DNA from: Fomes fomentarius | Taxonomy: Eukaryota; Basidiomycota; Agaricomycetes; Polyporales; Polyporaceae | Assembly: GCA_022606135.1 (NCBI GenBank) | Contig: JABYQN010000010.1 | Span: 1,054,001-1,118,000, forward strand | DNA: 64,000 nucleotides | Direction: 5' to 3' | Shown here: positions 1 to 64,000 of the stretch, one piece after another | Position numbering within the stretch: position 1 is the stretch's first letter | Layout of the letters: each line of letters begins with the position of its first letter | Notes under the pieces: model-generated | Told to the model about the DNA's origin: nothing | Seen by the model: only the letters and a program-made list of their open reading frames with translations | Database searches by the model: none | Program-made: the position numbers and the translations under genes

Positions 1-567
1 CTGGAAGGGAAACCGGCGTCGGTTGCCTGAGACCGGCGCGCGGGACCGGTGTCAACCTTGTCAAGATGGAGGCGGAGGCGGACGTCTTGGAACAGGTGAC
101 AGACGGAATGTAGGAATAAATGAATGTAGGACGGGTGCTGGATGATAGCCGTTAGATCAGCTCCCGACTGGGTGGTCGCGATGTTGCGCGGTGACGTTAG
201 AGCGAAACGTCGACGAGGGCGCGATCAGGCTGGATCACGTCTCGAATGCGGTGCCTAGAAACCAAGCTCATACAGGCTTGAAGGTTGTTGCTTATGCTTA
301 TGGTGAGTATTCCTGAGCATGTTCAAGTTGGGCGAGTGCGCGGTGAATGCTGAATGTGCACTGGGCAATCACAGGACCAATGAGGAGGACCACATTGGGG
401 GGATAGCCTTTTGGCTTGGAGCAGAGCAGCCGGCGGTACGCGGTCACGTGTGATGGCAGAAGCAGCGAAGCCCGGAATGGAAGGCGAAGAGGGAGCTTGT
501 GACCAGCCAGGACGAGCGTTTTAGTCTCTCACTCGACTCCCTCTCTCCTCTCTCCTCTACATCCATC
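1..567. other. Intergenic / upstream region
   Basis: No convincing coding region is seen. A CACGTG hexamer (E-box-like) lies near 445, about 120 nt before the first start codon, and the last 50 nt before the ATG are CT-rich, as in many basidiomycete leaders. The open frame on the opposite strand at 444-863 mirrors the real gene and is not supported. Confidence 0.4.
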
Positions 568-1998
568 ATGGCCGCCCTTCTCCCCCTCTCGCCCTCCTTC
601 GTCTCCCTCGCCACCGCAAACCCGTCCACAGAAGAGTCTGACGATGCCCCTCCGTCCCCCAGGGTCCGCTTCGACCACGAATGCGTCCTAATTCCGGACC
701 CTGTTCCCATGTCAAGGCTCCCTCGTCTCGTCACGAAGTCGTACGCTCTCCCACTCTGGAAACGCAAGCGCAGCCCGTCTGTAGTCTCAGAGCCCGAGGA
801 TGATCCTCTAGACGACCACGTCGTCTTCAAGGTCTCAGTACCGAGGTCTGTCCTTCCCCACATTCACGCACTCCTCTCCCGTGTAGTAAAAGTGCCGAAA
901 CTTCAGAATCGTCACCAAGGCTCTTTCGCCTTCCCGCGACGCCGCCCGTAGACCACTTGTCTCGTGTATGGTTCACCACGATAGCCCCCCGCCTCTCCCA
1001 TCCTCGCCTCTCCCCCGCGCCCAGCGAATCGCCCCAGGCGCGGTTCGCTCCCCGCAATAGCTCATTCGGAACTCGTCACCGTTCCATTGCGTGCATGTTG
1101 CTCCCAGTGCTATCCCTCCATTGATCAATGCATGAAGGCAGGCAACCACTGGGAAATTAACTTCTCCCGCGGCGCCCTTCGCCGCCGCAAGTCTGTTTCG
1201 GACGCACATACGCCCTCACGCACCCGACATTGTCTCCGCGAGGCCATGCCTGGGTTCGACGCGATCGTCGCTGTCGACGAAGTCGATCAGCGCCGTAAGT
1301 CTACCGAACACGACCCTCTTACCGCATTCACCATCGAGGTTCCTACTACCACATCCGTTAGCACGAGTTCAGGGACAGAAGAGATACCCTTACGCCGCGC
1401 GCTTTCCTTACCTGACGCTGTCCACCCGAATCGCGCAAAACTCCTTCCGGATATCCACCCGCGCGCCCTGGCGCCGCCCATTATCGAAGAGGACGAGCAC
1501 CGCCCGTCTCCACGACGCACGCCTATATCCAGCCCACTCGGGTCGACTACTAACCTTCCCTCCACCTGTATCGTGCACTCGGCCATGGTCCGAAAGGTTT
1601 CCGTTGTGTCCGATCCAGCAAAAACCTCTCCAACTCCCTCTCCAGAAGATTCCCTGCTGGACCTCGAGCTCGACAGGGCGTTCGCGGCTTCTCCCATCGC
1701 GCTCACGCCCCCTCCTCCCGTTACCATCTCGGAGAAAGAGTCTCCCATGTCGTACTTCTCTCTTCCGTATACCGGGCATGGCCACGGGCGTGCGATACCG
1801 TACGACTCGCCGACCTCTTCGCCCTCCTCTTCGCCCCGGATGCCCAATGCCCATACGCGCTCAACTTCGACGCTCGAGTCAACTAGCTCGAGCTCCAAGA
1901 GGAAGCCGCTCATGGCGCTTCCCGGAACCATCTTCCGCGCGTCGACGCAGGTACTCAAGGGCATCAGTGGGATGAGTGGTCCCCCCATGGCCACATAG
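568..1998 (+). CDS. Conserved basidiomycete hypothetical protein, Ser/Pro-rich
   Basis: I do not recognise a named domain. The chosen ATG (568) follows a CT-rich leader and starts MAALLPLSP. The N-terminal part holds a compact, conserved-looking segment (VRFDHECVLIPDP, then LPRLVTKSYALPLWKRK). The rest is low-complexity Ser/Pro/Thr sequence ending in GISGMSGPPMAT. The frame suggests three exons: 568-845, about 887-1075, and about 1142-1998. The first intron (846-886) would be only 41 nt, so it is uncertain. The middle exon is read in a frame containing PATPPVDHLSRVW. The long tail looks disordered and has proline-directed Ser/Thr sites, consistent with a regulated cytosolic or nuclear protein; that is inference. 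Confidence 0.6.
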
Positions 1999-3487
1999 CA
2001 TCCAGTCTCAGACAGCTTCCGCCGACCCCTGTTCCTCCCTCCCTTTGCATGTAACATACCCGACCCCCTTCTGATAGTCCCGTTGCATTGTACATCACCG
2101 CATCATGGCTGCCCATGTCATTCCCATTCCCGTTGTCCTTGCATGTCGTTAATCCTCAATATTATACCTCTGGGCTCGTGGTTGCTGTAGCTAGTGCAAG
2201 AGTGTCGGCCAATGTGGACCCTTGATCAACTTGTTGTTGCTTTCGTTTGCGAACCATGCGGCTGTGTATGTACATTACTTTAACAGTGTTCTCCGTCCAT
2301 AAACCACGTCCTTGATATCGTTATTCCTCTCATTGAACTTGAACCTAGGCACGTCCATTTGCGCCTAGAAGGTCAGCCTTTCGAATCCTTGGTCCGCAGT
2401 TCGACTTGTTTCACATGCAGGGTCTAACCGGTCTCCTCTTCTCATGTCAGGTCTAGATCTTGTGATCGACGGGCTGAACGACGAACGTTGAGTCTCTGAA
2501 CATCTAGTGAAGCAAGCTCTGCATCGTCGGCCATGGCCTTCAAATTGCAAAGCTCTATAGTCTTCACCAACTTAGCCACAACACTCCAACACTCCGATCC
2601 GTCACGGCGCCGTGGCCCACTGGCATCTCCAACAACTACTTCTCTTACTCGAGGGCTGCGGCGAGATCAAATGCGAGGAGCTCTAGTATTGCCAGGCCGT
2701 CCGGCGCAGCAGTGTCCGGATTTAGAACGACCTGGCCCGCCACTTCATGACCACCACCACCACTACTCATTCCACCTCGCGCACTCGAATAGGACAAGTA
2801 TTAACGCCCGATTACAATCTCCAGGCGGCGGTGGGACCCAGCGACTTGCAAGATCCCACTTACATCTCGACCTTCGCTAACGTCGAGTACACGCTTAAGG
2901 ATGCAAGGGGCCAGGGCTCACGGTCACAGGTCTACCGCGTCAACCCACACCTGACTTCGCGTCTGTGTGCGCAATCTGAAGAAGTGGTGGTGCCCGGACC
3001 ACCGGCCGATCTTGACGTCAAGTAGCTTGGTTTGCCTGAGATGCGGCCCGAGAATGAGGTCATCGCACACGACGAGGCGGGCTCGAAGGAAGTTGTGGGG
3101 ATGTAGAGGTCTACTACTGCGGACTGAAATGGTCGACGTGGAGAGAGCCTACACTCGGGAGGGATGTAACCTTGATGCAAACCCCATGGCTTCTTTCTTC
3201 TATAATTCAAGGAGTGAGTTATCCTTTGAGCTCTTCGGATAGGGGACAACCTCGCGTTGACATCGATGATGACGTAGCCTCAATGTGGATTGGCGTTGCG
3301 CGGAGACGAATGACGACGGGGGAAAGCGTTGTAGAAGCACTGCACAATAGCGCATGATTACAATTAAAAACGAGAGACAGACGTCTACTCCTGTGCATGT
3401 GCGGCAGTGTTCAGGCGATGAGACTCACAACGTAGGTGCGAGTTTTCGCAAACATACATTAATCGGGCGAAGTAAAAGGGCGTTCCT
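1999..3487. other. Intergenic, no recognised gene
   Basis: The first 350 nt are T-rich and look like a 3' UTR and termination region. Short open frames between 2533 and 3357 overlap in several frames and carry no recognisable motif. The one with the most protein-like composition (2747-3025, containing LTPDYNLQAAVGPSD) lacks a credible start context or splice continuation. Confidence 0.35.
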
Positions 3488-4071
3488 CTACATAAAAGCA
3501 GCGTACTTCTCCTGCAGGCCCTCCCGCTCTGCCCGTATATAAGATCTCATGATACCAATAGCATCCGACTGCAGCTCGAGAAGCTCCTCATTCATACGCA
3601 AGGTAAGACAATGAGCATGCGCCAGTCGCGGGTCGATGTCAGGGCGCTTGAGGGGAATATGCCCCGATGTCTATGAGAAGGCAACTCCTCAGTTCGACGA
3701 TACCGGACAAATTTCTCCAAAGACCGACCTTCAGAGAACCGTCGTCGTTGGTCAGCAGACGGAGTGTGGCGGCGACGATAGTGATGCTGGCACTCGCATG
3801 CTCGGCGTATAGAGCAGCGTCGGTCACGCCCGTGTCGGGGTCCCCTTCGGGCTGACGAAATAAATGCACACATGTTAGAGGAATCGTGTAGTTATGTATG
3901 TAGATGTACCTTGTGCATGGTCTGGACCAGCAGACGATAGGCTGCCACTTGGAAGCGATGCTTCGCATCGAACCATTCCTCGAGCTCAGGGGAATCCATG
4001 TTGGCAGATACCTCAGCAGCGATACTGTGGTCGACTTTGGTCTCAACGGAGGGTCCAGGAGCTGCGGCCAT
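3488..4071 (-). CDS. Small helical hypothetical protein, three exons
   Basis: Three phase-0 exons join cleanly: 4071-3910, 3851-3729 and 3670-3488. The introns are 58 nt each, with GTACAT..CAG and GTCGGT..TAG ends. The product is 155 aa, starting MAAAPGPSVETKVDHS and ending REGLQEKYAAFM. It has no signal peptide or membrane segment. It is rich in Ala, Leu and Glu and probably all-helical (for example LRMNEELLELQSDAIGIM near residue 115). I do not recognise the family. Consistent splice sites and phase in a short gene argue that it is real. It lies head-to-tail upstream of MND1 with about 670 nt between them. Confidence 0.5.
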
Positions 4072-4740
4072 GCTAGAGAGGCTGGTGGTTCAGAATGGAA
4101 CAATATGTGACTTTCATCAGACTAACGCCACGTACCCTCAGAACTTAAAGTCGGATAAAGTGATCGGGTTGGAGTGGGAGTGAAGTTGGGCGAAGTCAAG
4201 GTACGTTTGCAGAGAGGATGAGAAGGGAGGTGTTATATATGCAGCACAACTCTTGAACGAGTGGCGTGCACTATTCCTAGTATTCGCCGGGTGGCACACA
4301 ACGCAGGACTCATGACATGACCTTGTATTCAGTGCCGTTGTTCAAGATACCATATCCGACATCATCTGCAGACTATCTGCGAGAGACATGACGATAGGAT
4401 GACTGATTGTTCTTGCTTTGTGGACTATGAAGAGACGCCGGAGACCGATGCGACGATCCTGGTCACCTCTGTCCTCGGGACTCCGGGGCTGGAGAAGATC
4501 GTTGGGCTGAAAGGGCGCGGGCCGAAGTGGCGGTCGAATGTTACTAAGATACATTTCAAATTCAGACGGTGCGGGATCCTCACTCACAAATACTCTGGAT
4601 GACATTCGTGAACTACTCGAAGAGAACGGCTGGTAGGCATGATTGATCACTCAGTCTTCAGAGACTCCGAATAGGAGGGATGAGTGCTGATTGTACTATG
4701 TACGTACGTTGATACCAGCAGCAGCGAGGCACTGCTAGAA
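4072..4740. other. Intergenic, no recognised gene
   Basis: An open frame on the minus strand (4342-4650) contains an acidic/Ser segment (SSRVFVSEDPAPSEFEMYL), but no intron-joined continuation or family match is seen. The region presumably holds the promoter of the small gene and the 3' end of MND1. Confidence 0.3.
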
Positions 4741-5814
4741 TCAAGGATTGATATCCTCGTACTCTTCGTCTACACCTAGATATGACCTGATGTCTGCAGC
4801 ATCCACGCAATTCTGGCGGGTGAAGTGCGACAGCAGCATCAGATAGTTGTCTACGGCATAGTGCGTGAGTCAGTGACCTCTTCTCGGAGATCAGTTTGCC
4901 CGCTACTGCGACGTCGCGCCAGACACTCACCTGTCCATCGCATCGCAGCCTCTTTCGCAAGCACAACCGCACGCTTCTTCTCCTCTAACTTGATCGGATC
5001 GCATGCGCCATACGCGGCGAGCTCGGCCTCCAATTTCGCATATTCCTTCTTCGAGGCAGATAGCTTCTCGAGTGCCGCAGAACGCTCGTCCTGTGGATAT
5101 CCGTTAGTAATTCGGTCCGGCAACACGTCTCGTACACTCACGCTCTCTACCCTCGATGCTCTCTCCGCCTCTAATGCGGATTGAAGTTCATCAACTTGAG
5201 CGTGAAGGGATGCTTGCTGGTCCCTGACCGTCGCTAGACGGTTCTGCATCTACATACAACATGATCCGCTTGTTGTATAGTTGCGCGCGCACGATTTTGA
5301 GAGACATACGATTGCTCCTCTCTGGGAGGGGAAGCTCCAGAAGACTGGATATATGCGCATATAGTCAAGTCGCGCTGCGGTCAATCGAGAGCACTCACAA
5401 TTCGAGGACCCGATCTTGTCCATCTGAACGAGCCCATCATCCACCAAGGACTGCAGGACTTCCTTGACCGATTGTGAGACTTTGGAAAAGAAGTGGTGGG
5501 ATCAGTGGTACACAAGCGAGGGAAGGTTGTGGCTCACCAATTCCTTTCATCTTTGGCCCCATTTTCTCCAGTTCCTTGAGCTACCAGCCGGTCAGAAGCG
5601 CACACATTCATCAAACGAACGACGCAGACCTGGAAGAAGTCTTTCTGTGCACGGCATTGAGCGTCAATGTGGATATATGTAGGTCGGAGCACTCACCGTT
5701 TCATGGAAGATTTCGAGCAATCTTACCCGCTTTTCTTCTGCAGACAGTCCGCGTGGAGCCTGCGACGATATTCGTGAGAGGTCGTAGGAGTAGCTTTCGA
5801 GATGCGCTAACCAT
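4741..5814 (-). CDS. MND1: Meiotic nuclear division protein 1 (Mnd1)
   Basis: Mnd1 pairs with Hop2 and stimulates Dmc1/Rad51 strand invasion in meiotic recombination. The spliced frame gives the family signature in order: APRGLSAEEKRVRLLEIFHE, LKELEKMGPKMKGIVSQS, VKEVLQSLVDDGLVQMDK, IGSSN..FWSFPSQ (winged-helix domain). A coiled coil follows (QNRLATVRDQQASLHAQVDE onwards), then the C-terminal block LEEKKRAVVLAKEAAMRWT..DNYLMLL and a short acidic end (DEEYEDINP). At least six introns are needed. The first interrupts the gene directly after the ATG (5812-5814; intron 5760-5811), so the first coding exon is three bases. Stop at 4741-4743. The length fits the family. All key blocks are present, so the gene looks functional. 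Confidence 0.92.
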
Positions 5815-6189
5815 GAGTTTAATGGGAGAAGAACGGTAATGCCGAGAGTGGGGAGGGCGGGAGAACGGTAGGCTGGTATCTGAGGAAGGCTTGGAACACG
5901 TGAGTATTTTTGGCATTGTCACCCAGAGCGTGAAGAGAATCGAACAGGACAATCGAGGACAGACGTCATCGAGGGGGCCGAGCAAGAATGGTAGAGGCGC
6001 TTGTTGTGTGTAGTCCGGAACCAGTATCAAGAGTATAAAGTTTCAGTCATGGTAACTTGGAGAAAGAAGCGAATGAGTATGAATAAAATAGTATAATGCG
6101 GATGGATAATATGGTGTATACATGAACAACAACTGTAGCGCTAAGCTCCAGGCCAGCAAAAGAATCAAGCAGGCGAGGAAACACATCCT
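5815..6189. other. Intergenic between MND1 and protease gene
   Basis: About 375 nt separate the MND1 start (-) from the protease stop (-). AT-rich stretches near 6070-6120 fit a 3' UTR and polyadenylation region. No gene is seen. Confidence 0.4.
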
Positions 6190-7714
6190 CTACTTGAGTT
6201 GGGCGAAACCGACCGCGTTCTTGTCAAACGAGAAGGCGGAGTAGACGTTCTTCATGAAGCTGATCACACATACCAGTCAGTCGTCAACCCCATCCAAAAA
6301 AACTCATCCGCTTACCTGTCACCAACAAGCCAGACATTATCACCAAGACCCAGGTCCTGGCCGACAATGGCACCGACGCACATCGTTGGGCTGACATGGC
6401 CGATGTTGAAGTTCTCCGCGGAGATTGTCCACGTCTTCCCACCCCAGTTGAACCCGATCGTCGAGGGCATCAGCGCACATGGGTACTGGTAGAAGCCCGC
6501 TTGCGAGTCGTGTGCCTTGGAGTCAGGGATGGTCTTGTACAGAGCGGCGACGAAGGCAGGCGGGCCGTAGATGAGCGTCGTCCCCGAGTCGATGATCGTG
6601 CGCTGACCCGACTGGATGACATGCGAGCCGTTCATGAGGTTCATGTTCGCGATTTGCCAATAGCCGGACCCGATGACGTTGTGGTACTCGATCGCGCCCG
6701 AGTACAGCTGCGAGTTCGTGCCGCCGAGGTACAGCTCAGAGCCTGACGAGGCGAGCTTGAACCCGAACTCCGCAGATTTGATTGCGCCCTGCGCCTTCGC
6801 CGTGTTAATGAATGGACTCTGGTGAAGGTTCGAGAGGGCGGGGAACGCGAGCCCAAGGAGGCCGTCGTCGGCTTCGTCGGCGAATGTGGGCGAGAGGGTG
6901 TTGACTGGGGAGAAGTACTGGTTGTGCGCTGTCACCCCGGCGATAGTAACGGTGTCGGTGTAAACGGGCCCGGAGACGGTAGAACCGTCGCCGTAAGCAA
7001 TGGAGAAGGTACCTGACTTGGAGGCACTGGTAGTGGAATTGGCGGGGTTGTACTTGTTCTTTCCCATGCACACGCTGCTGGTGCAGCTCACTGAAGGGAC
7101 CCAGAGGTCCGATGAACCCGCTGTGGATGGCACAAGCAAAGAATCAACGGCTGCGCCCTCAGGAACTAGGCAGTAGAGAGTGAGGGACTTACTGTCAAAG
7201 TCGATGAGGAAGGTCTTCTTGTTGCTGCCGATGGCAATATTGCCCGCCCAGAACACCTCCTTGTAGTCCGTGAGTAGCTCCGCCTGGCGCTTCTCGTGCG
7301 AGGCTACATGACCCTGAGAGTTCTGCAAAGTCGTGTAGTCCATGATAGGGAAGACATGTGCGCCCTGATACAGAGGTGTGAGTCTGAAGGTCCATAGACA
7401 GGCTTTCATAGGGTACAGACCGCGTTCATGTTTTCCGCACCGATGTTGTTCTTGAGGTTGATGAGATTCTTACGGTGCTTGCTGAAACGAAGCAACACCA
7501 TAAGTAAATAGGGGAGGAGATTGCAAAACATTATAACTCACTTGCGGTCACGCACGGTCTGCTTCATCGCCTGAGCGTGGTCGAACCAGCCATCGGCCTG
7601 AGTGAGCGACCTGCGCTGCTCAAGAGCGACTCGGGTACCAAGTCCGTCGAGGATGGGCGACGCGCAGGCGGTCAAGGCCAGAGCGAGAGCCAAGAGGGTG
7701 GGGCTAAAGAACAT
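6190..7714 (-). CDS. Secreted aspartic protease, family A1 (polyporopepsin-like)
   Basis: Pepsin-type endopeptidase, predicted extracellular. The first exon encodes a signal peptide (MFFSPTLLALALALTACASP) and a propeptide. Later exons give the bilobal catalytic domain. Splicing with donor GTAAGT near 7190 restores the first catalytic motif DFDTGSSDLW; an unspliced reading hides it. The second motif is TIIDSGTTLIYGP. The flap region appears as IAYGDGSTVSGPVY. The last exon ends SFSFDKNAVGFAQLK, typical of the family C-terminus, with TAG at 6190-6192. Both active-site Asp residues are present, so activity is expected. Such enzymes serve extracellular nitrogen acquisition in wood- and litter-decay fungi (family knowledge). 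Confidence 0.93.
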
Positions 7715-9431
7715 GTTGGCGAGATGCGCAGAGCTGAAGATGTGAGAGTGCGATGGGAGTTCGTGTCGATGGAACAGACCAGCGGTGAACTTGTATACCC
7801 ATCGTCCTCAGGCTCGTGACCGGCAATAACCCTGACTAAAGCTAGAGCGTGCTGACTATACACCCCATAGGATGTGCCAGAAGCGAGTTTTGTGTCAGTC
7901 TAGTTCAGGTGAGGGCTAGCCGTCGACAGTCATCATCCGCAAGGCATGAGGGGCTGTGTCTATCCTCGGTGTCGACTGTGCTTGCCGATGGCTATTGAGC
8001 ACATCCGGACGGTCTCGTATCAAATCTGGCCACTGGTGGACACAACGAGAATAGATGAAACTTGTATTCGAACCGGGTTCGTTCGGAATTGGACTGAAGG
8101 GTGTATGGCGACTCCGTTCAAGCCAGTGGTTCGGAAGTCACGTCTTCAGTGACGATTAGATAGTATTTGTCTGAGAAACCGGTAACCTGATGGCGATAAG
8201 CCTTCAATTCATGCTAGTTGGAGGGAACGCACCTTCAAGTTGTCTCTTCAAGTTCGTGGCAATTTTCAAGATGGACGATACTACAAGCGCCCAGGCTGGG
8301 CCGTATGAGCGCCGGCTCGGGTTGATTCGACAGTGATGGGCTACATGAGTCTCCCCTAGGCAGACATTGGGCAGGCCTACTGGCAAGCGGGATAGGCGGC
8401 CTTACGGGCCAGATGTACAGCCCGCTCGGGTATGTGGGCAGCCTACAGCAGACTGCCAGTGCCACGATCCGACATCGTCCCTATCATGCCAAAGTAAGTA
8501 TTCAACCGCTATCCCGCTCCACTGCTACCCAGAGCCTCTCTAGCTGCAGAGCCATGCCATGAGTTGCCGAGCAGGCTGCTTACGGAGCGAATTACTCGCT
8601 CGAAAGTCCCTTATTGATGTTCTCTCGTCGGATTATGCAAAGTCCGTGCAGTTGGCGTTTTCGTCTTTGGCTATCGTTTTGCAGTCTACTGTAAGACCAT
8701 CCGTCCCAGTCCAGAACTCAAGGAGCAGAATTTGATACTATATATCGAGTATCAATCGGACAACTGCTGAAACACTAACATGACATTGATACACCTCAGA
8801 CGCCCAAGTGTTAGCCTCGTGTATAAGGTCATTAGTATTACATAAGGCATTAACGGGTCGTTCCGGGCATTCCTGTTGGTCAGTGGTCACATCCATCCAG
8901 TGCACCTTCCATGGCTATCAAGAACGTGACTTGCGACCTTTCATGGCATGGCAATGGCACCGATTGGCCATTGCTTTCATACTCGAGTGAACAGCTCTTT
9001 CTGTTGGTCTGCGTACTAGGAAGGTGACGAATCGCATCTTGTCCTTGAGTCCGCATACATCTGCAAGCCTTCTCACGAAGCCGTTATCCACTCGTTCTCA
9101 CAAAACACAAATCATATCACACTGCGTGTGCAACAATGTTCTTGTTCAAGTATATACCCTCTTCTGACAGCCATCATCGCGACCCCCCTTTTGCAGCCTG
9201 TGTGGGAGACAGATTCCGGCTCCATGTCTGTCCGACTCTCACTGACATGCTACCGTGGCTCTCGCAAAGTATGCTCGGACCTCTCTCGCACCTTCTGCGT
9301 TATATACTTAGTCCCCTTCATTTTCATGATTCACCTCTGGCCTCCGCTCCTGACTGAAACTCACCTCTCTCGCTCCTACCCTTGCTTCTCCGCCCTGCCT
9401 TCCCTCTCTGAGCGCTACTCAAACCCACAGA
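7715..9431. other. Intergenic, about 1.7 kb
   Basis: The region lies between the divergent starts of the protease (-) and the DUF6593-like gene (+), so it should hold both promoters. A TATA-like TTATATACTTA lies near 9300, about 130 nt before the downstream ATG. No open frame in it shows a recognisable protein. Confidence 0.35.
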
Positions 9432-10435
9432 ATGCCGCCGCCCTCAGCCACGCCCAAGCCACCACAGAAGCTTGAATTCACGAAGAACAGTTTGCGGAAC
9501 ACGACCCTCTCCACGGGCGACGACTCGCTCCACTTCGAGATCGTGACGCGCTACTGGCACCCGAATCTCACCAAGATCAACAAGTTCGACATGGAGTCCC
9601 GCGAGCTCGTGACCGTCGCCGAAATCGAGGGCCTGCAGACTCGAGAGCCCGCGTGCGCTTCGGCGGCGACAAGGGCCAGTGGACGACAGCAGGGGACTTC
9701 CTCAAGTACGACAACGAGCATGTGTGCGTACGCTCCTCGTTCCTCTCTTCAGGTCGAGCGGCGGAGGTGCTGACTGCCGACGCTTCGACGTCATAATCAG
9801 TGGCGGTACATTCCAAGCCAGCAGCGGCGTAGAGTACCGGTGGAAGACCCACCGAGGACGTTTTCAGGTACGAACGGTCCTCGTCCCGGGAATATTCCAC
9901 TAGATGACCGAGTCTATTTGGTGTGTTGTATGTGTAGCTCGTCAAGTCTGACGACCCGAGAAGAAAGCCGTTGCCGAGTTTCATCCGCACACGAGGCATT
10001 TCTTCGTATTCCGGATGTCTAAGCACGCGTTTTTCGAGGTTCAGCCTATCCCAGAGATCACGGATGCTATCGAAAAGTTCATTGGTGCGTTGTCCTTCCC
10101 TGCGATGATAGACGATGGGCTGACGAAGTCGCTCCTCCATAGTGAGCTATCTCTTAGTCGAGAGGCGGAGGAGGGACTTTCGTATCCGAGTCAAGCTTGA
10201 GAGGCACTGAGCTGATGTCTCTGTCTCACTCCGTCGTAATCTAACGATATCAGTGTCTGTTGTTGCGATTTTCCCTCGTATCAAATGCCTCGTATCAGAT
10301 CTAACAAAAACGCTCAGAACGGCTACCAGAGACTCGGATGATTCACGCCCTCCTACTCCAGGCATGTACATCACCGTGCAATGTGACATCCAAGTTCGCG
10401 ACGTACCCACCAAGTGGCAAGGAGCAAAGGCATAA
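9432..10435 (+). pseudogene. DUF6593-like gene with two apparent frameshifts
   Basis: Basidiomycete beta-rich DUF6593-type protein of unknown function. Exon 1 starts MPPPSATPKPPQKLEFTKN and runs to DMESRELVTVAEIE. The following conserved segment RVRFGGDKGQWTTAGDFL is in another frame from about 9650, with no usable intron between them. After an intron (donor near 9721) the frame gives FQASSGVEYRWKTHRGRFQ. After a second intron (acceptor near 9936) LVKSDDPRRK is followed, again out of frame, by AEFHPHTRHFFVFRMSK and QPIPEITDAIEKF. A last intron leads to VSVVAIFP and a stop at 10433-10435. Two single-base indels therefore break an otherwise recognisable gene. Sequencing error is the alternative. 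Confidence 0.6.
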
Positions 10436-10558
10436 TTGTTCCATCTCACATTCTCGCATGCTCTAAAGTCAGAATAAGAATTGGCGATCTCGACAGTGAG
10501 CGAGTCAAAGAGAACACAAGGAAGGTGACTTGAACTTTACGTTGTATATCTCTCACAG

Positions 10559-10586
10559 CGACCTCCCTCAGACCTCCCTCAGACTT
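10559..10586. repeat. Tandem 11-bp direct repeat
   Basis: The unit CGACCTCCCTCA / GACCTCCCTCAGAC is repeated twice in direct orientation. It is a short local duplication in noncoding DNA, with no assigned function. Confidence 0.5.
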
Positions 10587-12329
10587 ACCTGACAGTCCTA
10601 TTCCACGTCCAATGGGCCAGGATTGGCTCATGAGGCGAAGTTCAGAGTCGCTGACAACAAGGTAGGAAGAGCTAAGTAATTAATCAAACTTGCCTGGTGG
10701 ATCGGCATGGGGTCTTGGTCAGTTGCGACCGTCTTGGTTGCTGGACTGGTGACGATGCTACATGCGTCTAGGACAAGGCAATGATTCACTCCGGATCAGG
10801 AGGGCAGGTAGCATGCGGTAGTGGCCGGGATGAAGGACGGTGACTAGTACATTGGTTAATTAAGAGCAAAGCACACAGAGACGTACAGGCCCTACCTCTC
10901 GGCGTCGTTGATGAGTCTTACATAAGTAAGTAGTACTGAGGCCTACTCTGCTAATCATCGTTCTTACTGGACTCCACGCTGATCAAGTTTGGCTAAGATT
11001 CTCTCTCCTTGAAGGCTCTTGAGCTATTGCGCTGTCACTGTGCGCTGTATCCTCTGCGATAAGCCATGCATCAGGCTCGCAGTTGGCCTGCAGTGATAAC
11101 ACACCTGGGATGGACAGTACTTGCGAGGTTCGGACATCACATTCAATTCCCATCGAGTCCCACGGGCCACAGTGCAGGATGGCGTCAATCCTCCGGGCTG
11201 TCTCTGACCATAAGAGCAAACGCTTGCGCCGGTCCTCTTCTGGCTCACTAACCATTTCACATGCAAGCAGCAACTTCAATTTCTTCGACCTGTTCGGCAC
11301 ATTCACTTTTCCGAGTTCATTCCACCAACCCCATGGCCGCGCTTGCAGGTTGCAGGCTTGCAGCCGCCCGAACACCCCCAACCCGCGGCCGGAAGAATCT
11401 TCATGCTCATGCGCCTCTCTCAGGGGACGGTGCGTGCAACGCTGGTGCAACGTGAGGGCGGCTCGCGAGCCTGAAGCTTGAAGCTCCGAAGTCTCGACCT
11501 TGGTTGCCGCCTGCATGCCACGACTGAAGAAAATTGCACAGCGCTAGATGGCCAGCTAGCCAGGCCCGCACTTTGTGGCGTCATGGCGATCGAGAACGGT
11601 ATTGGCTCGGAGCCTGCCTGCTTGGGCGCTGCGCAACAATATGTATCTCATCCAACGGTAATTATCCGGTACATGACCATCCGTGACACCTGCGCACGGC
11701 GCGAGCCTCGAGGAGTTCGGGTTCGGGGAACTTACTGCCCAACAGTGAGCGGAGCTGGGCAATGAAGCTCGATATGTAATGACTCAATGATGCAGGAGAC
11801 GAGCCTATTATCTTGATTGGAGTCTATCACTGCGCGACACGCGAAGATACTAGTGGTTTAGACGGTCCTTCCACTAGTTACTGCCGCTGCCAACGGCGTG
11901 ATTCCGTAACATCAACTCAATTTCGGTACTTATCAACGGTGTGCGGAGCATATGAAATTTACGCGGTACGCCGTTGCGCTCGGCCTGTGGTACGTAAGTG
12001 TTCAGGGATAGCGCTATGAAAGATTATTGCTTGTTACCATTGGCGCTCAGGGATGGCGACGGGTCTCAGTTACACTGTGCAAACGCAAACGCAGTCGTGC
12101 CACTCCGCACGGGAGAACCTTCAAGAAGCTCGCATAAGGAACGCCCTGGAACTTGAAACATCTAATTTGCAAGGCTGTCACCCCGTCCAATAGGGTTCGA
12201 CGTTGAAACGTTCAACATTCGGATGCATGCTGACGATCACATCTATGTATGATCAGGAATGCTACTTACTAAGTAGCGGGTTACGCGCCACGCCCACAAC
12301 GCAGAGCGCGCCCTTGCATGACCTGGAGC

Positions 12330-12351
12330 CTAGAGTCTAATGAGACTCTAG
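12330..12351. repeat. Perfect 9-bp inverted repeat with 4-nt loop
   Basis: CTAGAGTCT and AGACTCTAG flank AATG, forming a perfect hairpin in noncoding DNA. There is no T-run after it, and the function is unknown. Confidence 0.55.
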
Positions 12352-15050
12352 AGCAGACCCCAGATGTTGAGCCCTTCGAGCTCTCAGTGCGACATAAGGA
12401 GCTCTTATTGAAACCAAGTATCGCGGGTGCTTGTATCCTCTGCGTGGACTTGGAGCGAAGCGAGCATACCCCATAGGGCGTGAACGGATTGCACTTTGCT
12501 AATTGCCATCAGTGGGTGTTGCGCGCGAAACTTGACCCTTCCATAGAATGCACATCTATGCTCGAATTCATCCAGAACAGCATCGTCATAGGAACAGATA
12601 CGTGTGGCAAGTTTTACCGTTGGATATGGAATTTCGTGTGCGCTATGGAGGTGTCAGCGGTGTCACTGTCAGACATCTCCCAACCACCATAGGCGTTCGT
12701 GCGCGTCGACGGAGAGTTACGACGGTACCTAATACGGGCCACATCTACTCACTCATATGCCGTTCGTAGCACCACTCGTCGCGTGGGCAACTAGAACCAG
12801 AATGTGAGTCCTTCAAGTTACTCTATGCACTGGTACGGTACCCCTACGTTGTGATCCATACCCGCCGGCGTAGCGAGCCGCTGACGGAGAACACATAACG
12901 TTGTGTGCACTCGTGCCTTCTCAGGCCCAGGATGGACATAGTACGGGACTATAACGATCGCGGCATGGACGGAACCGGAGGATGCACACCGCTCCACGCC
13001 ACCAAAACACAGCTTGTCTCGGTGCGCCTCCTATGGTCAAGTTCGGAGACGTGTCTAAACCCATTCAAGGTTAGAAACCGAACAAGACGAGTATGTAGAA
13101 GAACCGAAACGTACGTGTAAGTGCTGATACTCATCTGCCAACGGCGACCTGCGCATAGTGATTGACTGTGAAGTGTGTATCACAGTCAATGGGGTGCGTC
13201 GCATTTAGTAGGCAGACTCGGAAATCATGGCACTGGGAGTGGAAATGGAAAGTCGGGACCAAGGGATCGTGACGAGGACCATTGTGGCGTTGAACGCCTG
13301 GGAGCGCGCTGTTCGAAGCTTGATCAAGTTGTTGAGACTGAGATTGAATGGGCTGAGGATGGTGATGATCATAGAGTTGCGTCACTGTGACCGCGCGAGT
13401 GAATTGCTCGATGTGCGGATCGACAAGCGGAAGCACGACGGGAACGATGAGAGTGATGTCTAGAACTGAGACGGATTGCATGCGAGAATAGAAGGTAGTA
13501 CGTACTTGATTGCAATGGGAGCAGTAAAGGCGCATGGGCGGGTGCTCCGATCGTTCGACCTTGTTGCAACGCACGTCGGTGTTCATCCAGCCACGGGCGG
13601 CGTGTTCGGGAACCCACGCTCGGTGGTGGACACAATTGTGTCGTGATGGACAGCTGGGAGAGGACGACTGCCTCGATGGAAGGCCGACTGGACATTCTCT
13701 GTCCAGGATTTGCGTGCATCGTCTTCTGCCCTTGTTCGGATCCGATGCTTGCTCTTTGCGAGCTATAGCTAGGGCCTGGCCTTGCATCGAAGTGAGGAGG
13801 AACGTTCGGTGACTTGACTAGTGCCAGTTTCTGCCCTCCTGATCGGCTCTTCGTCCACCTCCAACCCGCTTGTGGCAGTACTTTCGCCCAATCCGGATAT
13901 CAGTACGCAGTGACAGTGTGTGGCAAGACATCAAAATGACCACAGCGAGCCTCGCCCCGAAACTCGTCCTCCCGCTCGTGCACAGTGTACAGCACATGTC
14001 ATCCCCAGTCCGAGCTCATCCAGAACGACAGAGAAGGTTGATATGACTGCAACATGATCATTGTTGATTCCGTCTCCACCCACGAACAACGTCGACTTAT
14101 GACTGCCCCATTCTATCATCTTCCAGCCCCTCTCATACCCTCCGTGGCACCTTGGTGGCACCACGTCCAGAATGCTGCCTGGCCAGACCTTGGGCCTCGG
14201 CTACGACCCCCACCTAAGTACAAACGCCTCCAACCGCGCGCCCTCCACAGAAAGCACGGTTACCGCGGAGTCGCCCGCTTACATGCTCGTCCCTCGGCTC
14301 TTGGCACCTTTCGTCAAAGAAGAAAATCATCACGGACCCCAATTACCGACAATTATGCCGGATCACCAGCCCATCCAGTCCATTTGCGCCTAGCTACACC
14401 CGAGTCCCCCATCCCTCCGCATACGTGTGCCAACAACTACATTGATGCGCCTAACAATTGGGCGCACGCCCCTTTTCAGCTCAGTCCGTGAAGACACCGG
14501 CCACCCAGCGCGCAGGCACGCCTCGCCAGTGTGGCCTTGGAAAGAGGACAATGAGCGTTTCGTATACATACTAGTAGGCCGGGAATTCAGGGACACCACG
14601 CCCGACAAAGATCGGTGGCGGCGGAAGCGGGCGCCTGTCGGCCTCGTAGTACCTCGATAACTAGACATTAAAGGTCCGATGACGCCCCCAGGCGCGCGCG
14701 AGATCCTCATCGCCCTGAGTTGGTCTGCCAATATTATTATTGATCGCTGGTCGATGGTGGACGGTGTCGTATATCTCTCTCCTCTCCTCCCTCTTCTCCC
14801 GCCCGTCCCTCTGCACGCCAGGCCGTCGCTCCTTTCCTGTGAGTCCTCCCTCCCAGCGTCCACCTCCACCGCCCCGTCCCCGCCGCTGACAGACCCGCCC
14901 GTTCCCATCACCTGTTCCACTTGATCTGCTTCCTAGCTCCTGCTTCTTGACGCCTTCTCCGGCCTCCCAGGCTTTCCTTCCTCCATCCCCCGCGTCTCCC
15001 GTCTCCCACCTTCCTGTTCTTTCCTTTCTTCCACTACATACCTTCCAGCT

Positions 15051-16728
15051 ATGGGTGCCTGCATGTCTTCCGGCCCCGTCGAAATCAGCGAGGAGGATAA
15101 GAGGTTGCACAGGGAGGCAGAAAAGAGCCTCAAGGAGGTCCGTCCCCTTCCTCTCTCTCTCCCGCTACCCCTCACGAGCCTATGCGTGCATACACAGGCC
15201 AAGCTCAAGCTCCAGAAGCAAGTCAAGGTGCGTTTTCCGACTCTTCATCTCCCCCCTCCAAGCGACGTCGTCCTCAGCCGACTCAATCAGGTCCTCCTCC
15301 TCGGTTCCGGAGACTCGGGCAAATCCACCATCCTCAAGCAGATGCGCCTCATCCACCGCGTCCCCTTCTCTACACAAGAGATTGAGTCCTACCGCCAGCT
15401 TGTTTTCAACAACCTCACACATGGCCTCAAATACGTCATTGACGCCATGGAAGACATGGAGCTCGAGGTTCTCGACGACCATCGCGATCTCGTCACCATG
15501 GTCGAGGAGGCGTCTGACATCAAGGACGGAGAACCCTTTCCTGAGGACTATCTCACTGTGCTCAAGCAACTATGGGAGGATCCCAACGTTCAGGCAGCAT
15601 ACGCTCGTGGTAACGAGGCGGCGTTGCCCGAGAAGTGTGTATCCTGCCATCTCTTCACGTCGGTTACATTCATGACGTTTTTTTTGCCTCTCGCAGCCTC
15701 AACTACTACTTCGCGGATCTCGACCGGTTATTTGAGCCTTCGTACGTACCGAACGAACAGGACATCGTTCATGCGCGTGCACGGACAATCGGTATCACCG
15801 AGACAGTATTCACGCTTCGCGACCACGACATGCTCATGGTCGATGTCGGCGGTCAGAAGAGTGAGCGCAGGAAGTGGATTCACTGTTTCCAGGATGTTAC
15901 CAGCATACTGTTCTTGGTCAGCTTGAGCGGTTACGACCAGTGTCTGGTGGAGGACAAGGATGCTGTACGTCACTGTCGCTGTCGTGTCTGTCCGCGTAAC
16001 TGAATGACGCCCATCCAGAACCAAATGCAAGATGCGATGACTATCTGGGACTCAATATGTCATTCGCAATGGTTTAAGCAAACGTCGATCGTGAGTGCAT
16101 TCTGATTCCTCGGTGGATTCGCATGCGCCGAGTCTAACGACCAACTCAAGATCCTATTCCTGAACAAGAACGACCTGTTCGAGAAGAAGGTTGTGAATTC
16201 GGATATTAAGAACTTCTTCCCCGTGCGTACTCCATCCATGCTGTGTATCGAACACCTCGTGCTGACGCTTCCCCTCCAGGACTATGATGGTGAGGCGAGT
16301 GACGCCAAGGCTGGCCGGGAGTACTTCAAGAAGCGGTTCGCAAGGCTGGCACAGAAGGCCAACGCGAAGGAGAGGGAGATTTACATTCAGTACGTCATTG
16401 TTTCCATGTCTTGCGGATCGTTCTTCCGCCGTATACTGACTGTTCCAAGCGTGACGACTGCGACGGACACTGCCATGCTCCGAGTAGTGATGGCTGCTGT
16501 AGAAGGTGCGTTTCCATATCGCCTGTGTGATCACGCGATTGAATGCTGACGGGGCTTATTTGCAGAGTGAGTGTTTCCTTATTTATATTTCCACCCACCC
16601 TTTCTACGCATCTTGTGCTTTTTTGCCCCCCTTTGGGCCTGGCCTCCTCAAATCGCAATGGTGCGCTTACGGATGCGCCCCTCAGCATTATTCTTCGAAA
16701 CAGCCTTGAAACCGCAGCATTGATCTAG
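15051..16728 (+). CDS. Heterotrimeric G-protein alpha subunit
   Basis: GTP-binding signal transducer acting at the plasma membrane below seven-helix receptors. Ten coding exons give 360 aa: 15051-15137, 15198-15227, 15291-15634, 15697-15964, 16019-16090, 16151-16222, 16280-16389, 16450-16505, 16566 and 16686-16728. The N-terminus MGACMS carries myristoylation (Gly2) and palmitoylation (Cys4) signals. G boxes: GSGDSGKS, switch I RARTIGITE, DVGGQKSERRKWIHCF, FLNKNDLF and TTATDTAML. The C-terminus DIILRNSLETAALI aligns residue for residue with the canonical alpha-5 tail but lacks the -4 Cys, so it would not be a pertussis-toxin substrate. To read this tail, base A16566 must be an exon on its own. 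The length matches the family (350-360 aa). Upstream DNA is CT-rich. Confidence 0.95.
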
Positions 16729-18496
16729 TCGCTCTCCGCCCGTGCCTTTTTATCGGTTCGATATCTATCGTTATCGTTTTGTTGCGTGTGTGTGTACTGT
16801 AATACGGTGGTTTTAACATGGCGTTCCCCACGGCACATTCCCTCTGCATGTTCCCTTCTCTTCCTATGCCGCACAGCCTTCACGTTTTCATCACGCTCTT
16901 TTTGCACCCTCTTTATTGTCTCTTCCTTCCTGCGAGAGTTATAACTCATCATGCCTGTTTCTTTTATATGGTTGGTTGCGACCAAATTCGCCGGTCTTAC
17001 CCCACGCGCGCGCGTCTCCTCTCCGCCCTCCGTTCCGGTGTCCTGTGCAAACCCCCACGGTGGATACATGTTCGGCATCCGCCTTCTCCGGGGAATTCGC
17101 GTTCCACATTCGCTCGACGATGTGCGCCCACGGTCGACAGCACGATCATTAGCAAGAATGTGAGTACTGCCTCCTTATATACACTTGTCCTTGCCCCGCG
17201 TGTGCCCTCGCCGCTTCTGCCGATATATTGCTGACATCATCCCCTTCCCCCTGACTGCGCGTCCTTGCAGATTCGCGAAATCATGCTATGATCAACCGGC
17301 CCCCCAATGACTAGCCACGACAATTCGACAACAACCTCCCTGCCAGACTGGCCCTACCTACTACCTTGATCCTCGGGGGCAGAGGGCCCGGGTGTTGGTG
17401 GGTACCTCCATCGCAGGCGGGGGCACCCGGTTCTTAGCACTTCGTGGGCGGGGATGCATCTTTATATGCGCTGCGCGCGCCAGTCTCATCGAGCAACAGA
17501 AGCACGAGTCAGGCGACCCGAGGCGCTGCCACATTTGGCCGCCCCCGTCCGCTGCTTCTATCACTCGTTTCCAAATTCCTTGTTTACATTCAATTTCGTC
17601 CGCAGTTCCTCGCCGCCACCACCACCACCACCAACACCACCGACACTGCCTTTCTTGTTTGTTTTTCTTTTGTTTTCATATTGCTTCTTCCTCCTCGCCG
17701 CTGCATCATATTCGCCTTCTCATCGACGTTCGCGTTCGTTCGCATTTGTTTCCTTACACCCTGCTTTCGTAACTAATGCCCCCTGCCAGTCCGCCCTGCA
17801 TCCCGCCCGTCGACGTTTACCTAATGCCTTCCATTCTGTACATGTGCACATATCTGTCCCATTCTCCCGCCTCCACGCTTCGCACGTCCATTCATCCCTT
17901 CCCTTCAGCATGTCTGCACTACCCTTTCCTCCACACCCCATGCGCTGATGTCTACATATTATTATGCGGGCGGACACTATCTGCCTCCCTTTGCACTTGT
18001 TCTCGTGTTGCTATCCTTCTTTTGTCTCTTCCCTCATTCATCACTCGCGTACGGTCCACGACCCAGTCTCATTGTTTCTTCACTAGCTATAGCGCGAACA
18101 CGTCTCCACATCTCCAATCCCAGCCTTATAAACTCAATTGCCAATCGTGCTCGATCACCGATAATCTCATTGTTGCGCACCTGGACTACGCCCAGAAACT
18201 CTGCGTCGTTCGGGTTCGTCCATAAGTAGCGGACTGAAGCCTGAGGAGCACTTGCTTAGCGTCGCATGTGTTGCTATGCCCCTCGCGCAAGCGATGCGCC
18301 TCATGCTGATATACTTAGCACCAACCGAGCTTCGCCTATACAATCCGAGCCAGGCAGCCATCATGGACGCATTCGATGCATGGCGGACACCAACCACACG
18401 CAACCGTGCTACCGTGACGCACGGCCATCAATATCTGGGACTTCTTCCTCAGACCACTGTGAGACCGGACGTCTCCCTTCCTTAATAATCTCAAAG

Positions 18497-18545
18497 ACTC
18501 ACTCACACACACACACACTCTCTCTCTATCTCTCCCTCTCTCTCG
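18497..18545 (+). repeat. (CA)n/(CT)n microsatellite
   Basis: ACTCACTCACACACACACAC runs into a CT repeat interrupted by A. It is a simple-sequence repeat and a possible polymorphic marker. Confidence 0.85.
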
Positions 18546-18651
18546 TCCGAAACCTGATCTGCATCATCAATCAACCACTTAACCAACTTCCACTTCCACC
18601 GCGATTCGATACCTCCTGCCCCTCATGGTCCACCCCGATCGATATCGTGCT

Positions 18652-18680
18652 TGGGGCGGTCGGGCGGTCGGGCGGTCGTA
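18652..18680 (+). repeat. Short GC-rich tandem repeat
   Basis: GGGCGGTC is repeated three times in direct order (GGGGCGGTCGGGCGGTCGGG). No coding role is seen. Confidence 0.6.
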
Positions 18681-20593
18681 GGCAGTGCTGCCCCGTCCGA
18701 CGAGAGGGGCTTCCGTGCCACCGTGCCTCAGTGGGGTCACGACGGGGGGAGGGAGCGGGAGGCGCATAGAACAGACTGGTTATGCACTGCCACAACAGGC
18801 TTACGCCGTCCAATGGGCTCTGCCGCCCTGGGGAAATGGGTGTGCACCCAGGCCAGCGAACCCCAAGATGTCGGTCAGCTCCTAAAAAAAACAAGCCGTG
18901 CCACCACACATTAGTACTTGTGGACCTCCAGATGATGATGCCAGTGGTCTGACAGTGGCAGTTGACCTTTGGCGATGACGATCGAGCCTTAAGTTACTAC
19001 TAGCGCCCAGTCCCTTATCGTGGTACTTGTAATGACAGTATACTCCCTGCTACTTGCTTACCAGAGTGTTCTAGGTATACAGGTATACAACCAGCACCAT
19101 TCTTACAACATTCGGTAACTCTGACGGCTGAACTGATACCATGTAGTCTCACTCTAAGTGGTTCGACACCGCGTTCCAAGTTGATCGGCCTTGAATATAC
19201 GCATCATATATTGAGATGGTTTGATACATGGCCATTGTTGGCACGGTGCCACAGTGCCTGCTGAGCCCTGCTCGTTGCGAACGTTCGCCACCTGCGCGCA
19301 TGCAATTGGTTAACATCAGTATTACTACAGTGGACCCTTGTGAGCCGTCACCTTGGAATCTACCTGAATCCTCCCATTACGAGGTAGGTCAAGGGATATC
19401 CATATCTATCATCCATGAGCTCAGCTTTCCCGCCCCGATATCCAGGCGTCCGATAACGAGTACGCAATATGTCATCTTGAAGTTCTTGAGGGAGCAACTC
19501 AACTGAGCCCAACGCGTTGGTATCTGAGTCTCCGGCGCGGCGTAACCGCATGCATTATACTATGGCCCGTGAGTAATACAACAACGTACTTCGAACGTGA
19601 TGGAGAACGTCACCTCTCCCACCTGCTCGTGGTAGCAAGACGCAGAAGCCAGACGTGCGATTGCCAATTCGCACAAGGATCGTATCACACACACTCGACA
19701 TATGTTATGCGCAGGGGCCCATGATCGTTCATCTGCCAGTGTCTAACACCGCTCTTGAAGTTGATCATCGCGCTCGACTGTCAGTCTCTGGACCCCAGTC
19801 AACTTGAACACGGGTAGCTGATCTCCGAGTTCATAGAATTCTCTGCGAATTTGGCCACGGTTCGGCTCATCATATCGCTGCAACTTATTCATCCTATGAG
19901 GTATCCCCGAGCAATCATGACGCTGCACCCCATCGCAGTCAGCGCCTCGCCCGGGTTTTCATGGAAGCCGTCGTTTGAACTATAACCATATGCATGTCGC
20001 CGCACGGAGGACAAGGACTTAACACCGAAAAGGGGACGCATAACGTGATACCGAGCTGATCATGATCATGAGCACGAATGACATAGCATCCGAGACTGCG
20101 AAAGTTGACGGTACCTAGAGTCTGCGAACCCACTGGTCACTCGGCTGTTTGAGGCTTCCGAGAAAACCTTGATGACAACTGACGTGTCCAAAGGCCCCGT
20201 CAAGATTGTGCAAGACGCAGGAGCTTGTGCGACGTGAGACAGTTCGAGCAGACGAAGATTCGATTGTATCGGATCTGACTGACACCGCGTGTCGCTGACC
20301 CGAGATCTGTCGCAAGAACGCATCAAGTCTCAATATTCCGTTCTGAACGCTCCAGCCACTCAATGTTCTCGCGAGGGAAGCGAACCTCAAACGTCTGGGC
20401 CCCTGACTGCGACTGCTAATAGCAGCCAATTGCATACGGTAAGAGCAAGAACGTTCCAGGGGCAGATCATACCAATACATTACACTGAAGCTCAGGCCTC
20501 AGGTCGAGTACATGGTGTACGCACTCCTGGCTAGCCGTCCTAAGCGTGAAGTACCGACCAAATTAGAAACTGAGATCCGACATGCCAGGCGGT

Positions 20594-22036
20594 TTAGATG
20601 CCCGCGCCGCCGGTGACCTCGAGCGTGTGTCCCGATACGAATGAGGCGAGGGGCGACGCCAAGCTGCAACCACATGAACTTTAGAATGGAAGCACCTCGC
20701 GCACAAAACAACAAGAGCAACTCACAAGAGGACACCACCAGCAGCCTCGTCGGGCGTCGCGCCCCTACCGAGCGGGATCAGTGCGAAGGCGCCGGGACCA
20801 ATCGCCTTGCCACCACCAGGAATACCAAGAGCCACCTTCTTGCCGTCAATCTCAATCGCCGCACCGTCCTCCTTAGCCGCGGTCAGCCTGTGTGCACACG
20901 GTCGCGACAGTCAGCGTTCGTGCCCTAAGGGACTTGGCAGGGAAACTTTACGCACCGTGTCTGGACCAGGCCGAACGCGACCGTGTTGGCGCGAACGCCG
21001 AAGGGACCCCACTCTTTGCAGACCGTCTTTGTGAGACCGACGACGGCAGCCTTAGCAGCAGCGTAGTTGGCCTGACCGACGTTCCCGTGAAGACCAGAGG
21101 TCGACGAGACGTTGATAATAGAGCGGTTCTCGGTGTTACCCTATTGAAGATACGTGTTCGTTCGTCAGAGCTACGCCCATACATGCCACATGAGCGATGG
21201 CCGTATATTCTGCGAACCTTGATGCGCATATGAGGCGCGGCGGCACGGATGAGCCTGAACGGCGCACGGACGTGTACACGGATAATGATGTCCCACGCAT
21301 CGTCGGGCGTCGTGTGCAGCATGCGGTCGTACGTGAACCCGGCATTGTTCACGATGTGGTTGATTTTGCCGAACTTACTGAGCGCGCAAGAACGAGCAGA
21401 TGTCCGTCAGAAGCAGAACATTCGACGACGTATGGAGATCCGGCCATAATGGGGCGGAACTACATACTTGATGGTCGCAGATATAACTTTTTCCGGGAAG
21501 TCGTCAGCGGAAACATCTCCGCCGACAGCGAGGGCATCACCGCCCGCAAGCTTAATCTCGTCGACGACTGCCTGTGCTTTCTTCTCGTCGAGGCTGGATT
21601 GAGGCAAAATCACGTGAATGTGCGGTGGGCGAGCCAATGGTCCGAGTGGTCAGACAGACGCCACAGATGACAGAAGGCGGGGACGTACTCGGTGACGACG
21701 ACCTTCGCGCCCTCTTTTGCGAACAGCAGCGCGACGCTACGACCGATACCCTGAACACGGATATACAGTAAGATTCTGGGGCTCATGCGGCAGTCATTCT
21801 ACCGCAAGACGCCAGTCGAAGCATACCTGGGCGGCACCTATAGATGCAGGCACATGGTCAGCTCTTTCTGTGGCACACTGCGAGCATACAGCCAACCGGA
21901 AACGAGTCGCAGCAATGGCCGGTGACACATCCGAACAGAGAGACGTACCGGTGACGATTGCGACCTCACCCGCAAGCAGACCGCGGGGATGCGCGCCAGA
22001 AAGGTGGCCAGCAACTTGCGCAAGACGATCAGCCAT
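20594..22036 (-). CDS. Short-chain dehydrogenase/reductase, 3-oxoacyl-ACP-reductase-like
   Basis: NAD(P)-dependent oxidoreductase of the SDR superfamily. The start (22036) gives MADRLAQVAGHLSG, then LLAGEVAIVTG (Rossmann strand). After an intron a GxxGIG-type loop (GIGRSVALLFAKEGAKVVV) follows. Downstream come EIKLAGGDALAVGGDVS, NNAGFTYDRMLHTTPDDAW and the active site INVSSTSGL..NYAAAKAA, with catalytic Ser, Tyr and Lys. The tail GVLFLASPLASFVSGHTLEV then TGGAGI is typical of FabG-like enzymes and of the reductase modules of fungal peroxisomal beta-oxidation proteins. About five to six introns are needed. Substrate cannot be told from sequence. Stop at 20594-20596. Confidence 0.88.
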
Positions 22037-22436
22037 CCTAGAGTGTGTTTAGAAAGACGAGAAGGGTGTTTGTGAGATGATGGTCGGTAACAGAGTTGGA
22101 GAGTGCGGGGACAGGAGCATATAACAGACGTGACCGGCTACCCCGCATTGCCCGGTCCGACGCGCATGTTTCCCATCCCGCCAGCCCGCCGGGCTCGGTG
22201 ATGTCTATCTTCCGTTTGCTCTTGCACTATGTGTTGATTGCATTGCTGACTCGAGACTGTACAGGTGACCGCACCCTACTAATACCTAACACAGTGCAAC
22301 ATGATCATTCGTAGTCTAGCGAGTACAATGAGGTGCCCTTGCATGGTGCCCTGGTGGCATCTCGCTTAACGTAGAAGCTGGTGGACATGTTGTCTAAACA
22401 AGAGGACGGGATACCGAGAATGCTGGTAATACTTTG
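22037..22436. other. Intergenic
   Basis: About 400 nt lie between the SDR start (-) and the GPALPP-gene stop (-). No gene is seen; it should contain the SDR promoter. Confidence 0.4.
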
Positions 22437-23589
22437 TCAGAGGAAACCACCACTTTTGCCAGACCCGAATCTATCTCCCAACCCTCGGGCCTCCGAGATG
22501 AACTTATTCCGTGTCTTGTCGTCCATGAGTCTTCCTCCAAGCGCCATGTCACGACTATGGTCCCAGATCGCGGGAGGTTCATCCTCGTCACCCTTCCGTG
22601 CCTTATCTGCATCCTGGACAGCAGAATGTTGCTGAAGCAATGCCGGACCTCGAGTCTTTTTCTGTGAAAGACGCGCATGCATGAGGGAAGGATGCGGGGA
22701 CGAAGTAATCGATATAACGCACCGTGTGTTCCTCGACACCTCTTCGGACCTCCTCTTCATACCTCTTTCGTTTCCGTGCGTCAGCGCCAGCATCCTCAGT
22801 AGGGTCAGTGTCCACGGCACGTCGCCGCTTTCCCGCAACTTCGTCAGCTATGCGCTGCTGTCGTTCTGCGGGTGTCTCTGTCCATAATGAGTTGTCGGCG
22901 TTGCGCGAGGGCTGAGCCGTGCGCGCGAATTGTCGCGGGCGAGTTAATTTCGTTGGATCAATTGCTGTGGGTAAGATTTAGTTTGGCTACAAGGGAGTTG
23001 TATAGGTGTTACTGACAGCCAAGGAGATCAGATGATGACGGAGGGACGAGCATCCACTCTTCACGCTGCAAAGCCTTGGGCTTCGAGGCTTCCTACTCAA
23101 TAAGTTAGCATTGGTGATATGCTGGAATGAGGGAATCGAGCAAGATGGCGAGAGACATACCTCTAAATGCTTCCTCCGCCGTTCTTCTCTTTCCAAGAAC
23201 TCCTGTACACCATCCTTCTCTTCCACAACGTAACCTGCCGGGAGTGGTCGAGGCCCAACATCGTCCTCGTCCTCGTCATCATAGTAGCTCGAGGCCACAG
23301 CAGCAGTAGGCAAAGTAGGACCAATCACTTTCTTTGCCGTACTTCGAGCAGCAGCGAGTTCTGGAGGCAAAGCTGGAGCGTAGTCGTCGTCGTCGTCGTC
23401 GTCATCATCATCTTCTTCTACCGCAGGGGGTGGTGATGGTGTAGTTGAGGTAGCAGAAGCTTTGAACAATGAAGGAGGTATCTGAGGGCCTATTGGTCCT
23501 GGTCCAGACTCGGGGTCGGAAGTCTGGCTATCCTGTTGAGAAGACGAGGGAGCCTCAAGAAGATGGGTAGGGATATCGGGGCCTATCAT
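22437..23589 (-). CDS. GPALPP-motif / DUF3752 protein
   Basis: Nuclear protein family of unknown biochemical role, related to human GPALPP1. Repeated GP-x-(I/L)P motifs mark the N-terminus: IGPDIPTHL, IGPQIPPSLF, IGPTLPTA and VGPRPLPAGY. A run of ten Asp residues (23384-23415, GTC/ATC repeats on the plus strand) lies between them. Later exons give REEWMLVPP, LTRPRQFARTA, the DUF3752 core DNSLWTETPAERQQRIADEV and the conserved C-terminal block IWDHSRDMALGGRLMDDKTR ending GSGKSGGFL. About three introns are needed. The family is linked to RNA processing in some species, which is not shown here. Confidence 0.88.
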
Positions 23590-23953
23590 GGTTGTTGTAC
23601 TCGAAGACTGAAGTAGCGCAAGCTGAGAGTAACTGTAGAGTGTAAGTATAGGTCAGGCTGGAGATGGCCTTCAGAACAATCACTTGTGAAGCCGCCGGAC
23701 CGGATGGACCGATTACCCCAGAATGAGCGCTAAACGAGCCATCCGTCTATTGATCCGTTGACCATTGCCAAGCTTGCTGGTCTCACTCCGTCGTAAGTAT
23801 GTAACGTCTCGTTCGACTCAAACGTGCCCAACCCTTGATCCGACCAGGTATCGAGGCGAATCAGTCAGGATCCGACTTTCTGAGTCAAAAGGTGGGTAGC
23901 CAGACGAGGCCAGAACTCCCCAAAAGCCCCTAAAAGTCTCAACCCACACGAAC
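23590..23953. other. Divergent promoter region
   Basis: About 365 nt separate the divergent starts of the GPALPP gene (-) and the deaminase gene (+). It presumably acts as a shared bidirectional promoter. No TATA box stands out. Confidence 0.4.
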
Positions 23954-25191
23954 ATGTCGCACACGATCGTTGGCTACGGCGCAGACGCTCTGGAGAGTCT
24001 GACCTCTGCCCAGGTCCACTTCCTCCAAAACCTCCCCAAGGCCGAGCTACACGCGCACCTGAACGGCTCGATACCCTTCCCCGTCCTGCAGCAGCTCGCG
24101 AACGAGTACCAAGCCTCCGTACCAGGCGCAGACAACCTCCCAGAGAACATCCGCCTCGGTCTCGCGAAATTGCAGGCAGGCATCGTCCTCGACCAAATCG
24201 ACGACTTCTTCGGCCTCTTCCCCGCCATCTACGCCATCACATGCAGTCCCGCGCCCCTGCGCCGTGCGACGCGTGCCGTCCTCGAGCACTTCCTTTCCGA
24301 ACACCACGGCCCCGCGCAGGCCGCGTACCTCGAGCTCCGCAGTACCCCGCGCGAAACCCCCGCAATGTCTCGCAGGCAGTACCTCGAGGCCGTGCTGGAC
24401 GAGGTCGAGCAGTACCCCCCTGAGCGGGCTGCGCTCATTGTGAGTCTCGATCGCAAGATGGATGTGCGCGTCACTGCAGAGGTTATTGAGTGCGCTATCA
24501 GCCTGCGCAAGGAGGGACGGCGCGTCGTAGGCGTCGATCTCTGTGGGGATCCCAAGGTCAGGACGAGTCCCCTTTGCTCAGGATTGTGCGATACGGCTGC
24601 TTGATTGTTCGAAGTATAGGCCGGAGATGTGGTCGAATTCGAGCAGCGATTCCGCGCCGCCAAGGAAGCGGGGTTGGGCGTGACTCTTCACATTGCAGAG
24701 GTATTAATCTTCTATGCGCCTAATCCCTGCAGGGGCTTGACCAGCACATATGCTTGTACAGATACCCGATTGCACATCACAAGAAACGCTCAAGCTTTTG
24801 TCTTTCAAGCCCGACAGGTTAGGACATGCAACCTTCCTAAATGACGCAGCCAAGAGGGTCGTCCACACGGACGAGATGTGCATCGAAATCTGCCTCTCTT
24901 CGAACCTCTTGTGCAAGACCGTCCCGACGCTCGACGCTCACCACATACGCTATTATATCGGCCATAACCACCCAATTGTAATATGCGTAAGTGACTATGT
25001 CGTTTGTACACGTACGACTCGTTGTAACCGAAAGATATCACCCGCACCAGACGGACGATATCCTACCGTTCCGCAACTCTCTAATCGGAGAGTACGCGCT
25101 ACTCCTGGCCCAGCCTCCGTTGGGTCTCGGGCTGACAGAGGCAGAAGTCGAGAAAATCGCGCAGATGGGAATGGCATCCCGTTTCCACTAA
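23954..25191 (+). CDS. Adenosine deaminase-like protein (ADAL/MAPDA type)
   Basis: Metal-dependent amidohydrolase; the ADAL branch deaminates N6-methyl-AMP to IMP. The first exon (23954 to about 24556) starts MSHTIVGYG and has the metal-binding HxH in PKAELHAHLNGSIP, followed by LDQIDDFFGLFPAIYAIT and YLELRSTPRETPAM. Later exons carry GLGVTLHIAE (third His and catalytic Glu), KPDRLGHATFL, EICLSSNLLCKTVPTLD (ADAL-specific block), GHNHPIVIC and TDDILPFRNSLIGEYALL, with the catalytic/metal Asp pair. Three introns are inferred. All metal ligands are present. Stop at 25189-25191. Confidence 0.93.
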
Positions 25192-25550
25192 CGTTAAGCA
25201 GGCTTTTCGCATGGACCGCTCAGAGTCAATAGATCGATGTGGTTTACATTATTCGCACATGTAGCACTATACCCTCTCCACTCAATGGCAATTCCCACTA
25301 CTCACACAGCGAATACATAGGGACAACCGGACATTCATCTGCCCGAAGCTGCCGAGCTCTTGCAGGACGTCATGGGCCGACTTACGACGCGTAGTATACA
25401 GCTTCCGAACCCGCAGGCTCATTACTCGGACTCTGAGCTTGATGCATAACCCCTCCCAATCAATATAGACCGTCGAGCGAGTAACCAATGCTCCATTATC
25501 TACATCCGAGGATAATGAGATGAATAAAGATTACCACCCACACCACTGCG
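25192..25550. other. Convergent 3' region
   Basis: About 360 nt lie between the convergent stops of the deaminase (+) and the RSC subunit (-). No gene is seen. Confidence 0.4.
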
Positions 25551-28500
25551 TTACAGCAACCCACTCTCTCGCATCAGCGCCTCCAACGTCTCGGTCGCAG
25601 TCGGGGGCATCTTCCGCCGTTTCGGTGCAGATGCGGGAGACTGACCATCCACGCCATTCACGCCATTCACCCCGCCGTCCACGTCCATGGGCACATGCTG
25701 GTCCTCCCCGCGCTGTCCTCGCTCCGCCTTCCGCTTCTTCGCGAGGAAGGCCAAGTACTTCAAGCTATGCTGAGGCGGCGGCGTGTGCACAATGTCCACG
25801 GGGGGCGCGGCGAACCACAGCACCTCGTTCGACTCCGGCTCGCGGTCGAACAGTCTCGCTGCAACCGGGAAAACAATCAGCGAACGGTCCCCCCATTTTG
25901 TTACGCATGCCGACACGCGTGCGACTGAACGTACCCGTCTCTGGCGGGAGTTCCTCCATTGCCGCATGGTTGCCCAAGGCCGCAATGCCCCCCGCGGCGG
26001 CGACGATCGACCGGTCTTCCCGCGGCGGCATCAGATACGGTGCTTGCAGTTGCATCGGCATAGGCTGAGACAGAACCTGCTGCTGCTGGACTGTTGCAGT
26101 GGAGGCTTGCGGTGTTGAACTGCTAGGCGTAGCGTTACCCTTTGCTGCCGCGCGCTCCTGCTCAGCTTTAGCAACAGCAGCGCGTTTCGGTCGCTTAGGT
26201 CGTCCCCCCACGCCGCCGCTATCCGCCTTCTCTCCGTCCTGCAGCTTCTCGCCTTTCTCTCTCTCCCTCTCTTTCTCCTTCTCCGCCTTCTCCTTCTCGC
26301 TCACCTCCAATATGCCCCCGGGCGCGCTGGCCGGCGGCTTCGGGGCAGCGAGGAAAGGGCTGGGGAACCGGCGGGGAAAGACGGAGCGTTCAAAGGAGTA
26401 GATCGGCATGAACTCCTCCTTCTTGCGCACTTCCTCCGGGATGCACGAGTTCCAGTTCTTGATCTTCACAAAGACGCGCTCCCGGTCGTTGTACCTGCTG
26501 TCGCACACGTACAGGGGCCAGCCCGGGTGCCAGAACGGGGGGCGCGGCCGACCGCGAACGTGGCGCGCGGTGAACTGGCACGCAATCTTCTCGATGATGT
26601 CATCCAGCGGATGGTCGGCGAAGTGGCCTAAGCGAAATACGAATAGGCAGTGTGCCGACGTTAATGTTAACGTTAGCGGGAACACGGCAACAGTCAGCGG
26701 ACCGCACCCCTGCGAGAGAACACAAGCACACGCGACGTACTCGTCTTGAAGACTTCTTTGTCCCAGAACTGCCGATCTGCGGGATGCAAGGTCTGGTGAC
26801 GTTAATAGTCAACACGCTAATTCCCGCAGTGTTCGCAAGACTAACCTGCTCGGGTCGGAAGTACCAGCAAACGGATACGCCAAGCTGGCCTTTGCGCTGT
26901 CTAGAACAACATATGTCGAATTCAGATAGCCCGCCGAGGAGATCCGTTTCGTGCCACTCACGCTTCTTCGGAGACAAAGCACTTGAACACCTGTCCGATA
27001 ATCGGTCTGCTCGGGTCGTCGGGGTTGCTCAGGTGCAGCCAGTCGGCGAGGCGCACGGTCCAACCCTTGTAGTGCACTTCATCGATGATCTTCTTATCCT
27101 TCATTGATACGCGGAAAGTGGTCACTGCAGTCCCGCTGTCGCCTTCTGCGTGCGATTTCGCATTCCCAGGACCCGCAGGAAGCGCGGCGAACCTGGTGCT
27201 CGAGCTGTACGGCGGTGTGGGAGGGTTCGCAGACGTGAGCGCCTGGTAGAACCTCTGGAAATAGGTTTCGGCAGGAACATTAGATAAACGGAGTCCGCAT
27301 CGATGTGGCATGCGGAACGCACCTGGAGCATGAGTATGTGCCCATAAGGCTCTGTTCCGGGTTCGTGCCAGCGACGAGCTTTCAGGAATAGCTGGGACAT
27401 TTCCTTGTCGAACGCCTGTGATGTGGCATAGTACCCAGACCGAGTCCGACTCTACGGCGCGGTTAGTTGTCGCAGCGCATGCGGTATCGGACATGGAGAG
27501 ATCACCTCTATGAGTTGGAGAGAAAGAGGGAACTAGAATAGTCAGGGGGTGAGAGAGACATGCACAGGGTAGGATCTTCGAGCTCACATTGAAGGACAAA
27601 TCTCGAATGTTCGTCTCCTCGGGGGCTGCTTCTAAGCTGGCCGCGGGTTTATTCCCACTACGCCCGACTTCCGGATGAGATCGGGTCGCGCTGAATGTGG
27701 AGTATTAACCTACTGTTCATCCCTAAACTTGGAGAGAGTGACCACGATGTCTACCATCCGCTCCTGCGTACCCAGCACCTTAAGCAATGTCACAATTTCG
27801 ATCACGAACACCGGAGGCTCACGGGAGTAATGTTGTCTGCCCAGCCAACGTCTGCCAAACCCTCCCAGCGCGGCAGGCCTTTCTCGAGCTGGCGCACGAT
27901 CTCTTCGCTCTCGCCGTCCCGCGCCGTGTCCTGCGCGACCACTTCAGGTTCTGGCGTTCCTCCAACGTCGACTTCCATGTCCGAAGAAGTGGTGCGTTCG
28001 GGAGATTTAGGCTTCGCGGCCTCGCTCTTTTGGGCGACCTCAGCTTTCGCGGTCGCATTCGCAGGAGGTGGAGGTGTGGTGGTCTTTGCCTGGGACTTGG
28101 ATGAGGATGGCTTGGGCTTGGCGGCAGCCGAGGTGGCTGCGGCGCGTCCGTTGACAGACGTCGCATGCACCCTCTGTGCGGCAGAGGCAGGAGGTGAGGT
28201 AGGCGGTGCAGGGAGAACTGGCCGCTGTCTCCATTCGTTTTCCAAGATACCCTTCACGGCGGAGCGGACACGGTCTCGAATGGGTCTGGGCAATGAAGAA
28301 CTGTGGGCTACTCACCTTCAGGGTCGCTGCGTCCTTTGATATCTGGCTGCCCTCCTCGTTGTAGTAGGACGCGTTGAGAAACACCAGGTTGAGGTCTTCA
28401 AACGCGTCAAGGGGAGTCTTGTACTTGTTCTGAGAGAGATTCGCCTTGACACCGTTGATACAACGAGGCTGTGGAATGACCTATGTGGCGGACGTGAGAG

Positions 28501-28686
28501 TGAATAAGCAACATATTAGATCGCGTCACAAGGATAAGGAACCTCGTAGTACTCAGGCCATGAGTCCTTGTCCACGAGTTCGAGGAACATGCCTGCGAGT
28601 CGCCGTTTGGTACGACGACTGGTGGCGCCGGTGAGGGCAGCGATAACCTCGTCTATCGCTGTCTTGTGTGCGGCTGAGAGCGGCAT
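25551..28686 (-). CDS. Bromodomain and BAH-domain protein, Rsc1/Rsc2-type RSC subunit
   Basis: Subunit of a SWI/SNF-class remodeller (RSC); bromodomains read acetyl-lysine and BAH binds nucleosomes. Start MPLSAAHKTAIDEVIAAL at 28686. First bromodomain: SWPEYYE, then PLDAFEDLNLVFLNASYYNE. A Ser/Pro/Ala linker follows. A second bromodomain-like part ends at FDKEMSQLFLKARRWHEPG. The BAH domain begins YKGWTVRLADWLHLSNPDDP and includes IIGQVFKCFVSEE, VSVCWYFRPEQ, HPLDDIIEKIACQFTARH and WPLYVCDSRYNDRERVFVKI. A Lys/Glu-rich tail leads to RLFDREPESNEVLWFAAPP, a conserved end block, and TLEALMRESGLL. About eight introns are needed. Functional inference comes from family membership. Confidence 0.9.
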
Positions 28687-30695
28687 GGGGAGGAGGGCAA
28701 GATAGTGAGAGCAAGACGCGAGGGTACAGTAACACGAGTGGCACTGTCTGTGGGTGACTGTCGAGGAGAATTCAAACCGGGCCGCTCGCCGGGGCAGAGT
28801 GATTGACGACACGTGGCCTGGCGCTCGCAACTATGGACCTACAGTGGAGAAAGTCATGCTTATGCTCATTCATGCTCTTCCAACGCTCTCTTCCACCTGT
28901 CCCAAGTCATGCCCGCGCGATATCCAGAATTGATGATACGGTGGCATTCTGACTACCGAGATTGTACGTAGAGAGCACGCATGACTGGCGCGGTGTTTCA
29001 CACGCTGACTATTCTCTGTACCAACAAGGTCGCTGTGGGGGAATCGAAAGTCAGGCTCTAAACCACGAGGGTCGATCGGGGCAAGAGGATGTCTAGATGG
29101 GGCGTCCGGCTGGCATCTCTCTGGGGCATGTGGAGAGATCTGACCCCCATCTGGGCGAGATTGAGCGGGAGAATGCAATCTGGGGCCATATCCGGCTCTG
29201 TGCACACCAAACCGTGCAGGAACTGTGAGGGCAATAAGGACTGAAGCGGTGTTGTTCTGGGGTAGGGATGGTGGCGTGCAGCGAAAGCCGGGCACTATAG
29301 CTCGTTCCGGACGCAAGGAAGAGGGGTCGAGTGCAGGTCTTGTTGGCGAAAGCATCTGTTCGCGTGCTACCAGTGTCTGCACGAGCACTGAGGTCTGGCA
29401 GGATCTCCGCGGAGCTCTGGGGCGAAGGAGGCTTGGAAGCCGGGAGAGAGGGGACCGGGGTCATTTGCGAGCCACGTCCCGAGCCGCATGGTTCCATAGC
29501 AGGTACGCCAATAAGCATTGTGGCACATTACATGATGCTGAAGCGAGATGGACAGTGAGTCCCGCCATGCTTTTCATCTTGCTCCCAAGCAGCGGCGCGA
29601 TCTAGAGAGATCGCATCCCATCCGAGCCGAGCGGTTGCCCAGAGAGTCTGCTGGACGGTCGATCCACGTCCGGCCTCCGCCTTCTTTCATATACCCCTAC
29701 GTCGGCCCAGGAGAGAAGAGCGAGGAGAGATGGATAGATGCCGGGTGGCGTCTCTCTTCGCCTCGTCTTCGCGGTCTGCAGGAATGGTTGTCTCTCACAG
29801 ACGTTAGGATCCGGGCACATGCTCGTACATTGGCCGCAGCAGAGCCCGTGTGAGCCTGTCGTCGGAACGGCCAGGATGTGCTACTGAGCGTCTCAGGTAT
29901 CGATTTACGGCAGCTTCGAGGGCGGCGAACGAAAAAGAGGACGGACGACAAGGCAAGTGCTAGAGATCAACTTTAGACTCGCGCACGAGCACTCTCCCGG
30001 CGGTACTCGCTCAGCCTCCGTCTGTACGCCACTGAGCGAGTGCGTCTTTGTCGGCCTCTGAACTGTCGACGGGCGCGTCGTCGCGTGATGGATCGTCGAG
30101 TGCGGGGAGGGCAAGGCGGCTGCCAGGATGGCATTGGTATCAGACATGCGTCTCGCCCTGCGCCCTGCGCCCTCGCCTTCGCCCTCGCCCTCGCCCTGCC
30201 GTCTGCTGCTGGCGCGCGGGGTTGGGATAGACGGCGCATGGCGAGCCGCGGCTCTGGTTGCTTCTGGCGTTGGAAGCTGCTCAGGCCGGTGCTCGAGTGC
30301 GCGCTCATGGTGACTTCGTCCTATAAGTATAGGACGCGGTGTGAGTGCTGGGCTTATCTGCGCGTCTGTGGGCCTAGGCAAGCGGGCGGGGACGACACGC
30401 GGGGCCCAGGCGAGGGTCAAGAGTTGTATGCATATGCACTCTGGAATGAGGATCTTCCATAGACAGCGTTGGTGGCGAATGTCGGAAGCGGACGAGATTG
30501 GGCGCTGTTGTGCTTGGGAGGCTGAAGTTGTCGCAGTCTGGAAGAAAGTGTGCCCAGGAGCCAACCTCATTGCCGACAACGTGGGCTGCTTCCTTGAATT
30601 CAAAATCACCGTCATCGTCCGGATATATAGCCCTCCAAGACTGCCTCCCGCCCGTGCACCACGAGCCCCGCCGGATCCTCGCGCCAGCGCCAGAC
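28687..30695. other. Intergenic, about 2 kb
   Basis: This lies between the divergent starts of the RSC subunit (-) and the zinc-finger gene (+). Minus-strand open frames at 28870-29518 overlap each other and have no recognised domain. A hexamer-type repeat (CGCCCT/CGCCTT, near 30170-30200) and a TATA-like GATATATAG (about 30621), 75 nt before the next ATG, are the only features seen. Confidence 0.4.
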
Positions 30696-32143
30696 ATGCA
30701 AAACGGTCTCTCGCCCTCCAACTATCAGCTCTACTCAACGCCACAAGCACCATCCCATGCCCACTACACGCACTCTGCCTTCTCTCTGCGATCCCCGCCC
30801 CACGCTCATTCGTCCTACCTTCACCCACGCCCCGCCTGCAGCGCCTCCTCCTCCAGCGCTCCCACACAATTTGGCTACCCATATGCCAACAACAGCATCG
30901 ACCCACTAGCCGCCTACTCAGCTCACTACCCAGCCCATCACCATAAAACCCAGCTAGCCTCCCTCGACTGGCCAGCACAGACTCCTCAAGCGCACGCTCC
31001 TCCTCCACCACCACCCCACACACCCACCATGGCCATCACTCCTTCCCACTACAGTCGCCCCCAGCCGCCCGCATCCAGCTCAAGCAGGTCCTCGCGCGAC
31101 GGCGGGGACGACACTGCCAGTGGCTCGGACGGAGGCAGAGACCCCACGCCTCCTGCTGCGCGCCCGCGCGCAAAAGAGGTGAAGAAGAAGGTGCACGCCT
31201 GCATGATGTGTCACAAGTCCTTCGATCGGTGCGTCCCCTCTCATTTCCTCCGCCTGCTGTGCTCACCGACGTCCCTCCCTTCCCTCGTGCCTGCCCTGGT
31301 CCTTTACAGGCCTAGCACACTCAAGAAGGTGAGCGCCTCTGCTACTCACCACCATTCCACCCGACAGCATGCTTATTAGCTCTTCTAGCACCTTCTCGTC
31401 CACACGGGGGAGAAAGGTACGTAAGAGGCACCGTTGCTCTCTTCTTCTCGGGCCCACGGCTCACGGCGCCTCTCCCAGCCTTCTCGTGCGAACACTGTGG
31501 ACGACGCTTCGGTGTCGCTTCCAATCTCAACCGTCATAACAAGACCTGTTCAGCAAAACCAGCAGCCCCCCCACAGGCTCCCTCCGACTCCGGGACGCCC
31601 GTCGCAGCCACCGACGACCCCTCCTCCTCTTCTCAGACAGCTGCTGCGACTGCGGTCGCTGACCCGACCCTCCCAGACGCCTCAGCCGACCCAGCGTCCT
31701 CCAGCCCCGCCATCACCACCACCCCCACTCCCTCCGTGCCCCGCCGCACCTCCCGCAAACGCAAGGGCGACGGTGACGAATCGAGTGCCCAAGACTCCTC
31801 CGAGAACCAGAACCCGAATCAGAACCAACAGAACAACCAGCAGTCCCAGTCCCGGTCGCGGAAGCGAGCCCGTCGCGCTCCTTCGCCCGAGCGCTGGGTC
31901 CCCGACAGCCTCAGGACCTTCGACCTCACCCCCATCCAGAAAAGCACGCCCGTCCCGCTCCCGCCCGTGCGTCCCTTCCAGGACGCGTACAACAACACCT
32001 ACTACGAGGAGCGCGACTCGTTTGACGAGAACGCGGCCGCGAACCCGTACCATCCGCGCGGATGGAAGGGTCGCCTGCCCGGTCCTGGCCTCATGGGGAC
32101 CAACGTCGCGAACCGGAGCGGCGGGCAGCTCCTGATCTTCTGA
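30696..32143 (+). CDS. C2H2 zinc-finger transcription factor
   Basis: Predicted nuclear DNA-binding regulator, 414 aa, joined from 30696-31228, 31310-31328, 31389-31416 and 31479-32143; all phases agree. The N-terminus is low-complexity (MQNGLSPSNYQLYS, His/Pro/Ser-rich). A basic segment (AKEVKKKVHACMMCHKSFDR) begins the first finger, which continues PSTLKK-HLLVHTGEK across two micro-exons of 19 and 28 nt. The second finger is AFSCEHCGRRFGVASNLNRH followed by NKTC, a C2HC variant. A Ser/Thr/Pro- and Gln/Asn-rich region with basic patches (RRTSRKRK, SRKRARR) follows, then a conserved end (NPYHPRGWKGRLPGPG). The target genes are unknown. It is conserved in style with other basidiomycete two-finger regulators. 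Confidence 0.9.
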
Positions 32144-32618
32144 CTGAGTATCTATCGATATCGTCTCCTTCTTTGGCTTGCGCTTGCGGGTATACTTTGG
32201 TTGGTCTTTCCTGATATTTCTGCTTCCGTCATCTTCTGCGGTCACTTAAGATCATCGTACGCGGTGGTATGCTTCTCCAGTCACATTGCACTCTTGTATC
32301 TGATATCTATGATTATATGACGATCTCGCAGCGAGATTTAGCGGTATGTAATACTTGTCCTATAGCAGTTAACGTTAACGTCGCCGACATAGTTTATTGT
32401 GTTGTATTTTGCTTAATCTGCGTATGAGTAAGTGGGGCCCCGCAATATCTGTAGACATACACATGGACGATGGATGAGACGAGGGGCAATTCGAATAATT
32501 TAGAGTCTAGAGTCAATGTCAAAGGATCATCGTAACGATATAGAGGTAAGCATTTCGAAGCCTCGCATTCAACATGCACGTCGAAGTGATAACGTCCGCA
32601 TCCCATCAACCACCCGCC
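32144..32618. other. Convergent 3' region
   Basis: The stretch between the stops of the zinc-finger gene (+) and the GH99-like gene (-) is AT-rich, with a TTAACGTTAACG tandem near 32370. No gene is seen. Confidence 0.4.
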
Positions 32619-35600
32619 TCACCGCCGATACTTGTTGAACAGCTTTGTGCTCGCTGGAACACGTCACAATTCAATCAACGTCAGCGATCCAGGGTCCTCA
32701 TACTAAAACGGAACAGATTTAAGAGCAGCACTCACTATTCGCCAAATTCTGCAACTGGCTCTTCGCGCCCTGGCCCGCAACGTTCCCCACCAGGTTCAAC
32801 GCCTGCCCAATTGGTCCGCCAGGTTGGCCGCTACCGCTCGGATAAGCATTCTGGCTGCCCGAGTACCCCGCGGGGGGGCGCGGTGGCGGAGGCGGACGAG
32901 TGGCATGCGCCGGTGGCGGATGCGGAGCGGTGCCATACGGCCCCGGCCCCGCATAGTACGGGCCATGGGCAGCGGGGGGCGAGGACGGACCGGGGTACGT
33001 ACTCGCACTGGGCCCGCTATGGTTTGGCTCCGGCGGCATCGGGCTGTAGTACTCGCTCTGGATCGAGGCGTGTCCATAATCGTACGGACCTGTCACGGAC
33101 GGGGCAAGCGAGGTCAGCATCCAGGGATAAGTATCCAAGAGCCGACGTTCAGAACACCAGAACACCAGAGAACTGGAGGACTAGAAATAGCCCGGCCCAG
33201 GGTCGGAATAAGCATGAGCGCATGCATACACGGACATAACGCGGGCGGGCCTGGACATCTGAGCGCTGGCCGCCAGAGCTCGCGTACAAGCTCCGTGCAT
33301 GCGCGGTGACTAGGAACCACAACTGTGAGATGCACTTACGTGGAGGTGGAGGAGGCGCGGGACCGGCTGTCTGGGGAAATGAACTAGTTTCTCCGGTGTA
33401 GAACGACTGCGGGGTAGTCGCACTATACGAAGACGGGGGTAAATAGGGGGAATGACGGCTCGCATGGAAACTGCTGTCGGCAGAAGCGACCTGTGCTTCT
33501 GGAAAGGCGAACCCTCCGACTTTGTCATTTGACCCATACTCTAGCCTTGTGGGCGACAATGGACCAGAATGGTGGGACAAGGACGGACGCGGCCTGAGCA
33601 GCGGAGGTGAAGTCGTGGCTTCGTAGCTCGGCGCATATGATGGAGTATAACCAGGTCGGTGCTGAGTCGAAGTATGGACATGCTGCGGCGACTCGTCGCG
33701 ATGGAAGTACTGGTCGATGATTGCCGCCGGGCCAGAGGGAGAACTCCATTCGGGCGGCGGCCATTGGGCTTGAGACCATGGGCCTGACGGCACAGGCGGG
33801 GCAATGGATGGGGCAGGGAAATGAGGCGTAAATCCAGGCTCGGTAGTGGGAAGCAGCCCAGAAGCAGAGTGCGAAGACATATGTGAATGGTGCGAATGTG
33901 CGGGAGAAACCGGGCGAGGCGACGGCGAGTGAGAAGGCACGCCGCATTGCATATGTTCTGGACGCGGAGAAGAGGGCAATGAAGGAGATATGCCTAGGCG
34001 GCTGAACTCATCAGTGGGAACGAGGTGGGGAGAACGTGGAGGACTGTTCGGCACATTAGTCGGAGAAAGCCCAGGAGACGACCCCGAAAAGCTCTGCGGC
34101 CGCGAACCGCTATTTACTGACGGAGGATCTGGACGTGTGGACAACGGCGTGGTGGGTGGCGCATATGCTTGCGTCGACGGTCGCCGCTCGAGAGGTACTG
34201 GCGGCGGACCACTTGACGTGGACTGAGGTTGTGATTCCTCCACCTCAAGACTGTACGGCGGAGGTGGGGGCTCGTCACCGTTCTCCTTACTCTGCATGGC
34301 TTTCTCCCATTCCTCCCATGTCTGCCCCTTCTCTTCCCCGCTACCGGAGGCAGAACCACCGGCACGGGAGGAGGCACCTACTTCGTCTTCGTACCTAGGC
34401 CTTGATGACCAGTAATCCTGGAGCTCCTTCGAAGGGAAAGTTCCGAGGATAAGACGGTCACCGCGGAGACCCTCCGCGGCAAACCCACAAATGCGCATGT
34501 ACCAGTCTGGGGGAAGATCGAACCCATCTTCGTCCAAAGCCATGAACCGATGTCGTTCCAACACAGGCAGCTGCCTCTTGTGCGAGACGACCGGAAGGAA
34601 TGCCGTACCTTCATCGTACCTGCGATATCAAGGTCAACTAAAGTGTCCGCGTCATTGAGGATGCAAGACTAACTCATCCCACATAGCGCCATAAATTGTG
34701 CGGACGTTGTGGCGGCGGACATTGTATAGCTGTCGCCACATGAAATGCCCGCCTCTGCGGGGACAGTCGTTCCAACCCCACTTACCCTCTGACAGATTAT
34801 GTCCCTAAGCAATTATTCAGCCAAAATGCTGCATCGCACGTTGTGGTTGACGCACGGTGCTACCGGGAAAGATGACAGGAATATAGTCAATCTTCCTCAT
34901 CGTCTCCCTCTGACTTTCCCATCTCTCATTGTGCTCTCTGACGAGATCCACGTCTCCTTTGATTTTCTCCTCCTCAAACCTATCTGCGCCTTCCTCGTTA
35001 TGATATCGGCCAATTGTCCATGGCGATATTGCGTCGAACTCCTCCATCCATACTCGGACGAAGTCAGGGTTCGGATCGGCATCCATGACAGACGTACGCC
35101 AGTGTGCGGGTACCCCAGCCATGATGTATGCGCCACCAGGGGTATTGTTGCGGATGAACCGTGTGATCGCGCGGACGGTAGCGGGAGAATGGTGTGCGTC
35201 AGACATACCGAAGCCCCATAGTGCCACGACAGGACGACCTTGTTCACGGAGGTACGCCGGACTGTCAAGGATAGCTTTGCGGCGAATGAGATGGACCCAA
35301 TCATGTTCCAAGACACGTTGAATGCGATCAGGTGCTACCCCAGAGACGTCGTACCTATGTATCCCAATGTCAAGAGGAGGTGATCACCAGACAATTAGGA
35401 ACCAGACGTACATTATAGCGAATACTCGCCCTTCCTTCTCCGCCGCCTCCATAACTCTATCACCGACCTCGTCTCTGATCTTCCGGATCCCCTCATTCCC
35501 CTGCTCCATATCGCACTGACCCGCGAATCGCTGCAGGAACGCACCATCTACACCATGCATCGCCATGCAGTGGAAGTGCCTTTGCACCGTCTTGGGGTGG

Positions 35601-35887
35601 CGCGAAGAAAACAGGAATGCTTGTTCGCCATTCGCGTACTTTACCCCCGGTGCAGGAAAAAGTTCCGAAGGGGTGTACTCTGAGACGTCAGGCCACAGAT
35701 CCATATTGGGGCGTCCTCCGTCAGGGATCGGATAATTGAACCAGTGAAGCCAGCCATGGTGACCTGGGCCTACGGGTTCGCCATCTCCTGCGCATGTAAA
35801 CCAGCCCTGGTAGCCGACTAGAAACTTGTCGTGAATGGTGGAGGGATCGGCCCTCTTGGGAGTCCTTCCTTTGCTATTGCTGGCCAT
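32619..35887 (-). CDS. GH99/GH71-like glycoside hydrolase with long disordered C-terminal extension
   Basis: The N-terminal 400 or so residues match the GH99-like family (often labelled xylosidase/arabinosidase): DKFLVGYQGWFTCAGDGEPV, GPGHHGWLHWFNYPIPDGGR, NMDLWPDVSEYTPSEL, HGVDGAFLQRFAGQC, WVHLIRRKAILDSPAYL, FDAISPWTIGRY, KIDYIPVIFPG, GGHFMWRQLYNV and MWDEYDEGTAF, ending LILGTFPSKELQDYW. One uninterrupted exon then continues into about 450 Pro/Ser/His-rich residues, and further exons add a Gly/Pro/Tyr-rich end. The probable stop is 32619-32621 after a last intron (an alternative stop is 32719). The start MASNSKGRTPK (35887) is the conservative choice. An in-frame extension to 36097 would add a hydrophobic anchor-like stretch (SALTLAGLVFIQITGPTLLV). 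Substrate unknown. Confidence 0.82.
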
Positions 35888-36764
35888 AAGCTGTGTATCA
35901 GGCGTAGGAGGAGCGATAGGAGATAGAATGAAGACGAGGAGGGTAGGTCCAGTAATTTGTATGAAAACAAGCCCTGCGAGTGTGAGTGCACTAAGTGAGG
36001 ATATCGAGTGCTGTGACCGCTGGTGGTGGAAGTATGAAGGAAACAGTATCGCGCAGTCGTGATAGCTGTCTACGACGCCCCACGCTGTCAATGTCAATCG
36101 ACAAGTCGACTCAGTGCCACAAACACCGAGTGCTCAGTATTTGCGCACGTGATGGTCATACCTGTGTGCCGATTCAAACCGGAACGCGGAGGAGCCCACG
36201 TAATACACTGCATTGTATAAGAGTCACCAGCTCGTATTGCATGATGTACGCACCAGAATCAAATGCATAGGCACCGACGAACAGACTGCTATTCGTACTG
36301 CTGCGACGTTGCGAGCGAGTAAATAAGAGGAAGAGTAACGCATTGATTTAGGCAACTAAGCGTGCTTACCACAGGCCCAAATTGACGCCCTTCGAACGCG
36401 CATCCTTTTTTTTTCACCTGAAGAACTAAGTAGTCATCTTAGGCACATCTGGCCTGGGCATCCCAGTCAAATTCCAGTAGCTGATAACAGCTGGGCGAAT
36501 CCTCCAATTGGGAGGAAATCTCCGACAGAGCTCCCGTGTTTGGGTACTTGTCCCGAGCTGCGAGCATGGTACTTAGAAGTTGTCAGAACAACAGGACTGC
36601 TTGGAGTGAGCGCCTATTTGGAACTCGCGCGTGATCTCGATCAACGCCTGCAGCTCCTCCTGAACGCGTATACATGCGCAAATAACGCAAGTTCAACCTC
36701 AACTTCAACCACTCTCCTCGCCTCACGCCGCTCATCTCCTTCTGGGAAATATCTGGACGCGTCA
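35888..36764. other. Intergenic / divergent promoter
   Basis: Between the GH99-like gene (-) and APC11 (+). An in-frame upstream extension of the former, with a hydrophobic stretch, occupies 35888-36097. Otherwise no gene is seen; a T8 run lies near 36407. Confidence 0.4.
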
Positions 36765-37187
36765 ATGAAGGTCACCATCAAGAAATGGCATGCTATCGCG
36801 CAATGGCGCTGGGATACAGGCAACAACGACCCGGACGACGATGGTGAGGGTGATGTGTGCGGTATCTGTCGTGTCCCTTTCGAAGGCTGTTGTCCAACTT
36901 GCAAGATGCCGGGAGATGATTGTCCATTGAGTATGTTTAGCCTGCTCATCTGCGCGTTTAACGTGTCTGGCTAATTAATCTGTGGTTGGTTTAGTATGGG
37001 GAGAGTGCACACATGTATTTCATATGCATTGTTTGCTACAATGGATAGGAACTGCATCATCAAAACAGCAGTGTCCGATGGACCGGAGGCCTTGGGGTGC
37101 GTTATGTCTCGCTTGGGGCTATGAGTAAATGCTGATTGCATGATAGTTACGGCGGAGAGAAAGGTGGACGCGAACAATCCGCGATGA
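36765..37187 (+). CDS. APC11: Anaphase-promoting complex subunit 11 (RING-H2)
   Basis: Catalytic RING subunit of the APC/C ubiquitin ligase, which drives mitotic exit. Exons 36765-36930, 36995-37096 and 37147-37187 give 102 aa. The start MKVTIKKWHAIAQWRWDTG is the family N-terminus. An acidic insert (NNDPDDDGEGD) follows. Zinc ligands then appear in order: CGICRVPFEGCCPTCKMPGD, CTHVFHMHCLLQW and KQQCPMDRRPW. The protein ends VTAERKVDANNPR. All RING-H2 Cys/His ligands are present. The gene is closely followed by the convergent kinase gene, whose stop lies 160 nt away. Confidence 0.96.
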
Positions 37188-37347
37188 TTTCGGACCTCTG
37201 CGCATGTATCTGCCACGCTCTGTTATCTTGTAGCCATATCACCGTTGTATTCTAGGTCCCCTCCTCTCCTCCGTGATCCTTCGCTGCGGCCACCCATCTC
37301 AATATTGCTTACAATTCGTGCGTCCCACCCTGTGATCACATGAAACC

Positions 37348-38205
37348 TCAGTCAATAAACTTCGGATCCTCCACGCTTGGTATCACCCTCGTTGGCTTCA
37401 TCATATTCTCCTGGACAAACCGGCCATCTGAGCGCGATGTCAGATACCACTTTGTCTTTCAGGCGGCTGACTAAGGCTTACTAGGTGCATCGTTCTCTCT
37501 TGACCTCCAAATCGCCTCCTCTATGTCTTTTGCGACACCCGTCTTGACATGTCGTACCACCAACCTCTTCTCTGCTTCTTCCTCCCCGACTTGTATCCAC
37601 CACCGCTCATCGAGTAACTCCGCCGCAGCAGACCACGGTGGAACGCCCAAGAATGTGTATAGGCCCTCGATGATCACAAGCCGATGGTAGGGTTGAACGG
37701 CTACGGAGTCGAACGTGGGGTCTTTCTTCTCATGAGAGAACGAAGGTGCATAAACGGCGTGTTCACCCGGCTCCTTTAGTGCACGGATGAAGGCGACATA
37801 TCCCTCGCCATCGAACGTCCAGTGGGCGCCCCGACGGTCATGAGCAAGTTTGGGATCTGGGAACGCATCGAGCTGTGCGCGAGTGAGGTGCCAGCCATCG
37901 AGACCGACACACACTGCGATGGGCTCAACCAGAGGCGCGTCTTGAAGGGCAGCAGCGCTAGCGGTCTCGCTGTTCTCGCTACTCGGTGACAAGCCATGTG
38001 CAGCGGCGTTGACGCGGGTGACAATGAGCTGTGTGAGCGTGGACTTGCCCGATGCAGGCACCCCTGCGATGCCGACAAGGAGTCGGCCGTTGGGAGGCGT
38101 TCTGGAAGAGCGTTGGTGAGCATCCGCTGACATCTCTACTTGACAAGCCTACCGCTTCAACTCGTTGAGCAGGTACTCGGACAGTTCGTCCGCGATCTGG
38201 TCCAT
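37348..38205 (-). CDS. P-loop kinase, YFH7/uridine-kinase-like
   Basis: Phosphoribulokinase/uridine-kinase superfamily, small-molecule kinase. The start (38205) MDQIADELSEYLLNELK joins through a 50-nt intron to RTPPNGRLLVGIAGVPASGK, where GVPASGKST is the Walker A loop. Other blocks are CVGLDGWHLTRAQLDAFPDP, RRGAHWTFDGEGY, VYAPSFSHEKKDP, LVIIEGLYTFL (Walker B-like), DERWWIQV and the lid segment RLVVRHVKTGVAKDIEEA. After a last intron GRFVQENMMKPTRVIPSV leads to the stop at 37348-37350. The pattern matches fungal YFH7-type and nicotinamide-riboside-kinase-like proteins. The substrate is not determined by sequence. Confidence 0.85.
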
Positions 38206-39064
38206 CGTCGGATGACAAGCACCGAATTGGCTGTCATATCCTTAGACGCGGACCCATTCTGGCACGGGCACGTGGTCGCGAGACTGGACGCGTTCGTGAC
38301 GTCAGTGCTTCGCGCTCTCCCAAACGACGCGTCCCCGACCAAGGACGCGTCCGTGTCACAGACCACCACGAGCAAGACGTCATGGTCGACCCTTAAATCA
38401 AAGTCATCGCCAAATTGAACATCGACACCCGCTGACAACGAAAATCGAGGTCGTGCTCAAGTTCCCACACAGGCGTTGAAGGCCAACACCAGAACACACG
38501 GTTGGCAGCAAGGTAAGGTACCATGTTTCACTGAATTTCAATGGACCACCTAGCTGATGTGGCTTTTGCACGCGCTCTTATATGGTACCTGACACGTCTT
38601 AGCGACTCCTCTTGTGCCGCTCCAACTCCATCCTCTTTTGCAGCGTCTGTCTTGAGCGACAATCTGTCTAGTTAAATCCGGTGCTTGGTCATTGTCTCCG
38701 TGCATAACAGTTTTCTTTGGCATTCTTGACACGGCGATGAGAGGCTTAATATGTTCTGACTGACAGAATGTGACTGTTAGGATCGGATGACGTCTTCTCG
38801 ATGTGCGCGCGGTTTGCTGCCGCCTGCTGATGAACCCTCCGTGTCTATCATGAAACCCCCTGTCACAAGTAAATAGCGCCATTTTGCCGTCAGCTCATTA
38901 CCACACTAACGCTACTCTAGTTCATTCTACCAGTTGCCTTTGTAAACTGGACTGAGTCAACGGCCCCCTCTATGCCGAGTCTAGGAGATGCAACAGACGG
39001 TATAAAGCAAATGCTTCACGCGCCCTCAGGCTGTCAGTCCTCAACACTACAAACCAAGCTCAAG
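38206..39064. other. Intergenic / divergent promoters
   Basis: About 860 nt lie between the divergent kinase (-) and secreted-protein (+) genes. The TATA box is listed separately. No coding region is seen. Confidence 0.4.
39001..39007 (+). promoter_or_regulatory. TATA box of the secreted-protein gene
   Basis: TATAAAG lies 58 nt before the ATG at 39065, in the usual position for a focused fungal core promoter. Confidence 0.6.
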
Positions 39065-39665
39065 ATGCGACTCTCCTCCCTCGTATTTACTGCCCTGGGT
39101 CTTGCGCTCGCCGCAGCCGCGGCTACCGTCCCTGCGAAGCGTCAGGTCATTCTAGCCCCATCAGGTACAACGGTCGCCCCTCCAGACGGGAGCACGATCG
39201 CTCCTGGGTCGAGCTTCCCGTTTGAATACCGGCCCACAAACTACTGCCACTCTGGCTATAGCCCTATCTCAGTCTACCTCAGCACGGCCGCTCCGACGAG
39301 CGCGGATATCACCGGAGGTGGTGCGCTCGCGGAGGGAAGCTTCGTCTTCAAGTTCGGCGACTATCTTTACGCGAACTTCGGTGCGTAGCGTCCTAGTCAA
39401 GTCGGCGCTGAGCATGCTAACGATTGTTGCACGCAGGTCTCCCCCAGATGGGCTCCCCTCCACCGGCGACGCTCACTCTGCCTACTTTTGACGGCATTGA
39501 GGACGGTACCACGTTGTATTTCAGTGTCATCGAGACATACAGGGATTGTCCGGTACGTGGCTAGTCGGTCCCCCTTATTGAGCGCAACGAGCTGAAGGTG
39601 CTGCTGTTCAGGGTCATGTTGCTCTTGAATTTGGCCTTGAGACGACCACCTTAGTATCTGCCTGA
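39065..39665 (+). CDS. Small secreted hypothetical protein
   Basis: Exons 39065-39380, 39437 to about 39552, and about 39613-39665 join in frame. The signal peptide is MRLSSLVFTALGLALAAAAA, with a possible Kex2 site (PAKR) after it. The mature protein is beta-rich and Pro/Thr/Gly-rich (APSGTTVAPPDGSTIAPGSS, SVYLSTAAPTSADITGGG, TLTLPTFDGIEDGTTLYFSV) with two Cys residues (NYCHSGYS and YRDCP). It ends GHVALEFGLETTTLVSA. Such extracellular proteins are common in Agaricomycetes without assigned function. I do not recognise a catalytic motif. It lies beside the S10 carboxypeptidase and is convergent with it. Confidence 0.78.
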
Positions 39666-40005
39666 TGCGTGTCCACACCGCAGAACGTGACCTCGAATGG
39701 CTGAACAACCTCTATTACTCAGCCAGCCGCTGGCAGCGATGACGGCATCCGTTCAAGCCTCAAGGCCTCAACAGTACTAATAATTTCCAGGATCTCGCAT
39801 GTGTACATGTTGCTACTTAGAAAAGCTTTCGGCTCCGGAGTTTGGTGGATCGATGGCGCATTGTCATGACATACTAGCGATGCGGCTTCCATCCCACGTA
39901 AATAGCGTTCTAATTCATTGGTTCAAAAATTCCACTACAGCTTCGTTGTTCGCCACGATCATTTTGACAGATGCGTCTATAAGGTTCTCGCTTTTTATGG
40001 CAGGG
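39666..40005. other. Convergent 3' region
   Basis: About 340 nt lie between convergent stops. Nothing recognised. Confidence 0.4.
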
Positions 40006-42586
40006 CTACGCAGATGGGGAGTCACGCTTTCCCAGAACGTAAGCGATTGTCTGGAACGCTGCCCAAGGCACAAACTCTGTGTACAAGTACAGGAAGTCAG
40101 AATAGTCAGCGGTAATTCTGTTCAACAAGAACCTACGAGGAGTCATATGTCCGCTGTAGTAGAACTCGACGTCTTGGATGGGGCCGCCTTTGTTCAGCAA
40201 ACATGAGATAGACAGGGATAAGATGAACTCACAGGTGAGACCGCGCTCGTTGTGCGCGTTGCCGAAGACACCCATGTTGTCCACAAGGAAGCTCTCGTCT
40301 TCGATTGGCGTCTGGAAGCCTTGCAGGCCATTCCAGGTCATGTTTCTACGGGTCGCGATTTTTCGATGAGTCTGCGTCCGGCATTGGCCCTTGATACTAC
40401 TGCTCACTGGATCGCTATCCGAGTACCCTCAGCGACGAGGATGAAGTCCTGTAATGTATAATAATATCAGAATGAACCGCAACAATGATCGCAGTGTAAA
40501 TGAAGCTTACCGCCAAGCCGTGGACGATCGCCACCCTCTCACTTTTTTCAATGACATTGGGTAGAACACTCAGGGTCGACGCCACACTTTGGTCGCTTCC
40601 TGGACCTCCGGTGGTAGGATTGATATAAACGGGCCCGGCGCAAGACTCCCAATTGATGTGAGGTGCATGGATAGCGTCTTGAACCTGGATGAACTGTCAG
40701 GGCGAACCACGACGAGGTCTGCATGCTTCCTCACATCCGTCCTGGCAGAGATTATATCTTGTCAGCGCTTGTAATGCAACCCAACCTTACTCTTCAACTC
40801 ACCTGTTGAAGTAAACGAATTTTTGAGTGGATCTTGGGAAGCCCAAAACACTCCCTGTTAAAGGTCATTGAAAGAGCGTGTATAGAAAGGATGAGCAACA
40901 CACAGAGGTTGGGGAAAGTATCAGTCACTCGGTAGACGTCGAACACAGGGTTGATACTGTGAATCAATGAGTCAAACACACAATGATGCCAGCATAGAAC
41001 TGAGCTTACACTCCAACTGCCCGCTGAATCGGGCTGTGCATCCTGCACTCAGGTTTCACACCGACCGCGCGGGTGACGTTATTGAATGTCGCTCCAGCGG
41101 GCAACGGCAACTGCCCAGCAGGTGGGTACGTCACGAACTTGTCGAGGTAGTCGGTGAAGCCACACGAGTCGGAGGTATTCTGGAGCTGGGCCCAGAACGT
41201 CGAGTTGAACGGGAAGACGTTCTTATTAGCCTAATGCATCTTCAGCTTATGACGCTTGAGCTGGTAGGAAGAGGCACATCACAAACCTGGGCAAAGCGAA
41301 GCGCTGGGATCTCTTGCTGCACAAGACCCCAGCTAAGCGAGGGGTCGGCGATCCAGATGCCTTTCAGGTTGAGATCCCGGTTTGGATGTTCGTAGAGGAA
41401 GTTTGCGATGTACGGGACGTCTAGCCTAATGTCAATATATTGTGGGATTGTTCATTTACACAGAGGGACTCACAGTACCCAGCATACTGTGCGAAACGTT
41501 CAGGTGAGCGAAGCATACGAAAGGTCGTACATATGGGACGTACACTCTCTCCGCTGACGAAGAAGTTGCTTCCCTTGAGCTCGTGGAATACCTCCAAGAA
41601 TTGCTCGAGAAATCCGGCGACTTGCGCTGCTAGCTCGTCGTCGTTGCTGATGCTCGGCTCCCCTTGAGAGAAACCAGTCTGATCTGCGAGTCAGCCCCGC
41701 CTGTTTGTGCAGCGATGATAGACGTACCCCGACAGGCTGTTCTACCCATAACACATTGGAGAGGTTAGTCCAGCTCCAAGGGTTACTATCGCTTCGTCGT
41801 CAATAGTACGTCACATCCACCAGAAAACATTCTCGTACGGCGTAGGTTCTGCTTGACCCCAGGACCAGGCTTCACGACGTCGTACGTTGAAGATGAGTCA
41901 ATATACTAAATATACTAGCGCGCGGTACTTCAGGAGCACTTACAGATCGGGCCGTTCTCCTGCAGGAATCCTTCAAGGGAAGAACATCCAGGACCACCTA
42001 CAGTATGTTGCTTTTCAGTCAGCATGCCCTGTCAGACGACAATTTCGCGAAGTACCATTGGTCCAGAACAAGAGGTCCTTCACATTCGAAGCGTTGTTCG
42101 TGGGCCAGAACCTATTACGCGTCAGCTAAGCTCGGAGATACCAAAACCTTTCCAATGGCTATACCAGAAGAATAGCTTGCGTGTCTCATTCTTCGCACCT
42201 GAGATGGGCATGAGCCCCGACCAAGATGGCCCCGCGTCAAAGGGCACTGCACAGAGTAACCGAAAACGGAGTCAGTACCCCAATTTTCGCGACAGGCCAC
42301 CGGGACATATACCATCCGGGATCTTCGTTCCGTCGACGAAGAACTCCTTCGCCCTGGGGTTACTGAAAGCAATGGGGGCCTCTCGTTTAGCGACAGTTTT
42401 GCCGACCTCCGCATTGTTGGTCGACACATCAGGTCCCAAGAAGTCGCGCATGCGTTCGAGCTGCTCGCGCTGAATAGACTCGGCGATCTCCATCCCCTCC
42501 ATCGCGCCTCCCGCGAAGCGAGCCACACATGCTCCAGTCGCGTAGAGCAGGAAAAAGCTCAGCAGTATCCTGAGAGAGATCGTCAT
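40006..42586 (-). CDS. Serine carboxypeptidase, family S10
   Basis: Secreted or vacuolar exopeptidase that removes C-terminal residues. The start MTISLRILLSFFLLYATGAC is a signal peptide, and a propeptide follows (SIQREQLERMRDFLGPDVS). The alpha/beta-hydrolase core reads LFFWFWPTN, then LLFWTNGGPGCSSLEGFLQE (substrate C-terminus binding loop), VEQPVG, GFSQGEPSISNDDELAAQ, the nucleophile motif FFVSGESYAG, IANFLYEHPNRDLNLKGI, DAIHAPHINWESC, VHGLADFIL (catalytic Asp), MTWNGLQGFQTPI and FYYSGHMTP..EFVPWAAFQ (catalytic His). All three triad residues are present. A dozen or so introns split the gene, and several exon limits are approximate. The stop TAG is at 40006-40008. Next to the secreted protein and GH78 genes, it fits an extracellular degradation role. 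Confidence 0.9.
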
Positions 42587-43099
42587 AGCAGAGAAGATAC
42601 TGTCGTACAAGCGAGCCTGGGCGATGCCCAACCCCAACGTGTTTGGGAATCCTTATATTGTCCTCGCGCCATGCAACGCGGTCCGCGGCCTTTGAATAAC
42701 GGCGTTCCGTATGTTGACGTCGAGTGGCTCGCATGCGAACATCACGATACTGAACATCACGCGGGACGCGCCGATAACGGGGACATAGGATGGCGAAAGG
42801 GTCGCGGATAGGAATCTGTGGTTCGCGAGATCCTGGCGGAGGCTCTTGTATGGAAAAGAAGGGCAAGGGGACGCATCTATAACTTCCGGCACGCCATGTC
42901 GTGATGTGCGCTGACCGAGGCGGTCCGCGTGAACTTGTTCACCTGTTCTCTAGCCACAAGGCTACAGAGAACGCACAGGACTTCTTATGCAAATCGAGAA
43001 CATCCGTCTCACGGCCATATGCCATGCTCGTGATCTGCAAAAAAACTTCGTCAATACAATGGGATGAAGCGGACTCTCCCAAGACGGGAACACCTGCCT
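42587..43099. other. Intergenic upstream of the Ulp1-like fragment
   Basis: The expected N-terminal half of a Ulp1 protease (the LNDEVINFY block) was looked for here and not found. An open frame at 42901-43122 ends SPKTGTPASSPPLLF, which may be the decayed linker of that gene. Otherwise nothing is recognised. Confidence 0.35.
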
Positions 43100-43743
43100 C
43101 GTCTCCTCCCCTCCTCTTCTAAGATCACTCAAGGGGGTATGTGAGGATGAGGTTGGCGAAGTGGACGAAGAAGGTATGTTCGTGACTGAGTCTCCTCTAG
43201 CGCATATCTCATAATCTACCCGGTCATCAGATCGATATCTTCTCGAAAGACGTCATTCTAATACCCGTCAACCACAACAATGCTCACTGGACTGCCGCCG
43301 CGATTACTTTCCGGAAGAAGCGGAGAGAGTCATACAATAGTATGAACACGGACAGGAGCTCAGTATTAAAGGTCCGCCACAGTCTTGTTCAAGAGTCCCG
43401 CGCAGTACCTCACTTTCGTTCAGCTTCTCCGTCAATACCTAGACGAAGAGCACCGCAACAAGAAAACGAAACCATTCGACTTCACTGGCTGGCAAGACTG
43501 TATACACATCACCCGTACGTTTTCTCTCCCCACTGCTTCACCGAACCGTTGCCAATCTTCCACCACGAATAGAAAGCCCCGCAGCAAGAGAAGGGCTATG
43601 ACTGTGCCGTGTTTACCTGTCAATTCCTTGAGGCGCTGTCTCGGGGCGAAGAGGAGTTTACCTTTACGCAAGCGAACATGACATACCTCCGCCGCAAGAT
43701 GGTCTGGGAAATTTCCCACACCAGCCTGAGGGACGAGTCATAG
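43100..43743 (+). pseudogene. Ulp1/SENP-type C48 cysteine protease, C-terminal fragment
   Basis: SUMO-protease fold (C48), C-terminal half only. The frame reads YVRMRLAKWTKK, intron, IDIFSKDVILIPVNHNNAHW (catalytic His), TFRKKRRESYNSMN, a 52-nt intron, LLRQYLDEEHRNKKTKPFDF, an intron, PPQQEKGYDCAVF (oxyanion Gln and catalytic Cys), LEALSRGEEEFTFTQANM and YLRRKMVWEIS, with a stop at 43741-43743. Oddities: the position of the catalytic Asp (usually SYDSM) is Asn; the usual DCGVF is DCAVF; an apparent one-base shift separates KITQGG from YVRMRL near 43137; and the N-terminal half of the domain is missing. It is probably an inactive remnant of a once typical gene. A transcribed, repurposed product cannot be excluded. 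Confidence 0.7.
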
Positions 43744-43860
43744 CACTTGGACTCTTCGCAATCTTTGCCTGGTTTTTGCATCTTGTCGTCACACTTGCTT
43801 TGTATCTTATAGTGCTCACCTATCGTATCTCCCAGCCATAATGGCTTCACGGTCTCCGAT

Positions 43861-44565
43861 TCATGGGGTCGTATTCTCTCTATCCCGTTGCGCAAGCAGA
43901 GTGTGAGAAAGCATGGATGGTGGATGCCATCTCCGAAACCACCAGACGACGATGAAGAACCAGAAGACGACGATGAGAAAGGCTATGTACCATAGCCAGC
44001 GACAACCTTGTCGAACCGCCATGTTGTTCATGCGGCGTAAAGTCCCAGCGAGGGTGCCAGACGTCTCGGAGAAAGCATCGTTCTACGTCATAGGGATGGA
44101 TATCAGAGGACTTGCAGTGGGATTGTAGTCATGACCACAGACACGCAACCATTTGACTGAGCTGCACGGTCGACTCGCGGACCTCGTTACTCATGCAGAA
44201 GGTGATCTATTTGTATATCACTGAAGAATTGAAGACAGCAGTCGTGCAGAACAACATGACCTACTCACGTCCTTGAGCAACTTGACCTTGGCCGTCAAAC
44301 CCTCCAGATGCTCGTCATTCTGGCTCTCCAGGTCATCGGCGTACGGTTGAACCATTGGCTGGCTATAACTGCCATTCGCAAGGACTACATAAAAGGGCGA
44401 GGACCGCCCTGAGGATGGTGGGGTGCTGTAGTCTCTGGGCCCAGGAGCTAGGAACGGTCCCGCAGTGTTGTTCTATACCTGAGGTCTTGTGAGGCTCGTG
44501 AGTATGTGTACTGAGGCAAGAAGCAGGTTGCGTACCGTTGCAGCATAACAGGCGAATAGACCTAC
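43861..44565 (-). CDS. BET1: BET1-like SNARE
   Basis: Tail-anchored SNARE of ER-Golgi transport. Reading the minus strand, the N-terminus contains NNTAGPFLAPGPRDYSTPPS. The SNARE helix is LESQNDEHLEGLTAKVKLLK, intron, FCMSNEVRESTVQLSQM, intron, NDAFSETSGTLAGTLRRMNN. The membrane anchor is LWYIAFLIVVFWFFIVVWWF. A short luminal tail (RRWHPPSMLSHTLLAQRDRE) ends at TGA 43861-43863. The 5' end is uncertain: a coding piece CYAAT joins phase 0 across an intron (about 44474-44535), but its ATG was not fixed. It converges with the Ulp1-like fragment, leaving 117 nt between them. Confidence 0.82.
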
Positions 44566-45110
44566 TATGCTCAGTAATTCATGGAAAGTTCGTAGTGGAT
44601 ATGGTGAAGAAAGAGAGTGCAACGTCCGAACTGACTATTGGCGCTTATTGTTACATAACCTGAACTCCTCCGAGTCGCGTGTCACCTGCGTGTAGTGACT
44701 TTACCGACGACCACATTCTGTAGATGCTGAGCTGTACATCTGGGACGCTGACAAAACGATGCTGTTCTCACGCCGCTTTGATCCATAACATGGACGAATG
44801 ACGCAACATCAAGGCAGTTCGCGCCTGAGGCTCACTGTGACCTTGTACGGCGAAGTATGTGGTTTATCTTGTTTAAACTTTCTTTCTTATCGATACATGT
44901 AAACGGTCATACAACACACAGATCGAGGTTCCAGCTCACGCGTCATACGCGTCGCCCATGTAAGCGCGTTTTCGCAAAAGTCCAGTCAGTCCGAGACGGT
45001 CGGACCGACAGCAGGGCCTCTTCCGGTAAGGACTGCTTGCGACGTTATAAACCACCTACGACGCTCCTTCCCTGCTGCGGAGGTCGAGATGCACGATTGC
45101 TATTCTTAGT
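44566..45110. other. Intergenic
   Basis: No recognised gene. It lies upstream of BET1 (-) and of the GH78 remnant (+). Confidence 0.35.
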
Positions 45111-45114
45111 CTCA

Positions 45115-45720
45115 TAGGAATTCGGTAAGAACATCGCCGGGCTCGTACACTTGAACTTCGGGTCACGTTCGAATCGCACTATTCTCGGAGAGCTACCTCT
45201 GAGTCTCTACTAGATCGTGCGATGCCACCGAAACGGAGGGTGTGGACCACTTACTTGTGCTCACCCTCGCCAGTCCAGGCAAGTACAAGTACGAGTCTCC
45301 TCTCGAGAAGGAGGCTTCCGTTACACGCGCGCCAACGAGGGGGAATTCGAAGATGATGTCATCATCGACGACCTTTGGGTGCATTTCACCGTCATGCTTC
45401 ATTGGAAGGGCGATGGACTGCAGGAATACACAGGCCACTTCAACGATGACAAGCTCAACCGGTACCCTCACCTTCGCTTACCCATTAGTTTGGACTGACT
45501 GGAATGCGCCCCTCAGATTATGCAGGAGCGTACTCGAGACAATCGACCCCACGACCCCAAGTTCCTCGAAAAGATCAGCATTTTGGTCATCAACGGCACG
45601 TCCGATGGACGATATTACGCAAGCACAATTCAGAAGTTGTGTACGGCCTCGGGACTGGCGCTCCGTGGAGGAATGGATTCCGTCCTACGACTACACTCCA
45701 GGGGAAAAGGAAGAGCCTAT
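45115..45720 (+). pseudogene. GH78 N-terminal remnant, partial tandem duplicate of the next gene
   Basis: This stretch repeats the N-terminal beta domain of the downstream GH78 gene in broken form. The pieces are FGKNIAGLVHL (matching FGKNIAGLVHLDV), VDHLLVLTLASPGKYKYES (matching LDSLLVFNITHPGHY), DLWVHFTVMLHWKGDGLQEY (matching DLWVYFTAMPHWENNTLRAY) and HFNDDKLNR. After the shared intron position it continues YAGAYSRQ (matching YAGAYTNQ) without the second intron of the intact gene. Frames do not connect throughout, and the catalytic domain is absent. It is the residue of a local tandem duplication. Confidence 0.7.
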
Positions 45721-45799
45721 AACGTGACCCTACCAGTAAGCATCATCCATGTGAGCGCGCGTTGCGGCCAAAGACTGACTGAATGCAGTCCGACCAGGG

Positions 45800-45807
45800 T
45801 ATATATA
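45800..45807 (+). promoter_or_regulatory. TATA box of the GH78 gene
   Basis: TATATATA lies 56 nt before the ATG at 45863. Confidence 0.6.
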
Positions 45808-45862
45808 CATTTCCTGGTGGCCGCTGTTGACATTCAAGACGCTCTTCCCTCTTGAGACCAAG

Positions 45863-48090
45863 ATGCGCTCACCCATACTCCTCGTGCTCGGACTTGCCTC
45901 CACAGTGATCGCAGCGGTACCATATCAACAATACATCCTCGCGCCCAGTTCACGAGTCGTTCGTCCGGTGTCCGTGTTTAACCAACATGGCTCGTCCACA
46001 TCAGAAACCGCCTTGCTCGACTCCAGCAAGTCCTTCGAGGCTTCAATACCTCCGTCACGTACGACTTTGGCAAGAACATCGCCGGACTGGTCCACCTCGA
46101 CGTATTGTCCCGCAGGGGCAGTGTTGGGGTCTCATTCTCTGAGAGCTCCCTCTGGGTTTCCTCTGCAGCGTGTGATGCCACCGCTGACGCGGGGCTCGAC
46201 TCTTTGTTGGTGTTTAACATCACTCACCCGGGGCACTACAATGCTACTCGAGACCAGGAGCGCGGCGCCTTCCGATACCTCACAGTGGTGAATTTGGGAC
46301 ACGGGAAGGTCTCTATCAAAGACTTGTGGGTGTACTTCACCGCAATGCCCCATTGGGAGAACAACACACTGCGCGCGTACACCGGCTGGTTTCATTCGAG
46401 TGACGAGAAACTTAATCGGTGAGCAATAATCATTTTTCATATTTGACTATACTGATTAGTCCCCAGCGTCTGGTATGCAGGTGAATACTGGCACCGTAAC
46501 GAACGTAGATTTATACTAACATCCCCCTAGGAGCATACACGAACCAACTCGTCACCATCGATCCCACCCACGGCGACGCTCTCATCTTCCCCGACATCAC
46601 CACCAATTCTACTGTCAACGGTACCCTTCCATGGTGGCTCAATACTACCATCTCGGAAGGCACATCAGTCCTCATCGATGGCGCAAAGAGGGATAGACTT
46701 GTCTGGAGTGGCGACATGGTCATTGCAGTGCCTGGTATCGCAGTCACGACATCTGACCTCGTATCCGTTCGCAATGCCCTCGACTCTCTCTTCAATTTAC
46801 AGAACGCCAATGGACAGCTTCCTTACGCGGGAACCCCGTTCAACGAGCGAGGCATCGTCTCCTTCACCTACCATCTGTACGCCCTCATCGGTGTTGCGAA
46901 CATCGACCACTGGAGCGGAGACCAATCCTACCTTGACGGAAAATGGGTAGGCTGGAAATCCGGCCTGGAGTGGGCAGCGCAACAGATCGACTCGAGCGGC
47001 CTCGCGAACATCACCGCTGCGGCCGACTGGCTACGCTTCGGAATGGGCGGGCACAACATCGAGGCCAACTCCATACTCTTCTACACCCTTAACCTCGGTG
47101 CAACCCTCGCACTAGCCAAGAACGAAACATCCACCGCCGAGCGATGGTCCCAACTTGCGAGCGGAATTCAGTCCGCAGCCATCCCTCTCCTCTGGCAGCC
47201 TTCGATCGGGCTCTTCCGTGACAACGAGACGACCACACTCGCTCCTCAGGACGGCAATGCCTGGGCAGTCAAGTCCGGGCTCGTCACCTCTCCCGACCAG
47301 GTCGCCCAGATATCCGAATCGCTGCAGGCACGGTGGGGCGCGTACGGCGCGCCCGCACCCGAGGCTGCGAATGCCATCTCTCCATTCATTTCTGGCTTCG
47401 AACTCGAGGCGCACTTCATGGCAAACCGTACCGACGCCGCGCTCGCGCTCGTCCGGCAGATGTGGGCAGACTTCATGCTCGACGATCCGCGGATGACGAA
47501 CAGCACGTTCATCGAGGGGTACTCCGTCAACGGAGAACTGCGCTACACCCCTTACAAAAACGATGCGCGCATCTCTCATGCGCATGGCTGGTCAACCGGG
47601 CCCACAAGCTCACTGACGGTGAGTGTCGTTGCCTCCCTCACTCGTTTCTTGGCTATGCCCCCGCCGCGAGATTATATACCTGCCGTCCCTTGGATAAGAA
47701 GATGCTAACTGGTCGTGTCTATAGACCTTCGTTGGTGGCATCCAAATTCTGAGCGACGCAGGCGCGACATGGGCCATCGTCCCCCAGCTTGGTGACCTCT
47801 CGCACGTCGACACGGGCTTCTCGACTAGCAAAGGCCAGTTCTCGTCCAAATGGTCGATCAACGGGACCTCCTTCCGGCTGCACATCAGCACGCCCAAGGG
47901 CACGACAGGTACCGTAGGGATTTCCATCCCTGGCAACTTTACCAAGGTCAGATTGACCGGCGGAAAGTTGAAGGGGGCATTTGTGCAGGGCGATGCTACG
48001 GGTCGGTACTGGATTCAGGAGTTGGAGGGTGGAGAGTACGAGTTCGTGGCCGAAGCACTTCCAGACTCCATTTTGGTAGTACAAACTTGA
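45863..48090 (+). CDS. GH78 alpha-L-rhamnosidase-like, secreted, with one apparent frameshift
   Basis: Glycoside hydrolase of the six-hairpin (alpha/alpha)6 type that releases terminal rhamnose. The signal peptide is MRSPILLVLGLASTVIAAVP. N-terminal beta domain: YILAPSSRVVRPVSVFN, ALLDSSKSFE, then after a one-base loss at about 46040 FNTSVTYDFGKNIAGLVHLD, SESSLWVSSAACDATAD and KDLWVYFTAMPHWENN. A 14-nt micro-exon (46467-46480) carries VWYA. Catalytic domain: AKRDRLVWSGDMVIAVPGIA (acidic RxxWxGD block), NANGQLPYAGTPFNERGIVS, WLRFGMGGHNIEANSILF, LLWQPSIGLFRDNE, WGAYGAPAPEAANAISPFIS and DARISHAHGWSTGPTSSLT. The last exon (from about 47724) is a beta domain ending DSILVVQT; stop at 48088-48090. 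Many N-glycosylation sites are present. Apart from the frameshift the gene is complete. Confidence 0.85.
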
Positions 48091-48529
48091 AACCCCCACA
48101 ACTGTCGTGCAGAGTTGTCAGATGTAGGGGAACTAGCTCTGACAATTGTTATACATCTGTGCGGTAATAGAAGTTACTAGTAGTAGTAAGAATCATCAAT
48201 CTATCTTGTTACTTCCTGTCCACTTGTCAGAAGACGTATGCCCATTACTTGCACCTCTCTCGCCCACTAGTCAGGTCGACGTCTCAGCCACTTGAGGCTG
48301 CAACTTCGTGCAGGCATCGATATCATGACCGTGGCATGGCCTTACGTCGTGGAGTCTCATGGCAGAGCAGCACTATAATGGAGCATAAAACAAGTGTATT
48401 CCGGTTGTCCTGTACGGTAGTGACGGCGTACTCGGGAATAGCTGAGCAAGCGCTCGCTCGCCTGGTGGCAAGTCAGTGGACAGGTGTTCGAACTGCGCAG
48501 ACAATCACCCATTTTGCTTCCGACAAACA
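48091..48529. other. Intergenic
   Basis: 3' flank of the GH78 gene; no recognised coding region. Confidence 0.35.
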
Positions 48530-49191
48530 GTCGATATCCGCCGCACACGCGCCTCCAAACCATTAATCTCCTTCCTCCTTCTTGCCGAAGTTCCACTGAA
48601 CTGCTTCTGCAATTGTGACAATGTCGTGGATATGGGTGCGTATCTGTGGTTGCGATGAGGCTTACCCGCTTGAAGCGTCGTGACGGTGTACTACCTTGAG
48701 TCTTCGAAAACAAGTACTTCTAGCAACTCATTCTCATCGTCGGTCTACTGTACTCAGGTCTGCCTCATATGATTGATCTCGTTTTCAGAAGTCGTACTAG
48801 ACGCCGAAGTACTCACCTCTCGACCTTCACTGTTATTTGCCGCGACGTGGGTGGGTATATGTGCATCGAAACTTGTGCGAAGCGCGACAACGACGGTGTC
48901 GTGGAGTGGGAATAAGAGTCTATGCATCCCGTAGAAGGTGGTGGTACGTGGTCAAGAGTACTTATTTTTCGTATGGCAGCGGTTCTACTGACGGTGGATG
49001 ATATGATAGAGCGCAACTCGACGTCAATGGTTCTAGAAGCTGTCATCTTACGGCCGTATTCGGCTTCAATGGCAGTGTTCTTATTCCGGTTAACACGAAA
49101 AAGAGGTCGAACACACTTATTCAACCTGATCACTCTGAATTTATCCGAGGTGGAAGGAATCGGCGCATGATATCCCCGGAAACCACCCATT
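48530..49191. repeat. Outer, diverged arm of the inverted duplication (left)
   Basis: Read forward, this DNA resembles the reverse complement of about 52216-52715. Shared blocks include GATATCCGCC, GTGCG(T/C)AT..CGGTCGCAATGAGG-type DNA near 48630-48670, TCGGTCTACTGT near 48740, and CCTTCACTGTTAT with CATATACCCACCC near 48825-48860. The left copy has about 230 extra bases (roughly 48960-49191) that are missing on the right. No intact gene is recognised in either copy; a hydrophobic stretch (ILVVGLLFAYTPQVMG on the right) suggests a lost membrane-protein gene. Confidence 0.55.
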
Positions 49192-49450
49192 GTTTGATAG
49201 AAATCCCGGTAAGAATGACTCGGTCTACCCAGTAACACTCGTCAACGGCCCCGCTTCTGCACAGAACAAATACCAATCCCGGTACGTTATATTCGTAGTT
49301 ATCGTTAATCATCATCCCAGCCAACAACCACAATTATTGAGAACCACGGAGACTAGGACTATGCGAGATGGTGAGTCTCAGCATTCTACAAAAGTACGTC
49401 GGCTGTTGACTTACCGAACTCCGCGCCCAGTCTCGATTCTCATTCAGACC

Positions 49451-49962
49451 TCAAGCCGTACCGACCACAATGGACTTCGTGCCCGGAGTGTAGCAGAAGT
49501 TGTTGTCCAAGCGTGTGCCGCACGACGAGAACTGGTTGCAGCTTCCCCCGCACTTGCCCCTGTCGCAGAACGCGACATTGTGCGTCGCCGATAGACAGTT
49601 CGTCCCCGACGCTTCGAGGCACGCAGCTCCTCCGTTGTATACAGTGCACGAGCCACCGCAGACGTTCTGGGACCGCTTGCTGCAGTAGACGACCATCGTG
49701 TTCTGGGCGGCGCGCGGCGTGAGCGGGTTGATCGGCGCACCGACGAAGGTGAGGTCGGCGTCGGTTGTCTTGATCCAGTGGAGGATCTCGTCGTGGGTGG
49801 CGAGATAGCTGGCCTGTGTTGATGAAGCAAACAAATCGTCAGCTCACTGACTCGGAGCACCGCGGCAGCGCCGGTAGGCAAACTAACCTCAGGGGTGGGC
49901 GACGCAGTGACGACGGCGGTGAGGGCGACGAGGAGGCCACAAGCGAAGGTGGTGAGCTGCAT
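49451..49962 (-). CDS. Secreted ten-cysteine protein, left copy
   Basis: Exons 49962-49888 and 49813-49451 (74-nt intron) encode 145 aa. The signal peptide is MQLTTFACGLLVALTAVVTA, followed by SPTPE. The mature protein starts ASYLATHDEILHWIKTTDAD, then LTFVGAPINPLTPRAAQNT. Its Cys-rich half has ten cysteines in motifs VVYCSK, NVCGGSCTVYNGGAACLE, TNCLS, VAFCDRGKCGGSCNQFSSC and NNFCYTPGT, suggesting five disulfides. It looks like a conserved basidiomycete small secreted protein family of unknown role; no enzyme motif is seen. The protein is identical to that of the right copy (the only coding difference is silent). It is transcribed away from the palindrome centre. Confidence 0.87.
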
Positions 49963-50037
49963 ATTGCGAAAGTGGGAGAGGTGTGTAGTAGCTTGTTGGG
50001 TTGTAGCTGCCTGGTGTCGACAGTCGTGCTACTGACC

Positions 50038-50046
50038 TTTTATATA
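50038..50046 (-). promoter_or_regulatory. TATA box of the left Cys-rich gene
   Basis: TATATAAAA on the minus strand, 75 nt upstream of the ATG; mirror of 51358-51366. A homopurine/homopyrimidine tract (nine C on the plus strand) follows it on the far side. Confidence 0.65.
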
Positions 50047-50300
50047 ACCCTTTCCCCCCCCCTCCCCAAAACTGCTCTTGCTGCTCTGCAGTGCCCGTCA
50101 GTATGCCTCGATTGCTTCTTGCAAGCCTTCGCAGGGCTCTCGAACCCGTGCTGATAGTCGAGGCGTAATTCCGAATTCTCGAGTCTGTGCGGCGCTTCCT
50201 GTATTGAAATTCGTTTCGCGGCCTCCCTTTACGAGAACCGGCACCTACGTTATGCCTCGCGAAAGCTAATGTCCGTTGCGTGGATCAAATTTGTGAAGAC

Positions 50301-51103
50301 ATGCGGTTAGATTGAGTAAACAATACACAGCTGACGCCTGAGAAGGTCGAGCACAGACCCGGGCTTCTTCCATCCATTCGGACCCGACAGTATGGAGACT
50401 AGTAACATTGAGGATGACTTCCTCTGTGGGGCAGGTGACGTGGCTTGCTGTCACCACTTCCGCGGGCTCAATGGCTATGTTTATTGCTCAGGCCCGGGGA
50501 TTGTATGTTGCTAAACATTTAGCCTGTAAGCCGACACCGTCACTGACCAGGCAGCTGTGAGATTTTTATCTGAGAGGGGTGCATTGGCGTAGAACTTCAC
50601 GTCGTCACATAGTAAGAGTGTAGTTAAAGGCTATGCCTTGTGCAATCCAAACAACAAACGTGATACGTACGTTCCAATCACTTTTCCTCGTGGTTCAGCG
50701 CCGCAGTTGTGTTATTCACTGCAACCTGGAACGATTGAGTTGCGCTTGGCAAGGCATTGATGTGAAGAGCTGCAGTGCCCAGAGTCCCATCTAGGTATGG
50801 CTAGCTACTTCACTGACAGGAAGGAAAACACGCGGAGTGTGCGCGTGAGACCGAGTGATCTTGAACAAAGCCAACTGTCCGATAGAGGAGTCTTACGTGC
50901 AGGCTGTGACTTTTGGTAATAGATCCAATTTCTCAGAGGGCATACCAACTGACTGGGGTTGGGGCATGACATATCCGAACATCCATTCTTCCTATTCCCG
51001 CAAGGAATTAGAACATTATTATATGTTGCACATGTTCAGCAATATGCACCCTCACTTTCTGTTTATACTGCGGGCGCACCTTCAGCGAGTTGACGTACTG
51101 CAA
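50301..51103. other. Unique spacer of the inverted repeat
   Basis: 803 nt between the two identical promoters. An open frame (50855-51154, containing TDWGWGMTYPNIHSSY) runs into the right arm and matches no family I know. It presumably carries upstream control elements for both divergent genes. Confidence 0.5.
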
Positions 51104-51357
51104 GTCTTCACAAATTTGATCCACGCAACGGACATTAGCTTTCGCGAGGCATAACGTAGGTGCCGGTTCTCGTAAAGGGAGGCCGCGAAACGAATTTCAA
51201 TACAGGAAGCGCCGCACAGACTCGAGAATTCGGAATTACGCCTCGACTATCAGCACGGGTTCGAGAGCCCTGCGAAGGCTTGCAAGAAGCAATCGAGGCA
51301 TACTGACGGGCACTGCAGAGCAGCAAGAGCAGTTTTGGGGAGGGGGGGGGAAAGGGT

Positions 51358-51366
51358 TATATAAAA
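51358..51366 (+). promoter_or_regulatory. TATA box of the right Cys-rich gene
   Basis: TATATAAAA, 75 nt before the ATG at 51442. Confidence 0.65.
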
Positions 51367-51441
51367 GGTCAGTAGCACGACTGTCGACACCAGGCAGCTA
51401 CAACCCAACAAGCTACTACACACCTCTCCCACTTTCGCAAT

Positions 51442-51953
51442 ATGCAGCTCACCACCTTCGCTTGTGGCCTCCTCGTCGCCCTCACCGCCGTCGTCACTGC
51501 GTCGCCCACCCCTGAGGTTAGTTTGCCTACCGGCGCTGCCGCGGTGCTCCGAGTCAGTGAGCTGACGATTTGTTTGCTTCATCAACACAGGCCAGCTATC
51601 TCGCCACCCACGACGAGATCCTCCACTGGATCAAGACAACCGACGCCGACCTCACCTTCGTCGGTGCGCCGATCAACCCGCTCACGCCGCGCGCCGCCCA
51701 GAACACGATGGTCGTCTACTGCAGCAAGCGGTCCCAGAACGTCTGCGGTGGCTCGTGCACTGTATACAACGGAGGGGCTGCGTGCCTCGAAGCGTCGGGG
51801 ACGAACTGTCTATCGGCGACGCACAATGTCGCGTTCTGCGACAGGGGCAAGTGCGGGGGAAGCTGCAACCAGTTCTCGTCGTGCGGCACACGCTTGGACA
51901 ACAACTTCTGCTACACTCCGGGCACGAAGTCCATTGTGGTCGGTACGGCTTGA
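51442..51953 (+). CDS. Secreted ten-cysteine protein, right copy
   Basis: Exons 51442-51516 and 51591-51953 encode the same 145-aa protein as the left copy. The signal peptide is MQLTTFACGLLVALTAVVTA, with ten cysteines in the mature half and the end GTKSIVVGTA. Relative to the left copy only one base differs in the coding exons (GGG for GGA in the Gly-Gly pair before Ala-Ala-Cys), and it is silent. The two genes diverge from the palindrome centre with about 340 bp of identical upstream DNA each, so co-expression is expected. Role unknown; the small size, secretion and paired cysteines fit an extracellular or effector-like protein. Confidence 0.87.
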
Positions 51954-52215
51954 GGTCTGAGATCTGATAATCGAGACTGGGCGCGGAGTTCAGTAAGTCA
52001 ACAGCCGACGTACTTTTGCAGAATGCTCAGACTCACCATTTCGCATCGTCCTAGTCTCCGTGGTTATATCTAATTGTGGTTGTTGGCTGGGATGATGATT
52101 AACGATAACTACGAATATAACGTACCGGGATTGGTATTTGTTCTGTGCAGAAGCGGGGCCGTTGACGAGTGTTACTGGGTAGACCGAGTCATTCTTACCG
52201 GGATTTCTATCAAAC

Positions 52216-52715
52216 GATGAAATTTAGCATGGACCACTTACCACCACTTCCCATATACTCTTATTCTCACTCGATGGCACCGTCTTAGTCGCGCTTCTCA
52301 CTTGCGACGTGCATATACCCACCCGTGTTGCGCAGATAACAGTGAAGGCCGAGAGGCGGATACATCGGTGCCAAGTGTGCATGCACTTCGACGCAGTCCG
52401 GTTTGAAAATGAGATCGATATCGGCTAGACATGAACGTGGAGACGATACAACATATCATCTCGTGCCCATGACTTGGGGGGTGTATGCGAACAGTAGACC
52501 GACGACCAGGATGATGGCTGACAGTGGACTGTCCATGCAGGAGCTGGTTCCGAAAGTGGTCATGATGCGTTGCCACAACTTGCACTCGAAGGTACACGCT
52601 TCGAGCCGGCAACCCTCATTGCGACCGCGAATACGCGCACGAAAAAATGGGTGTCGGTATCCGAGCCCTCTCCACGTGCTGAAAACTCCCCACTATGAGG
52701 GCGGATATCAAGGAG
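52216..52715. repeat. Outer, diverged arm of the inverted duplication (right)
   Basis: Reverse-complement counterpart of 48530-48960 with many substitutions. The resemblance starts about ten bases beyond the sharp end of the inner arm. The minus strand reads ILVVGLLFAYTPQVMGTR then stop, and upstream KVHGGVFGDSEHIKLLD, which may be debris of an unidentified membrane-protein gene. Confidence 0.5.
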
Positions 52716-53201
52716 TTTAATGTGTTCTGAGTCACCGAAGACGCCCCCATGCACTTTGCAGGATATTGCAAGCCATGAGCGCGTTGGATCCCAGGAGGAG
52801 TACAACTCGCACATGGAAGCATGAACGGAACATTGGAGCGACAGTCGTTTCTCTGAAAATCAAGTGACTGCCTGATCGGTGTTGGCTGGCATACTGCAAA
52901 GTCGTGGGGCAAGGCAGTGTTCCTGCATTACTATAGCTCTGCTCTGTGTGACTCCATGACGTATGTAAGACCATGTCACGATACCTGCGCGAAGTTGCGG
53001 ACAGTGTCTAGCATATTAAAGAGACACCAGAGCTACTCACCGTATCGCCTACACGATCATTCAAACTTCACTCTCCTTCCCCTTAATCATTAGATCCTGG
53101 ACGGTAGATATCCATCCGAGGACACTACAATTGAGGATGCACTCACACCATCTCGGAGAACATGATATCAGAAGGCAACTGTGCGCTATGTGGCAGACTT
53201 G
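52716..53201. other. Intergenic
   Basis: 3' flank of ATG12. No recognised coding region. Confidence 0.35.
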
Positions 53202-53892
53202 TCAGCCCCACGCTGCGGTTGTACTGACACAGATGGTATTTCAGAACGCGAGTAAGAATAGAGGCGGGTACAGCGCACCTATAATTCACTATCAAATGAC
53301 CCTCTGTCGAAAACGACTGGCCCATCCTTGAGCACCCCTGCCACAGAGAGAATAAGACATGGAGAACAGACCTTGAACAGGTTTGCCACCGTGTCATCGG
53401 GTGCAGGAGAAAATGCAAGGTTGATATAGGTGAACTGGAAGGTGGCATATACGATTTCAGAGTTTGTTACATGGCATACCCGAGGATTCAGAGATGTATC
53501 TTGAACCACTCACCAAGGGGTCTCCCTGCTTCCACCCCAGTTCCTTGCGCAAAAATTGAATGACGGCCTGAAACCTGTTCGAGGCAGTAATCTTGTAGAA
53601 GTTCTGCTTCATGATCGGGGCGTTTCCAACAGCCTTGAACCGCACAACGACTGTTGACGACGGCACCGACACGCGAGGCAAGAGCACATGAACACGGTGG
53701 AGGACGATGAGGATAGAAGCTGGTGCATCGAGCTCAATTCAAGTCTGCGACAGACGCACCTTTGCTCGCATCCTTCTTCTTGTACATTTCAAGAGCGTCC
53801 TGGGCCTCCTGCAAGACGCTTCCGCCATCGAGTGGTGTCCATGCTGAGGGAAGTGTACGTGTATGAGGCTCGGGGCTGCCTGGGAGAGCCAT
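53202..53892 (-). CDS. ATG12: Ubiquitin-like autophagy protein ATG12
   Basis: Conjugated to Atg5 by Atg7/Atg10; the Atg12-Atg5-Atg16 complex lipidates Atg8 during autophagosome growth. The start [18 protein letters not shown] (53892) opens an N-terminal region ending [11 protein letters not shown] roughly 110-nt intron leads to [20 protein letters not shown] and [20 protein letters not shown]. After an intron [20 protein letters not shown] follows. A last intron pair gives [13 protein letters not shown] and TTAAWG. The essential C-terminal Gly is the last residue before TGA (53202-53204). The ubiquitin-like fold is complete. The gene lies about 1 kb from the palindromic region. Confidence 0.95.
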
Positions 53893-55420
53893 GACTGCAT
53901 TCAGGTGACGCTGGTGACTCTTGTGCAATGCACAGACAATTCCACGGCAATTCAGCACGGTGCGAGGTAGGCGTCTAATATACCATACTTAGTAGCTGAG
54001 ATAAGCAGGCATCTACAAAGGTACTGAGCGTCGCGATTAGAACAGACCGGCTCCCTTATGTGGGACGAAGGACACGGGAGATTCCCAAGAGCTAACCTAA
54101 CGGTGGGGATGCGAAGCGACAAAGTGGACATTCGGCAATTGCAAGTATTCCTCTACATCATTCACGAACGCCCAGACATATCCACAGGTCGTACTGTCAA
54201 CCCTCATTGATCACGTGGTAGGTCTTGTATGCATGGCCCTCGATGTCTCTGTACGCTTTCGCACCAGGTACTTCCTTCGGCACCTGTGACCCAGAATTGC
54301 GCCGCATTGGCCGTTGTAAGAGATCGCGTCGCCTCTACCACCCGGCTCATCTGCATGAACACGAGTAGCGCGCGGACTAGGAGAAGAGACCCTCCTAGTC
54401 GACGGGCATCCTGTTCGCCATTGTGAGACTACCAAGAACTTTCTGTCACAGGAATGCTGAGACCGATGCTTCTCCAGGCCAATATATAGCCCCTTCCTTC
54501 GGCTGCCCCTCAGCTCCATCTTCACGACCGTCTGAATACAGAACGGCTACCACACAGATTCGACTGCACTACTTATGTCGATGTCGATCGGTGTACAGTA
54601 TTGCGCCACCGAATTTGGTAATGAAATCCCGACGTTCTGGGCTACATCATCACTGCCAGATGAGACAGAGCTTGGCAAATTGTGAACTACACAACTCACG
54701 AGGCGCCTCGGCATAGTACTCTGCCTCGTCGGTCTGAACCATTGTCGATAGTGGTGTTGCAACACAAGCTATTGCATTGCAGGCCGGCGATCTTGTGGTA
54801 AGCTTGCCACCACGGTCGGTCCATGCTGGATAAGAGTCCTGTCGGAATTCTCGAAGACGCAGCAAGTCATGAACCATTCTCATGGATGCATCCACAGGGG
54901 TTCGACGATAAATTCCTTGAGCGGGTCCTCGTAAGGAAAACCGTGCAAGCTCTTAATTGCGTGGCATCCATGCTTGAGGATTGAGAATTGCTCTTGACAG
55001 TCGTACCTATCCTGTGATGCGGGATGACTACTCTAGGTAGGGCGGCTGGCTGGAAGTCGTTCACCTGCTCTCGAGCTATAATGAAGAAGCGCAGGACCCT
55101 TCTTATGCTCGGCTTTAGTTGGCCTCACCACGATGTGCGGTCTGCGGAGAAAACCACTGGTCAGCGGAAGCAAGGGGAGTGTACATGTCTGCTCTCAGAA
55201 CTGTCGTTGTCTTCGCAACGCCAGTACTCATGCTGAGATCAAATCACCGACGTTGCCGAATATAGTACATGAAGTAGTGGACAAATCTCACAAGATGAGG
55301 ACGACGGTACACATTCACGGGCGATTCCTCTTGCGCTGTTGAGATCTTGACTCGGACAACGGCTGCCTAGGAGGATATTGTCATGAGCCAAGTCACGGAA
55401 AACCCCGTCGTCGCACGCAC
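53893..55420. other. Intergenic, about 1.5 kb, with degenerate coding debris
   Basis: Short minus-strand pieces look protein-like but do not connect. One, near 54204-54300, reads EVPGAKAYRDIEGHAYKTYH, reminiscent of the C-terminal part of FAD-dependent phenol-type monooxygenases. Another near 54740-54830 contains HGPTVVASLPQDRRPAMQ. A plus-strand segment near 55053-55113 (EVVHLLSSYNEEAQDPSYA) resembles 42930-42975 (ELVHLFSSH..ENAQDFLC). These are weak hints only. Confidence 0.25.
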
Positions 55421-56531
55421 TTACTTCCGACCCTTGCCTTTAGCATCTGCTGGTTCGTCTACATCCATACTGTCCTTGTCCTCATCTTTATTCTCGTTCT
55501 TCTCCCTCTCCTTCCGCTCCCGTTCCTCTCTTTCCCTCTCCCGTTCGCGCTCCCTATCGCGCTCCGCGACGCCTGCGGCCGTCAGGTTGGTGCGACCAGT
55601 CGGGATGGCCGCCCTACTGGCATTCCGTGCTTCTTTCTGCTTGTCCACAACCTCCTTCAGCGTAGATTGGTACTGCTTCTCGTAAACCGCCTTGACTTGC
55701 TTAGAGGTGACAGTACGATTCGCAAGTTCAGCCAGCTTCTCATCGAGGGTGGCGAGAACAGCGGATGTCGTTGACGCCCTGTGGACAGTCAGACGCATGC
55801 TCACCAGGACGTATAAGACGTGCGTACCAATTCTGCAGAGATTCCAACAATTGCTCCAGCTTGCCGGGTTCGAGGTCACGTCCCATCGTATATTCGACTT
55901 CAAATTGTTGTGCGCGCTGATCGAGCTTCCCACGAACGATGTCCAGGTAGATAGCGTCGATGATCAAGTCTTCGAGATCCCGGATGGTAGGCATGTCAAG
56001 AACTCGGAGAAGAGTATCATAGGGCAGAATCTTGAGCATACACTATCAACAATTGGGATCTAGAAACATCAAGTTCGAGAACGTACGCGGCTGTCTTGTG
56101 CGAGAGTGACAAGGGTGAGCTGCTTGAGCTTGGTGATCTGCGCGTCGTTGAGTGAAGGTAAAACGTCCTTATGCTCTATTGCAGGACATGCGTCAGTGGA
56201 TGGAGATGGAATGGGTAGGAGTATGCTCACGAAGGTAGTCCTGATATGTCTTGTACGAGAACAATTGCAGCAAGGAGTACCAACGAGATTGCTCCTCATT
56301 TCCCGCCAGCTGAGTTCATATGACGCTACATTTCAGGATTCGGCATATTTGAACCAAAATAATGCGACGTGCCTCTTGAACGTTTGACTGTTCTAGGAGT
56401 TCACCGAAAACAAATACCCCAGGGGCAGAAGTGGCGTCCTGGATTAGTTTGGCGGCGGCAGCCCCTTTTGCTGCTTTGACCATAAGCAGGAACGGCTCCA
56501 GTTTGGCGACATGCTGTGTTCCAGTTTCCAT
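55421..56531 (-). CDS. CSN7: COP9 signalosome subunit 7 (PCI domain)
   Basis: Subunit of the COP9 signalosome, the cullin deneddylase. Start [20 protein letters not shown] at 56531. Next come [30 protein letters not shown] and the PCI repeat part [18 protein letters not shown]. The winged-helix part reads [60 protein letters not shown], then [22 protein letters not shown]-terminal coiled coil ([20 protein letters not shown]) leads into an Arg/Glu repeat ([10 protein letters not shown]) and a charged tail ending ADAKGKGRK; stop at 55421-55423. About five introns are needed. The C-terminal charged tail is longer than in many orthologues. Confidence 0.92.
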
Positions 56532-57298
56532 GGTTTGTGCACGATGAATGAGAGCGTAATTTGGACTGGATGAAGGCGAGCAACAAGTGGCGGTCCAAGG
56601 ACAAGTTCGTACACGCGTATCCACGCCGGCGCTTGATGTGCGGTCCGGAGTGCCTACTACTAGTACACCGTGACATACAAGTTGTGTAAGTACAATTGTA
56701 CTAACCCTCGCTGGGCTTCACCGAGAGGTGAAATACCTCTACACCTTTTACGTCGTGTGATCTCTACTGCACTTATGCTGCCCCTGTGCCACACGTTCGG
56801 CTCGTACGTGACTTCGAGGGTTACTGTCACTAGTTACGGCGGTGTGTCACACGTCACTGACAGCCCGTCTCTCGAGCGCCGCTAAGGTCGAATCTCCACT
56901 CTGGGACGTTGAAGTCAATCGATTCTCAGGCACCAATCGACAAATTATATCATTGCGAGTTTAATTGCTTGCAGAATGGAAAGCCGTCGTTGCTATCCAC
57001 TGACGAAGGAGTTCCCAGCCTCACTAACCTCAGGAGTCATATGGCAATATACGGAAACGCAAGGTTTCGATGATTCACCAGTAAGTTAAGTCATGCATTA
57101 TTAGAAGCCTCGCCCAGGCCAGTTGTACTTCAGCACACTCTCTGACTCAGACTCAAAGCATTTTATCGAAGCTCAATCGCGCGATAGATTCCCTGCATGG
57201 ATGGCATTCAGTTCTGACACCGCAGACTGCCTTAAATCCCCCTCCGTGACCAGAGGCCCTCCGTTTCTCCACTTCCTTCAACTCATCCTTGCCAACTC
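56532..57298. other. Divergent promoter region
   Basis: About 770 nt lie between CSN7 (-) and the secreted-protein gene (+). No gene recognised. The last 100 nt before the ATG at 57299 are CT-rich. Confidence 0.4.
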
Positions 57299-58249
57299 AT
57301 GTATCCTCTCTCCCTTTCTTTCTTCCTTACCGGCTTATCAATGAGCTATGTAATGGCCCTTGATACCGGGGGCTGCACCTCACAATCGCAACCCAATCCC
57401 ATAGCCTCAACCTACCCTGACTATGTGACCGGTACCATCAATGGTACCCTAGCCGTTCTCCCTATACCTCTGGTGCAAGCTCAGCAGATAATCGGTCCCG
57501 AGTACCGCATCATGACAACAGCATATCGCTCTCTTCTCCCCAATTTTCCCGCCGACATGTACCCGGCACTCCTTGAAGCAGAACAAGAACACGACGTGCA
57601 AGACTTCGCTATAGGCATCCCCGATTTTTCTGTACGTTTATCCCCACCCTTCGCTCTTTTCGTGTTCAGGCAGCTCATGTTATACCCTGACTAAAAGCGC
57701 AGCTCCATAAGCTTTCCTTTCGTCGATCTTTTAGGCGATAACCACACCTCTTTCCGTTTCACGCCGTCTTTGGCTCTCTCCGCCAGCAACACCCTTGCAT
57801 TCGTCGGCCTCGCCTCTTATGGCATAGAGGTGCATTCTGCGAGATTCGACCCGCCATGCGACGCGTACGAGTACGCCCATCATAATGCCACATCTCTCAA
57901 TGTCTGGTTCATCGACAACACCCCCGCATTCCGCACTCTGTTCACCGCCGTTGCGACAAAGAGCAGCCCCTACCCTCTCTCCTTCTTTGTGAATGTCACC
58001 AATCAACCTATATTCTCTGATCCAGCAAGAACCTGCGATCTTCAGGTTAGGTTATTCAATACTACGTTGAGCGCGGCACCATACAACCCGGTAGTGGTGA
58101 GCGGCAGCATTTGGGCGGCACGGGAGTTCTTTTCCGCAGGAGGAAGCGAGGGTACGGCGTGGCAAGGAGTATGGGGAGTACGGGTTGACACAGCGTTCAT
58201 TGAATACAACTATGTAGAGTGTGAGAACTTGGCAGGGTATGCAGGGTGA
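57299..58249 (+). CDS. Secreted hypothetical protein, acetoacetate-decarboxylase-like fold possible
   Basis: Exons 57299-57631 and 57698-58249 join in phase 0 (acceptor AAAAG, restoring RSSISFPFVDLLGD) to give 294 aa. The start MYPLSLSFFLTGLSMSYVMA is a signal peptide. The mature protein reads GTINGTLAVLPIPLVQAQQI, EYRIMTTAYRSLLPNFPADM, EHDVQDFAIGIPDFS and SLNVWFIDNTPAFR, with several Asn-X-Thr sites and four mature cysteines (GGCTS, PPCDAY, RTCDL and VECEN). The layout resembles fungal secreted proteins of the acetoacetate-decarboxylase-like superfamily, but the catalytic Lys was not identified, so the assignment is tentative. Confidence 0.8.
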
Positions 58250-58672
58250 GATTCGAGTCGAGCTGGTTGAAATGATGGTTTATCTAGCAGGGAAGGACAA
58301 ATTGATAGAGTAGCGGTAGCCATCGGGTTGTTGTGATTTGAGAATAGACTCTTGCTCACTCGTGCATAGTGGTGCTTGGCTATTCTGTATCCAGCTCTCC
58401 AGGGTTTCACATCAGACCCAAAGACTATGATCCTTTTGTCAAGATAGTGGGCAGAAACGGAGACCATGTACATGATATCTTCATCACGCCCGTTTACCTG
58501 ATGTAGAAGTCACGGATAAGCACGTCGCACTTGGAAGCAAATATCGTCTTCTAATAGTATGTCTATCTAAGACAGACTTCCCAGTCTGTGATTAATGACT
58601 ACGCGTGCGCATCGACGCAGGCCAGCTCTTATGATATCCAGTGTCGTAGGTATATAGCAAGCAAATATACAA
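58250..58672. other. Convergent 3' region
   Basis: About 420 nt lie between the convergent secreted-protein (+) and TRK (-) genes. Nothing recognised. Confidence 0.4.
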
Positions 58673-61600
58673 TCAAACATTACCGTTCTTCCCCTTCTCC
58701 GACACATCTACGAACTGCGCCACAGCTACATCCCCGTCCACGGGTTGCGACTGCGCGGGTGCGCCTTGCTGATCTTGTGCAGACTTGTTCACCACGAGTT
58801 CTTCTGGCAGTAGGACTGGACAATAGCATTAGCTCCAGAAGCGGCAAATATACCAGTGTCACGTACTAGCTCTATCGATCGCGACTGGCAAGCCACGGTG
58901 TCGACCGCGTACCATAATGACGATAACTACAAGTTTCGACAGGGTCTTGAACGATCCAGAGAACGCGAAATTGTCGTAAGGGACGCCTAGTGACAGGCCA
59001 ATCCCGCCAAACGCCGACACAAGCTCGAAGACTGCAACAGCACCAGAGACATCAGTCACGGGACAGACCTTACTGCAGGCCATGAGGACGTACTGATGCG
59101 GAATAGGTTGAACCACGGTGCGTTCTGGTCGTCCATGATCATTCCGCGCTCGACGATGCAGACGATGAAGATCGCCCACACGAGCCACCATATATCGAAC
59201 GCGACCTGCCGACGGAGGTGCCACCCAAAGTACTTGCCGATCCGCTGCCTCCTCGTCACTTGCGGACCCTCGGGCAGGTCCGGCTCCTCGTCCTCGTCGT
59301 CGGGCTCTTCCTGGTACACACCAAGGCTTTTCTCCTCATATCTGCGTTACACTGAGGTGAGCTTCGTCGAATGTCATAGCATGCACAATGCCAAATCGCA
59401 CGCACACGTTCGTTGAGCGGATACTCAGAGCAACCTTAGATGCTCATCAGCATGTTACCCTTGTTGAGTGCGAGCGATACCACGTACCGGGAAAACGGCG
59501 ATGTACATCATGACGATAGAGAGGAATCTGTGGAGCAGGTCACAATTAGCCACGCACCTTCCGGGTTCTACCAGAGAGGAGGCTTACTGAAATGCTGGCG
59601 CCAACGACGCGACTGATACGATCTGGAGGCCTGACGCTCTAACGGCGAGGGATTGGAAAAGACCGGCAAGGGCACGCATCCCGGGAGACAGCGACTCAGT
59701 AACCTCAAGGCCGATATTGAGAACGACGAAGCATGTCCACTCAATCGCGCTGTTGAGAACAGGGTTCATCCAGGCCACGATACGCATCATCAGATAACTT
59801 ACGTGAACGTGATCAATGTCGCGACGAGATACCAAGTGACATGGGAAGGGAACAAGTACAAAAAACATCTGTGAAGTAGTTAGAATCCTCGCCCGCGTCA
59901 CTGATCTAGCACACTCACCGGCGTGGATGGTCGAGAAGGAAGTGCAGCACCTGGTCCATGTCACCATCATCCTTGACCAATTTCGTGTATATCCAGCTAG
60001 GAACGAGTAAGCTGCACGACTCAAGAGCCACAAGTGAAGATGCATACATGATCAACCGCAAGCTTCACGTCATCCAGCTCAGTCAGAAATCGATTCCGAT
60101 GAGTGGAAGGATGTAAGACTCACAAGAGGGGCTATCAACGCATGATGATCAGCCTCGTTGGACCATTGCAGCTGAGGGTGCACACTCACCAATCCGTGGT
60201 TCCCGGCCAGGATAACGAACATTAACGCAACTGTCACAATGCATCAGGACCGATCTAGATCGTAGATACTAGATTGGGTTTCACATATCATGAGGTACGC
60301 ATGCTGGAAGGGCACCATTCCTCTGCGTCATATGTTACCTTTGAACCTGGCAGCATGAGATGTAGAAGATACGTACTGATCAACCAGACTCAAACCCGTC
60401 CCTGTATATGCAGTGAGGACCTGACTATAAAGGCGGTCAACAATACTTGGATATTGTGATGTTCAGAGTGAAGACTTACAAGAAAGCATACCTATAACAC
60501 CATCGTCAGCTAAATCTTGGTAGGCACGAAATGCCACATACCAAGTCTTGTTCACAAGCCGAGGCTGGGCAGCGAACACCTCGTCGTACGTGTGCGTGGT
60601 CGAGAACCACGGTGCAAATACGATGAACGAGATCAACTGCGTCCCGACGAAATACTACAACATTTTCACAGATTGAGCACGCCATTACCACGAGAATGAA
60701 TGGACCTACAGAAATGACAAGGTAACTGAGTAACGTCAGCGCCTTGTACCTACATTCACAGACGATCATTAGAAATAGTACACCACACGAGTAAAGAGGA
60801 CGTACTCGATACCTCCGAGCTCCTCTAGCTGTTCATCAGTCAACTCCTCGGTATTGAACTCGCCGTTGCGCCCGATCACTAAATCTTTCAGGGTACCCGG
60901 AAGCCACTTAATTTGCTTCCTAGTCTTGGGGATCTCCACAGGGGCCATCATTGTCAGCTTTCTGTATGTGTTTGGAAAGTATTTCCTCGCGATTTTCCTG
61001 CTCAGCTGGAAAGGCCCAGGAAAGCCACCAAGCCCCTGATCCTTGGGCCGTTGTCCGATCACAGGTTTACCGGATTCCGTGTACTCCAGTTTGGGCGCAA
61101 GCACTGTACGCCGACGAGGAAGCGGAACTCCTATACATCAGGTTGTAAACGACGCAGCATGTTCACGAATCTCGGTATCAAAACTCACCAGTTCTCCGCC
61201 TGACCATACCATTCCCTCGCGGTACATCAGGAGCGAACTGGAGGTGCTGAGACGGAGGGGATACAGGCAGCGGCATCGCGCCCGAGCGCGGCGACGATGT
61301 AAACGCATCAGTGATGATCCCGCCCTCAGGGTCCTGTTCCCCGTCAAAGTGCATCGGACCAAGGTCGAACGAGGCCGATGCACGCGTCGGGGACTCTACT
61401 TCGACATGCATGTGGGAAGTGGACTGATTATGCGGCGAGGGAAAGAAGCCCTCTGCGACAGCCTTGTTCTCGTCACTCGCCCCAAGCACAATGCCCAATC
61501 CGAGCCCGATAGGAGCGCCTCCTCCGAGCGCCGCGGCGATGCCATCGGAGGCTTGCACGCCATGGTTTCCGTGCTTCTTGTGCTTCGCATGGCCGTCTTC

Positions 61601-62403
61601 AGAATGTCTCATAGGTATGGAACTACCGAGGCCGGTGAAGATGCGGGCGACGCGGTCGCGGGCAGACTGCACGAGCGTCTTCTTGCGATGTGTTTCGAGA
61701 ATATGCTGGCGGAAGTAGCGCAAGCGTACAAGGACCATGACCCATGCAATGATTGTCTGTGTAATAGCAATGCGCCACGAGACAGGAGTGGTTCAGTCAT
61801 TGCTCTGCTCGCTGTCATAAGAAGTACTGACCACGTTGCCCATGATCATGAGCAGCAACAAGATGACTTGTTGGAATGTAGTGAGAGTGCTCACGTTGAC
61901 AGTGTTCAAACCAGTCACGGTGAGAGCGGAATAACAGAGGAAGAGGGCATCAATGAATGCTGTAATAGAACATGGTGTTAGCGGTTTTCATGAGATCGTG
62001 CTGTAGACTGAATGTACATGTGTAGTTTGTGGCACGCGCGCCGCGCGGTTGATGTGGTTCAGGTACGTGCGGCGTATACGCCACACGACACCTCGTCCAC
62101 AGCTGTGCGATCGTCGATCACTTGGGGACACGATCGCGGGGAGGAACTTATAGATATACACGCTTCGAAGCCCGCGTTGGTCAAACGCACCAGTAACTGC
62201 CATCGCACCCACGACCACCAATCACTGGAATAAAGCTGACACTCACGTATGTGAAACTCCCCGTTGACCCCATAGAAGATACAAGCAGCAATGAGAGGAG
62301 TCACGGTGAAGAATATGAGGTGCAGACGGAAGAAGTTGACCTCTTCCTCAATCCATTGGCGAATCCGGGCATAGGTGTCGTATATGGTGTCGAGGGTTGC
62401 CAT
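58673..62403 (-). CDS. TRK-type high-affinity potassium transporter
   Basis: Plasma-membrane K+ uptake system of the Trk/HKT superfamily. Start at 62403: MATLDTIYDTYARIRQWIEE, then the first membrane segment FRLHLIFFTVTPLIAACIFY. The four selectivity-filter P-loops are visible: ALTVTGLNTVN, SAYTGTGLSLVDQ, SLAVRASGLQIVS and SAFGGIGLSLGVP. A large cytosolic loop between the first and second repeats is Ser/His/Pro-rich (KKTLVQSARDRVARIFTG, AALGGGAPIGLGLGIVLG) and ends in a conserved part (GGFPGPFQLSRKIARKYFP, DLVIGRNGEFNTEELTDEQ). The end is VVIVIMVRGRHRGLPVAIDR, then a short hydrophilic tail ending SEKGKNGNV. More than ten introns split the gene. Each P-loop keeps its filter Gly. Confidence 0.9.
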
Positions 62404-63225
62404 ACGATGTCTGGCGAGAGCAATGCAGTTCGAGAGAAGCTAGCCAGGAGTGCTCGTGTGGGGTATAACAGCAGTGGGGGTTTCAGAGCTCCGGAAGGAC
62501 GAGGGGGGGGTGTCAGTGCAAGGGATAGGTATATGCACACGTGTGGGGAGCTGGAAGCTACTGCGCTGAATCCTCGCGCTCGACTCAACAACGCGGCCAA
62601 CACCCGCACTAGAGCAAACCTTGCAATGCGGTGCGATTCGGGTGCGATAGAAGCATCACAGAGGTAAACATAGCACACGCGGAGTTAGATATCATATACC
62701 CGGAAGAGCCGTTGCCTCCAAGAGATGTCGTGCGCTGGCCGCGGCTGGCACCGTAGAAGATTAGAAATCAAGTTGGATCATGGTCTGTGGCATTTTCAGT
62801 GGCAAATCAATCAGAGTTGACTAGGGCGCTTTGTGATTCGTCAGGTAGTCATTCAGCTCGTTCCAACTACAACAGATACTTGCAGCTCTAACCACGAGAA
62901 TGCAAAGGACGACTCGGGCCCGAGGGAACTGGAGGCCAAAGGGTTACGGACGAACAAGCGTGCACGTGATCGTGTGGGCCGGACCATGAACGATGACGGG
63001 GAGCTGTTACTATTAGCGATGCTGCCGCGGTCAATATCCCAAGCACTTCGATTTCGACAATGCCGCCCTCGGTAACGCCATTGCTCTCCTGAACTTCACA
63101 GGCCGTCCACACGTACTTGCCTATAACACTATTTCCGCCAGACGTCACTTGCCCCCAACTCCAAACCTCAGCTCTCTCATTGACCAACTTGGTCCGTCTT
63201 CCGTATTTCATCCAGCATACGTGTC
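62404..63225. other. Divergent promoter region
   Basis: About 820 nt lie between TRK (-) and the RGP1-domain gene (+). A G7 tract is found near 62505. No coding region recognised; it should hold both promoters. Confidence 0.4.
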
Positions 63226-64000
63226 ATGGCCGGTCCAGCATCCCCATCCATCGACGATGAGGCCATTCGAGTCGTCGTTACCCCCTCTCAGGCATCCTAC
63301 TTTGCTGGCGAACCCTTCTCTGTAACTATTACTTTCACCAACACCCGCACACCCGAGGCTCTCGCTCCTGCTCCTCGTTCCTCGTCTCACACACATCGCC
63401 GTGGCGCTCACTCGATCAGCTCTGTTCCTTTATCACGTCCACCAACTTCTCCGGGAACACCTCGCACTGTTGTACCAGTATACCAGCCCCGTGCTAATGG
63501 TGAAAGCGATTCTTCCCTTCGCAAGGGGCTCATAGGCCATAGTCTCCCTACTAAATCCTCCGACGAACCCCCTTCCACGGAAGTGTTGAGAAAGAGGCTT
63601 CTAGCTTCCCGTTCACTTTCTATCTCACTTCCTTCCAAGGATCTTTCACCACCGAACGACTCGAAAGAGCCAAATTCTCCAGCGAATGCGAATGCGAATG
63701 GAGTAGGTCTGTCTCCGGATGGTAGCAGTGAGTGTTGTTGCTTCCATCGCCTTGTTTTGCTCGCGTTTCCACTGTTCCTGCACATGCAATAATGCAATGA
63801 TAATTTCATAACTCATGCCGTCCCGTTCGTTCAGCGCCGGCACCGTCCCCTCGAATCGTCGCTCCTCTTGCCAGAACTCCGTCCCTCCCATTAAATCACC
63901 CGCATGCACGCAAACAGTCTCTCTTGGATGGTCAGCTGCAATTGCAAGATCTACGTCCCTCACATTCCATGTCTCCATTTGCTCCCACTCCGAGCGCGTC
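63226..64000 (+). CDS. RGP1-domain protein, 5' part (cut by window end)
   Basis: Rgp1 pairs with Ric1 as the exchange factor for the Golgi Rab Ypt6/Rab6. The start MAGPASPSIDDEAIRVVVTP leads into the arrestin-like N-terminal strand pattern QASYFAGEPFSVTITFTNTR and the basidiomycete block RRGAHSISSVPLSRPPTSPG. A Ser/Pro-rich linker follows. A 103-nt intron (63731 to about 63833) joins in phase to APSPRIVAPLARTPSLPLNH and QSLLDGQLQLQDLRPSHS. The reading frame is open at the window edge, so the rest of the Rgp1 domain lies outside. Confidence 0.82.

Follow-up and report, generated by a model that had tools for sequence, protein, structure and literature searches.

The window analysed here, a stretch of 64,000 nt within a contig of 2,321,218 bases from Fomes fomentarius (placed by taxonomy lookup in the Polyporales, Agaricomycetes), carries at 15051–16728 of its forward strand a gene for a G-protein alpha subunit (Gα), whose ten coding exons, one of them a single base, join to encode a product of 360 aa (Table 1). 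The gene, annotated as 'alpha subunit 4 / GPA2-like', is a canonical fungal Gα, and its product matches PF00503 at 399.8 bits (positions 3–333 of the 333 in the profile), contains GSGDSGKS, DVGGQ, NKND and TDT, and from TDT through the Asp residue discussed below aligns without a gap with mammalian Gα (the Gt/Gi chimera in the PDB). Introns 1–7 are 54–63 nt long, with donors of the form GTNNGT and acceptors CAG or AAG. A scan of 16400–17400 for promoters and terminators returned none, its models being bacterial and uninformative for a fungus. A DNA search of the assembly matched the gene once, and the idea of an extra copy or allele in the assembly was rejected on that basis.

Table 1. Features of the Gα gene and of its terminal exon sets A and B, in window coordinates
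Feature	Position	Strand	Length and basis
Exon 1, start codon	15051-15137	+	87 nt, computed splice product
Exon 2	15198-15227	+	30 nt
Exon 3, P-loop GSGDSGKS	15291-15634	+	344 nt
Exon 4, switch II DVGGQ	15697-15964	+	268 nt
Exon 5	16019-16090	+	72 nt
Exon 6, NKND	16151-16222	+	72 nt
Exon 7	16280-16389	+	110 nt
Exon 8, TDT motif; last base is the G of the Asp codon	16450-16505	+	56 nt
Intron 8, GTGCGT...TTGCAG, CTGAC branch-like motif close to the 3' end	16506-16565	+	60 nt
One-nucleotide exon A, middle base of the Asp codon	16566	+	product, homologs, paralogs
Intron to tail A, GTGAGT...CCTCAG	16567-16685	+	119 nt
Alternative terminal exon A: last Asp base, then IILRNSLETAALI and stop	16686-16728	+	43 nt
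Alternative intron to tail B, donor GTGAGT common with tail A, acceptor GACAG	16567-17140	+	574 nt
Tail B exon 1: last Asp base, then TIISKN	17141-17159	+	19 nt; homologs
Intron within tail B, GTGAGT...TTGCAG	17160-17270	+	111 nt
Tail B exon 2: IREIML and stop	17271-17291	+	21 nt; Lactarius model P0149 ends GTIRDIML

Exon 8 closes with GTAGAAG at 16505, and its last G, the lone A at 16566 and the C that opens the terminal exon join to a single Asp codon, both introns flanking the A being canonical GT–AG introns; when the A is included the product ends VE-D-IILRNSLETAALI. As computed, skipping of the A on the way to tail A gives a product ending VEALFFETALKPQH, removal of the first intron of the pair alone leads at once to VEE and a stop, and retention of that intron (16506–16565) gives the ending VEGAFPYRLCDHAIEC. 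The last of these is the exact end of the deposited Fomes protein P0001, which is identical to our query over 95% of the query; that is, P0001 retains the intron. The base is needed for the frame and for the conserved Asp, as is evident both from the products of skipping and retention and from the VED found in every one of the 78 transcript-type homologs listed (defined below). The sequence-only reading, whose coordinates and letters were exact on re-check (16505, 16566, the introns of 60 and 119 nt, 16686–16728), had described an Asp codon spread over three exons, a product of 360 aa with the expected spacing between TDT and the tail, an altered tail upon skipping and an immediate stop upon removal of the first intron alone, and in all these respects it is borne out, the last form being also encountered in 32 gene models. 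Its further statement that no other AG yields a workable frame was too strong: a donor at 16510 used with the acceptor at 16685 stays in frame (361 aa, VEGAIILRN...), as does a 62-nt intron ending at 16567, after which the frame runs on across the 119-nt stretch (399 aa). We reject this read-through, which is seen in no transcript-type homolog listed. Separately, the models P0082, P0088, P0093 and P0147 carry extra residues ahead of tail A, and a read-through of the 399-aa kind would be possible on paper.

With a donor score built on seven introns (themselves 7.1–10.2 bits), the donor at 16506 reaches 10.2 bits, that at 16510 (GTTTCC) −6.2 bits and that at 16567 5.5 bits; the last is only moderate, lying below all seven scoring introns, and is equalled or exceeded by unused GTs nearby (5.5 bits at 16742 and 6.0 bits at 17122). 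The motif YAGNGTRAGT occurs once in the window, against 1.87 times in shuffled sequence, and is no rarer than chance, while the PF00503 score hardly separates the two forms (399.8 bits if the A is included, 396.3 bits if it is not). Since the motif is common, in-frame alternatives exist and the difference in Pfam score is small, the case for the one-base exon rests on comparison, that is, on frame, homologs and paralogs.

Three protein searches, in lists clustered at 90% identity, had 190 distinct proteins among the matches listed; as these are a part of all matches and similar proteins are clustered, rare isoforms, skipped forms included, could be hidden. These homologs were divided by source and contig size into 78 of transcript type (only jgi, lgn or ena contigs of at most 3.2 kb with the protein in one frame) and 112 others, nearly all on genome contigs. 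On 46 of the 78 transcript-type contigs the room beside the coding part is less than the 595 nt that introns occupy in the Fomes gene, and the other 32 could house introns of Fomes length; from source and size, we infer that the 78 small contigs are best read as transcripts. Among the 190 proteins listed, VE-D followed by a complete tail is found in all 78 of the transcript-type homologs and in none of the 112 other models. Of the latter, 32 end in VEE and a stop, which fits removal of the first intron followed by reading of A+GTGA as GAG TGA; a further 13 have the correct tail and length but carry G at the position of the D, as would be expected of an extra base absorbed as a mismatch; seven are one residue longer, matching a donor 4 nt downstream; and two (P0073 and P0162) start the tail with D and continue with unrelated letters. 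Such wrong ends are what a missed one-base exon would predict. The models ending in VEE span, among others, Bondarzewia (Russulales), Punctularia (Corticiales), Exidia (Auriculariales) and Tulasnella (Cantharellales), and also include Ganoderma, Trametes and Grifola (Polyporales). Since at least five orders are represented among these models, the simplest reading of the relatives' protein ends is that the one-base exon is probably ancestral to the Agaricomycetes.

Additionally, we find that the Fomes gene encodes two terminal exon sets behind the common donor at 16567, the second of which, tail B, was absent from the sequence-only account. Joined to the A, the tail B exons give a product of 359 aa ending DTIISKNIREIML, and as computed the frame is lost in tail B, too, when the A is left out. 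Both tails occur among the transcript-type homologs, where, with the tail counted from D and the classes divided by length alone, tail A (14 residues, mostly ending AALI) accounts for 46 of 78 and tail B (the DTIISKNIREIML type) for 32 of 78, 31 of these having 13 residues and one having 12. To relate the tails to the rest of the protein we used a body tree of 88 rows, all drawn from searches one and two (90 assignable tails, two fragments dropped; the 30 proteins new in the third search were left out), with tails labelled from patterns, and by hand for P0111, P0118 and P0131. Two old gene lineages would lead one to expect about one change of tail on this tree; we found 25, and in 200 shuffles of the labels the mean was 27.8 (range 21–33), with 32 shuffles at or below 25. 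Moreover, the transcript-type protein P0044 (tail A) and the Lactarius tabidus genome model P0149, which ends in the last tail B exon, are identical at 337 of 337 aligned body residues, and the Suillus fuscotomentosus genome model P0114 (tail A) agrees with the transcript-type P0129 (tail B) at 345 of 348; these matching bodies with different tails do not come from one named strain, and a tail A and tail B transcript pair of a single strain would be masked by the clustering at 90% identity. Considering that the tails do not track the body lineage and that near-identical bodies are found with either tail, tails A and B are probably alternative ends of one gene, which would thus specify two G-alphas with distinct receptor-contact ends.

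The alternative that fares best against this reading, and one we nevertheless hold to be improbable, is that most species have two paralogous genes, one for each tail, and that the tail B exons of Fomes are a relic. It would be in keeping with tail B being known in Fomes from DNA alone, and with the acceptor at 17140 having no YTNAY branch-like motif before it (a lack shared by one ordinary intron of the gene); against it, the tail B exons are intact and in frame in Fomes, the tail labels are scattered over the body tree like shuffled ones, and in the Lactarius and Suillus pairs the tails differ although the bodies are identical or nearly so.

Very unlikely, in our view, is a single longer intron running from the donor at 16510 to 16685, which would dispense with the one-base exon altogether. 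Such an intron has GT–AG ends and keeps the frame, and the equivalent choice is the one made in the seven models that are one residue longer; yet all 46 transcript-type proteins with tail A have D plus 13 residues and none is longer, the GTTTCC donor scores far below that at 16506, and the extra residue would fall where the alignment with the solved Gα has no gap. Less likely again is a stwintron, in which an internal intron (16506–16567) would split the donor of an outer one, G16505 and TGAGT rebuilding it upon removal: although the rebuilt donor does read GTGAGT, the frame is wrong (product ending VEHYSSKQP), the proper one is not restored, and no such form is found in any of the 78 transcript-type homologs listed.

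Within the Fomes genome, 43 exon-level PF00503 matches were grouped manually into about 18 Gα-like loci (on contigs C1, C2, C4, C5, C9, C10, C12 and C17). The one-base exon is present in three of them, namely the window gene, L002/L021 (C1; region of L021, 4447000–4453500) and L003/L022 (C17; region of L022, 319000–326000), the latter two reading CAG/A/GTGAGT at the position of the Asp codon of the window gene. The introns beside the A are 61 and 93 nt in L002/L021 (joined frame ...AVRDAILQRNLNKSAL...) and 73 and 81 nt in L003/L022 (joined frame ...ALEDVILSLNLGNMAC...). Both paralogs have a C-terminus longer than usual and are strongly diverged from the window gene (34.7% and 35.5% identity, respectively, over the longest tblastn stretches, introns included); DVGGQ is altered in both (LVGDTVGE and DAGGRR), and a lack of GTPase activity is possible in these two Gα-like proteins. 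A simple pattern search of the 6.5–7 kb fetched around L021 and L022 gave no tail B. At ten loci (L001, L005, L006, L007, L010, L011, L012, L014, L015 and L018) the tail is unbroken at this codon, as judged by eye in frame translations, with L013, L016, L017, L019 and L020 left out; L007 and L012 are near-alike around the tail. A sequencing or assembly error, by which a missing base would disguise one ordinary intron, is the least credible account: an indel error does typically show itself as a shift by one base, but the arrangement is repeated in two diverged paralogs of the genome and the 32 models ending in VEE come nearly all from separately assembled species. In view of the 78 of 78 transcript-type homologs, the 0 of 112 other models and the two paralogs, we conclude that the comparisons strongly support both the one-base exon at 16566 and the need for it in forming the Gα tail.

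The explanation that best accommodates these findings, and in which we have high confidence, is a constitutive one-base exon followed by either of two terminal exon sets that exclude each other. Of this, the anatomy, the frame, the transcript-type homologs, the paralogs and the encoding of both tails are observed, while the order of splicing, the use of either form in Fomes RNA and a change in receptor choice as the outcome are what we infer. According to this explanation the A at 16566 would always be included and would supply the middle base of the conserved Asp that opens the receptor-contact tail, after which the donor GTGAGT at 16567 would be joined either to set A, for a tail of 14 residues, or to set B, for one of 13. 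Since the two edges of so small an exon can hardly be engaged by the spliceosome simultaneously, the introns around the A are probably removed stepwise, by intron definition, as has been argued for Arabidopsis APC11 (PMC4674806). The 60-nt intron is short and strong (donor of 10.2 bits, CTGAC near its end), and were it removed first, the A would become attached upstream as ...GAAGA/GTGAGT, with the three letters before the donor as they are in the genome. The donor thus freed could then pick the acceptor that closes the intron of 119 nt (tail A) or the more distant one that closes the intron of 574 nt (tail B), and the latter may be the weaker, regulated one. Two Gα proteins would result, alike in body but unlike at the receptor-coupling end. 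As Gα contacts its receptor mainly through the tail, forms with tails A and B should differ in receptor choice.

The sequence-only reading had proposed that the A is essential for the receptor-coupling tail and that its skipping, or retention of an intron, could act as a switch. The first part stands, by the comparisons given above; the second has no support, since skipped or retained forms are found in none of the 78 transcript-type proteins listed and occur in gene models alone. A likelier switch, to judge from the encoded exons and the homologs, would be the choice between terminal exon sets A and B after the one-base exon. We suggest, as a tentative extension that is possible rather than probable, that this holds class-wide in mushrooms, with the A always included, its donor picking the receptor-contact tail depending on the state of the cell (mating or fruiting, for example), and the choice being set by which of the introns around the A is removed first. 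Were this so, it would constitute a very old and conserved single-nucleotide exon together with an alternative-tail Gα system outside animals.

A mitochondrial one-base exon is reportedly present in placozoan cox1. For nuclear genes, our comparisons draw on extracts of the papers cited. In Arabidopsis APC11 a constitutive single-nucleotide exon was tested with GFP constructs (PMC4674806); as in the Fomes gene, it is a one-base A between two introns, required for the frame and missed by annotation. Unlike the Fomes exon, which is known here from sequence, it has this experimental backing; on the other hand, both rice APC11 genes are intronless, so the APC11 exon is not shared as widely, and the extract describes no alternative exons downstream in this plant gene (PMC4674806). 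The one-nucleotide exon of Fusarium CYP621A was described as the second of its kind anywhere and the first fungal one (PMC12940212). It, too, lies in a fungal nuclear gene, provides the central base of a conserved codon (for Gly, as against Asp in Gα) and is accompanied by wrong gene models; it differs in being a G within AGGGT, in a P450 and its Fusarium orthologs, whereas the Gα exon is an A within AGAGTGAGT, appears to be Agaricomycetes-wide, is found in three paralogous genes and is common to two alternative tails (PMC12940212). With regard to the tails, the vertebrate GNAO gene has mutually exclusive terminal exons 7–8, and the Gα tail was argued there to be the main receptor contact (PMC5896119). 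GNAO and the Fomes gene thus resemble each other in that alternative terminal exons alter the receptor-coupling end of one Gα gene; in GNAO the exon pairs arose by local duplication in vertebrates, with no one-base exon described in the extract, while the Fomes gene belongs to another kingdom and its tails differ in length and in number of exons (PMC5896119). In Trichoderma Xlr2, likewise a fungal gene, the protein changes with the use of a microexon, but there inclusion is the switch, whereas the Gα microexon looks constitutive (PMC11121469). The extract of a paper on fungal Gα (PMC8242266) describes no tail isoforms; in our searches of the open-licence PMC literature we found no report of alternative Gα tails in basidiomycetes or mushrooms, nor of the combination of a one-base exon common to two Gα tails.

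Finally, these observations suggest that a one-base exon can persist in a core signalling gene across several fungal orders and is no freak, and the Gα gene lends itself to testing how an exon of minimal size is dealt with by the spliceosome. If one mushroom Gα has two tails that face the receptor, this would also bear on how few Gα genes can serve many receptors. Genome annotation tends to get this exon wrong, and since the right end is missing from all 112 of the models examined that are genome-derived or otherwise not of transcript type, lists of fungal Gα proteins and tail-based classifications built on such models need repair. Other short exons of the Gα gene seem, from the protein ends and bodies compared, to be missed elsewhere too; when set against P0044, the Lactarius model P0149 is without ten residues that match the short exon 2 (30 nt, 15198–15227).
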